Below, piece after piece: positions 1-39,966 of a DNA stretch of 39,966 bases. Positions within the stretch are counted from its first letter, which is position 1. Each line of letters starts with the position of its first letter. This DNA is from Deltaproteobacteria bacterium (GTDB taxonomy: Bacteria; Desulfobacterota; Desulfobaccia; Desulfobaccales; 0-14-0-80-60-11): contig JAKAKP010000118.1 in NCBI GenBank assembly GCA_021813445.1, forward strand, positions 1 through 39,966, given 5' to 3'. The translations under genes and the position numbers were made by a program. The notes beneath the pieces were generated by a model. The model ran no database searches. It saw only the letters and a program-made list of their open reading frames with translations, and was not told the origin of the DNA.

Positions 1-425
1 CGTGCCCGCCAGGCGTCCGGCGGGCACGGAGGCCCGCCCCACCTCACCTTTTGTTCCCGTTCCCAAGCTCCAGCTTGGGAACGCCATTATCAGCAGAAGC
101 TCTGCTTCTTAAGGCCGCGGCCGGTTTATTTTAAGACTTCCGCGAAAGTCCTTTCAATTGTCATTCTGAGGGAGCGAAGCGACCGAAGAATCTCAAAAAT
201 CCCGACGAAATACGAGATTCGTAACGAAGCTGCGCTCCGTTCAGAATGACAGAATGGGAGGCTTTCGCAGAGGGCTCAAGTTATGAAAAGGACCAATGAT
301 CACTGCCCAATTTTTAAAAGCAATAATTTTGCATTTTCCAGTGGTTTTTTTTGGGATTTCAGATAAATTTATATATTCAATCTTTGATCCAAGCTAGTGT
401 AATTCCCCTGGGAGAAAATCCAGTT
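1..425. repeat. Intergenic repeat cluster upstream of rpmE
   Basis: No gene is seen here. Positions 1-43 hold the right half of a GC-rich hairpin module (arms CGTGCCCGCC and GGCGGGCACG, then GGCCCGCCCCACC) found again at 4514-4570, 11364-11421 and 38048-38105. Positions 59-82 form a perfect inverted repeat with 11-base arms (GTTCCCAAGCT / AGCTTGGGAAC). Positions 160-250 are a long imperfect hairpin bounded by gtcattctgag and ctcagaatgac-like ends, a family with copies at 19738-19809 and 34285-34354. Positions 251-425 are more AT-rich and should contain the rpmE promoter, but no convincing -35/-10 pair stands out. Confidence 0.75.
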
Positions 426-659
426 ATGAAAAAAGATATCCATCCCCACTACGTCCAGGCCAATGTGCGTTGCGCCTGCGGCAACGAGTTTATCACCGGC
501 TCCACCAAGGAACAAATCCGGGTGGAGATCTGCTCCAAGTGCCATCCTTTCTTCACCGGCAAGCAAAAGCTCATCGACACCGCCGGCCGGGTGGAGCGGT
601 TCCGCCGCAAGTACGCCCAATTCGAGGAAAAGAACCAGGCTGCCGCCGAGACTGAATGA
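426..659 (+). CDS. rpmE: 50S ribosomal protein L31
   Basis: Encodes 77 residues beginning MKKDIHPHY, the usual start of bacterial L31, a large-subunit protein of the central protuberance that helps bridge the subunits. Cys16, Cys18, Cys36 and Cys39 form the zinc-binding set, so this is the C+ (zinc) form rather than the zinc-free paralogue. The open frame extends upstream to 351, but the extension is AT-rich and unlike L31, while ATG 426 has a GGGAG about ten bases upstream. The stop overlaps the start of the DUF1385 gene by four bases (ATGA), so the two are probably co-translated. rpmE next to a DUF1385 gene is a familiar arrangement in deltaproteobacteria and Firmicutes. Confidence 0.95.
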
Positions 660-1609
660 AACCCGGTGAACCCTCCCTGCCGGTGGGAGGCCAGGCCGTG
701 CTGGAGGGAGTGATGATGCGCTCCCCCCAGGCCCTGGCCGTCGCCGTGCGCCTGCCCAACGGCGAAGTGCTCCTGAAGGATGAGCCCTACACCTCCCTGA
801 CGGCCCGCTATCCCCTGTTGAAACGCCCCTTCTTCCGGGGTCCCGTGATTCTCATCGAATCCCTGGTTACCGGTATCCGCGCCCTGAGCTTCTCGGCCCA
901 GGCCGCGTTGGAAGAAGAGGAGACCAACCTGGGCTGGGGCAGCATCGCCCTGACCATGGGCGGGGCCTTCCTCCTGGCCTTTCTCCTGTTCGGCTTTCTG
1001 CCCCACTATTTGAGCGGCCTGGCCGGCTACCTGACGGGCGGCCGCCCCCTGACCCCCAAGCATTTTCTTTTTCATGCCATCGATGGCGTCATCAAGGCCT
1101 GCTTTCTTTTGCTCTATATCTGGGGCATCTCCCGCTTCCGGGAGATCCACCGGGTCTTCGAATATCACGGCGCCGAGCACAAATCCATCTGCACCTATGA
1201 GGCCGGGGAACCCCTCACCGTGGAGAACGCCAAGAAGCACTGCACCTGCCACCCCCGCTGCGGCACCTCCTTTCTCCTGGTGGTCCTCCTGGTGAGCCTC
1301 CTGGTTTTCGCCATTTTCTTTCCCCTGGTGCCGCCCCTGACCAAGCCGGGCTTCGTTAACAGCCTCATCCAGGTGCTGGTCAAGGTGGCCCTGATGTTTC
1401 CCATCTCCGCCCTGTCTTACGAAATCATCCGCTGGGGCGGCCGGGACCCCGATCATCCCCTGGCCCGCGTCCTCCTCTGGCCGGGGCTGGCCACGCAGCG
1501 CATCACCACCCAGGAACCGGACGACAGCCAACTGGAAGTGGCCCTGGCCGCGCTCAAGGCAGTCTTGGCCCGGGAAGAAGCGGCTAAAGCAGTGGCCAGT
1601 AGTCAGTGA
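656..1609 (+). CDS. DUF1385 family membrane protein (YqhQ-like)
   Basis: A 317-residue protein of the DUF1385/YqhQ family, whose biochemical role is not established although it is often labelled a putative metal-dependent enzyme. Family hallmarks are the N-terminal [14 protein letters not shown] motif (about residues 11-24), the [10 protein letters not shown] motif in the middle and the [10 protein letters not shown] motif that follows. About four hydrophobic segments (near residues 98-125, 140-160, 205-228 and 240-260) predict an integral inner-membrane protein. It begins inside the rpmE stop. In many genomes the next genes are prfA and prmC; here the gene is followed by repeat DNA and an unrelated DUF72 gene. 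Identity at family level is secure; function is unknown. Confidence 0.9.
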
Positions 1610-1786
1610 TCAGTGGCCAGATATGGCCGCGGTAGTGCTGTCTTCGGTCCCTGGTCTTCGGTCTCAAAACCTCTTCCTAAAAGCTTGAAGTTCCTGTAGG
1701 GTGCGTTCTACACACCAATTAAAGGAGTGGTGAAGGGCGCGGAGGACCGCCCTGCCAGCTTCATATTTTACGGGTGAGCCGCAGGT

Positions 1787-2695
1787 ATGCCCAAATCAAC
1801 GAGTACTGCTGAAAACCATAGACCGAAGACCGGAGACCGAAGACTGTTCATCGGCCCCGCAGGCTGGGACTACCAGGACTGGCAGGGGGTGGTTTATCCC
1901 CCGGACCTGAAGGGCGCGGACCGCCTCACCTTCCTGGCCGCCTGGTTTGACGTGGTGGAGATCAACGTCACCTTCTACCGGCCCTTGGGACCCCAGGTGG
2001 CCTCCCGCTGGCTGGCTGCGGTGGCCGGGGCCCCCGATTTCCGCTTCACCGCCAAATTATTAAACCGCTTCACCCATGAGCGGCAGTTGGTGGCCGCGGA
2101 GGTGGACCAGTTCCAAGAAGGCCTCCGCCCTTTGCTGGCTGCGGGACGCCTGGCCGTGCTCCTGGCCCAATTCCCCTATTCTTTTCATAATAAGGCAGAA
2201 AACCGGGCTTATCTTGGAGAGATCAAGGGAACCTTTCCGGAATTTCCCCTGGTCCTGGAGGTGCGCCACCGCTCCTGGCAAAGCCAGGGAGTGCGGGAAT
2301 TTTTGCGGGACACGGGCTGGGAATTCTGCAACCTGGACCAGCCCCAGGTCTCCTATCCCCTGGGCGCGACCCGCTGGGTCACCGGCTCCCTGGGCTATCT
2401 GCGCTGCCATGGCCGGAGAAAGGACGCCTGGTTCGAGTTCGAGAAGGACCGCCAGGCCCGGTATGATTATCTTTATGGACCGGAGGAACTGGAAAGATTG
2501 GCGGCCCGGACCCGGGAACTTTTATCCCAGGCTCCGGATGTTTACCTGATTTTCAACAACCACCCCAGGGGCCAGGCCATCGCCAACGGCCTGGAGATGA
2601 GCCACCTGCTGCTAAGCAGGTCGTTTACCCTGCCGTTAGGCCTGGTGGCCGCGTTTCCCCGGCTATCGGGTTGCTTGGGGAATAGTAATCAGTAA
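1787..2695 (+). CDS. DUF72 domain protein (YecE family)
   Basis: A 302-residue DUF72 protein, a TIM-barrel-like family of unknown function. The domain opens at about residue 20 with LFIGPAGWDYQDW and contains EINVTFYR, RFTAKLLNRFTHE, LVLEVRHRSW, the tract YLRCHGR and the C-terminal VYLIFNNHPRGQAIANG, all usual family blocks. Members normally start directly at the first strand, so the first 19 or so codons are extra. Those codons (about 1821-1846) are the reverse complement of a 'gtcttcggtc' repeat lying upstream at 1640-1665, suggesting the ATG was acquired from repeat DNA. There is no better start downstream. It stands alone, 177 bases after the DUF1385 gene. Confidence 0.88.
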   Translation: MPKSTSTAENHRPKTGDRRLFIGPAGWDYQDWQGVVYPPDLKGADRLTFLAAWFDVVEINVTFYRPLGPQVASRWLAAVAGAPDFRFTAKLLNRFTHERQLVAAEVDQFQEGLRPLLAAGRLAVLLAQFPYSFHNKAENRAYLGEIKGTFPEFPLVLEVRHRSWQSQGVREFLRDTGWEFCNLDQPQVSYPLGATRWVTGSLGYLRCHGRRKDAWFEFEKDRQARYDYLYGPEELERLAARTRELLSQAPDVYLIFNNHPRGQAIANGLEMSHLLLSRSFTLPLGLVAAFPRLSGCLGNSNQ

Positions 2696-2752
2696 GCAGT
2701 GAGTAGTTGAACCGGAGCGGACGGCTCCAATGTACAGTTGCAAACAGGGAAA

Positions 2753-3247
2753 TCAGAACCTCTGCATTTCCACTTCATATTGATTATTTGTCAGGGGCCC
2801 TTTTTTACCCTTCATTTTTTCCCCCTCTATCCAGAAATGGAATGGTACTCCATCCTTGGTCTCCCAGGTTAAATAGACTCTGCCATCCTTTCTTTCAAAG
2901 CGGGCCTTGGGGCGGACGAGACCAGGGGGAATATTCCATCCCACATCATTTCCCCAGCTGTACCGACAACTGGCCGTAGTCTGGGTAACTTCCACCACAA
3001 AAAGAATGGCATCCAGACCATGGGCTGGCGGACAGGCCCAGCTTCTCCAGCGCCCTTTCCACTTGCCGGAAAAAGCGCGAATATCGTCGGGTATATCAGC
3101 AGCCGGAGGAACAATTTTTGCCGTCGGCATCTTGAGATCACCGGTTGCCTGGGCCGTAGCAATCGATGTCGACATTGAAACGGCTAATGACAGGACTGCA
3201 ATAGTCAATGCCAAAATACAAACTGCAGTTGTCAACGATCTCTTCAT
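2753..3247 (-). CDS. Secreted hypothetical protein
   Basis: A 164-residue protein with a clear N-terminal signal peptide (basic MKRSL, then a hydrophobic stretch to about residue 26 and an Ala-rich cleavage region ending TAQA). The mature part has an acidic/proline linker, a tryptophan-rich segment AFSGKWKGRW, two cysteines that could form a disulfide, and a C-terminal beta-rich region (RVYLTWETKDGVPFHFWIEG). I do not recognise a named family; the pattern suggests a small periplasmic beta-sandwich or lipocalin-like fold, which is a guess. It is monocistronic and convergent with the DUF72 gene. Its upstream region (3248-3325) is AT-rich and likely carries the promoter. Confidence 0.7.
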   Translation of the reverse strand: MKRSLTTAVCILALTIAVLSLAVSMSTSIATAQATGDLKMPTAKIVPPAADIPDDIRAFSGKWKGRWRSWACPPAHGLDAILFVVEVTQTTASCRYSWGNDVGWNIPPGLVRPKARFERKDGRVYLTWETKDGVPFHFWIEGEKMKGKKGPLTNNQYEVEMQRF

Positions 3248-3325
3248 TTGTCCTCCTTTTTGCCGCTATTTTAAGCTACTTTACCATATTTTTTGCTTAT
3301 ATTATAAACACTTATTCTATTATTT

Positions 3326-4270
3326 TTACTGCTCACTGCCCACAAAATGAACCAGCCCTAGCACCAACTCCACCATCGCCTCCAAGTCCAGGTTCTCCAT
3401 TACATCCCCCGGCCCGTGGTAATGGGGATTGCGCAGGTAGGCGGTGTCCGTGAGCATGATGGCCGGGTAGCCCTCGTCCCAAAAATTGGCGTGGTCGCTC
3501 AAGCGCACGTCCGGCAGGATATACCCTCCCAGGGGCACGGCCAGGGTGACCGTGGGCAGGCTGCAGCCCTGCTTGAGGGCCCGGTCCAGCCTCTCCAAGA
3601 GCGGTTTGGAACGCCGGTCGCTCACCAGGCCGAGGAAATTGCCGGTGGTGGGATAACCCATATATTGCAAAGGGAAAAGCAGTTCCTGGCTGTTCGGCTC
3701 CTGGCGGTAGTAGCCCACCATCTCCAGGCAGAGCATGCCCAGGATTTTATCCTGCCGCTTCCCGGCCTCCTTGGCGTAGACCCGGCTGCCCATGTAGGGG
3801 GTGAAAAACGCGGGGGGCTCCTCACAGGTGAAGCCGATGAAGGTCCAAGGTTTTTTGTTCTGTGTTAAGCGCGCCACCTCCAAAAGCACCGCCACGCCGC
3901 TGGCGTTGTCGTCCGCACCGGGCGTGCCCGCCACCGTGTCGAAGTGGGCCCCCAGAATGTAATAGCCGCCCGGGGCCTGCTCCCCGGCGATGATGTTGCT
4001 CACTTCCCGGCGCTGGTAGATGAAGGTCTGGCGGCGGGGCGCATAGCCCAACTCCTGAAAGTTCCGGAAGACATAGTCCTCCGCCTGTTTCAGGTTATCC
4101 GGCCGGAAGATGGAGCGGTCCCCCAGGGTGATGCTGAGGTAGCGCAGGTGCGCAGTTAAATTGGCCCGGATTTCCTCCCGCTTCATGGTTTCAGCCGCCC
4201 CCGGAGCCGGCAAGGCGATAAGCAACAACCCTATAATAAAAAAAACAATCACCTGTCTTGAAAAGTTCAA
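3326..4270 (-). CDS. M28 family zinc peptidase, exported
   Basis: A 314-residue peptidase of family M28 (aminopeptidase/carboxypeptidase type, two zinc ions). A hydrophobic signal peptide spans about residues 7-26 (VIVFFIIGLLLIALPAPGAA). Zinc ligands are visible in order: His in GAHFDT, bridging Asp in PGADDNASG, the catalytic Glu pair in CEEPP, Asp/Glu in CLEMVG, and the last His in NPHYHGPGD. It should trim N-terminal residues from peptides in the periplasm or outside the cell. The TTG start at 4270 lies in a 'gttcaaag' repeat and has no good Shine-Dalgarno; GTG at 4252 is an alternative that keeps the signal peptide. Length is at the short end for single-domain M28 enzymes. Confidence 0.88.
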   Translation of the reverse strand: MNFSRQVIVFFIIGLLLIALPAPGAAETMKREEIRANLTAHLRYLSITLGDRSIFRPDNLKQAEDYVFRNFQELGYAPRRQTFIYQRREVSNIIAGEQAPGGYYILGAHFDTVAGTPGADDNASGVAVLLEVARLTQNKKPWTFIGFTCEEPPAFFTPYMGSRVYAKEAGKRQDKILGMLCLEMVGYYRQEPNSQELLFPLQYMGYPTTGNFLGLVSDRRSKPLLERLDRALKQGCSLPTVTLAVPLGGYILPDVRLSDHANFWDEGYPAIMLTDTAYLRNPHYHGPGDVMENLDLEAMVELVLGLVHFVGSEQ

Positions 4271-4760
4271 AGTTCAAGGTTCAAAGTTAAAGGTTAACTG
4301 CCGGTAACTTTTCATAATTTACGGGTGAGCGAAGAGCTCATGAACAACTGCTCCGAAAAGTCTTTTGTAGGGTGGGCACTGCCCACCATAACTCCGCATA
4401 ACTTTTCATGATTTGCGGGTGAGCCAACGGCTCATGAGCGACTGTCCTGAAAAGTTTTTCTGTAGGGTGGGCACTGCCCCCCTTTGTTTAGCTTCTCCGA
4501 AAAGAGGGAATTGGTGGGGCGGGCGTCCCTGCCCGCCAGACGCTCGGCGGGCACGGAGGCCCGCCCCACCAGTCTTTTCATAAATTATGGGTGAGCCAAT
4601 GGCTCATGGGCAATTGTCCTGAAAAGTTGCCAGTGGTCAGTAAAAGCCAAAGCCTGCCGAGAGCTTACCCCCTCTCCCCCCGCCCAGAGAGTGCCTCTTC
4701 TCCCACCGGCAGGTTGCGGGGGGAGAGGGCTGGGGTGAGGGAGACCAGACCTTTCTTCCT
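4271..4760. repeat. Tandem repeat modules incl. composite element copy A
   Basis: No gene. 4266-4294 is a run of 'gttcaaag' units. From 4311 a module consisting of 'cataatttacgggtgagc', a 'ggctcatg' stretch, 'ctgaaaagt' and the palindrome gtagggtgggcactgccc is repeated (about 4311-4388 and 4402-4480). Next come 'cttctccgaaaagaggga', the GC hairpin module at 4514-4570 and a third partial copy of the first module (4576-4626). The order from 4460 to 4626 is the same as in 37990-38135 and, inverted, in 11326-11490. 4668-4742 is another inverted repeat (ccctctcccccc / ggggggagaggg) of a widespread type. Confidence 0.75.
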
Positions 4761-5117
4761 TTACAGTTGGGTCTCTTCGGTCTCCTCCCGGAAATGCAGG
4801 GCCAGCCAGATGGTCTTCTGCTCCGGGTCGGTCCATTCCACCCGGTGGCGGCAATGGGCCGGGATGAGGAGGTAATCGCCGGGATGCAGGATTCTGACCC
4901 GTTCCTCTCCCTCGAATAAGATGGCCGCGGCCCCGGTCAGGAGCACCACCCATTCATGGGTCTCCTGGTCGTACCACTCCCCCGGCGGCGTGGCCTGGCC
5001 CGCGGAGATGATGCGCTCCAGGTGGAACCCAGGAGTCTTTAAGAGAACCTCAATGATCTCCTGGGGGATTTCCTTAGGAATGGCGGAGAAGAGGTTGGTT
5101 GGCGGCGGCTGTGGCAA
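4761..5117 (-). CDS. Cupin domain protein
   Basis: A 118-residue single-domain cupin. The two conserved cupin motifs are recognisable: motif 1 in WYDQETHEWVVLLTG (His and Glu ligands) and motif 2 in LHPGDYLLIPAHCRHRVEW (the PGD turn and His ligand). Such proteins bind a metal or small molecule, and small stand-alone cupins act as isomerases, dioxygenases or sensors, so the exact role cannot be assigned. The TTG start at 5117 is preceded by GGGAGAGAGG. It lies 80 bases downstream of the Phd-type antitoxin gene on the same strand and could share its transcript. Confidence 0.85.
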   Translation of the reverse strand: MPQPPPTNLFSAIPKEIPQEIIEVLLKTPGFHLERIISAGQATPPGEWYDQETHEWVVLLTGAAAILFEGEERVRILHPGDYLLIPAHCRHRVEWTDPEQKTIWLALHFREETEETQL

Positions 5118-5197
5118 TTCCTCTCTCCCTTATTTCCCAAACAAAGGAACACCCGCACAGGTCGCGGCTTGACGTAAGAACAGAATGGGCAGTATCA

Positions 5198-5437
5198 TTA
5201 TGGATGTCCCTCGTCAATCAACTGGCGTATGGACAATCCCCCCAACTGGTGTTCCTGCCGGAAGGCCTTGATACCGGCGATGGCCGCCTCAGGATTTTGT
5301 TCGCACGCAGCAGGGATGGGCGTTAAGGCCGCCACCGGAACCCCATGTTTGGTGATGATGATTTCTTCCCCCTTAGCCACCTGCTTCAGCAATTGGGATA
5401 GCCGGGTTTTGGCCTCATATGCTCCCACTTGAGTCAT
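5198..5437 (-). CDS. Phd/YefM-type antitoxin, no toxin partner
   Basis: Seventy-nine residues from ATG 5437, beginning MTQVGAYEAKTRLSQLLKQV and continuing GEEIIITKHGVPVAAL, the classic N-terminal DNA-binding fold of Phd/YefM antitoxins. The C-terminal tail would be the toxin-binding part. In this family the antitoxin gene is normally followed directly by a PIN-domain, Doc or YoeB toxin gene; here the next gene downstream is a cupin and nothing toxin-like fits in the 80-base gap or upstream. The frame continues 13 codons upstream to 5476, but the family consensus starts at MTQVGAYEAK. Most likely an orphan antitoxin acting as a DNA-binding regulator or the remnant of a lost pair. Confidence 0.85.
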   Translation of the reverse strand: MTQVGAYEAKTRLSQLLKQVAKGEEIIITKHGVPVAALTPIPAACEQNPEAAIAGIKAFRQEHQLGGLSIRQLIDEGHP

Positions 5438-5596
5438 CTTTGGCTCCAGGAAGTAACTTATAAGCGCTTGGATCACCCTTAAATTATAAAAAATTCAACA
5501 GGCTCAATATCTTAACTTTGAACCTCGAACCTTGAACTTTGAACTTCTAAAAATTACAATCCCCAAAAAATTGAAACTTGCCCTTGAATTCATTCC

Positions 5597-6637
5597 TTAC
5601 CTCTCCTGACACCGGCCAATTTCTCCTTGCAGCAAATTCCCCGCGGCATCCACCCGCATCTGCAGCACAAAGGGAAAAGGCCGCCCCGGCACGGTGAAGC
5701 GGAGGTCCACCCATTCCAGGAGATAGTCGTCTGACTGGCTGGCCACCCGGGCCAGCAGCGGAAAGCGGGCAAAATCCAGATAAATCGCCAACAATCGCTG
5801 CGCGTCGGGGGCGTAAGTTTTAAAGGGGGCGGCCGCGGCCCGCCAATCCTGAACGATCAGGTGCTCCGGCGGCTGGTAGCCATTGTTGGGCACCCGGGGG
5901 CAAGGAATGTTGGCCGGGGCCGCCTGCACCTCCCGGATGCCGCCATTGAGCCGCGCCCCCGCCAGGAAAGGCAACTCCACCAGGGCCTGCTTGATTTCCT
6001 GGGGCTGGGCCGCGAGCAGTTGCCAGCGGCGGCAGGAGAAGGGCTGGGGCAGCGCCGCCACTGTAGCCCCGGCCCGGGCCTCCTTCTGAAACACCTGCCG
6101 GGCCAGGACCAGGGCCTGATGATGGTAGTAGGCGCAAATACAGAGGTAGAACACCGCGCCGGCCAGGCAGACCGCGCCCACCCGGCGGCCCCAGGCGGGG
6201 GAGCAGAGCGCAGCCAGGGCTCCAGCCAGCAAAATGGAGGTGAGATAGGGGTCAATGATAAAGACCAGGTCCAGAGTGAATTTGCGCCGGGACAAGGGGC
6301 TGAAGAGCTGGGTGCCGTAAGAAGTGACCAGGTCCAACAGCAAATGCGCGGCCAGCACCGCCAGTCCCAGGAGCAGCAAGGGCTGGAACCAGCGGGGGCC
6401 GCCCAGGGCCCGGCCCACGCCGGCCCCCAGAAGGGCCCAGAGCGGCAGGGCCAGCAAGGAGTGGGTGAAAGCCCGGTGGTAGCGGATATAGGTCAGCCGG
6501 TCATTCATCCCCAGAAAATAATCCAGGTCCGGCAGCACCGAGAAGATCACCCCGGCCGCGGCGGCCCACCAGCGGGAAGGCGCCGGCACCAGTTGGGACA
6601 GGAGCAGGCCGCTGGCCACGTGGGTTACTGGATCCAC
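5597..6637 (-). CDS. Membrane-bound metal-dependent hydrolase (DUF457/YdjM family)
   Basis: A 346-residue protein whose N-terminal 180 residues match the YdjM/DUF457 family: DPVTHVASGLLL, the FSVLPDLDYFLG aspartates, YHRAFTHSLLALP and AHLLLDLVTSYGT supply the conserved His/Asp ligands around several membrane helices. The C-terminal half is a soluble domain without a name I can give. GTG at 6637 is the likely start because GGGAG sits six bases upstream; the GTG at 6643 would be too close to it. The start lies inside the 3' end of the kinase gene (13-base overlap), so the two are probably translationally coupled. Substrate unknown; members are generally suspected of phospholipid or phosphoester hydrolysis. 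Confidence 0.82.
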   Translation of the reverse strand: MDPVTHVASGLLLSQLVPAPSRWWAAAAGVIFSVLPDLDYFLGMNDRLTYIRYHRAFTHSLLALPLWALLGAGVGRALGGPRWFQPLLLLGLAVLAAHLLLDLVTSYGTQLFSPLSRRKFTLDLVFIIDPYLTSILLAGALAALCSPAWGRRVGAVCLAGAVFYLCICAYYHHQALVLARQVFQKEARAGATVAALPQPFSCRRWQLLAAQPQEIKQALVELPFLAGARLNGGIREVQAAPANIPCPRVPNNGYQPPEHLIVQDWRAAAAPFKTYAPDAQRLLAIYLDFARFPLLARVASQSDDYLLEWVDLRFTVPGRPFPFVLQMRVDAAGNLLQGEIGRCQER

Positions 6638-8262
6638 GGCCACCTCCCGGTTTGCGTGCCGTAGTGGGGAAAATGGCGCAGCAGGTCATCCCGCAGGGCC
6701 AGGGCGTCCCGGTAGCGCTCCTCCACCTTTTTCTTCAGGCATTTCAGAATAATGGCCTCCAGGGGCGGGGGAATCTCCGGGTTTTCCTCCCGGGGCGGTA
6801 TGGGTTCCTGCTCCAGGATCATGTCGATGAGCAGCTTTTCCACTTCGCTGTAGAAGGGCAGTTCCCCGGTGTACAGCAGATACATGAGCACGCCGATGGC
6901 CCAGATGTCGCTGCGGCGCTCGCTTTCCCCCATGATCTGCTCCGGAGCCATGAAGGGCCGGGAGCCCACCACCGTGGCGCTGATGTCCTTGTCCTTGAGA
7001 ATCTTGGCCGCGCCGAAGTCCAGCAGTTTCAGGACGCCGTCGGGCTGGATGATGATATTGTTGGGCTTGATGTCCCGGTGCATCACCTGGTGCCGGTGGG
7101 CATGGGCCACCACCTCGATTAGCTGCAGCACGATCCGCTCCACCAGGGGCCGGGGCAGCTGTTCTCCCAGCATGTCCGCCAGGGTCTTCCCCTCCACGTA
7201 TTCCTGGATCAGAATCAGCCTGCCGTCATCCTCCAGGGTGTTCACCAGCCCCACCACCCCCGGATGGGGCGAAAGCCGCTCACAGATGGCCGCCTCTTTG
7301 CGAAACTTGGCGTTGGCCGCTTTCAGGAAGGGAATCTTGGCCACGTATTGCCGCCGGGGGCCCAGTTCTTCGGTATCCACCACCAGCCACACCTCCCCGA
7401 AGCTGCCCTGCCCCAACTTTTTGATTTTCTCGTAGCGGCCTCCCAGCAACGGGGTCAATTGCAGCAGGGCCAGGTAATCCCGGGCGCTGGGCAGAAGATG
7501 CTCCACCAACCCCTTCAGGGCCTTTTTCAAAGGCGAAGGCGAGCCCACCGGCTCCACCTTGAAGCCGTGCACCTCCGGCCCCGAAGACGGTAGGGCCACG
7601 TCATTGAGCAGCACTGGCACCGCTTTGCCTTCCCGGCTCTTGAGATGCACCTTGACGTGCTTCACTTCCCCTTCCCGGGCGAGAATCTGGCGGAGCCGTT
7701 CCTGATCCTCCGGGCCATAGAGCAGGTCCGCCGTGGCCAGGGGCAGCTTGCGGTCGCCTTGTGGCCCATAGCCCAACAACCGGGCCAGGGTGGGATTGAG
7801 GGTATAAGACCCGCCTTGGCGGTCGCAGAGGAACAGGGGCTGGGGGGTCTGATGAAAGATCTGGTGGAACTCCTCCTGGGAAGCCACCAGGAGACGCCGG
7901 TCATCCTGGAGCTTTAGCAGCACCTGCACCCGGGCCAGGACCTCCGGAGCCCGGAAGGGCTGCACCAAAAACTCGTCCGCACCGCTTTCCAGGGCCCGGG
8001 CCGCAGCCCCGGCTTCAAACTGATCCAGGGTGACGATCAGGGGCACTTCCTTGAAGGCCTCCTGGGATTTGAGCCGGTGCACCGCCTCATATGCTTCCGG
8101 GGATTCATCCAGCATGATCATCAGGTCCGGAATACCAAAACCTTCTCCCAGCACCTCCCCCAGGGAAGCACAATTCACCTCATAGCCGTTTGCGGCCAGG
8201 ATCGCAGCCAATTCCCGGGAAGCGGCGGTCGCCTCCCCGGCCAGGACAATGCGTAGGGCCAC
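6625..8262 (-). CDS. Receiver-PAS-Ser/Thr protein kinase
   Basis: From GTG 8262 this is a 545-residue soluble protein. Residues 3-118 form a receiver-like domain, 130-237 a PAS domain (EFHQIFHQTPQPLFLCDR, LLGYGPQGD) and about 277-545 a Hanks-type kinase. Kinase motifs are complete: GQGSFGEV (284-291), VAKIPF Lys (309), HRDIKPNN (395-402), LLDFGAAK (413-420) and MAPEQ. The receiver keeps an Asp near 52 but lacks the acidic pair in strand 1 (VLAGEAT) and has Gln for the conserved Lys (LVQPF), so it may not be phosphorylated. The frame is open to 8460, but that extension is translated 'CTCTGCGTC' repeat DNA; GTG 8262 has AGGCAGG upstream. It likely senses a ligand by PAS and may act with the overlapping membrane hydrolase. 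Confidence 0.88.
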   Translation of the reverse strand: MALRIVLAGEATAASRELAAILAANGYEVNCASLGEVLGEGFGIPDLMIMLDESPEAYEAVHRLKSQEAFKEVPLIVTLDQFEAGAAARALESGADEFLVQPFRAPEVLARVQVLLKLQDDRRLLVASQEEFHQIFHQTPQPLFLCDRQGGSYTLNPTLARLLGYGPQGDRKLPLATADLLYGPEDQERLRQILAREGEVKHVKVHLKSREGKAVPVLLNDVALPSSGPEVHGFKVEPVGSPSPLKKALKGLVEHLLPSARDYLALLQLTPLLGGRYEKIKKLGQGSFGEVWLVVDTEELGPRRQYVAKIPFLKAANAKFRKEAAICERLSPHPGVVGLVNTLEDDGRLILIQEYVEGKTLADMLGEQLPRPLVERIVLQLIEVVAHAHRHQVMHRDIKPNNIIIQPDGVLKLLDFGAAKILKDKDISATVVGSRPFMAPEQIMGESERRSDIWAIGVLMYLLYTGELPFYSEVEKLLIDMILEQEPIPPREENPEIPPPLEAIILKCLKKKVEERYRDALALRDDLLRHFPHYGTQTGRWPWIQ

Positions 8263-8368
8263 CCTGATGACCTGCCTATGGTGAGATACCGATATTTTCT
8301 CAAGATTCCGCAGATTTAGCAAGAAACGATTTGATGCCGTTTTCGGTTTTCCGTTTTTCGTTTGCCGA

Positions 8369-8500
8369 GCCTTTTGCAAAATGCTTATTTTATCGTAAAA
8401 ACTCTCCGCGAATTTTCTGCGTCCTCTGCGTCTCCGCGGTGAATTTTCCATTTTTTTCACCGCAGAGGCGCAGAGAGCGCAGAGAGAGGATACGCAGAGA
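8369..8500. repeat. 'CTCTGCGTC' repeat with long hairpin, copy 1
   Basis: Between the divergent kinase and methyltransferase genes (8263-8602) there is no further gene. 8369-8460 is about 80-90 per cent alike with 11221-11320: a 'ccttttgcaaaatgctta' head, 'cgtaaaaactctccgcgaa', then 'ctctgcgtctccgcggtgaa'. At 8454-8500 the sequence turns back (ttcaccgcagaggcgcagag), giving a hairpin of some 30 bases per arm. A third, inverted, degraded copy lies at about 38131-38182. Both divergent promoters must lie in or beside this block. Confidence 0.75.
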
Positions 8501-8602
8501 AAAAGACTTAAAGTGAACTTGGGAATTCACGGCTGGGGTTGCCAGGACCCGCGGCTTCCAGGATTGACAAGATTTCTTAAGAAATCTATCATCTTCCCCA
8601 TC

Positions 8603-9406
8603 ATGTCCACCTCTTATGTCCATGGCTACTCGGCCAAAGAAAATCAGCGTCTCCAGGACCAGGCCTCCACCTTGACCGAGCTGCTGCACGGGGATTCCCT
8701 GTTCCCGCCGGGCAGCCGGGTGTTGGAGGCCGGCTGCGGCGTCGGCTCCCAAACCGTGACCCTGGCCTCAAAAAATCCCGGGGTTTCTTTCACCTCCTGC
8801 GACATCTCGGAATTGTCCCTGGAGCAGGCCCGGCGCCGCGTTCAGGATGCGGGTTTAACCAATGTTAATTTTCAACCGGCCGATATTTTCCATCTGCCCT
8901 TCGAGCCGGAGAGTTTCGACCACGTTTTCGTCTGTTTCGTGCTGGAACATCTGCCGGACCCGGTGGCCGCGCTCCTGGCCTTACAAAAGGTGCTGAAAAT
9001 AGGCGGCACCATGACCGTGATTGAAGGGGATCACGGTTCCGCCTATTTTCACCCGGACAGTGCCGCGGCGCGGCAGGCCATTCTATGCCAGATCCGGCTG
9101 CAGGCCGCCCTGGGCGGCAACGCCTTGATCGGCCGGGAGTTGTATCCCCTGCTGCGCCAAGCGGGATTTACCGAGATCCGGGTGTCACCCCGCCTGGTTT
9201 ATGTGGATGCCAGCAAACCGGAGCTGGTGGATGGGTTTATCAGAAAGACCTTTACGGCCATGATTGAGGGAGTAAGACAAAAAGCCCTGGAGGCCGAAAT
9301 GATCGAGGCCGCCACCTTCGACCAGGGCATCCGCGATCTTTACCGGACCGCGAACTTGCCCGGGACTTTTTGCTACACGTTTTTCAAAGCCATCGGTGTT
9401 AAATGA
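8603..9406 (+). CDS. Class I SAM-dependent methyltransferase
   Basis: A 267-residue Rossmann-fold methyltransferase. ATG 8603 (MSTSYVHGYSAKENQRL) is the natural start; the frame runs open to 8513, but the extension does not resemble the family. Motif I is RVLEAGCGVGSQT (about 45-57), motif II ends in CDISELSLEQARRR, motif III is around PADIFHLPFEPESFDHVF and motif IV is VCFVLEHLPDPVAAL. This is the methyltransferase type 11/25 pattern of ubiquinone/menaquinone and small-molecule methyltransferases; the substrate cannot be read from the sequence. The stop is 11 bases before the JAMM gene, so both are probably on one transcript. Confidence 0.88.
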   Translation: MSTSYVHGYSAKENQRLQDQASTLTELLHGDSLFPPGSRVLEAGCGVGSQTVTLASKNPGVSFTSCDISELSLEQARRRVQDAGLTNVNFQPADIFHLPFEPESFDHVFVCFVLEHLPDPVAALLALQKVLKIGGTMTVIEGDHGSAYFHPDSAAARQAILCQIRLQAALGGNALIGRELYPLLRQAGFTEIRVSPRLVYVDASKPELVDGFIRKTFTAMIEGVRQKALEAEMIEAATFDQGIRDLYRTANLPGTFCYTFFKAIGVK

Positions 9407-9417
9407 TCTAAAACTCC

Positions 9418-10080
9418 ATGCTGCCTATCTACTTAAAAGACCAGGACTTTACGCCGCCGGACGATCCCCTGTATTATCTCCTTACCAAGGACGGGCTCTT
9501 TCTGGTGAAGAGCACTCCGTTCTTTGCCGCGGCGGTGCCCGCCCGGGGCATCCCCTGGCTGGAGCCCCAGGAGCCGGAGGTGCGCCTCACCGCGCCGGCC
9601 CTGCCCGGGGCCTTGCTCCTTCAGGCCCTGGCCTTTTTCCGCGCCGTCTTTTCCCGTTATAAGAGCGAAGCCGTGGTTCTGCTGGCTTGGCGGGACGCCA
9701 CCCGCACCTATGAATTGGTCGTGCCCCACCAGACCGTGGGCGGCGGCCACTGCGACTACGAAGTCCGGGAATTTCCCCCGGGCCTGAGGCGCCTGGGCAC
9801 CATCCACAGCCACGCGGGCGTGGAAGCCTTCCACTCCGAACGGGATGAGGCCGACGAACGCCATGAGGACGGTTTCCATATCACCCTGGGGAACATCGAC
9901 GGCGAGTTGACCATCTCCTGTTCCGTGGTGGTCCAGGGCCTCCGGGGCCGCATCCCCCCGGAGAAGCTCTTCACCCCCTACCCCGTCCCCTGGGACCAGG
10001 CCGCCCCGGCAGCAGGCTGGGCCGCGGAAGTGGAGAGCAAAGTCACCCCCCTGCCCCGGCCCATCGAGTTTGGCACATGA
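9418..10080 (+). CDS. JAMM/MPN (JAB) protein, PRTRC protein A-like
   Basis: A 220-residue protein with a full JAMM metalloprotease signature: Glu84 in KSEAVVLLAW, then His130, His132, Ser140 and Asp143 in GTIHSHAGVEAFHSERD, matching HxH-x7-S-x2-D exactly. JAMM proteins cleave isopeptide or peptide bonds next to ubiquitin-like tails. The N-terminal region (YYLLTKDGLFLVKS) and the overall order resemble protein A of the PRTRC cassette as I recall it, rather than the RadC or Mec+ type. It follows the methyltransferase by 11 bases and precedes an E1-like gene by 329 bases of repeat DNA. No strong Shine-Dalgarno is visible, which would fit coupling to the upstream gene. No ubiquitin-like partner is nearby. 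Confidence 0.82.
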   Translation: MLPIYLKDQDFTPPDDPLYYLLTKDGLFLVKSTPFFAAAVPARGIPWLEPQEPEVRLTAPALPGALLLQALAFFRAVFSRYKSEAVVLLAWRDATRTYELVVPHQTVGGGHCDYEVREFPPGLRRLGTIHSHAGVEAFHSERDEADERHEDGFHITLGNIDGELTISCSVVVQGLRGRIPPEKLFTPYPVPWDQAAPAAGWAAEVESKVTPLPRPIEFGT

Positions 10081-10409
10081 GCAATAGTGAGCAGTGAGCA
10101 GTAAGCCGTGAGCAGTTGGTAGCCCAGGCTTTCCAGCCTGTGCGGGATGAAACCTTTCAGATCAGACATGTAGGGTGGGCACTGCCCACCGATTCCTTTG
10201 ATTAATTAACAAGAGGATGCACCCACAAAGAACTTTTCAGACCAGTTGCCCTTGAGCCAACGGCTCACCCATTAATTTTGCAAAGGACGTAGCGGCGGAC
10301 GTCTCGCCCGCACTGGTAATCCGCACAGGCGAGAAGCCTTTGCCACCAACCTTCTCTCTATTTATTGCGTCTTGCTCTGCGCCTTAGCGTCTTTGCGTGA
10401 GGTTAGTTT
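10081..10409. repeat. Repeat-filled spacer between JAMM and E1-like genes
   Basis: No open frame of interest, in particular no small ubiquitin-like gene. In order: a 'gagcagtgagcagtaagc' tract (10085-10118), the inverted repeat around caggctttccagcctg (10121-10144), a gtagggtgggcactgccc palindrome (10171-10190), part of the 'gagccaacggctcaccc' module (10253-10272), a 'gtctcgcccgc...gcgag' hairpin (10287-10345) and a copy of the 'GCAAAGACGC' family in reverse orientation (10365-10402). The GAGG that ends this last repeat (10399-10402) is placed seven bases before the E1-like ATG and probably serves as its ribosome binding site. Confidence 0.72.
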
Positions 10410-11081
10410 ATGCTGGAAATCAAGGCCATCGGCATCGGCGGCATCGGCTGTGCGTTGCTGCCTTTTCTCTGCCGGTATTTGCAGTACTCCGGGGAAAAGG
10501 CCCGGCTCACCCTGATTGACGGCGACCGTTTCGAGCGGGCCAACGCCGCCCGCCAGTCCTTCAGCCGCCTGGGAAATAAAGCGGAGGTGAAGGCCCAGGA
10601 ACTGGCCCAGGAGTTTGAAAACCTGTCATTGCGCGCGGTGCCGGAGTTTGTCACGGGGGAAAACGTCTCCCGCCTGCTCAAGGAAGGGGAAGTTATCTTC
10701 CTGATGGTGGACAACCACGCCAGCCGCAAGCTGGTGAGCGACCACGCCGCCACTTTGGCCGAAATCACCCTTATTTCCGGGGGCAACGACTTTGTGGACG
10801 GCAACGTCCAGGTTTACCTGCGGCGACAGGGCCGGGACCTCACCCCTTCCCTGAGCCGTTACCACCCGGAAATCGCCCAGCCCCAGGACCGCAACCCCGG
10901 GGAGCTTTCCTGCGAGGAACTCATGGCCGCGGGCGCGCCCCAACTCCTCTTCACCAACCTCATGGTGGCCAGCCTGATGCTCAACGCCTTCTATGCCTGG
11001 AGCCAGGACCGCCTGGCCTACTCCGAAGCCTACCTGGATATCCTGGAAAACCTCACCCGGGCCGTGGCCCGGCCGGTGTAG
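10410..11081 (+). CDS. E1-like adenylating protein (ThiF family), PRTRC ThiF-like
   Basis: A compact 223-residue member of the ThiF/MoeB/E1 superfamily, which adenylate the C-terminal glycine of ubiquitin-like or sulfur-carrier proteins. Visible residues: the glycine loop IGIGGIG (7-13), LIDGDRFERANAARQ with Asp37, Asp39, Asn45 and Arg48, Lys57 in GNKAEVKAQ, and MVDNHASRK with Asp101. A C-terminal SCEELMAAGAPQLLFTNLM tract (Cys168) resembles the end of PRTRC ThiF proteins. The MoeB-type CxxC zinc pairs are absent. Start ATG 10410 has GAGG seven bases upstream, supplied by a repeat. With the JAMM gene it makes a conjugation/deconjugation-type pair lacking its modifier. Confidence 0.85.
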   Translation: MLEIKAIGIGGIGCALLPFLCRYLQYSGEKARLTLIDGDRFERANAARQSFSRLGNKAEVKAQELAQEFENLSLRAVPEFVTGENVSRLLKEGEVIFLMVDNHASRKLVSDHAATLAEITLISGGNDFVDGNVQVYLRRQGRDLTPSLSRYHPEIAQPQDRNPGELSCEELMAAGAPQLLFTNLMVASLMLNAFYAWSQDRLAYSEAYLDILENLTRAVARPV

Positions 11082-11667
11082 AAGATATGGGGGGAGGGCC
11101 AGGGGCCTGAGGCCCCTGCCCTCCTCCCACGCCCCCCTCCCAACCCGCTTAAGCTTTGGCAGACTGTAGGGGGGCACCCAGGTGTGCCCCCGGGACGTTC
11201 GCAAAAACACATCTCCTTAGAGCCCTTTGCAAAATGCTTATATTTAATCGTAAAAACTCTCCGCGAATTCTCTGCGTCCTCTGCGTCTCCGCGGTGAATT
11301 TTCCTTTTTTTTCACCGCAGTTCTTCATGAGCCCCTGGCTTACCCATGAATTATGAAAAAACTGGTGGGGCGGGCCTCCGTGCCCGCCGAGCGTCTGGCG
11401 GGAAGGGACGCCCGCCCCACCCATTCCCTCTTTTCGGAGAAGTTAAAGAAAGGTGGGCAGTGCCCACCCTACAGAATGAACTTTTCGTAGCAGCCTGCTC
11501 AGTCTCTATAAATCAAGACAATCATAAGGATTAAGGCCGTAATATTTGCAGCCGCCAAGGCGGACACCTGGGTCCGCCCCTGCCACAAAAAACGGGGAAA
11601 GCCGGAACCTCCAGCTTTCCCCGCCAAATTTGCCACCAATCAAGAATAAAAAGAAACGTCGTCCCTT
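11082..11667. repeat. Repeat block: 'CTCTGCGTC' copy 2 plus composite element copy B (inverted)
   Basis: No gene. 11221-11320 is the second copy of the 8369-8460 repeat, ending abruptly in 'ttcaccgcag'. It is directly followed (11326-11490) by the inverted composite element: 'gagccc', 'ttatgaaaaa', the GC hairpin 11364-11421, 'cattccctcttttcggaga' and the ggtgggcagtgcccacc palindrome. The same two blocks lie together, in inverted orientation, at 37985-38185. 11546-11580 is a hairpin (ggcgga / tccgcc). The rest is unremarkable. Confidence 0.72.
11587..11623 (-). terminator. Rho-independent terminator of the lipoprotein pair
   Basis: Read on the minus strand, a stem with 10-base arms (CGGGGAAAGC / GCTTTCCCCG, 11593-11602 and 11614-11623) around an 11-base loop is followed by six T residues (11587-11592). 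It lies 45 bases downstream of the lipoprotein gene that ends at 11668. Confidence 0.75.
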
Positions 11668-12231
11668 CTATCCCACTTTTTCTTCCACTTGCGGTGTCTT
11701 TCTCTTCTTTATGGCCCTTTTCATCTTCTTCTTGGTCTTCCACCGCGGCTCCGGCTTGACGATCTCCACCATGAAGTCATATTGCTGGCACATGAAGGCG
11801 TAGTCCCGGGGATGGGCGAAGATCTTCATGCAGTAAAAGGGCTTGCCGTCGTGGTAGGCCGTCAGATCGAAGCGGGGCACCCAGGAAGTATACTCTATCC
11901 AGCCCTTGGCCGGAATTATCAGGATCGCGCCGCTGTTGCTGGACGGCACCTCCACTTCATACCTGGTAGTATTTTTGATGATGCCGGTATACTTGCGCAC
12001 CTGCCTGCCCTTTAGCAAACTCGCGGGCACGGGCAGGTCCCGCATATCCGGTAAGGCCGCCTCCACGTCCTCCTGGGGATTAAAAGCCAGGGCATTCTCT
12101 TCGCCCGCACTGGCAATGAGACTTTTTTGCCCGCCATAAGAGGTAAGCGGCACTCCTTGACGCACGCTGGCGCCGGTACAGCCGAAAACAAAAAGTATCA
12201 AGAGAGTTAAGAATATGATCCTTTTGCCCAT
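11668..12231 (-). CDS. Lipoprotein of unknown function
   Basis: A 187-residue protein from ATG 12231, which has GGGCGAGG directly upstream. The longer frame to 12369 overlaps the preceding gene and is not needed. An N-terminal lipoprotein signal is clear (MGKRIIFLTLLILFVFGC, lipobox VFGC with the modified Cys at about residue 18). The mature part contains KYTGIIKNTTRYEVEVPS, a 'KGWIEYTSW' strand and ends in a strongly basic Lys/Arg tail (KTKKKMKRAIKKRK). I do not recognise the family; the middle looks beta-rich. It follows the other lipoprotein gene by 13 bases, so the two form an operon and probably work at the same membrane. Confidence 0.75.
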   Translation of the reverse strand: MGKRIIFLTLLILFVFGCTGASVRQGVPLTSYGGQKSLIASAGEENALAFNPQEDVEAALPDMRDLPVPASLLKGRQVRKYTGIIKNTTRYEVEVPSSNSGAILIIPAKGWIEYTSWVPRFDLTAYHDGKPFYCMKIFAHPRDYAFMCQQYDFMVEIVKPEPRWKTKKKMKRAIKKRKTPQVEEKVG

Positions 12232-12244
12232 GGCCTCGCCCCCG

Positions 12245-12679
12245 TTATTGGATGGGTTGGTAGCCGAAGGAAGCGGGCAGCCGGGATTGACTCGCAGCTG
12301 CGGGGGCTTCGCTTCTCCTGGGTAAGGGTTTCTGGTCAAACTCGTATTCGATGATGCCCCCGGTTTCATCGTATTTGACCGATTTTAATTTCTTGCTGTA
12401 ATTGATCATGGCCACCGCCCTGGCGAAGTTATAGGGCGTGACCGGCGGGGGGCCGGAAGTCACTGAGAGCGCGCCCACGCCAAAACCAGCGTTCCCGCCG
12501 CTGCCCGCGCCACCGCCGCCGCCGATGACAAAGGTGCCCGAGGGGCCGGAACTGTTGTTGGTATATTTGCCGGAGGCATAGCCGTCGAGTTGATCGGTGT
12601 CGATATATTCTGAATGTTGATAAGTAGCGCATCCTGCAAACAACAAAACCAGCATCACCAATAAGCCCATAATCTTCAT
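12245..12679 (-). CDS. Glycine-rich lipoprotein of unknown function
   Basis: A 144-residue lipoprotein: MKIMGLLVMLVLLFAGC gives a short signal and the lipobox FAGC. It is followed by a tyrosine/glycine-rich mature part with a run of glycines (FVIGGGGGAGSGGNAGFG, about residues 51-68) and a proline-rich C-terminus. I do not recognise a family. First gene of a two-gene operon with the lipoprotein at 11668-12231. Upstream at 12734-12739 (minus strand) is a TTGACA overlapping a perfect inverted repeat (ACAAAC-a-GTTTGT, 12724-12736), a possible promoter and operator. Confidence 0.72.
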   Translation of the reverse strand: MKIMGLLVMLVLLFAGCATYQHSEYIDTDQLDGYASGKYTNNSSGPSGTFVIGGGGGAGSGGNAGFGVGALSVTSGPPPVTPYNFARAVAMINYSKKLKSVKYDETGGIIEYEFDQKPLPRRSEAPAAASQSRLPASFGYQPIQ

Positions 12680-12716
12680 GGCCTGCCCCCCGATCGGGTA
12701 TTTACTTTTTCGATTA

Positions 12717-12740
12717 AGAACTTACAAACAGTTTGTCAAG
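12717..12740 (-). promoter_or_regulatory. Possible promoter/operator of the lipoprotein pair
   Basis: On the minus strand TTGACA (12739-12734) overlaps a perfect 13-base inverted repeat (12724-12736, arms ACAAAC and GTTTGT). A -10 element is poor (TAATCG at 12716-12711 with a 17-base spacer), so an activator-dependent or different start is possible. Confidence 0.35.
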
Positions 12741-13517
12741 GAATTTTTCATAAATCTTTACGTTATTATCAACAAAACTTGGACGCGGAACAATTCTCCC
12801 GTTACCTAGATTATGTCGGTAGTTGTAGCGGATTCCTGAAAAAAAATTGCAGGGGATGGAGGTATGCCTCGTCCCCCAGTTGTGCTCGGCCAGTTCTTAT
12901 CTAAGGTGCTTAAGCACAGCTTGGGCGAAAATCAGTCGTTCCCAAGTGCAACTTGGTAACGAGGATTGTAGGGTGCGTCTTACGCACCATTTTCGGCTAA
13001 GCTGTACGGTGCGTCTCACGCACCATTTCGGAGCGTAAGACGCGCCCTACGAGGACATTTTCAGAGCAGTTTCCTATGGGCCTTTGGCCCGCCCACAAAG
13101 CATGAAAAGGCGAACGCAGGGCGGGCGTCCCCGCCCGCCCGGGTTGTCCGCGCAGGCTGGAAAGCCCGTGCTACCGCCTTAACTTTTCAGAGGCAGAAGC
13201 AAAAAAACCAGGGGCGAACACGTGGGTCCGCCCCTGGGATGATAGCCTTTCCAGCGCTTCTCTTTGGAGGTTCTAAGTCCCCCTTTCTTAAAGGGGGATT
13301 TAGGGGGATTATCAGCTGCTATTTAATCCCCCCTGCCCCCCTTTGGAAAATGGGGGGAATTTTTAGGGGTTTTATTCATTCCCTGGCTGTGCCCGGGAAC
13401 GCCTGTCTAAGGTGCCCAAGCACAGCTTGGGCGGAGATCAACCGTTCCCAAGTGCAACTTGGGAACGAGCAGGAATTCTGTTCACTGCTCACTGCTTACT
13501 GCTCGCTGCTCACTGTC
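12741..13517. repeat. Repeat-rich spacer downstream of the flagellar operon
   Basis: No gene. 12896-12963 and 13404-13468 are two copies of a 66-base repeat containing 'agcacagcttggg' and the inverted repeat gttcccaagtgcaacttgg. 12967-13050 is a set of 'ggtgcgtcttacgcacc'-type palindromes in tandem. 13144-13177 is an inverted copy of the caggctttccagcctg module. 13275-13372 is a long hairpin of 'aatcccccttt'-type arms. 13480-13515 is a 'cactgctcactgcttactg' tract. Confidence 0.72.
13201..13238 (-). terminator. Candidate terminator of the flagellar operon
   Basis: On the minus strand a GC-rich stem (CCAGGGGCG / CGCCCCTGG, 13208-13237) is followed by seven T residues (13207-13201). It lies 280 bases after flgE, with repeats between, so it could also belong to a repeat module; a similar 'gggtccgcccctg' hairpin stands near 11565. 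Confidence 0.55.
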
Positions 13518-15176
13518 CTACTGTTTCAGGTTCAGCACCTCCTGGAGCAGGGTGTCGCTGGTGGTGATGATCCTGGAGTTGGCCTGGAAACCCCGCTGGT
13601 AGATGATCATGTGCACGAACTGGTCGCTCAGGTCCACGTTGGACTGTTCCAGGGAGTTGGAGGTGATGGTGCCCAGGCCGTTGGTGTTGGCCGCGCCGGT
13701 CAGGGGCACGCCGGAGGCCTGGGTTTCGGTGTACATGTTGGAGCCTTCCTGGTGCAGCTTGTTGGGGGCGTTGAACCGGGCCAGGGTCAACTGGTACAGG
13801 GGCGTGATCTGGCCATTGGAGTAATTGCCGGTGATCACCCCGGAATTGTCGATGGATACCCGCTGCAGGTAGCCGGGGCCGTAGCCGTCCTGGGACGCGT
13901 AGTTGGTCACCGAGGACGCGGCGTACTGGGTGGTGCTGCCGCCGGAGGTGTTTTTCAGGTTGAGGGTGGTCTGATTAGTGGTGGTATCGCCCGGGATGTT
14001 ATAAGCCGAGAGGTCGATGGAGTATTTCCCGTTGGAAGTAAGAGTGCCATTGCTGTCAAAAACCATGTTGGCCGGGTTACCTGCATTCGTACCGGTGGAG
14101 ACATTATAATCATTAACATGAACAGTATTACCATCCAGGGTGGCGCCGACCTGCCAGTCATGGTCGCTGGTTGCAGTGGTGCCAGCCGCCCAGCCGGTAG
14201 TACCTGCTCCTGGCGGGGTTGCCCCTGTCCAAGCACTGCAACTGATGGTCAGGGCACCAGCAGGAGTGCTGCTTGCTTCGGCCCTGAAGGGGCCTGCGGC
14301 GGTAGCAGAACCGCCATATGCAGCAATGGCAGCCGCGGTTTTTTGGGCCACCTGGGCTGCGGTGTCGGTGCTCGTGACACCCGTTACAGCAATGCCGTTG
14401 CCGGCATAAGCGCCCCCGGGGTTCGGATCAACTCCACCGCCCGTGTCGTACCAGACGTAATAAGATTTGGTGCCGTCGCCAATGGTCCAATATTTGCCAG
14501 GTGCACCCGATGCAACCGCTAAACTCGCTCCATTCCCGCAAGTTAGGCTGGCATCTTGTTGAGTGGCAAGTTTTGTATAAGTCATATTGAGGGTGTGGGC
14601 GTTGCCCGTGGTGTCATACACGGACAGGGCCGAAGTGTAGTAGTTGGGCGACGAAGTGGAGGTGGTGGAGGAATCCAGGTTGAGGACCATGTCCAGGCTG
14701 GTGGTGGCCTGGGGGGGGCTGAAGTTCTGGGAGATGACGATGTCCGTGTCCGTGCCGCTGGCAGTGCCGTTGACCATCTGCTTGCCCTGGACGTGGTAGC
14801 CGTGGGCGTTCACCAGGTAGCCGTCCTTGTTCAGGTTGAAGCTGCCGTCCCGGGTGTAATAGACCCCCCCGGCAGAGGGATCTTTGACGATCAGAAAGCC
14901 GGTGCCGGTGATGGCCACGTCCGTGTCGTTGGCGCTGGTCTCCAGGGACCCCTGGGAGAAGATGGGATCGATGGAGGAGATGCGGTCGCCCCGGCCCTCT
15001 TGCCCGGGCCCGGAACCGGTGGAGACCATCTGGTACATCAGGTCCTCGAAATGGACCTGGCTGTACTTGAAGCCGGTAGTGCTGAGGTTGGCGATATTGT
15101 CCCCCACCACCCCCAGGGCCTCGCCGTAACTGCTGAGGCCGGTTAATCCCGTATACATGGCGCTGGAAATAGACAT
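13518..15176 (-). CDS. flgE: Flagellar hook protein FlgE
   Basis: A 552-residue FlgE, the subunit of the flagellar hook, exported through the flagellar type III apparatus. The N-terminal rod motif MSISSAMYTGLTGLSSYGEA and GDNIANLSTTGFKYSQ (26-40), the GTGFLIV...YYTRDGSF core strand (91-113) and the C-terminal SNVDLSDQFVHMIIYQRGFQ with NSRIITTSDTLLQEV are typical. Residues about 205-339 interrupt the usual hook sequence between MTYTKLAT and DHDWQVGATLDGN: an alanine/glycine-rich module with KYWTIGDGTKSYYVWY and TDTAAQVAQKTAAAI, which looks like an inserted surface domain. Last gene of the fliK-flgD-flgE operon. Confidence 0.95.
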   Translation of the reverse strand: MSISSAMYTGLTGLSSYGEALGVVGDNIANLSTTGFKYSQVHFEDLMYQMVSTGSGPGQEGRGDRISSIDPIFSQGSLETSANDTDVAITGTGFLIVKDPSAGGVYYTRDGSFNLNKDGYLVNAHGYHVQGKQMVNGTASGTDTDIVISQNFSPPQATTSLDMVLNLDSSTTSTSSPNYYTSALSVYDTTGNAHTLNMTYTKLATQQDASLTCGNGASLAVASGAPGKYWTIGDGTKSYYVWYDTGGGVDPNPGGAYAGNGIAVTGVTSTDTAAQVAQKTAAAIAAYGGSATAAGPFRAEASSTPAGALTISCSAWTGATPPGAGTTGWAAGTTATSDHDWQVGATLDGNTVHVNDYNVSTGTNAGNPANMVFDSNGTLTSNGKYSIDLSAYNIPGDTTTNQTTLNLKNTSGGSTTQYAASSVTNYASQDGYGPGYLQRVSIDNSGVITGNYSNGQITPLYQLTLARFNAPNKLHQEGSNMYTETQASGVPLTGAANTNGLGTITSNSLEQSNVDLSDQFVHMIIYQRGFQANSRIITTSDTLLQEVLNLKQ

Positions 15177-15235
15177 TGCTTAGCCCCTCCGAAGGCCTGG
15201 TGCGGGGCCGCGGCCTGGCGGCCCCGGGTTATGAT

Positions 15236-15937
15236 TTACGATTCATCTATGGAGATAACGTTGTCCAAGGTGACCAGTTTGCCGTTGATTTTCAAATAGA
15301 CCGTGCCGGAATCCTGGAGCACCTGGGTGACGGTGCCGGTGACCAGGCTGGCCGCAGTCACCGCATTGCCCTTGGCGTCCAGGGCGCTCACTGTGAAGGA
15401 ATAAGTGCCGTCGGCCACGGCGTTGCCGTTGTTGTCCTTGCCGTCCCAGGTAATCTGGTTCTCCCCGGCGTTCTTGCCGCCCAGGTCCATGGTGCGCACT
15501 ACCTGGCCGCTGCTGTCCTTGATGGAGACCTTGACAGAGGTCGCGGCCGAGCTGAGAACGTACGACATATCGCCGACTTTACCGCCGGTGACCTGGAAGA
15601 TGTTGCCCTGGGCCTTGACCGTCTTGCCCAGCATGGACAACCCCTGGGTCATCTGCTGGGCGCTCTGGAGATTGGTCATGTTGGTGCTCAGGTTGCCCAT
15701 GGTGGTGTTGAGGTTGATCAACTGCTCCAGGGAGCTGAATTGCGACAGTTGGGCCACAAAGTCCTTGGGGTCTTCCGGGCTTAAAGGGTCCTGGTACTGC
15801 AACTGGGTGGTCAGGAGCTTGAGGAAGTCCTCTTTGCCCATGGTGACGCCGTTAGTGAGTGACGAATTGCTCGAACTCGCTGACGAAGTGGTGGTGCTGC
15901 TGGTGGTGTTTGGGATGCTGGAGACAGATGTGCTCAT
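15236..15937 (-). CDS. flgD: Flagellar hook assembly protein FlgD
   Basis: A 233-residue hook-capping scaffold needed for FlgE polymerisation. The N-terminal 30 residues are Ser/Thr-rich; then comes the conserved FlgD block [20 protein letters not shown] and [18 protein letters not shown]. The C-terminal half carries the FlgD Ig/Tudor-like part ([39 protein letters not shown]). ATG 15937 has GAGG nine bases upstream; a TTG at 15952 in frame is less likely. It lies 24 bases after fliK and 59 before flgE. Confidence 0.94.
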
Positions 15938-15961
15938 GGACCTAATCCTCAAAGGAGTTAA

Positions 15962-18028
15962 TCATGCAAAACAATCAATGCTGCCGCTCCCGGTCCAACG
16001 CGGCCGCCGGGGGGTGGCGGGTTGCTCCCACCTGTCGGATTCTTTCTTGCCGGACTGCCTTTGGTCCCCGGGAGTCTGGGCAAAATTGAAGTTGGGCTGC
16101 TGTCCCTGGGCCGCATCATCCTGATGGTGGAACTGAAACTGGGTCAGAATCAGGCCTTGCTGGTTCAAGGCCTGGGCCAGCTGCTGCACCCCGGAGGTGC
16201 CCGCCTCCGCCACGGCCGCATGGGTGGTGACCGCCACCACCTCCACCGCCTGGCCCTTCAGATTCAGGGTGAGATCGAGTTTCCCCAGATCCGGAGGATT
16301 GAGGGTTATGGAGACCTGGTTCTCGCCGGGGCGGAGATTCGCCAAAACCCCGGATTGGACCTGGGACCACAGGGCTTCTTTGACTTCTGGAGTCAGATAA
16401 GGAATGACCGGGGTGGAGCTTTGCCCTCCGGCAACTTCCTGAGTCCCGGTCTGGCTCACCTGCTGGGCGGCGTTGCTGTTAAGATAGGCCAGAAAATTTT
16501 GGATATCGGCGGCCCCGGTATTCTGGTTGGCAGTCCCGATCAGGTTGGCTGCCTGCGCCTGGGGAGAAGATCCGAGATTTTGCCCCAGATCGCTTTTGGC
16601 TTCCCCATGCCCCTGGCCCGCATCATTCTCTAAAGGCAATGGGACCGACCGGACGCGGACGCCTTGCGGCAGATAGACAGGTTTAGCGCCCTCCTCCCCC
16701 TGGGGAGCGGGCTGGGGAGATAGCTGTTCCAGGGCGGTCCGCAATTCTCCCCGGTTGGAGGGACTGAGGCCCGCATTCAACTGCTGGACCGTTTCCTGGT
16801 CCAGGCCGGCCTGGGTCAAAAGCTGCCGCCATCTTTGCAGGTCTGCTCCCCCATCCAAAAGAGGGGCTGAATTATTAGCGGATTTTGCCGTTTGCTGGAT
16901 GAGTTTCATTACCTGGGTCAGGGGCACACCATTGGGAAAATTTTGCGCGTTCAGCTCCCTCAAAGAATCCGGCGGCACCCCCAAATTCTGCAGCGCCAGG
17001 CGTAAATCTCCCAGGGCTTTCTTGGGTATAGTCAAGTTTTCCCACTGGCTTTGGTAATCGGGTTGGCTGGCCAGGTTTTGGACTGCGTTTACTGGCGACC
17101 CGGAAGCCGTCAAGGCCTCCTTCAAAGTAGTCTTGACGCTCCTCTGCCATGCGGCCTGCACCTCGGCGGCAGTCAGCCCCTGTTCCTGAACCTGGGAGGA
17201 GTTCAGCAGGTTTTGCACCTGCTCCGTCGAGACTCCGGCCTTCAGGAGATAGGCCTGCACCTGCTGCTGGCGCTCCGGCGTCATTTTCAGAACCTGTCCC
17301 GGCTGCTGATTCAAAGTATCAGTCAGGGCTTTCAACGCCGGAGGCATATCCATGCTGACCGTGGCATTAGCCACCTGGGTAGTCGTTGCCTGGGAAAGTT
17401 GGGCCACCAGGGCCTTCTGGGAGGCATCCTGGCACGCGGCCTGCCAGGCGTCCTGCAGGTCCTGGGCGGTCAAACCCTTGGTTTGGAAACTGTCCGAATT
17501 TACGAGACTGTCCACCTGCGCCGCCGGGAGTCCGGCCTGCTGCAGATAGCCTTTCAACTCCTGGACCTGGTCCGGGGATACCTTCAGACTTTGCCCCGGC
17601 TGCTGGTTCAAAAACTCCATCAACTTTTTCAGGGCTGCCGGCATTTCGGTGTTGAGCTGGGCCACTGCAGCCGCCAGCGTCGGGTCAGTAACTGCGTTCT
17701 TGCCTGAGGCCTTGGACTGGGCGTCCAACAGCATATGCGCCGCTTTGGTTGTGGAGGTCCCGCCCGCGGAACCGCTGATGGCGGTCCATTTCGACCGGTC
17801 ATTCAAAACCTTGGTGGTCGCTGTAGTCGATACGGGCCGGGCCCGGGCCAGTTGCGAGGTCAGACCGGAGCGGGAAGCGAACCGGGAAGAGGAGGTGTTC
17901 CTACTGTTGGATGAGATCCGCTGTAGGAGCATGGATTGGAACTTGTCCCGAGCCGGATACCCTTGAGCCCTCGGGGTCGACAGGGACATCACGTTCATAT
18001 TCGGTGGGGTAACGCCTGCTGCCTGCAT
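15962..18028 (-). CDS. fliK: Flagellar hook-length control protein FliK
   Basis: A 688-residue FliK, the secreted ruler that sets hook length and triggers the switch to filament export. The C-terminal domain is recognisable in GENQVSITLNPPDLGKLDLT (near 570-595) and the following LAQALNQQGLILTQFQF. The N-terminal part is Gln/Ala/Ser-rich as usual and contains two gap-free copies of an 81-residue unit (residues 129-209 and 228-308), each with LNQQPGQ, YL..AG and a GLTA..(L/V)Q.AWQ stretch, plus a degenerate third. The protein is longer than E. coli FliK (about 375 residues), as is common in deltaproteobacteria. ATG 18028 is preceded by GGAGGAGGA. It is the first gene behind the sigma-54 promoter at 18070-18085. 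Confidence 0.92.
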   Translation of the reverse strand: MQAAGVTPPNMNVMSLSTPRAQGYPARDKFQSMLLQRISSNSRNTSSSRFASRSGLTSQLARARPVSTTATTKVLNDRSKWTAISGSAGGTSTTKAAHMLLDAQSKASGKNAVTDPTLAAAVAQLNTEMPAALKKLMEFLNQQPGQSLKVSPDQVQELKGYLQQAGLPAAQVDSLVNSDSFQTKGLTAQDLQDAWQAACQDASQKALVAQLSQATTTQVANATVSMDMPPALKALTDTLNQQPGQVLKMTPERQQQVQAYLLKAGVSTEQVQNLLNSSQVQEQGLTAAEVQAAWQRSVKTTLKEALTASGSPVNAVQNLASQPDYQSQWENLTIPKKALGDLRLALQNLGVPPDSLRELNAQNFPNGVPLTQVMKLIQQTAKSANNSAPLLDGGADLQRWRQLLTQAGLDQETVQQLNAGLSPSNRGELRTALEQLSPQPAPQGEEGAKPVYLPQGVRVRSVPLPLENDAGQGHGEAKSDLGQNLGSSPQAQAANLIGTANQNTGAADIQNFLAYLNSNAAQQVSQTGTQEVAGGQSSTPVIPYLTPEVKEALWSQVQSGVLANLRPGENQVSITLNPPDLGKLDLTLNLKGQAVEVVAVTTHAAVAEAGTSGVQQLAQALNQQGLILTQFQFHHQDDAAQGQQPNFNFAQTPGDQRQSGKKESDRWEQPATPRRPRWTGSGSIDCFA

Positions 18029-18069
18029 TCCTCCTCCAGGACGCGGAATTCAAGTCTGCCCGTTGGGGA

Positions 18070-18085
18070 AGCAAAGGGCGTGCCA
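18070..18085 (-). promoter_or_regulatory. Sigma-54 promoter of the fliK-flgD-flgE operon
   Basis: On the minus strand the sequence TGGCACGCCCTTTGCT matches the RpoN consensus TGGCACG-N4-TTGCW at every defined position, with the invariant GG (18084-18083) and GC (18072-18071) exactly ten bases apart. It lies 42 bases before the fliK start. Sigma-54 control of middle flagellar genes such as hook genes is well known in many proteobacteria. An enhancer-binding activator site was not identified. Confidence 0.85.
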
Positions 18086-18496
18086 GAGGGAAGTTAAAGA
18101 ATTGTTTAATAAAATTGGATACCGGGCAAAATGCGCCTGGCCCAGACCGGCAAAATACGCCCACCAGTTACGGCAAAAAATGCCGATTAAGAGATGGTTT
18201 TCGGTTTTCCGTTTTCGGTTTTCGGTTTTCGGTTAAAAGAATAATGAGTGTCAGCAGGGTCTACAGTAAAATGATATAATGACAAAGAAATTCTAGGGGA
18301 GCCATCCAGCAGCATCCGGCTCGCCCAGAAAATACAAAAAAATCGTAGCCGCGGGCGTCTCGCCCGCCCGTTGCCGCGCAGGCGAGACGCCGGCGCCACC
18401 AGGATGATCTCTATATTTTCGCGTCTTGCTTTGCGCCTTTGCATCTTTGTGTGAGGCCGATCTTTTCGGGCAGACGCAGGAATTATCGGGAAACTT
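18086..18496. repeat. Divergent fliK/ispG spacer with tandem and composite repeats
   Basis: No gene. 18195-18234 is a tandem run of about five 'cggtttt(c)' units, also hinted at near 8340. 18346-18402 is a hairpin of 'gcgggcgtctcgcccgc' type and 18420-18456 a copy of the 'GCAAAGACGC' family in reverse orientation; these two are in the same order at 10287-10402 and inverted in part at 36747-36800. The ispG promoter is not evident. Confidence 0.68.
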
Positions 18497-19570
18497 ATGA
18501 AACGTAGAGCCACCAGAGCCATTTATCTCGGGCCGGTCCGGGTCGGGGGCGGAGCCCCGGTGATGGTCCAGTCCATGACCAACACCGACACCCGCCAGGT
18601 CGGGGCCACCTTGGCCCAGATCCAGCGGCTGGTCGCCGCGGGCTGCGAAGTCGTGCGCCTAGCCGTGCCGGATATGAAGGCGGCCCGGGCCTTCGGAGAG
18701 ATTAAGGCCGCCAGCCCCGTGCCCCTGATTGCCGATATTCACTTCAACCATCGCCTGGCCCTGGCCGCCCTGGACCAGGGGGCCGATGCCATCCGCATCA
18801 ATCCCGGCAACCTGGGAGGGGAGAAAAAGACTCGCCAAGTGGTGAAGGCCTGCCAGGCGAAGGGCGTATCCCTGCGCCTGGGGGTAAATGCCGGGTCCCT
18901 GGAAGCGGACCTGCTGGCCCACTATGGCGCACCCACGGCCGCGGCCCTGGCGGCCAGCGCCCTCAGGTGGGTGCGGCAATTCGAGGACTGGGGCTTCTAC
19001 GATTTTAAGATTTCCCTGAAATCCTCGGATGTCCTGGTCACGGTGGATGCCTACCGGCAGCTGGCCCCCCAGGCGGATTATCCCTTCCATCTGGGCGTCA
19101 CCGAGGCCGGAGGCCTCATCGCCGGCACGGTGAAATCGGCGTTGGGCATTGGCATGCTTTTGGCCGAAGGCATCGGCGACACCCTGCGGGTCTCCCTGAC
19201 CCGGGACCCGGTGGAAGAGATACGGGTGGCCTATGAGATTCTCCGGGCCCTCCATATCCGGGAGCGGGGGGTGGAACTCATCTCCTGCCCCACCTGCGGC
19301 CGCTGCGGCATCAACCTCTTCGGCCTGGCCGAAGAGGCGGAGCGCCGCCTGCTCAATATCACCGCGCCCTTGAAGGTGGCCATTATGGGCTGCGTGGTGA
19401 ACGGCCCCGGGGAGGCCCGGGAGGCGGACGTGGGCATCGCCGGCGGTAAAAAGGTGGGCCTCCTCTTTAAAAAAGGCCAAATCGTGCGCCAGGTCCCGGA
19501 GAAAGAGCTGCTGGCTGCGCTCCTCCAGGAAGTGGAGGTCCTTACCGGCGAAAAGGTGGGGGAGGCATAA
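18497..19570 (+). CDS. ispG: 4-hydroxy-3-methylbut-2-enyl diphosphate synthase IspG
   Basis: A 357-residue IspG (GcpE), the penultimate enzyme of the MEP isoprenoid pathway, converting methylerythritol cyclodiphosphate to HMBPP with an iron-sulfur cluster. The TIM-barrel half starts VMVQSMTNTDTRQV and includes PLIADIHFNHRLAL, IRINPGNLGG and HLGVTEAGG. The C-terminal cluster domain has CPTCGRCGINLF and MGCVVNGPGEAREADVGIAGG, giving the cluster Cys residues and Glu. Length fits the bacterial short form (about 350-375). The start MKRRATRAIYLGPVRVGGGAP matches the family. It is monocistronic and ends at a strong terminator. Confidence 0.96.
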   Translation: MKRRATRAIYLGPVRVGGGAPVMVQSMTNTDTRQVGATLAQIQRLVAAGCEVVRLAVPDMKAARAFGEIKAASPVPLIADIHFNHRLALAALDQGADAIRINPGNLGGEKKTRQVVKACQAKGVSLRLGVNAGSLEADLLAHYGAPTAAALAASALRWVRQFEDWGFYDFKISLKSSDVLVTVDAYRQLAPQADYPFHLGVTEAGGLIAGTVKSALGIGMLLAEGIGDTLRVSLTRDPVEEIRVAYEILRALHIRERGVELISCPTCGRCGINLFGLAEEAERRLLNITAPLKVAIMGCVVNGPGEAREADVGIAGGKKVGLLFKKGQIVRQVPEKELLAALLQEVEVLTGEKVGEA

Positions 19571-19641
19571 AGGCCTGCGGAAAAAGTTCTCACGCAAAGA
19601 CGCTAAGACGCAAAGGCAAGACGCAAGAATTTAGAATATGG

Positions 19642-19666
19642 GGCCGGCTCGAGCCGGCCTTTTTTT
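19642..19666 (+). terminator. Rho-independent terminator after ispG
   Basis: A perfect 18-base palindrome (GGCCGGCTC / GAGCCGGCC, 19642-19659) is followed by seven T residues (19660-19666). It lies 72 bases after the ispG stop, beyond a 'GCAAAGACGC' repeat copy at 19588-19628. Confidence 0.88.
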
Positions 19667-19952
19667 GCGTCGGAAATTCTATGCTTTTTTCATCTGTTGA
19701 ACAGAAGCCAATTTCCAGACCTCGACTATCCTAATTTGTCATTCTGAGCGCCGCGAAGAATCTCGTGTTTTCGAGGCGTTGAGATCCTTCACTGCGTTCA
19801 GGATGACAGAAAACAAGGTTTTGAAATGACTTGTAGGTTCTGGGCAGTATGGAGTATGGACCTGGGAAACCACACTCTTATGTAACCATGTGGATTCATT
19901 TTGCTTCATTCTCTTGCGCCCTTGCGTCTTGGCGCCTTTGCGTGAGGTATTT
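19667..19952. repeat. Convergent spacer with two repeat families
   Basis: 19738-19809 is a copy of the gtcattctgag...gatgaca hairpin family (others at 160-250 and 34285-34354). 19911-19948 is a 'GCAAAGACGC' family copy in reverse orientation, directly before the 3' end of the minus-strand methyltransferase gene. No gene or separate regulatory site is seen in the rest. Confidence 0.68.
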
Positions 19953-20615
19953 TTAATCCCCGGCCCTTGGCTTCCGGGCCCAAAAGACATACTGCGGCAT
20001 TTCCACCCCGCCCATAAAAGGGATGGCCGCGGCGATGGTCTCGGCCCGGAGCTGGCGGTACCCGGGGAATTGCCCCTGGATTTCCTCCGGCGCGGGGAAG
20101 TGGTGGATCATCTCCCCGTCCGGGGTGGCGATGTCCACCAGGGTGCCGGGCTCCAGCTCCCGGGTTTCGGGCCGCCGCACCAGCTCGGCAAATTCCCGGG
20201 GGGAGACGTAGATGAAGATAAACCCCCCGGGGGCCAGCACCCGGTCCAGTTCCCGGCAATACTCCCGGAAGGTCCGGGCATAGCCGTGGTTGATGACGTT
20301 GATGGACACCACCAGGTGAAAGGAAGGACCCGGAAACGGCAACCGGCCCAGGTCCGCCAGCACCAAAGGGGCCGGGATGTCCGAGGCCCGCAGCTTCTCC
20401 TGCAATCCCTCCAGGACCGATAGTTCCCGGTCCACCCCCCAGACCGCAAACCCCTCCCGGGCCAGGGGCAAAAGATGCCGCCCCGCACCGCAGCCCGCGT
20501 CCAGGACCCGGCGGCAACCCGTGTCCTTCACCTCCGGCAGCACCGCCAGCAACTCCGGATTGGGCGTAAGGCGCTGCATCTCTGGTGCGGCAAAGATTTT
20601 TCCCCAGTCGGGCAT
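19953..20615 (-). CDS. Class I SAM-dependent methyltransferase
   Basis: A 220-residue methyltransferase from ATG 20615 (MPDWGKIFAAPEMQRLTPNP). Motif I is RVLDAGCGAGRHLLPLAREG; the acidic end of strand 2 is VWGVDREL; motif III is LVLADLGRLPFPGPSFHLVV; the motif after it, INVINHGYARTFREYCRELD, includes a His; and then APGGFIFIYVSP follows. This is the methyltransferase type 11/25 fold, in which the first glycine motif is often annotated as TehB- or UbiG-like; the substrate is unknown. The C-terminal QYVFWARKP is typical of small-molecule methyltransferases. The longer frame to 20672 runs into a 'caggctttccagcctg' repeat and is unlikely. Monocistronic; its promoter region is shared with the divergent Xre gene. 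Confidence 0.85.
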   Translation of the reverse strand: MPDWGKIFAAPEMQRLTPNPELLAVLPEVKDTGCRRVLDAGCGAGRHLLPLAREGFAVWGVDRELSVLEGLQEKLRASDIPAPLVLADLGRLPFPGPSFHLVVSINVINHGYARTFREYCRELDRVLAPGGFIFIYVSPREFAELVRRPETRELEPGTLVDIATPDGEMIHHFPAPEEIQGQFPGYRQLRAETIAAAIPFMGGVEMPQYVFWARKPRAGD

Positions 20616-20729
20616 GGATATTTGCCTTTTTAGAAGTGGTAGCACAGGCTTTCCAGCCTGTGCGGGCAGCACTTTCAGAGCAGTTAAGATTAACCGGTCC
20701 TCGTAAGCCAGTCAATTATCAGCAAATTA

Positions 20730-20747
20730 TATCGCAATAAAACGATA
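20730..20747 (+). promoter_or_regulatory. Distal operator-like site upstream of the Xre gene
   Basis: Sequence tatcgcaataaaacgata is an imperfect inverted repeat (ATCGc / aACGAT) alike in 16 of 18 positions with the proximal site at 20763-20780. Start-to-start distance is 33 bases, about three helical turns, so two dimers would sit on the same face of the DNA. Confidence 0.7.
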
Positions 20748-20753
20748 TTCTCC

Positions 20754-20782
20754 TTGACAATTTATCGTAATATAACGATATT
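20754..20782 (+). promoter_or_regulatory. Promoter of the Xre-purB unit with overlapping operator
   Basis: A consensus -35 TTGACA (20754-20759) and a fair -10 GATATT (20777-20782) are 17 bases apart. Between them and overlapping the -10 is a perfect inverted repeat, tatcgt-aatata-acgata (20763-20780). A repressor bound here would block RNA polymerase, as expected for autoregulation by the Xre protein encoded 27 bases further on. Confidence 0.7.
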
Positions 20783-20808
20783 AACATACACCACGAGGGT
20801 AACCAAAC

Positions 20809-21279
20809 ATGAAAAACACCGAAAAAACCACCAATGCCGTCGATATCCTGCACCGCCGTTATATTGGCGACAATGCGGAACGTCGGCAACCCCTGGAGGT
20901 CGAGCGGGTGCATGCCCAGGTGGCCCGCGCCATCCATGACTTGCGGAAGCAAGCGGGCCTCACCCAAAAGGAACTGGCAAAGCTGATCGGCACTACCCAA
21001 TCGGTGATCAGCCGCCTGGAGGACGCCGACTATGAAGGGCATTCCCTGTCCATGCTCAGCCGCATCGCCACCGCCCTGAAACAGCGCCTGGTTTTTTCCG
21101 TGGTGCCTGCTGACCAGGTCAGCAGAGATGCGGCAAATAGACCGGAAGAGCAGTCGGCTCTTTTGAAAAAAAAGAATAAATTGACATATGATCGTGCCGA
21201 CTTGGGAAAAAGTATGTCCGTCAAGGAAAAAAAGGTGTATAGCAAAAGCGCCAAAACTCGGAAGGAGAAGAATAAATGA
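20809..21279 (+). CDS. Xre-family helix-turn-helix regulator
   Basis: A 156-residue protein with a Cro/C1-type helix-turn-helix at about residues 45-95: LRKQAGLTQKELAKLIGTTQ followed by SVISRLEDADYEGHSLSMLS. The segment just before it (EVERVHAQVARAIHDLRKQ) is typical of HigA-like antitoxins and related stand-alone regulators. The C-terminal 45 residues are rich in Lys and look disordered. No toxin gene is adjacent: upstream is a divergent methyltransferase and downstream purB overlaps by four bases (ATGA). Twin inverted repeats in the promoter suggest it represses its own unit, and therefore purB. Confidence 0.88.
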   Translation: MKNTEKTTNAVDILHRRYIGDNAERRQPLEVERVHAQVARAIHDLRKQAGLTQKELAKLIGTTQSVISRLEDADYEGHSLSMLSRIATALKQRLVFSVVPADQVSRDAANRPEEQSALLKKKNKLTYDRADLGKSMSVKEKKVYSKSAKTRKEKNK

Positions 21280-22577
21280 TCCCCCGTTACAGCCGCGAGG
21301 TCATGGCCCGCATCTGGACCGAAGAGCATAAATTTGCCACCTGGCTCAAAGTCGAGCTGGCGGCCATGGAGGCCATGGCGGAGCACGGCATCATCCCCCC
21401 GGACATCCCGGCCCGGGCCCGGGCCCAGGCCGTCTGCGACGTGGAGGCCATCCTGGAGATCGAAAAAAAGACCCACCACGACGTGGCCGCGTTCGTGGAC
21501 CAGGTGGCCCAATGCCTGGGCGAAGACGGCCGCTGGTTCCATTTCGGCCTCACCTCCTCGGACGTCCTGGACACCGCCCTGGGCCTGCGCCTGAAGGAGT
21601 CCGCGGACCTGCTCCTGGCCGATGTGGACGCACTCCTGGCCGTGCTCAAGGACCAGGCCTATGCCTACCAAGACCTGGTGATGGTGGGCCGCACCCACGG
21701 GGTGCACGCGGAACCCATCACCATGGGCCTGAAATTCGCGCTCTGGTATGCGGAATTTCAACGCCACCGTTCCCGGTTGGAACACGCCCGGAAAACCGTG
21801 GCCGTGGGCAAACTCTCCGGCGCGGTGGGCACCTTCGCGCACCTGCCCCCGGAAGTGGAGGCTGCGGCCTGCGCCCTCCTGGGCCTGGAGCCCGCGCCCA
21901 TCTCCACCCAGATCATCCAGCGGGACCGGCACGCGGAATTTTTCACCACCCTGGCCCTCATCGGCGCCAGCATCGAGAAGGTGGCCCTGGAGATCCGCCA
22001 CCTGCAGCGCACCGAGGTGCGGGAGGCGGAAGAGATGTTCGCCGCAGGGCAAAAAGGTTCCTCGGCCATGCCCCATAAGCGCAACCCCATCCTCTCCGAG
22101 AACCTCTGCGGCCTGGCCCGCATCCTCCGGGCCAACTCCCTGGCGGCCCAGGAGAACGTGGCCCTGTGGCATGAGCGGGACATCAGCCACTCCTCGGTGG
22201 AGCGGGTTATCGCCCCCGACAGCACCGTACTCCTGGATTTCATGCTGGCCCGCTTCACCCAGTTGCTCAAAAACCTCCAGGTCTATCCGGAGAATATCGC
22301 CAGGAACCTGAACCTCACCCACGGCCTGGTCTTCTCCCAGGGACTGCTCCTGGCCCTGATCAAGAGAGGGCTGCAGCGGGATGCGGCCTACCGCCTGGTG
22401 CAGCGCCCGGCCATGCTGGTCTGGCAGGAGGGCGGGGAATTTGCCCAAAAGGTCAAAGATGACCCGGAGATCACCAGGCACCTTTCTCCGGAGGAAATCG
22501 CCGCCATCTTCGACCTGGACCGCTATTTCCGGCACATTCCCGCAATTTTCGCCAGGGTCTTCGGGGAGGCAACATAA
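21276..22577 (+). CDS. purB: Adenylosuccinate lyase
   Basis: A 433-residue PurB of the fumarase/aspartase superfamily. It catalyses two steps of purine synthesis: fumarate release from SAICAR and from adenylosuccinate. Visible motifs are TSSDVLDTALGLRL (near residue 90), GRTHGVHAEPITMGLKF with the catalytic-region His (about 139-155), and the signature loop GSSAMPHKRNPILSENLCGL (about 261-280) with the mobile catalytic Ser. Length matches the B. subtilis-type enzyme (about 430). It starts within the stop codon of the Xre gene, an unusual neighbour for purB, so its expression is probably tied to that regulator unless an internal promoter exists. Confidence 0.96.
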   Translation: MIPRYSREVMARIWTEEHKFATWLKVELAAMEAMAEHGIIPPDIPARARAQAVCDVEAILEIEKKTHHDVAAFVDQVAQCLGEDGRWFHFGLTSSDVLDTALGLRLKESADLLLADVDALLAVLKDQAYAYQDLVMVGRTHGVHAEPITMGLKFALWYAEFQRHRSRLEHARKTVAVGKLSGAVGTFAHLPPEVEAAACALLGLEPAPISTQIIQRDRHAEFFTTLALIGASIEKVALEIRHLQRTEVREAEEMFAAGQKGSSAMPHKRNPILSENLCGLARILRANSLAAQENVALWHERDISHSSVERVIAPDSTVLLDFMLARFTQLLKNLQVYPENIARNLNLTHGLVFSQGLLLALIKRGLQRDAAYRLVQRPAMLVWQEGGEFAQKVKDDPEITRHLSPEEIAAIFDLDRYFRHIPAIFARVFGEAT

Positions 22578-22582
22578 TAATA

Positions 22583-22619
22583 TCTCACGCAAAGACGCCA
22601 AGGCGCTAAGACGCAAGAG
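22583..22619 (+). repeat. 37-bp direct repeat, left copy ('GCAAAGACGC' family)
   Basis: Begins tctcacgcaaagacgcc and ends cgctaagacgcaagag. It is identical over 37 bases to 23005-23041, 422 bases downstream, and immediately precedes the start of the GxxExxY pseudogene. Confidence 0.92.
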
Positions 22620-22620
22620 C

Positions 22621-22996
22621 ATGAAAGAAAATGAGGTTGCCAGGCTCATAGTTGATGCAGCTTACAAGGTACACACTGCCTTGGGGCCGGGTCTGCTGGA
22701 GTCAGTGTATGAAGAAGTATTAGCTTATGAGCTGCATAAGCGCGATCTGAGGGTGGTTAGGCAGAAACCATCCCCCTGATTTACGAATCTATGCAAATGG
22801 AATTGGCTTTTGTTGCCGACCTGATAGTCGAGGATTTGGTTATTGTGGAATTGAAATCGATAGAAAAAGTGGCTCCTGTGCATAAGAAGCAACTTCTCAC
22901 TTATCTCCGTCTGGCGGATAAGAGATTGGGCTACTGATAAATTTTGGTGAAGCCCTGATTAAGCACGGCATCAGTCGCGTGGCTAACGGACTTTGA
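22621..22996 (+). pseudogene. GxxExxY family gene, two frameshifts
   Basis: The family is recognised from NEVARLIVDAAYKVHTALGP and GLLESVYEEVLAYEL (the GxxExxY motif is GLLESVY). The first frame stops at 22779 (...RQKPSP). Dropping to the frame of 'atc' 22770 gives IPLIYESMQMELAF and ADLIVEDLVIVELKSIEK up to RLG, stopping at 22937. A second shift near 22930 gives LLINFGEALIKHGISRVANG and ends at TGA 22994-22996. Each break is explained by one missing base (in 22768-22770 and 22929-22930). Family members are about 125-130 residues and are thought to have a PD-(D/E)xK nuclease-like fold; the ExK part is present in VIVELKS. The gene lies between two identical 37-bp repeats. Confidence 0.88.
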
Positions 22997-23004
22997 AAAG
23001 GTTT

Positions 23005-23104
23005 TCTCACGCAAAGACGCCAAGGCGCTAAGACGCAAGAGAAGGTTCCTTTATCAACCCTAATCTTGCGTCTTTCCTTAGCGTCTTTGCGTCTTTGCGT
23101 GAGA
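23005..23104. repeat. Right 37-bp direct repeat plus inverted copy (hairpin)
   Basis: 23005-23041 is identical to 22583-22619. 23064-23104 is an imperfect inverted copy (tcttgcgtc ... gcgtctttgcgtgaga), so 23005-23104 can fold into a hairpin with arms of about 37 bases and a 22-base loop. It ends seven bases before the stop of the minus-strand ribonuclease gene and could act as that gene's 3' structure. Confidence 0.85.
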
Positions 23105-23110
23105 ACTTTT

Positions 23111-25099
23111 CTAGGCCAGGCTCACCTTAATCTGATCCTCCCGGGGCACTACCCGATCCAGGTGCACCAGGACCAGGTCTCCGGGATTGAGGGTCAGGGT
23201 GGCGGGGGCCGGCAGAAAGACTTCCAGCAGGATATCGGGAAAAAGCAGGCGGTAGCGATGGGGCAGGGCTTCCAGGACCAGGGCCTCTTTTTTCTGCCCC
23301 AGCCGGCCAGTCAGGTATTTCAGCAACCAGTAGCGCAAGCGCCGGGTCTTGAGCAGGCCGGCCCGTCTCATGGCCGGTTCGATGGCGGTGACAATCCGGC
23401 TGAGTTCCTCATGCTGATAGGGCCATGGGGCCCCGCACAGATGCGCCAGCAACTGCCGGTGGGTCACCAGGTCCAGGTAACGGCGGATGGGAGATGTGGC
23501 CAGGGTGTATTGCTCCAGTCCCAGGCCCCAATGGGGCTGGGGCGTCAGGTCCATGACCACCCGGCTCAAGCGCCGCCGGTCCCGGTAGAGTTCCAGGAGG
23601 CCCTTGGGCTCCTCCCGGTTGATGGGTTCCCGGGGTTCGGGCTGGCTGCGGAAGATCGCGGGCACCTTCTGTTCCGCCAGGAACCGGGCCGCCAGCCAGT
23701 TGGCCAGGACCATGGCCTCCGCCACCAGGGAGCGGGCCGGAGTCTCCTGGTCCTCCACGGTCACCTGCAGCTCCCCCTGGGAGGTGAAGGCCACCCACAC
23801 CTCGGGCAGCTTCAGCTCATAGCCCCCCTGGGCCAGACGGCGCTCCTTGAGCAGGGTGGTGATCCGGGACAGGGCGGCCAGCCGCGGGTCTTGGGACAAA
23901 AGCCCGTCCACCTCCTGGTAGGTCAGGCGCTGCTGTACCTTAATCAGGCTGGGACGGATTTCCCAATGGAGGACCTCGGCTTCCTGGTCGAGATCGACCA
24001 GAAAACTCAAGGCCGGACGTTCCTGGCTGGCCAGGAGGCTGAGGATATCTTCCGAGATTTCCTCCGGCAGCATGGGCAGGCGGTGTTCCGGCAAATAGAT
24101 GGAAGTGGCCCGCTCCTGGGCCTCCTGGTCCAGGAGCGTCTGGGGCTGCACCAGGGAGGAAACGTCGGCGATATGCACCCCCAGGCGCCAACCCGCGGCC
24201 GTCTCTTCCAGGCTGAGGGCATCGTCGAAATCCCGGGTGCGCTCGCCGTCGATGGTAAGGCAGGCCAGAGACGTTAAATCCAGGCGCTGGGCCGCATAAG
24301 GGTCCGGCCCGGGCTGGCGGCAAAGGTTGACGGCCTGGCTCCGGGTTTCGGGGGCAAATTCGGTGGGCACCTCCAGCCGGTGGAGATCCAGGTTTTCATC
24401 TTCCTGGAAGATGCCCAGGCGCACCAGCAGCAGAAAGGGAGCGTCCGCGGCGGTGAGGCGGGCCTTTTCCAGATAGGCCTTGCCCTGGGCATAGTCCGGG
24501 TCCTCGGCCCCGAATACGGCCAGGCGGCGTAACAGCTCCACCAGCTGCGCCTTGCCTTTGGGCTCCGGGGCCTTTTCCCCGTCCCAGACGGCCCGGAGCC
24601 AGACGGCCGCGGCCTCCATCTCCTGCAAGCGCTCCTCTTCCCGCTGCCACTGCTCCTTGAGGTTCGCCACCGTTTCCGGGGGGTTGGGCACCCAGAGGCC
24701 TTCTTTATATCTAAAGAGGAAGCGATCCTCCAGCAAGGCCCGCTCCAGGGCCGCCACCTGGTCCGCACCGGCCTCCCCGCCGAACCAGAGGTCGGCCATT
24801 TCCGGCGCAGCCAGGGCCTGGTCCTCTTGGGCCAGCAGTTCCCAGATTTCTTCCAACTGGATGGAGGCCCTTAAAGCCTCTCGTCTGGCCGCGGTTTTCT
24901 CCAGGAAATCCAGCAGCTGCTGGCGGGGGAGTTGGGGGGAAAGACGGCTGGGGCTGGCATGGAGCACCCGTTTCCTGGCCAGGGTCATCTCCCGGTTGGT
25001 CTGGGCCAGGACGTGTAAGCGCTCCCCTTTCAGTTCCAGAACGATGCCGCAGAGGATACGTCTTTGGTCGAAGAATTCTACTAAATAGCCGGGTTCCAT
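23111..25099 (-). CDS. RNB-domain ribonuclease (RNase II/R family)
   Basis: A 662-residue 3'-5' exoribonuclease. The RNB catalytic block is clear: LTIDGERTRDFDDALSLEE (about 280-298) supplies the Asp cluster that binds magnesium, followed by GVHIADVSSLVQP, IYLPEHRLPMLPEEISEDI and LSFLVDLD. The later RNB segment YTLATSPIRRYLDLVTHRQL (about 520-540) supplies the RNA-binding Arg. An N-terminal SH3-like start (GYLVEFFDQRRILCGIVLEL) and a long helical region replace the cold-shock domains of RNase R, and the C-terminus ends in a short S1-like strand region. This is the plant/cyanobacterial RNase II-like layout as I recall it. Likely role: mRNA and tRNA 3' turnover. Monocistronic. Confidence 0.9.
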   Translation of the reverse strand: MEPGYLVEFFDQRRILCGIVLELKGERLHVLAQTNREMTLARKRVLHASPSRLSPQLPRQQLLDFLEKTAARREALRASIQLEEIWELLAQEDQALAAPEMADLWFGGEAGADQVAALERALLEDRFLFRYKEGLWVPNPPETVANLKEQWQREEERLQEMEAAAVWLRAVWDGEKAPEPKGKAQLVELLRRLAVFGAEDPDYAQGKAYLEKARLTAADAPFLLLVRLGIFQEDENLDLHRLEVPTEFAPETRSQAVNLCRQPGPDPYAAQRLDLTSLACLTIDGERTRDFDDALSLEETAAGWRLGVHIADVSSLVQPQTLLDQEAQERATSIYLPEHRLPMLPEEISEDILSLLASQERPALSFLVDLDQEAEVLHWEIRPSLIKVQQRLTYQEVDGLLSQDPRLAALSRITTLLKERRLAQGGYELKLPEVWVAFTSQGELQVTVEDQETPARSLVAEAMVLANWLAARFLAEQKVPAIFRSQPEPREPINREEPKGLLELYRDRRRLSRVVMDLTPQPHWGLGLEQYTLATSPIRRYLDLVTHRQLLAHLCGAPWPYQHEELSRIVTAIEPAMRRAGLLKTRRLRYWLLKYLTGRLGQKKEALVLEALPHRYRLLFPDILLEVFLPAPATLTLNPGDLVLVHLDRVVPREDQIKVSLA

Positions 25100-25295
25100 G
25101 ATAAGGTGGGGAAAAGGTACCAGAATCCCGGGAAATGGTCAAGAACAGGAACTATTGCCTGGGACCGGGGGACTGGTATATGATTTAAAGAGAAGGATTT
25201 TTCGTTTCTCGTTTTTCGTCGATCAAGTGGAACTATCCCAGGGTGGTTTCCATCATAAAGAAAACCAAAAACGCAAAACCAAAAACGGTTTTTAA

Positions 25296-26039
25296 ATGCG
25301 TCTGGCCATCATCTCCGATATCCATAGTAATTTAGAGGCCCTGGAAAGCGTGCTCGCGGCCATCCGCCGGGAGGAGGTGGACGCCATCCTCAACCTGGGG
25401 GACGTGGTGGGCTATAACGCCAGTCCCAACGAGTGCGTGGAGCTGCTCCAGAACCAAAAATTCTTTAACCTGGCCGGCAATCATGACCTGGCTCTGTTGG
25501 ACCCGGAGCGGGCCCAGCACTTCAATATCATCGCCTATCAAGCCCTGATGTGGTCCCGGGAACAAATCCACCCGGGGTTAATTAAATTCCTGGAAGCCAT
25601 GCCCTTGACCCAGGAGCTGGGGGGGCGTTTTCTGGCCTGCCATGGCACCCCCACCAGCACCGATACTTATATTTCCTATCACTTTCAAGGCAAACGCGTC
25701 TTCGCACAGATGAAAAAACAGGGCTCCCTCAAAATCTGTTTTTTCGGGCATACCCATCGCCGGGCCTTGTGGTACCGGGATATCCGGGGGACGGTGGCCC
25801 TGCGGGAAATCACCCGGCCGAAGCTGCAGCTGGCCCCCGAGGGAGATTATCTGATCAACCCCGGCAGCGTGGGCCAGCCCCGGGACGGCAATCCGGAAGC
25901 CGCGTACGCCATTTTTGATATGGAGGAATTTTCCATCCATTTCAAGTCCGTGCCTTATGATATTGCCGGAGCGCAGGCCCGTATCCTGAACGCGGGCTTG
26001 CCCCCTTTCCTGGCGGAGCGGCTGGCCCAGGGGGTTTGA
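25296..26039 (+). CDS. Metallophosphoesterase (YfcE/ApaH-like)
   Basis: A 247-residue calcineurin-type phosphoesterase with all metal-binding motifs: DIHSNLEAL (residues 8-16), NLGDVVGYNASP, NLAGNHDLALL, ACHGTP and FFGHTHRRALW, then the usual INPGSVGQPRDGNP. This pattern is that of the 'diadenosine tetraphosphatase-like' or YfcE group of soluble dinuclear-metal phosphatases. The physiological substrate is not known. It is 13 bases upstream of the aldo/keto reductase gene and likely co-transcribed. Confidence 0.9.
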   Translation: MRLAIISDIHSNLEALESVLAAIRREEVDAILNLGDVVGYNASPNECVELLQNQKFFNLAGNHDLALLDPERAQHFNIIAYQALMWSREQIHPGLIKFLEAMPLTQELGGRFLACHGTPTSTDTYISYHFQGKRVFAQMKKQGSLKICFFGHTHRRALWYRDIRGTVALREITRPKLQLAPEGDYLINPGSVGQPRDGNPEAAYAIFDMEEFSIHFKSVPYDIAGAQARILNAGLPPFLAERLAQGV

Positions 26040-26052
26040 AAAGGACTGATTC

Positions 26053-27042
<990 letters not shown>

Positions 27043-27105
27043 TGCGTTTCTGGACCTGGTTTAGAAGCTGACTGCTAACTGCTGCATCCACACAGAGGGG
27101 GCAAG

Positions 27106-27669
27106 ATGGCGCCTTATTCCAAAGAAGGAGTGCTCAAAGACGGCACCCGGGTGATTCTGCGGCCCATGGTAAAAGAGGACCGGGAAAAGCTGCTGGCTTT
27201 CTTTCAGGGTCTCGATGAAAAAGACCTCCTCTTCCTGCGCAGCGATGTGCGGAACCCGGCGGTGATCGATCATTGGGTGAACCATATCGATCCCTCCCGA
27301 GTCTTTCCCCTCCTGGCCGAAGCCCAGGGCCGCATTGTGGGGGACGCCACCCTGCACATGCGGAAAGTGGGGTGGAAGCGCCATCTGGGCAATGTGCGGG
27401 TGGTGGTGGCCAAGGACTTTCAGAATAAGGGGCTGGGCAGCCTGCTCATCAACGAGTTGGTGGAGTTGGCGGGGGAATTCGGCCTGGAAAAGCTGATCGC
27501 TGAGATCCACCTGCAGGCCCAGGGCGCCCTGAAGGTATTCAAGCGTGCCGGGTTCTCGGTGAAGGCGGTCTTTGAAGACCTGGTCAAAGACTTAACCGGC
27601 CGCAACAGCGACTTGATCGTCATGGTCTGCGACGTCCAGGGCCGGGATCGCCGCGCCCCGGAAGCCTGA
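27106..27669 (+). CDS. GNAT family N-acetyltransferase
   Basis: A 187-residue acetyltransferase of the GNAT fold, similar to the stand-alone domains found in Pat-type protein acetyltransferases. It starts with GVLKDGTRVILRPMVKEDRE, and the acetyl-CoA-binding loop is visible in VVVAKDFQNKGLGSLLINEL (about 105-124, QNKGLG as the Q/RxxGxG/A motif). The following ALKVFKRAGF matches the motif B end. The target may be a protein lysine or a small amine. It follows the aldo/keto reductase gene by 63 bases. Confidence 0.88.
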   Translation: MAPYSKEGVLKDGTRVILRPMVKEDREKLLAFFQGLDEKDLLFLRSDVRNPAVIDHWVNHIDPSRVFPLLAEAQGRIVGDATLHMRKVGWKRHLGNVRVVVAKDFQNKGLGSLLINELVELAGEFGLEKLIAEIHLQAQGALKVFKRAGFSVKAVFEDLVKDLTGRNSDLIVMVCDVQGRDRRAPEA

Positions 27670-27877
27670 GGAAAAGCCGCCGCTGCCCCGTCCATATCCC
27701 TTTAACTCCTCCGGCACCCTGGCGGTAGAGCCCCACCTGACCGCCAGGGTCCCGAAAATGCAGCCGCCAATCAAGTAGAATCCGGAAATGCCGATAAGTT
27801 ATCCAGAAATGGTGGCCGCCACACCCGCGTCAAAATATCGTCTGCCATAAGGGGCCCCATTCTTCCGGAGGTTTTGC

Positions 27878-28429
27878 GTGACCGTTGCCGAGGTGGCCCA
27901 CTGGCTGGCAAGGAATAATTCTTTACTGCTGCCGCTGTTGCTCTCCATCTGGATGGCCTGGGGGGATATCAGAACGCAGCGCATTCCCAATTACCTGACC
28001 CTGGGAACCGCCATGGCCGGGCTGGGCTTTCAACTGGGTTTTCATGGCTGGGGCGGACTTTGGTCCGGATTTTTGGGCCTGGCCCTGGGTTTCGGCCTCC
28101 TGATCCTGCCTTATCTGCTGCGGGGCATGGGCGCGGGAGACGTCAAAGCCCTGGCCTCCCTGGGCGCCTGGCTGGGCCCCCAACGCACCTTCTTTTTATT
28201 CGTATATATGGGAATTTGCGGGGGGCTCTTAATCCTTCTGGTGTTGGGATGGCGGGGTGTCCTGTGGTCGCAGATGCGGTGCGGCTGGATTTGCCTCAAT
28301 AGACTGTGGGGCCGCTATCTGCCGGAGATGGAGAAGGCCGAGAGCCATCTCGCCAAACAGAAAATCCCTTATGCCACCGCCATGGCTCTGGGCATGGCGG
28401 TTCTTTATTGGCACGGTTGGCAGTATTGA
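27878..28429 (+). CDS. Prepilin peptidase (CpaA/TadV type, family A24)
   Basis: A 183-residue integral membrane aspartic peptidase that cleaves Flp-type prepilins. The two catalytic aspartates lie in WGDIRTQRIPN (first, about residue 30) and GMGAGDVKALA (second, about residue 88). Several hydrophobic helices surround them, and the N-methylating domain of large PilD-type enzymes is missing, as expected for TadV/CpaA. The GTG start at 27878 has CGGAGG seven bases upstream. It is the first gene of a partial Tad locus, although 840 bases separate it from the secretin gene. Confidence 0.9.
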   Translation: MTVAEVAHWLARNNSLLLPLLLSIWMAWGDIRTQRIPNYLTLGTAMAGLGFQLGFHGWGGLWSGFLGLALGFGLLILPYLLRGMGAGDVKALASLGAWLGPQRTFFLFVYMGICGGLLILLVLGWRGVLWSQMRCGWICLNRLWGRYLPEMEKAESHLAKQKIPYATAMALGMAVLYWHGWQY

Positions 28430-29270
28430 AAGTGTCGAAAATCTGACTAGGGTCAATTTTCTTGACAATTTTTTGAATAGTCCCAGCGCCTGATGAAAAT
28501 CCGGGAGGTAAACAGGCAACCATAGGCTTAGCCGTTGAGGCGCTAAAAATCTATCTCTCACCGGGCCAGGCACCAATCCCCCGCCCTCCTGGCCCTTTGG
28601 CTCGAATCTTGTATACCCTTCAAGTCGGATAGAAATGTCCTTGAGACATCTCTTTTAATTTGTAACTTATCTAAATTATTATTAATTATATAACAAGACA
28701 CACCAAAAGAAGCCATAACCGCTTAGACATGCGCCATCGCCAATAATGATGGATGTTATTATGATCCGGAAAACGAGAATCCATCAGGCCATGAGCAAAA
28801 GGACCTCCCTGGAGGGAGCATGGTAATGTTCAACCGGCAAATAACTTCCTTGCTTTTGGAGCAAATTCCTGCCCTATTATGGGGCCATTGCTGCAAGGCT
28901 TATGCTTTCCCCGATTTATGTCATTTCTTCTTCAATAAAGAAGAATATCTCCAACCGTATAAAATTTCAGAGGCAACTACCGGGAACCGGATTTTCAATT
29001 TACCGTCTACTTTCTCACCCGGACATGGGATCAAAAGGATGCACCTAACCCGTCAGAGAATGACATCATAAAAGAGGAGTCTATTGGCAACTGCCGGTTG
29101 ATTTTTAGAACTGAGAATAAAAATATCAAACCAGATTTTAACTATTTTAATTAAGTTTGATTAATTAATTGACATCCTTTGACCACTAAAATTAAAATGG
29201 CAAGAGATTTTTTAAAGTTGTTTTTCAGGAAAACCGAAACATCTAGAAATAAATTTGAGGTAATGCCAAA
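28430..29270. other. AT-rich spacer between prepilin peptidase and secretin genes
   Basis: This 841-base stretch is clearly more AT-rich than the surrounding DNA, especially 28640-28700 and 29100-29250. It is where flp (pilin) and cpaB usually lie in Tad loci, yet no Flp-like or CpaB-like sequence could be read in any frame. One 83-codon frame (28820-29071, preceded by GGAGG) encodes a protein without recognisable features and with unusual codon use, so I do not count it as a gene. A weak stem with T-run at 28452-28475 may terminate the peptidase transcript. Two TTAATTAA palindromes (29147-29154, 29161-29168) sit just before the secretin promoter. Confidence 0.6.
29169..29198 (+). promoter_or_regulatory. 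Candidate promoter of the Tad secretin operon
   Basis: A consensus TTGACA (29169-29174) is followed after 18 bases by TAAAAT (29193-29198, five of six matches to TATAAT). It precedes the secretin ATG (29271) by about 70 bases, and two TTAATTAA palindromes lie directly upstream as possible regulator or UP-like sites. Confidence 0.6.
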
Positions 29271-30851
29271 ATGACTAAGAGAACCGGCCTGGAGTGGAAA
29301 ACAGCCGCAGCCAGGTTATGGGGGAGGGTTCTTCTGGTATTGGTCTTGTGCCTCTGGGCCGGGGGGGAACCGGCCTATGGCGTTGACCTGCTGCAAGGGG
29401 TGCAAGACCAGGAGATCAAACAAGTATTACACCTCCAGGTGGGGAGTTCCAAGGTGCTTAAGACTCCCTTTCCCGTCACCCGCATCTCGGTGGCCAGCCC
29501 CGAGATTGCGGACATCGTGGTCATCTCCGACCGGGAGCTCTATATCAACGGCATGGGCCCCGGCGTCACCAACCTCACCCTGTGGGGCCGCCACCGCTTT
29601 ACTTCCGCCCAAGTAATGGTGGAATTGAATGTCACCCTCTTGAAAGAAAAGCTCCACAAGATTCTCCCCAAGGAAAAGATAGGGGTGGAGGCCGCGGGCA
29701 ACTCCGTGGTGCTCTCCGGAGAGGTCTCCAGCGCCGTGGCCCAGCAAACTGCGCTGGAACTGGCATCTGGGTTCCTCCGGGAACTGGGGGTGGAAACCCA
29801 GGAAGTTAAGGGCATGCAAGGCCAGCCGCCCACGATGCCGCCCGCCGGCGGGGGTGCGCCTCCCTCAGCCAGAGGCATGACCGAAGGCAAATTCAAAGAA
29901 GTCAAGGTCATCAACCTGATGCACGTGGGTGGCGTGCAACAGGTGATGGTGGAAGTGCGGGTAGCCGAGATCCAACGGGATCTGGGGCGGCAGATCGGCG
30001 TCAACTTTTTTGGCACTGACCACCAGGGCAACTTCGTCCTCAGCATGTTGAACAGTCTCACCAATCTCAATTCCTTTACCCGGGGCTTCAACTCCATAAG
30101 CGTCGACCAAAGCGTGTCCACTGCCGTCAACGCCATGGCGGGCTTCACCACCGGCCCCTGGGTATGGACCGCCTTCTTCAATGTCCTGAAGAGCCAAGGG
30201 TTGGGCCGTCTTTTGGCGGAGCCGAATCTGGTGGCTACCAGCGGCCAGCAAGCCGAATTCCTGGCAGGCGGCGAATTTCCCGTGCCCGTGCCCCAACCCG
30301 GGGCCGGCGGTTCGGTAGTGACCATCGAATGGAAAAAGTTTGGAGTACAGCTGATCTTTACCCCCATAGTACTGGATGAGGGCAAGATCGCCCTCAAGGT
30401 GGCGCCCACGGTCTCGGAACTGGATTTCAGCACCGCGCCGGTAATCATCTCCGGCTTTCAAGTCCCAGGACTGAGGGTGAGAAGCACTTCCACCCATATC
30501 GAGGTCAAAGACGGCCAGACTTTTGCCATTGCCGGGCTGTTGTCGGACACCCACCGCAATGCCATTAATAAATTTCCGGTGCTGGGCGACATTCCCATTC
30601 TGGGCGCCCTTTTCCGGTCCAGCCAATATCAGAAGAATGAGACCGAATTGGTGATACTGGTGACTCCCCGCCTGGTCAAACCGTTGACCACCACCGCGGC
30701 CCGGCTCCCTACTGATAAATATATTGAACCCAACGACTTCGAGGCTTATTTATTGGGGGCCCTGGAGGGCCGCAAGAAGAAGGCAACGTCCGCTCCGCCT
30801 CCCGCACCTCAAAACTTACCCGATGGCTTCGGATATAAAGCCGTGCAATAG
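29271..30851 (+). CDS. cpaC: Tad-type outer-membrane secretin (CpaC/RcpA)
   Basis: A 526-residue secretin that forms the outer-membrane channel of a Tad/Flp pilus. It has a signal peptide (about 1-37), an N-terminal domain with LHLQVGSSKVLKTPFPVTRI and the IADIVVISDRELYINGMGPG strand typical of the family, a BON-like segment (about 120-170) and the secretin core from about 205: LMHVGGVQQVMVEVRVAEIQ, GLGRLLAEPNLVATSGQQAE, EFPVPVPQ and the C-terminal GQTFAIAGLLSDT...PVLGDIPILGALFRS...ETELVILVTPRLV. GAGG lies ten bases before ATG. The next gene follows after 12 bases. Confidence 0.93.
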   Translation: MTKRTGLEWKTAAARLWGRVLLVLVLCLWAGGEPAYGVDLLQGVQDQEIKQVLHLQVGSSKVLKTPFPVTRISVASPEIADIVVISDRELYINGMGPGVTNLTLWGRHRFTSAQVMVELNVTLLKEKLHKILPKEKIGVEAAGNSVVLSGEVSSAVAQQTALELASGFLRELGVETQEVKGMQGQPPTMPPAGGGAPPSARGMTEGKFKEVKVINLMHVGGVQQVMVEVRVAEIQRDLGRQIGVNFFGTDHQGNFVLSMLNSLTNLNSFTRGFNSISVDQSVSTAVNAMAGFTTGPWVWTAFFNVLKSQGLGRLLAEPNLVATSGQQAEFLAGGEFPVPVPQPGAGGSVVTIEWKKFGVQLIFTPIVLDEGKIALKVAPTVSELDFSTAPVIISGFQVPGLRVRSTSTHIEVKDGQTFAIAGLLSDTHRNAINKFPVLGDIPILGALFRSSQYQKNETELVILVTPRLVKPLTTTAARLPTDKYIEPNDFEAYLLGALEGRKKKATSAPPPAPQNLPDGFGYKAVQ

Positions 30852-30863
30852 CCAGGGGGAGCA

Positions 30864-31187
30864 ATGATGGCATCGTCAAGAAAAGAAAAGTATAACCGCC
30901 GCCTGCAGAAAATGAATGCGCTTCTTGTGGGACTGACTCTTCTGTGGTTCGCGGGCTGCGCCTCCCTCACCTCCGCCGACGGGGTGCCCCGGACCTTGGA
31001 AGCGGATTATGGCCGCTCCGTGACCTACAACCGGCTGGAGATGATGATGAATCCTCCGGATGCAGTGGATGCCAAACCGCCGGTGGGTATGACGCCCCAA
31101 GCCGCGGCAAACACCCAGACGATATATGACAAGAGCTTTAAAAAAGAGAGGGAAGAACCGAAGACCATCAAACTGGAATTAAGGTAG
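30864..31187 (+). CDS. Small lipoprotein of the Tad locus
   Basis: A 107-residue protein with a basic N-terminus, a hydrophobic core and the lipobox WFAGC (Cys about residue 32). The mature part has LEADYGRSVTYNRLEMMMNP and ends with TIYDKSFKKE, a pattern found in short lipoproteins encoded next to Tad secretins in deltaproteobacteria, as far as I recall. Probably a pilotin-like or periplasmic helper of the secretin, by position. GGGGGAGC precedes the double ATG (30864, 30867). Confidence 0.72.
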   Translation: MMASSRKEKYNRRLQKMNALLVGLTLLWFAGCASLTSADGVPRTLEADYGRSVTYNRLEMMMNPPDAVDAKPPVGMTPQAAANTQTIYDKSFKKEREEPKTIKLELR

Positions 31188-31349
31188 AGTCTGTGATTGT
31201 TATTGTTCTGGGGGTCGAGGCAGCGTAAACCCGGATGAAGTTTTGAATCTACCGCCCTTTTTCCTTGAAGTCCCGGGATCAAGGGCTTCCCAGTCAACGG
31301 GCCGCGGACAGTCGTACAGAACTAGGGCTTGATTATGGAGGTTGGAGCA

Positions 31350-33284
31350 GTGAATACACAACGACCTGGAATAGCCGTGAAGTTCCTCGCCCTCGCCGCC
31401 ATTTTGGGCATCGGGGCTTTTAGCGCCATGCTTCTGTGGGGTTGTTCCGGCTGTAGTCGCAACGCCTCGGAATACTCCAACAACGAAGGGCTGTGGGGAG
31501 CGGGAATCCGGCCGGCTCCGGGAGATACCGCCCGGGTCTTGCGCAATGCCCATTACCTCAAGATGATGGGGCGGCCGGAGATGGCCATCAAGGAACTGGA
31601 AGAGGCATACCAGGCAAACCCCCGTAATCTCCGGGTGTTGGACGCCCTGGCCCGTTCCTATGAAGAGGTGGGAGAATTCGACCAGGCCCGAAAACTATAT
31701 CAGCAGGCCCTGGCCCTGGACTCCAATAACGAGGCCTTGAATAATAATCTCTGTTTCTCCTATTACCTTACCGGCCGCTATGATAAAGCGGAAACCTGCT
31801 TCCGGGAGGCTCTGGCCAAAAATCCGCAGAATCTTACAGTCCGCAACAACTTGGGGCTTCTTCTCTGCCGGCTGGGGCGTTCGAAGGAAGCGCTCCGCCT
31901 CTGGCAAGAAACGGAAGGCGAGGTTGCGGCCCAGAAAAAGTTGCAGCAGGTGATGTTGGCCCTGGGACAAGGAGAAAAACGCCATTACGCCCAAAATGTG
32001 CAGCCGGCAGGGGCTCCGGCCCCGGCTGTCTCCGTCTCCGGCTCTGCCCCGCAGCCTGGCGTGGCCCCGGCTCCGACTCCGGCCATGGCCGCGGTGCCCA
32101 GCGCCCCCCTGCCCCAGACGCGGACCCCGGCCCCTTCTAAATTCCAAGAAGCTGGGAAAATGGCTGCAAAAATTCCTCCGGACGCGCTCCAGGACGGCCA
32201 AGAACCCTCTGCCGCGGTAACTGCGGGGAGGCCCGCGACACCGCCTTTGCCCAAGCTGCGGGCCACAGCAGCCAAAGCCAAGAGCGAATCCCACCCCCCC
32301 GGGGCGTTCACCAAAACTGCCGCGGCTGCGGTTCAGAAAAAAAAGGCCGAAGCCAAACCTCCTGCACCCGCCAAGCAGGCGGCCGAACCCGTGAAAAAAC
32401 CCGCTCCGGCCATCACCCCGGCGCCTCCGCCCAAACCCGCAAAAATCAAGGTGGCCTCCGCTCCGGCATCAGCGCCTGTGACCCCGGATAAATTGGCCCA
32501 GAGCGGCATAGAAGTCCTCAACGGCACCCCCACCCACGACCTGGCCCGCCAAACCAGGTCCATGCTCGCGGGCGAAGGCTTTAGGGTGGTGAAAATTGGC
32601 AACTACCGGGATTTCGGCGCTGAGCAAACGGTGATTTATTATCGTCCGGAAGCTGAAGGCATAGCCCGGGCCTTGAGCACCAAGTTCTTCCCCCAGGCCA
32701 GACTGGAGACCGGGGAAAAATTCGCCAAAGGTGCGGATATTAAGCTGCTCCTGGGAAGAGATTTCTCGGACCCCGAGGCTTTGGTCAAAGAACCCGAGCC
32801 TGCGGCTCCGAAGGTGACGGCAGGGGCTGGCCCCGGCCAGCCGGTAATGAAACCGGCGGCCCAGGCCCAGGCTAAGGCCCCGGCCCCCCCGTCTTTGCCG
32901 GTTGCGGCCGCGGCGAAAGCCAAGACCGCGGCGCCGGACACCCGCAAGCTGCCTTATCTTACTGCCGCGGAATTGGAAAACACGGGCATTGATATCCGCA
33001 ACGGCACCTGGACTCCCGATCTGGCCCACCGGGCCCGGAATATGCTCTCCCAGGAAGGCTTTAATGTGGTCAGTATCGGCAACCACATCGATTTTGGAGC
33101 CGAAAAAACCATAATTTACTATCGTCCCGGTTCCGAAAGAGTGGCCCGGAATCTGGCCACCAAGTTCTTTCCCCAGTCCCAGTTGGAGCAAAGCGACAAG
33201 CTCCTTGGAGACGTTTCCGTCAAGGTGCTGCTGGGCAAAGACCTGCTGCAACGCCAAGATATTATGGCCAAGTTGAGCGAGTAA
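31350..33284 (+). CDS. TPR protein with two LytR_C domains
   Basis: A 644-residue, probably membrane-anchored or lipid-modified protein (hydrophobic FLALAAILGIGAFSAMLLWGC near the start). Residues about 58-200 hold four TPR units (AIKELEEAYQANPRN, ARKLYQQALALDSNN, AETCFREALAKNPQN and a shorter one). About 210-375 is Ala/Pro/Lys-rich linker. Then come two LytR_C domains: about 379-473 (GIEVLNGTPTHDLARQ, AEQTVIYYRPEAEGIA) and about 540-632 (GIDIRNGTWTPDLAHR, AEKTIIYYRPGSERVA), clearly duplicates of each other. GTG 31350 has GGAGG eight bases upstream and is preferred over TTG 31329 or ATG 31335. The stop is three bases before the next TPR gene. Confidence 0.83.
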   Translation: MNTQRPGIAVKFLALAAILGIGAFSAMLLWGCSGCSRNASEYSNNEGLWGAGIRPAPGDTARVLRNAHYLKMMGRPEMAIKELEEAYQANPRNLRVLDALARSYEEVGEFDQARKLYQQALALDSNNEALNNNLCFSYYLTGRYDKAETCFREALAKNPQNLTVRNNLGLLLCRLGRSKEALRLWQETEGEVAAQKKLQQVMLALGQGEKRHYAQNVQPAGAPAPAVSVSGSAPQPGVAPAPTPAMAAVPSAPLPQTRTPAPSKFQEAGKMAAKIPPDALQDGQEPSAAVTAGRPATPPLPKLRATAAKAKSESHPPGAFTKTAAAAVQKKKAEAKPPAPAKQAAEPVKKPAPAITPAPPPKPAKIKVASAPASAPVTPDKLAQSGIEVLNGTPTHDLARQTRSMLAGEGFRVVKIGNYRDFGAEQTVIYYRPEAEGIARALSTKFFPQARLETGEKFAKGADIKLLLGRDFSDPEALVKEPEPAAPKVTAGAGPGQPVMKPAAQAQAKAPAPPSLPVAAAAKAKTAAPDTRKLPYLTAAELENTGIDIRNGTWTPDLAHRARNMLSQEGFNVVSIGNHIDFGAEKTIIYYRPGSERVARNLATKFFPQSQLEQSDKLLGDVSVKVLLGKDLLQRQDIMAKLSE

Positions 33285-33287
33285 CCG

Positions 33288-34259
33288 ATGCCTATGAGGC
33301 CGAATCGCTTTCTGCTGCTGTCGGCGGTGTTGATCTTGCCGCTGCTCCTGGGGGGATGCGCCGGCAAGCAGACCCCGGACAGTATGCGGAAAGAATTGCT
33401 GAAGCGGGAAAACGCCCTGGCAGAGGCGGACGCGAGATGGGAGAAGAATCAGGCCAGGGCCGCAAGAGCAACCGAAAATTCCATCCCCCTGGACCGCCTG
33501 GAAGCCCTGGGGGAACTGTCTCTAAAGAGCCGGGATTATGAATCCTCCTTGATGAATTTCCTGGAAATTCTCAAGCAAGCCCCTTCCCGCTATGACCTCC
33601 GCTACAAAGTGGGGGTCATTTTTTTCCTGAAAGGGCAGATGGACGCGGCCCGCAAGGAATTGGCCATGGTTCTGGTGCAGCGGCCCGGCATGCTGGAGGC
33701 CCACGAAGCCCTGGGCCTGGTGCACTTGGAAGAGAAAAAATATGCCCTGGCCATCGATGAGTTTCGACAGGCCCTGAGCCAGGACCCCAGACGCGCCAAA
33801 ACCCACCATCTGCTGGGCATCGCTTACCTGGAAGCGGGACAGCCGCAGCGGGCCATCTCCGAATTCAATCTGGCCTTGGCCCAAGATCCCAACAATATTG
33901 CCACCCTCATCACCCTGGGACAGGCCTATTTACGGCAGAGCAACTATAGCAAGGCCCTGGTCCCCCTCAAAAAGGCACAAAGCCTCGCCCCCCAGGACCC
34001 CAAAGTCAACCGGCAATTGGGCATGGCCCTGGGGGGCCTCAAACAGTATTCGGAAGCCCTTAAGGCTTTTTTGAAAGCCGGGGATGAAGCCCAGGCCTAC
34101 AATAATCTGGGGGTCTTTTACTTTAAGGATGGCCACTACGAAGACGCGGCCAAATGCTTCCAGAAGGCCCTGGACCTCCGCACCACCTTTTACCAGGAAG
34201 CCAAGACCAATTTGCAGCGGGCCCTGGAAAAACTGCACCAGTCCCGGACGGACTCCTAG
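33288..34259 (+). CDS. TPR lipoprotein (TadD-like)
   Basis: A 323-residue outer-membrane-type lipoprotein: signal FLLLSAVLILPLLLGGC with lipobox LGGC (Cys about residue 24). Seven or so tetratricopeptide units follow from residue 60 (for example ARKELAMVLVQRPGMLEAHE, AIDEFRQALSQDPRRAKTHH and AAKCFQKALDLRTTFYQ). TadD-type lipoproteins with this layout help assemble Tad pili or pilot the secretin. It is translationally close to the LytR_C/TPR gene (three-base gap). The operon seems to end here; the next genes are aromatic biosynthesis genes. Confidence 0.8.
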   Translation: MPMRPNRFLLLSAVLILPLLLGGCAGKQTPDSMRKELLKRENALAEADARWEKNQARAARATENSIPLDRLEALGELSLKSRDYESSLMNFLEILKQAPSRYDLRYKVGVIFFLKGQMDAARKELAMVLVQRPGMLEAHEALGLVHLEEKKYALAIDEFRQALSQDPRRAKTHHLLGIAYLEAGQPQRAISEFNLALAQDPNNIATLITLGQAYLRQSNYSKALVPLKKAQSLAPQDPKVNRQLGMALGGLKQYSEALKAFLKAGDEAQAYNNLGVFYFKDGHYEDAAKCFQKALDLRTTFYQEAKTNLQRALEKLHQSRTDS

Positions 34260-34284
34260 AAGCCATTTAAAAACCTCTTTTTCT

Positions 34285-34354
34285 GTCATCCTGAACGCAG
34301 TGAAGGAGCTCAACGCTTCGAAAATACGAGATTTTTCGCGGCGCTCAGAATGAC
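34285..34354. repeat. gtcatcctgaac...cagaatgac hairpin repeat, copy 3
   Basis: A 70-base imperfect inverted repeat of the family at 160-250 and 19738-19809 (70-90 per cent alike by eye), with the conserved middle 'ctcaacgcttcgaaaatacgag'-type segment. The rest of the 359-base spacer 34260-34618 holds no gene; it must contain the aroF promoter, and no leader peptide or attenuator was recognised. Confidence 0.72.
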
Positions 34355-34618
34355 CTTGCAGTGGAATTTGTGGTTTTGAAATGGCTTATAGCAATCTTCC
34401 CAGGTGCCATTTCCCAGGACCTGGCAACAGCCAACCCCGCACCCGCCCCCTCGACCCTTACCTGCCTGACGGCTCAGCCACTACTTCGTTTGACATTTTT
34501 CCCGGGCATTGATAGAAGAAGGTTAACAGAGACGCCCGAGACCATATTCCGGTCCGGCGCTTTCTCTTTAAATACCGAAAACAGAAAAACCGTCTTTTGT
34601 CCCACCGGAGAAGCAGCC

Positions 34619-35626
34619 ATGCTGATCGTCATGGATAAGGACGCCACCCCCGCACAAATTGAGGCGGTGGTGGCCAAGATTGAAGCTTTGGGGTTCTCGG
34701 CCCAGCCCATGCCCGGGGGTGAACGCACGGCCATCGGCATCCTGCGCAATCCCGGGCCGGTGGACCCGGCCCTGTTCCTGGATATGCCGGGGGTGATCCA
34801 GGCCATTCCCGTATCCCGCCCCTATAAGCTGGTGAGCCGGGAGATGCAGCGGGAAGATAGTGTCATCGCCCTGCCGGGCCTGGAGTTGGGCCGGGGTCGC
34901 TTCGTGGTCATGGCCGGCCCCTGCGCGGTGGAAAGCGAAACCCAGGCCCTGACCATTGCCCGCATGGTAAAAGCCGCGGGGGCCCGGGTCTTCCGGGGCG
35001 GCGCCTTCAAGCCCCGCACCTCCCCCTACAGCTATCAGGGCTTAGGGGAAAAGGGCCTAAAAATCCTGGCTAAAGTGCGGGAAGAAACCCGCCTGCTCAT
35101 CATCACCGAGGCCGTGGATCCCTGCTCTCTGGAGTTGGTGGCGAAATATGCCGACATTATCCAGATCGGCGCCCGGAACATGCAGAATTTCACCCTGCTG
35201 CGCCTGGCGGGGCAGGCCAAGAAGCCCGTGCTCCTAAAAAGAGGCATGTCCGCCACTTTGGAAGAATGGCTCATGGCTGCCGAATATATCCTGTCCGAGG
35301 GTAATCCCCAAGTCATTCTCTGTGAGCGGGGCATCCGGGCCATCGGCGAACATGCCCGCAACCTCCTGGACCTGGCCACCATTCCGGCGGTGCACAGAGA
35401 GAGCCATCTGCCCATCATTGTGGACCCCAGCCACGCCGCAGGCCGCCGGGATCTGGTGGGCCCCCTGGCCCGGGCCGCAGTGGCCGCGGGCTGTGACGGG
35501 CTGCTCATTGAAGTGCACCATGAACCGGAAAAGGCCTTGTCCGATGGCGCCCAATCCCTTTTCCCCCAGCAGTTCGCCGGCTTGATGGAGGAACTCCAGA
35601 AACTCCGGCCGGGAGGCTGGCATTGA
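34619..35626 (+). CDS. aroF: 3-deoxy-7-phosphoheptulonate synthase (DAHP synthase, type I beta)
   Basis: A 335-residue DAHP synthase, first enzyme of the shikimate pathway (phosphoenolpyruvate plus erythrose 4-phosphate). ATG 34619 begins an N-terminal ferredoxin-like regulatory domain (MLIVMDKDATPAQIEAVVAK, about 1-70), then a TIM barrel with FVVMAGPCAVESETQ, FRGGAFKPRTSPYSYQGLGE, ITEAVDP, LLKRGMSATLEEWL, ILCERGIR and IVDPSHAAGRRDLV. This matches the Thermotoga/Bacillus-type beta subfamily. The frame runs open to 34361, but the family starts at 34619, where CCGGAG lies upstream. aroB overlaps its stop by four bases. Confidence 0.95.
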   Translation: MLIVMDKDATPAQIEAVVAKIEALGFSAQPMPGGERTAIGILRNPGPVDPALFLDMPGVIQAIPVSRPYKLVSREMQREDSVIALPGLELGRGRFVVMAGPCAVESETQALTIARMVKAAGARVFRGGAFKPRTSPYSYQGLGEKGLKILAKVREETRLLIITEAVDPCSLELVAKYADIIQIGARNMQNFTLLRLAGQAKKPVLLKRGMSATLEEWLMAAEYILSEGNPQVILCERGIRAIGEHARNLLDLATIPAVHRESHLPIIVDPSHAAGRRDLVGPLARAAVAAGCDGLLIEVHHEPEKALSDGAQSLFPQQFAGLMEELQKLRPGGWH

Positions 35627-36720
35627 GGGAAATTTCTCTCCCCCTCCCCGGCCGGGACCAGAGCTACCGGATCTACATCGACCCGGGGCTGCGCTTCCGG
35701 TTGCCCCAGCTCCTCGTCTCCCTTAAGTTCCCCCGCCGCTGCTTCCTGATCACCGACACCCGGGTGGGCAGCCTTTATGGGGAGCAGGTGTTGTCGATCC
35801 TCCAGGAGGCCGATTACTCCCCTACCCTGCTCACGGTCCCCCGGGGCGAACGGGCCAAGACCTGGCCCGTGGCCCAGCGCCTGGCCCGGGAACTCCTGGC
35901 CCTGGGCGCGGACCGCAAGTCGCTGTGCCTCGCCCTGGGCGGGGGGGTGGTGGGCGACCTCACCGGCTTTCTGGCCTCCATCTTTATGCGGGGGGTGCCC
36001 TTCATCCAGGTGCCCACCACCCTGCTGGCCATGGTGGACGCGGCCATCGGCGGCAAAACCGCCATTAATCTGCCGGAGGGAAAGAACCTCCTGGGCACTT
36101 TTCATCAACCCCGGCTGGTAGCCATTGACCCTCAATTCCTCCGCAGCCTGCCTGCGGCCCAGCGGCGCAACGGCCTGGCCGAGGTTATCAAGCACGGCTT
36201 CATCCAGGACCTGGACCTGCTGTCTCATCTGGAAAAAGGCCCAGCCCGTATCTTTCGGGATGAGGCGGAACTCACCGAGATCATCCACCGGGCTGCAGCC
36301 ATCAAGGCCCAGGTGGTGGCCGTGGATGAACGGGAAGGGGGCCTGCGCCGCATCCTCAATTTCGGCCATACCCTGGGCCATGCCCTGGAACAGGCCTCCC
36401 ATTTCCGCCTGCCTCATGGCGAAGCCGTGGCCTGGGGCATGCTGGCCGCGCTGCGCCTCTCGGAGAAGATGGCGGGTCTGCCGCCGCAGGAAGGGGCCTG
36501 GGGTCGCCGCTTGATCCGCCAGACCGGCCTAGCCCGCCGGCCTCTGCACCTGGACCCGCAAATAGTGATAGAAGCCCTGCCCCTGGACAAAAAACGCCGG
36601 GAGGGCCGCCTGGTCTTTGTGTTGCTGCGCCGCCTGGGGGAACCGGTAATCCAGGAGGACATCCCCCTGGGATTGATTAATGAAGCCCTGCAGCAAGAGG
36701 TCTTTGGGGGAAAAAGATAA
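35623..36720 (+). CDS. aroB: 3-dehydroquinate synthase
   Basis: A 365-residue AroB, NAD- and metal-dependent second enzyme of the shikimate pathway. Visible are the Rossmann part with LALGGGVVGDLTGFLASIFM, the PTTLLAMVDAAIGGKTAINL and GKNLLGTFHQP blocks, EVIKHGFIQD, and the metal-site segments NFGHTLGHALE and LPHGEAVAWGM (His and Glu ligands). The start is TTG 35623, inside the aroF stop (TTGA overlap), with GGGAGG six bases upstream, so translational coupling to aroF is likely. The length is normal for the family. Confidence 0.95.
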   Translation: MREISLPLPGRDQSYRIYIDPGLRFRLPQLLVSLKFPRRCFLITDTRVGSLYGEQVLSILQEADYSPTLLTVPRGERAKTWPVAQRLARELLALGADRKSLCLALGGGVVGDLTGFLASIFMRGVPFIQVPTTLLAMVDAAIGGKTAINLPEGKNLLGTFHQPRLVAIDPQFLRSLPAAQRRNGLAEVIKHGFIQDLDLLSHLEKGPARIFRDEAELTEIIHRAAAIKAQVVAVDEREGGLRRILNFGHTLGHALEQASHFRLPHGEAVAWGMLAALRLSEKMAGLPPQEGAWGRRLIRQTGLARRPLHLDPQIVIEALPLDKKRREGRLVFVLLRRLGEPVIQEDIPLGLINEALQQEVFGGKR

Positions 36721-37115
36721 GAGCCGGGTTGCTTAGAAAAGATTAACCTCACGCAAAGGCAAGACGCAAGAATAGGGAGAGTTGGTGGCGCAGGCGGCCC
36801 GTAATGCCAGGTGCCCGTTATTGTAGGGTGGGCACTGCCCACCGATTCCTTGGCTGCTCCGAAAGTTCAAAGTTCAAAGTTCAAGGTTAAGTGCCGGTAA
36901 CTTTTCATAATTTACGGGTGAGCTAAGAGCTCATGAACAACTGCTCCGAAAATTCTTTTGTAGGGTGGGCACTGCCCATCGATTCCTTGGCTGTTTGAAA
37001 AGTTCCTGAGCGGTAGCACAGGCTTTCCAGCCTGTGCGGATTACCAGGGCGGGCGAGACGCCCGCCCCTACTATTCTTCCATGCTTTGCGGGAGGTTGTT
37101 TCGGAGGGGGAGACA
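36721..37115. repeat. Repeat-rich spacer between aroB and the trmO-like gene
   Basis: No gene. 36747-36773 is a 'GCAAAGACGC' copy, followed to 36800 by 'gttggtggcgcaggcg' as in inverted form at 18380-18456. gtagggtgggcactgccc palindromes are at 36823-36843 and 36960-36979; between them is the 'cataatttacgggtgagc' module (36906-36950). 36866-36889 is a 'gttcaaag' run. 37013-37037 is the caggctttccagcctg inverted repeat and 37044-37070 a 'gggcgggcgagacgcccgcccc' hairpin. Confidence 0.7.
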
Positions 37116-37664
37116 TTGCTGCTTAAAAACCTGCAAAAGCTGGCGTGGTTGGCGGTGATTTCCCTCGCACTAGCAGGCACAACCTCCGGGCAATCACCTA
37201 AAAACCCAGAACAAGTCCAGCGGAGAGAAACTATCAACTCTTTTCAATTGAACCCCATCGGTACGGTCAAGCGCCAGGATAAGCAAGCCTACCTGGAACT
37301 CCTGCCCCAATATGCCCCGGCCCTGGACGGCCTGGCCGGATTTTCCCATCTGTGGGTCTTTTACTGGTTCCACGGGAACGACAACCCGGAAGAGCGGGCC
37401 ACCCTCAAGGTCCATCCCCGCCGGGACCCCACCAACCCCCTGACCGGGGTCTTCGCCACCCGCTCCCCGGTGCGGCCCAACCTCATCGGCCTCACCGCCT
37501 GCCGCATCCTGAGAGTGACGGGGAATACCGTCCAGGTGGAGGGCCTGGACGCCAAAGACGGTTCCCCCATCATCGACCTCAAGCCCTATATCCCCAAGGG
37601 GGACTCCATCCCCGAGGCCACCACGCCGGATTGGGTGAAAAAGCCCCCGCCGAAAACTGACTAA
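37116..37664 (+). CDS. trmO: TrmO (TsaA)-family protein with a signal peptide
   Basis: A 182-residue protein. Residues about 45-180 are the TrmO/UPF0066 fold, the SAM-dependent enzyme that methylates t6A37 of tRNA-Thr: NPIGTVKR, GLAGFSHLWVFYWFHG, TRSPVRPNLIGLTACRIL and SPIIDLKPYIPKGD carry the family residues. Unusually it starts with a typical export signal (LLKNLQKLAWLAVISLALAG, cleavage near TSGQS). TTG 37116 has GGAGGGGG five bases upstream; TTG 37086 is possible but less well placed, and a start directly at the domain (TTG about 37238) lacks a Shine-Dalgarno. Either the protein acts outside the cytoplasm with a changed function, or the leader is not used. Monocistronic between repeat clusters. 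Confidence 0.8.
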   Translation: MLLKNLQKLAWLAVISLALAGTTSGQSPKNPEQVQRRETINSFQLNPIGTVKRQDKQAYLELLPQYAPALDGLAGFSHLWVFYWFHGNDNPEERATLKVHPRRDPTNPLTGVFATRSPVRPNLIGLTACRILRVTGNTVQVEGLDAKDGSPIIDLKPYIPKGDSIPEATTPDWVKKPPPKTD

Positions 37665-37688
37665 AGCAATTGTTGCCCCGAGAAGCCG

Positions 37689-38009
37689 CTAGTTTTCCAG
37701 GAGCAGGTTGCAGGCTGGGATGTGCTTTTTGCCTTCTAAGATGCCGTGTATCCCTCTTAAAATGGAGTCTAACTTCTCGACCCCGTTCACGGGCGCTTCT
37801 TCAGGCGGCATTACCACGTCCGCCCGATTCAGGGCCAGAAAGATGGTACGCTGGGACTCCGGACAATATAGCCAATCCGCACAGGCTCCAGGGTTCTCAC
37901 CCCTATGGCTGATCTGTTTTTCGTGGTAAAGGGGGTCCTTGGTGCAGATATTACAGCCATAGCCATAAAACAAGCCTGCTTCGAAAAGTTCTTTCTGTAG
38001 GGTAGGCAC
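37689..38009 (-). CDS. Small Cys-containing hypothetical protein, uncertain
   Basis: An open frame of up to 106 codons from a GTG at 38009 that lies inside a 'gtagggtaggcactgccc' repeat; its first 12 codons are repeat sequence. A TTG near 37974 would remove them. The rest (GYGCNICTKDPLYHEKQ, ACADWLYCPESQRTIFLAL, GIHGILEGKKHIPACN) has CxxC-like cysteines and looks protein-like, but I know no family. It may be a fragment of a gene broken by repeat insertion. Confidence 0.4.
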   Translation of the reverse strand: MPTLQKELFEAGLFYGYGCNICTKDPLYHEKQISHRGENPGACADWLYCPESQRTIFLALNRADVVMPPEEAPVNGVEKLDSILRGIHGILEGKKHIPACNLLLEN

Positions 38010-38350
38010 TGCCCACCTTTCTTTAGATTCTCCGAAAAGAGGGAATGGGTGGGGCGGGCGTACCTGCCCGCCAGACGCGCGGCGGGCACGGAGGCCCGCC
38101 CCACCAATTTTTCATAATTCCTGGGGGAGCCCGCAGAGAGCGCAGAGAAATCCCGGAGAAAGACATTTTGCAAAAGGCTCAAGTCTGCCTTAATAAAAAA
38201 TGCCGGGGCAAACCCAAAGCTTTGACGCACAGTCGCAGCCAAGGGTTTGCCCCGCGGTCAGTTGCCAGGTCATTTCGTGGCGGTTATCGCTTGCTGATCA
38301 TCCGCTTCGCAGTTCAGAATACGCTTTCGAAGCCCCTGGAGACCTTTATA
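38010..38350. repeat. Composite element copy C plus inverted 'CTCTGCGTC' remnant
   Basis: No gene. 37990-38135 repeats the composite order (palindrome gtagggtaggcactgccc, ttctccgaaaagaggga, GC hairpin 38048-38105, 'tttttcataatt'). It is directly followed by 38131-38182, an inverted partial copy of the 8369/11221 repeat ('gcagagagcgcagagaa', 'cattttgcaaaaggctc'). The remainder to 38350 shows nothing clear; katG ends there without an evident terminator. Confidence 0.7.

Positions 38351-39966
<1,616 letters not shown>

Follow-up and report, generated by a model that had tools for sequence, protein, structure and literature searches.

The window, as we call the whole 39,966-nucleotide stretch of Desulfobaccales DNA analysed here, contains a pair of genes related to components of ubiquitin-like protein (Ubl) modification systems:

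9418 to 10080, forward strand: JAMM/MPN+ metalloprotease (PRTRC_A-related, Prok-JAB), 220 aa; Prok-JAB match above the cut-off, invariant catalytic residues
10410 to 11081, forward strand: E1-like (ThiF-fold) adenylating enzyme, 223 aa; ThiF match above the cut-off, conserved Cys168 in an LSCEEL motif

The former is a predicted Ubl precursor-processing and deconjugating enzyme, and the latter a predicted Ubl-activating enzyme. In Pfam, the JAMM scores 26.8 bits against Prok-JAB (cut-off 25) and the E1 scores 66.2 bits against ThiF (cut-off 28.1); relatives of the E1 in the PDB are MoeB and Uba4. The original prediction credited both proteins with full catalytic signatures and drew attention to Cys168 of the E1, and our alignments bear this out. 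Both open reading frames are intact. Glu84, His130-Ser-His132, Ser140 and Asp143 of the JAMM are invariant among the 12 orthologues aligned, and GIGGIG (residues 8–13), Asp37, Asp39, Arg48, Lys57, Asp101 and Cys168 of the E1 are invariant among 10. Orthologues of other species are 75–91% identical, and dN/dS values of approximately 0.11–0.22, a range that leaves out the JAMM comparison with G013 (in which an unaligned indel threw off the frame), indicate purifying selection on both genes. Given these identities and ratios, the pair is not due to chance. The spacing between the two genes is 329 bp in the window and 37–59 bp in G008 and G011. A second Prok-JAB match in the window's genome was considered as a further JAMM and set aside, as it looks like a RadC protein.

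An E1 orthologue occurs in 12 of the 59 relatives searched; all of these also have the JAMM, and one more JAMM, a fragment, lies at the end of a contig. Across 395 genomes of the phylum, matches to the JAMM profile are confined to this one family, and the viral contigs searched yielded no relative of the E1. Within the genus, the pair lies in stable chromosomal synteny with ordinary neighbours. As originally noted, a methyltransferase stop codon lies 11 bases upstream of the JAMM gene; this arrangement, with a methyltransferase preceding the JAMM, is found in the window's genome (G000) and in G002, G003, G005 and G006. The association suggested on this basis fails, because neither G001 nor G004 nor any of the other genera has the methyltransferase beside the pair; a small cupin gene takes its place in G001, G004 and G011. 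The unit is the JAMM–E1 pair, and the methyltransferase is an incidental neighbour.

Two further observations concern the surroundings of the pair. An 80-nt direct repeat, 96% identical between its copies at 8386–8465 and 11241–11320, lies on either side of the methyltransferase–JAMM–E1 segment, next to another repeat of 25 nt; as the position of the pair is kept in relatives, the 80-nt sequence is probably a dispersed repeat. Additionally, a contig of a Syntrophobacteria MAG (L133, 5992–6204) carries at its end the first part of an E1 that is 71% identical to that of the window and has no JAMM upstream, which may reflect another arrangement or a binning error.

Partner genes in other phyla and in the window's own genome

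Among named genomes, E1s of this kind occur in Methylomirabilota/NC10 (59–67% identity), Acidobacteria (49–50%) and Planctomycetota (46–48%), and nearly all of these loci have a JAMM of the same family directly before the E1. In NC10, the order is AAA ATPase, a 267-aa protein (E2-like), JAMM, E1 and a protein of 85–89 aa (Ubl), with the five genes in one tight run in L126 and L127 and likewise in L121. In Acidobacteria and Planctomycetota, the order is AAA, small protein (Ubl), a protein of 285–292 aa (E2-like), JAMM and E1. The small and 267-aa proteins of these operons are named by no Pfam or NCBIfam model. We built Ubl and E2-like profiles from the operons of the three groups, and only these profiles found the corresponding genes in the window's own genome, on contig C111:

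about 53153 to 53428 of C111, reverse strand: Ubl gene; profile match 53165 to 53371, E 9.5e-27
56458 to 58212 of C111, forward strand: AAA ATPase gene, 584 aa; shares 49% identity with the NC10 AAA across ~560 residues
about 59683 to 60450 of C111, forward strand: E2-like gene; profile match 59683 to 60447, E 3.5e-61

The PRTRC_C model (TIGR03738) gave nothing over its cut-off in this genome or in 30 relatives and thus missed the real Ubl gene, even though a distant PRTRC_C homologue is present; Prok-E2_D (PF14460) missed the real E2-like gene, a negative that carries no information, as its control matched nowhere. A ThiS family search of the genome returned the ThiS of the thi cluster and a weak match inside a long frame, and also missed the Ubl.

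The AAA gene lies between the Ubl and E2-like genes, and relatives keep this order, often on one contig; the C111 locus and the JAMM–E1 locus were never seen on one contig in Desulfobaccales. The Ubl, E1 and AAA genes share an identical distribution, being present in 12 of 40 related genomes; the E2-like and JAMM genes occur there and also in the incomplete G019. These counts do not represent independent events because the genomes are related. The other 27 relatives are without any part, except for a 31%-identical AAA in G028, the next AAA match. The 12 positive genomes belong to four genera (g1, g3, g6 and g8), and all parts are absent from another five genera of that family. These results bear on several points of the original prediction. 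It had noted that no cassette partners lie nearby, and the window indeed contains no homologue of the Ubl, the E2-like protein or the AAA ATPase. It had also suggested that the small modifier is encoded elsewhere and could be sought as a small beta-grasp protein with a C-terminal Gly, and the Ubl on C111, conserved to LAGEKG and followed by a variable tail, answers this description. Of its proposal of a reduced chromosomal system, the chromosomal setting stands; the system is not reduced, because the Ubl, E2-like and AAA+ genes lie on another contig of the same genome.

Two neighbours at the second locus deserve mention. A pair of nearly identical 119-aa endonuclease-like genes (C111 58566–58925 and 59142–59501; L167/L168) lies between the AAA and E2-like genes. 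Beside the Ubl gene is a gene for a 251-aa protein (C111 53644–54399, reverse strand) with no Pfam or NCBIfam match; it has orthologues in L169–L172, L175, L177, L179, L181 and L183, with a thioesterase-like gene conserved alongside, and may be either a sixth component or a mere neighbour.

The predicted model of the Ubl is a beta-grasp fold with a core pLDDT of about 80. With VIA-align, the best match is MoaD (Z 9.0, 66 residues, 2.1 Å), together with other carriers, and ubiquitin reaches Z 8.3; with Foldseek, ubiquitins are on top (probability 1.00, E about 1e-3). The Ubl of this genome also scores 23.9 against Pfam ThiS, above the cut-off of 22.5. Moreover, the family is conserved up to (L)AGEKG, or AGERG in Acidobacteria, and then stops or runs on for up to 43 residues that show no conservation, even between close species. 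The conserved end is a single Gly after Lys, not GG. An invariant Gly followed by a variable tail is what would be expected of a precursor cut by a protease after the Gly, and the JAMM would be the obvious candidate for removing the tail.

For the E2-like protein, the profile of the 267-aa family matches PRTRC_B and the Firmicute 'E2 ligase family D' proteins (E 3.3e-7, 196 columns), and the invariant Cys of the family aligns on the Cys of these proteins. The family has no Pfam or NCBIfam match, and its predicted model is too poor (pLDDT 63) to judge the fold by, with no E2 among the Foldseek or VIA matches. We predict an E2 from profile similarity, an N...C motif and operon position, and the assignment is limited to these three bases because no family model matched and the poor model retrieved no E2 fold.

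The AAA proteins of NC10 and Desulfobaccales have one complete AAA domain, which matches the D2 domain of p97/Cdc48 at E 1e-42 and carries Walker A (GPPGVGKT), Walker B (VVVVED) and pore loop (WVG) motifs; their first half is without a Walker A motif. The Acidobacterial ATPase gives a match of 122 bits to the Mpa/ARC proteasome ATPase, covering most of the Acidobacterial protein. Neither the NC10-type nor the Acidobacterial ATPase found the other in searches, which suggests at least two separate recruitments of an unfoldase. The two AAA ends that were read show no proteasome-docking C-terminus. No dedicated protease tracks with the system, as the presence of HslV and of a second proteasome-like protein is unrelated to its presence. 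Since no proteasome-type protease follows it, the outcome may be extraction or remodelling, not degradation.

Kinship with PRTRC and comparison with known systems

The original prediction likened the pair to PRTRC protein A and ThiF and proposed profile searches against PRTRC and bacterial Ubl-system families. PRTRC_A (TIGR03735) is the sole NCBIfam match of the window JAMM, at 31 bits and below the cut-off of 101.8. For the window E1, MoeB, ThiF and PRTRC_ThiF score about equally; PRTRC_ThiF (TIGR03736), the only one of these covered almost end to end, gives 40.4 bits, below its cut-off of 144.75, and reaches 68.7 bits with the NC10 E1. PADLOC gave no match for the JAMM. With hhalign, the window-type JAMMs align with PRTRC_A (E 2.4e-12) and the window-type E1s with PRTRC-type E1s (E 5.2e-22), both over nearly the full length. 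The likeness is therefore upheld as kinship by profile and a shared JAMM–E1 order, and not as membership: with scores far below the curated cut-offs, the two proteins are relatives of PRTRC A and ThiF.

The same kinship extends to the partner proteins. The Ubl profile matches PRTRC_C at E 9e-6, the C-terminal FVRxAGxKG included. Unrelated profiles gave E-values of 0.026–0.43 against the Ubl and E2-like profiles, and none of 100 column-permuted profiles reached the real PRTRC_C or PRTRC_B scores. A tree of 35 E1 domains unites the window E1 with those of NC10, Acidobacteria and Planctomycetota in a single clade (100/99), apart from other E1s of the same genomes. This clade is sister to a group of PRTRC and Firmicute PRTRC-like E1s (98/94; both together 100/98). 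The Desulfobaccales E1s are nested in the NC10 diversity with support of 87/87, which is not decisive, and a transfer from an NC10-like donor is possible on this basis. On four Firmicute plasmids (L071, L072, L074 and L075), we observed PRTRC-like sets; the apparent Ubl is a short separate gene in L071 (3543–3917), and in L074 (3302–4684) it seems to form the N-terminal part of a fusion with the JAMM protein.

Operon type 6d of Iyer et al. 2006 comprises a Ubl with a conserved C-terminal Gly, a JAMM, an E1, an E2-like protein with an absolutely conserved His downstream of its Cys, and a helical protein; the term AAA is absent from the main text of that paper (PMC1779556). The present set shares with PRTRC (TIGR03735/6/8) and 6d a core of Ubl (FVRxAGxKG), E2-like protein, JAMM and E1, with an unfused JAMM adjoining the E1 in the same order, and it also has the small Ubl with a highly conserved C-terminal glycine. 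In contrast to 6d, its E2-like family has no downstream His: no invariant His follows the Cys in alignments A4 or A7. Unlike both, the window-type set is chromosomal and syntenic, stays below all PRTRC cut-offs and is split into two loci in Desulfobaccales; in its operons we saw no ParB or helical protein F and instead a Cdc48-like or Mpa-like AAA+ ATPase. Reading the ORFs around the two loci and those of the NC10 and Acidobacteria operons revealed no recognisable ParB-like protein, and a PRTRC_F-type helical protein is absent from those operons, which hold only AAA, E2-like, JAMM, E1 and Ubl genes. As a sister group, the set looks as if it works like 6d/PRTRC, although it is not PRTRC by definition. 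Within the non-subscription literature searched, we found no paper that describes the five-part set; an earlier mention of the AAA association, for example in the later Iyer/Aravind surveys, is possible.

Bacterial Bil and CBASS Cap2/Cap3 systems, with related layouts in Iyer types 6a–6c and 6e, follow the same E1, E2 and JAMM logic. They usually have E2–E1 or E1–JAMM fusions, use other E1 and E2 families and act in defence; we know of no unfoldase in them. The ATPase of the present set resembles known unfoldases in its p97 D2 match (Desulfobaccales and NC10) or Mpa/ARC match (Acidobacteria). Unlike Cdc48/p97, PAN and Mpa/ARC, it is encoded with a Ubl system, and its first half is without a Walker A motif. 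The ubiquitin operon of Caldiarchaeum subterraneum is reported to encode a Ubl precursor, E1, E2 and a precursor-processing Rpn11-like JAMM, parts with predicted counterparts in the present set, and additionally a small RING E3, a difference from the present set (PMC5654768, PMC6043591). Kinship with it was compared through Foldseek, in which the Ubl model gave a weak fold match to 6fj7.

Proposed cycle and alternative readings

On the evidence of gene identities, intact active sites, the precursor-like tail, the operons, the co-occurrence and the PRTRC/6d ancestry, all of it read from sequence, we consider it likely that the JAMM and E1 of the window are two parts of a complete five-part Ubl modification system, with the other three genes on C111. 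From the same material, we infer the individual enzymatic steps, the targets and the fate of the unfolded protein. The Ubl would be synthesised in a form in which LAGEKG is, in most cases, followed by a short variable tail, and the JAMM would remove this tail to expose the terminal Gly. The E1 would then adenylate this Gly and probably pass the Ubl to its own Cys168, from which the E2-like protein would take it on its invariant Cys and transfer it to a target. Finally, the Cdc48/p97-like AAA+ ATPase would engage the tagged target and unfold or extract it, and the JAMM would recycle the Ubl. More tentatively, and at slightly less than an even chance, we read the set as a bacterial ubiquitin–p97-like pathway, in which a PRTRC-related cascade labels endogenous proteins for a dedicated unfoldase, Cdc48-like in Desulfobaccales and NC10 and Mpa-like in Acidobacteria and Planctomycetota, with the ATPase recruited more than once.

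The main rival, given the MoaD/ThiS likeness of the Ubl, is sulfur transfer. The Ubl would be a ThiS/MoaD-like carrier converted by the E1 to an adenylate or thiocarboxylate, the JAMM would trim or release it (cf. CysO/Mec+), and the E2-like and AAA proteins would serve other steps. JAMM–Ubl sulfur pathways exist, both the sequence and the fold of the Ubl resemble ThiS/MoaD most, and MoeB and Uba4 are the E1 relatives in the PDB. However, the set is conserved together with an invariant-Cys E2-like family related to 6d/PRTRC_B and with a Cdc48-like unfoldase, and the Ubl ends in EKG, not GG. Moreover, no rhodanese, CysM or cofactor gene was seen beside either locus in the neighbourhoods read, and the genome has its own thi cluster on C154, in which about 4 kb separate ThiS from a ThiF. 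We therefore regard sulfur transfer as unlikely.

A role in anti-phage defence would keep the same biochemistry and place the set in the Bil/CBASS-like Ubl class instead of in housekeeping. Other bacterial E1–E2–JAMM sets are defence systems, and the present set is patchily distributed among the genera of one family; CBASS is a documented example of such a defence set (PMC10097602). Several features argue against it. The PADLOC models gave only weak partial matches on the E1 and none on the JAMM, no defence genes were recognised next to either locus, and the genes are under strong purifying selection in a chromosomal context that is stable within the genus and made up of ordinary neighbours. 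Collectively, these make a defence role improbable. Finally, the JAMM and E1 could be a reduced PRTRC remnant or an orphan pair, with an unrelated substrate (for instance a peptide, in an MccB-like adenylation) or with a tie to the methyltransferase. This would fit the window, in which only the pair is visible and the methyltransferase ends so close upstream, but it is very improbable. It is largely refuted by the co-occurrence, as Ubl, E2-like and AAA genes are present in this genome and are distributed like the pair; moreover, the methyltransferase is absent beside the pair in G001, in G004 and in the other genera.

Most of the Ubl systems known from bacteria are carried by plasmids or act against phages. 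If the ubiquitin–p97-like pathway is real, a stable chromosomal PRTRC/6d core with an unfoldase would be a bacterial analogue of the ubiquitin–p97 or ubiquitin–proteasome axis, and the long-unexplained PRTRC proteins would gain a testable biochemical role. A Ubl system split in this way escapes searches confined to gene neighbourhoods.

Double E1 genes in sister genera

Sister genera without the window system have a 'double E1' of 415–430 aa, and G001 has both. The N-terminal half of this protein resembles the inactive half of eukaryotic E1 (RLDRQLRIPGWNQ...), and the other half is an active ThiF. Each of the three loci read has a JAMM-like gene (HSHG...S..D) immediately before the 'double E1':

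L018, 1432 to 2700 and 2767 to 3513, reverse strand: 'double E1' locus with JAMM-like gene directly upstream
L024, 1432 to 2724 and 2841 to 3512, reverse strand: 'double E1' locus with JAMM-like gene directly upstream
L026, 805 to 2100 and 54 to 728, forward strand: 'double E1' locus with JAMM-like gene directly upstream

Further 'double E1' loci are L015, L016, L020, L023, L025, L028 and L031. The 'double E1' and its JAMM-like neighbour possibly constitute a second Ubl system.
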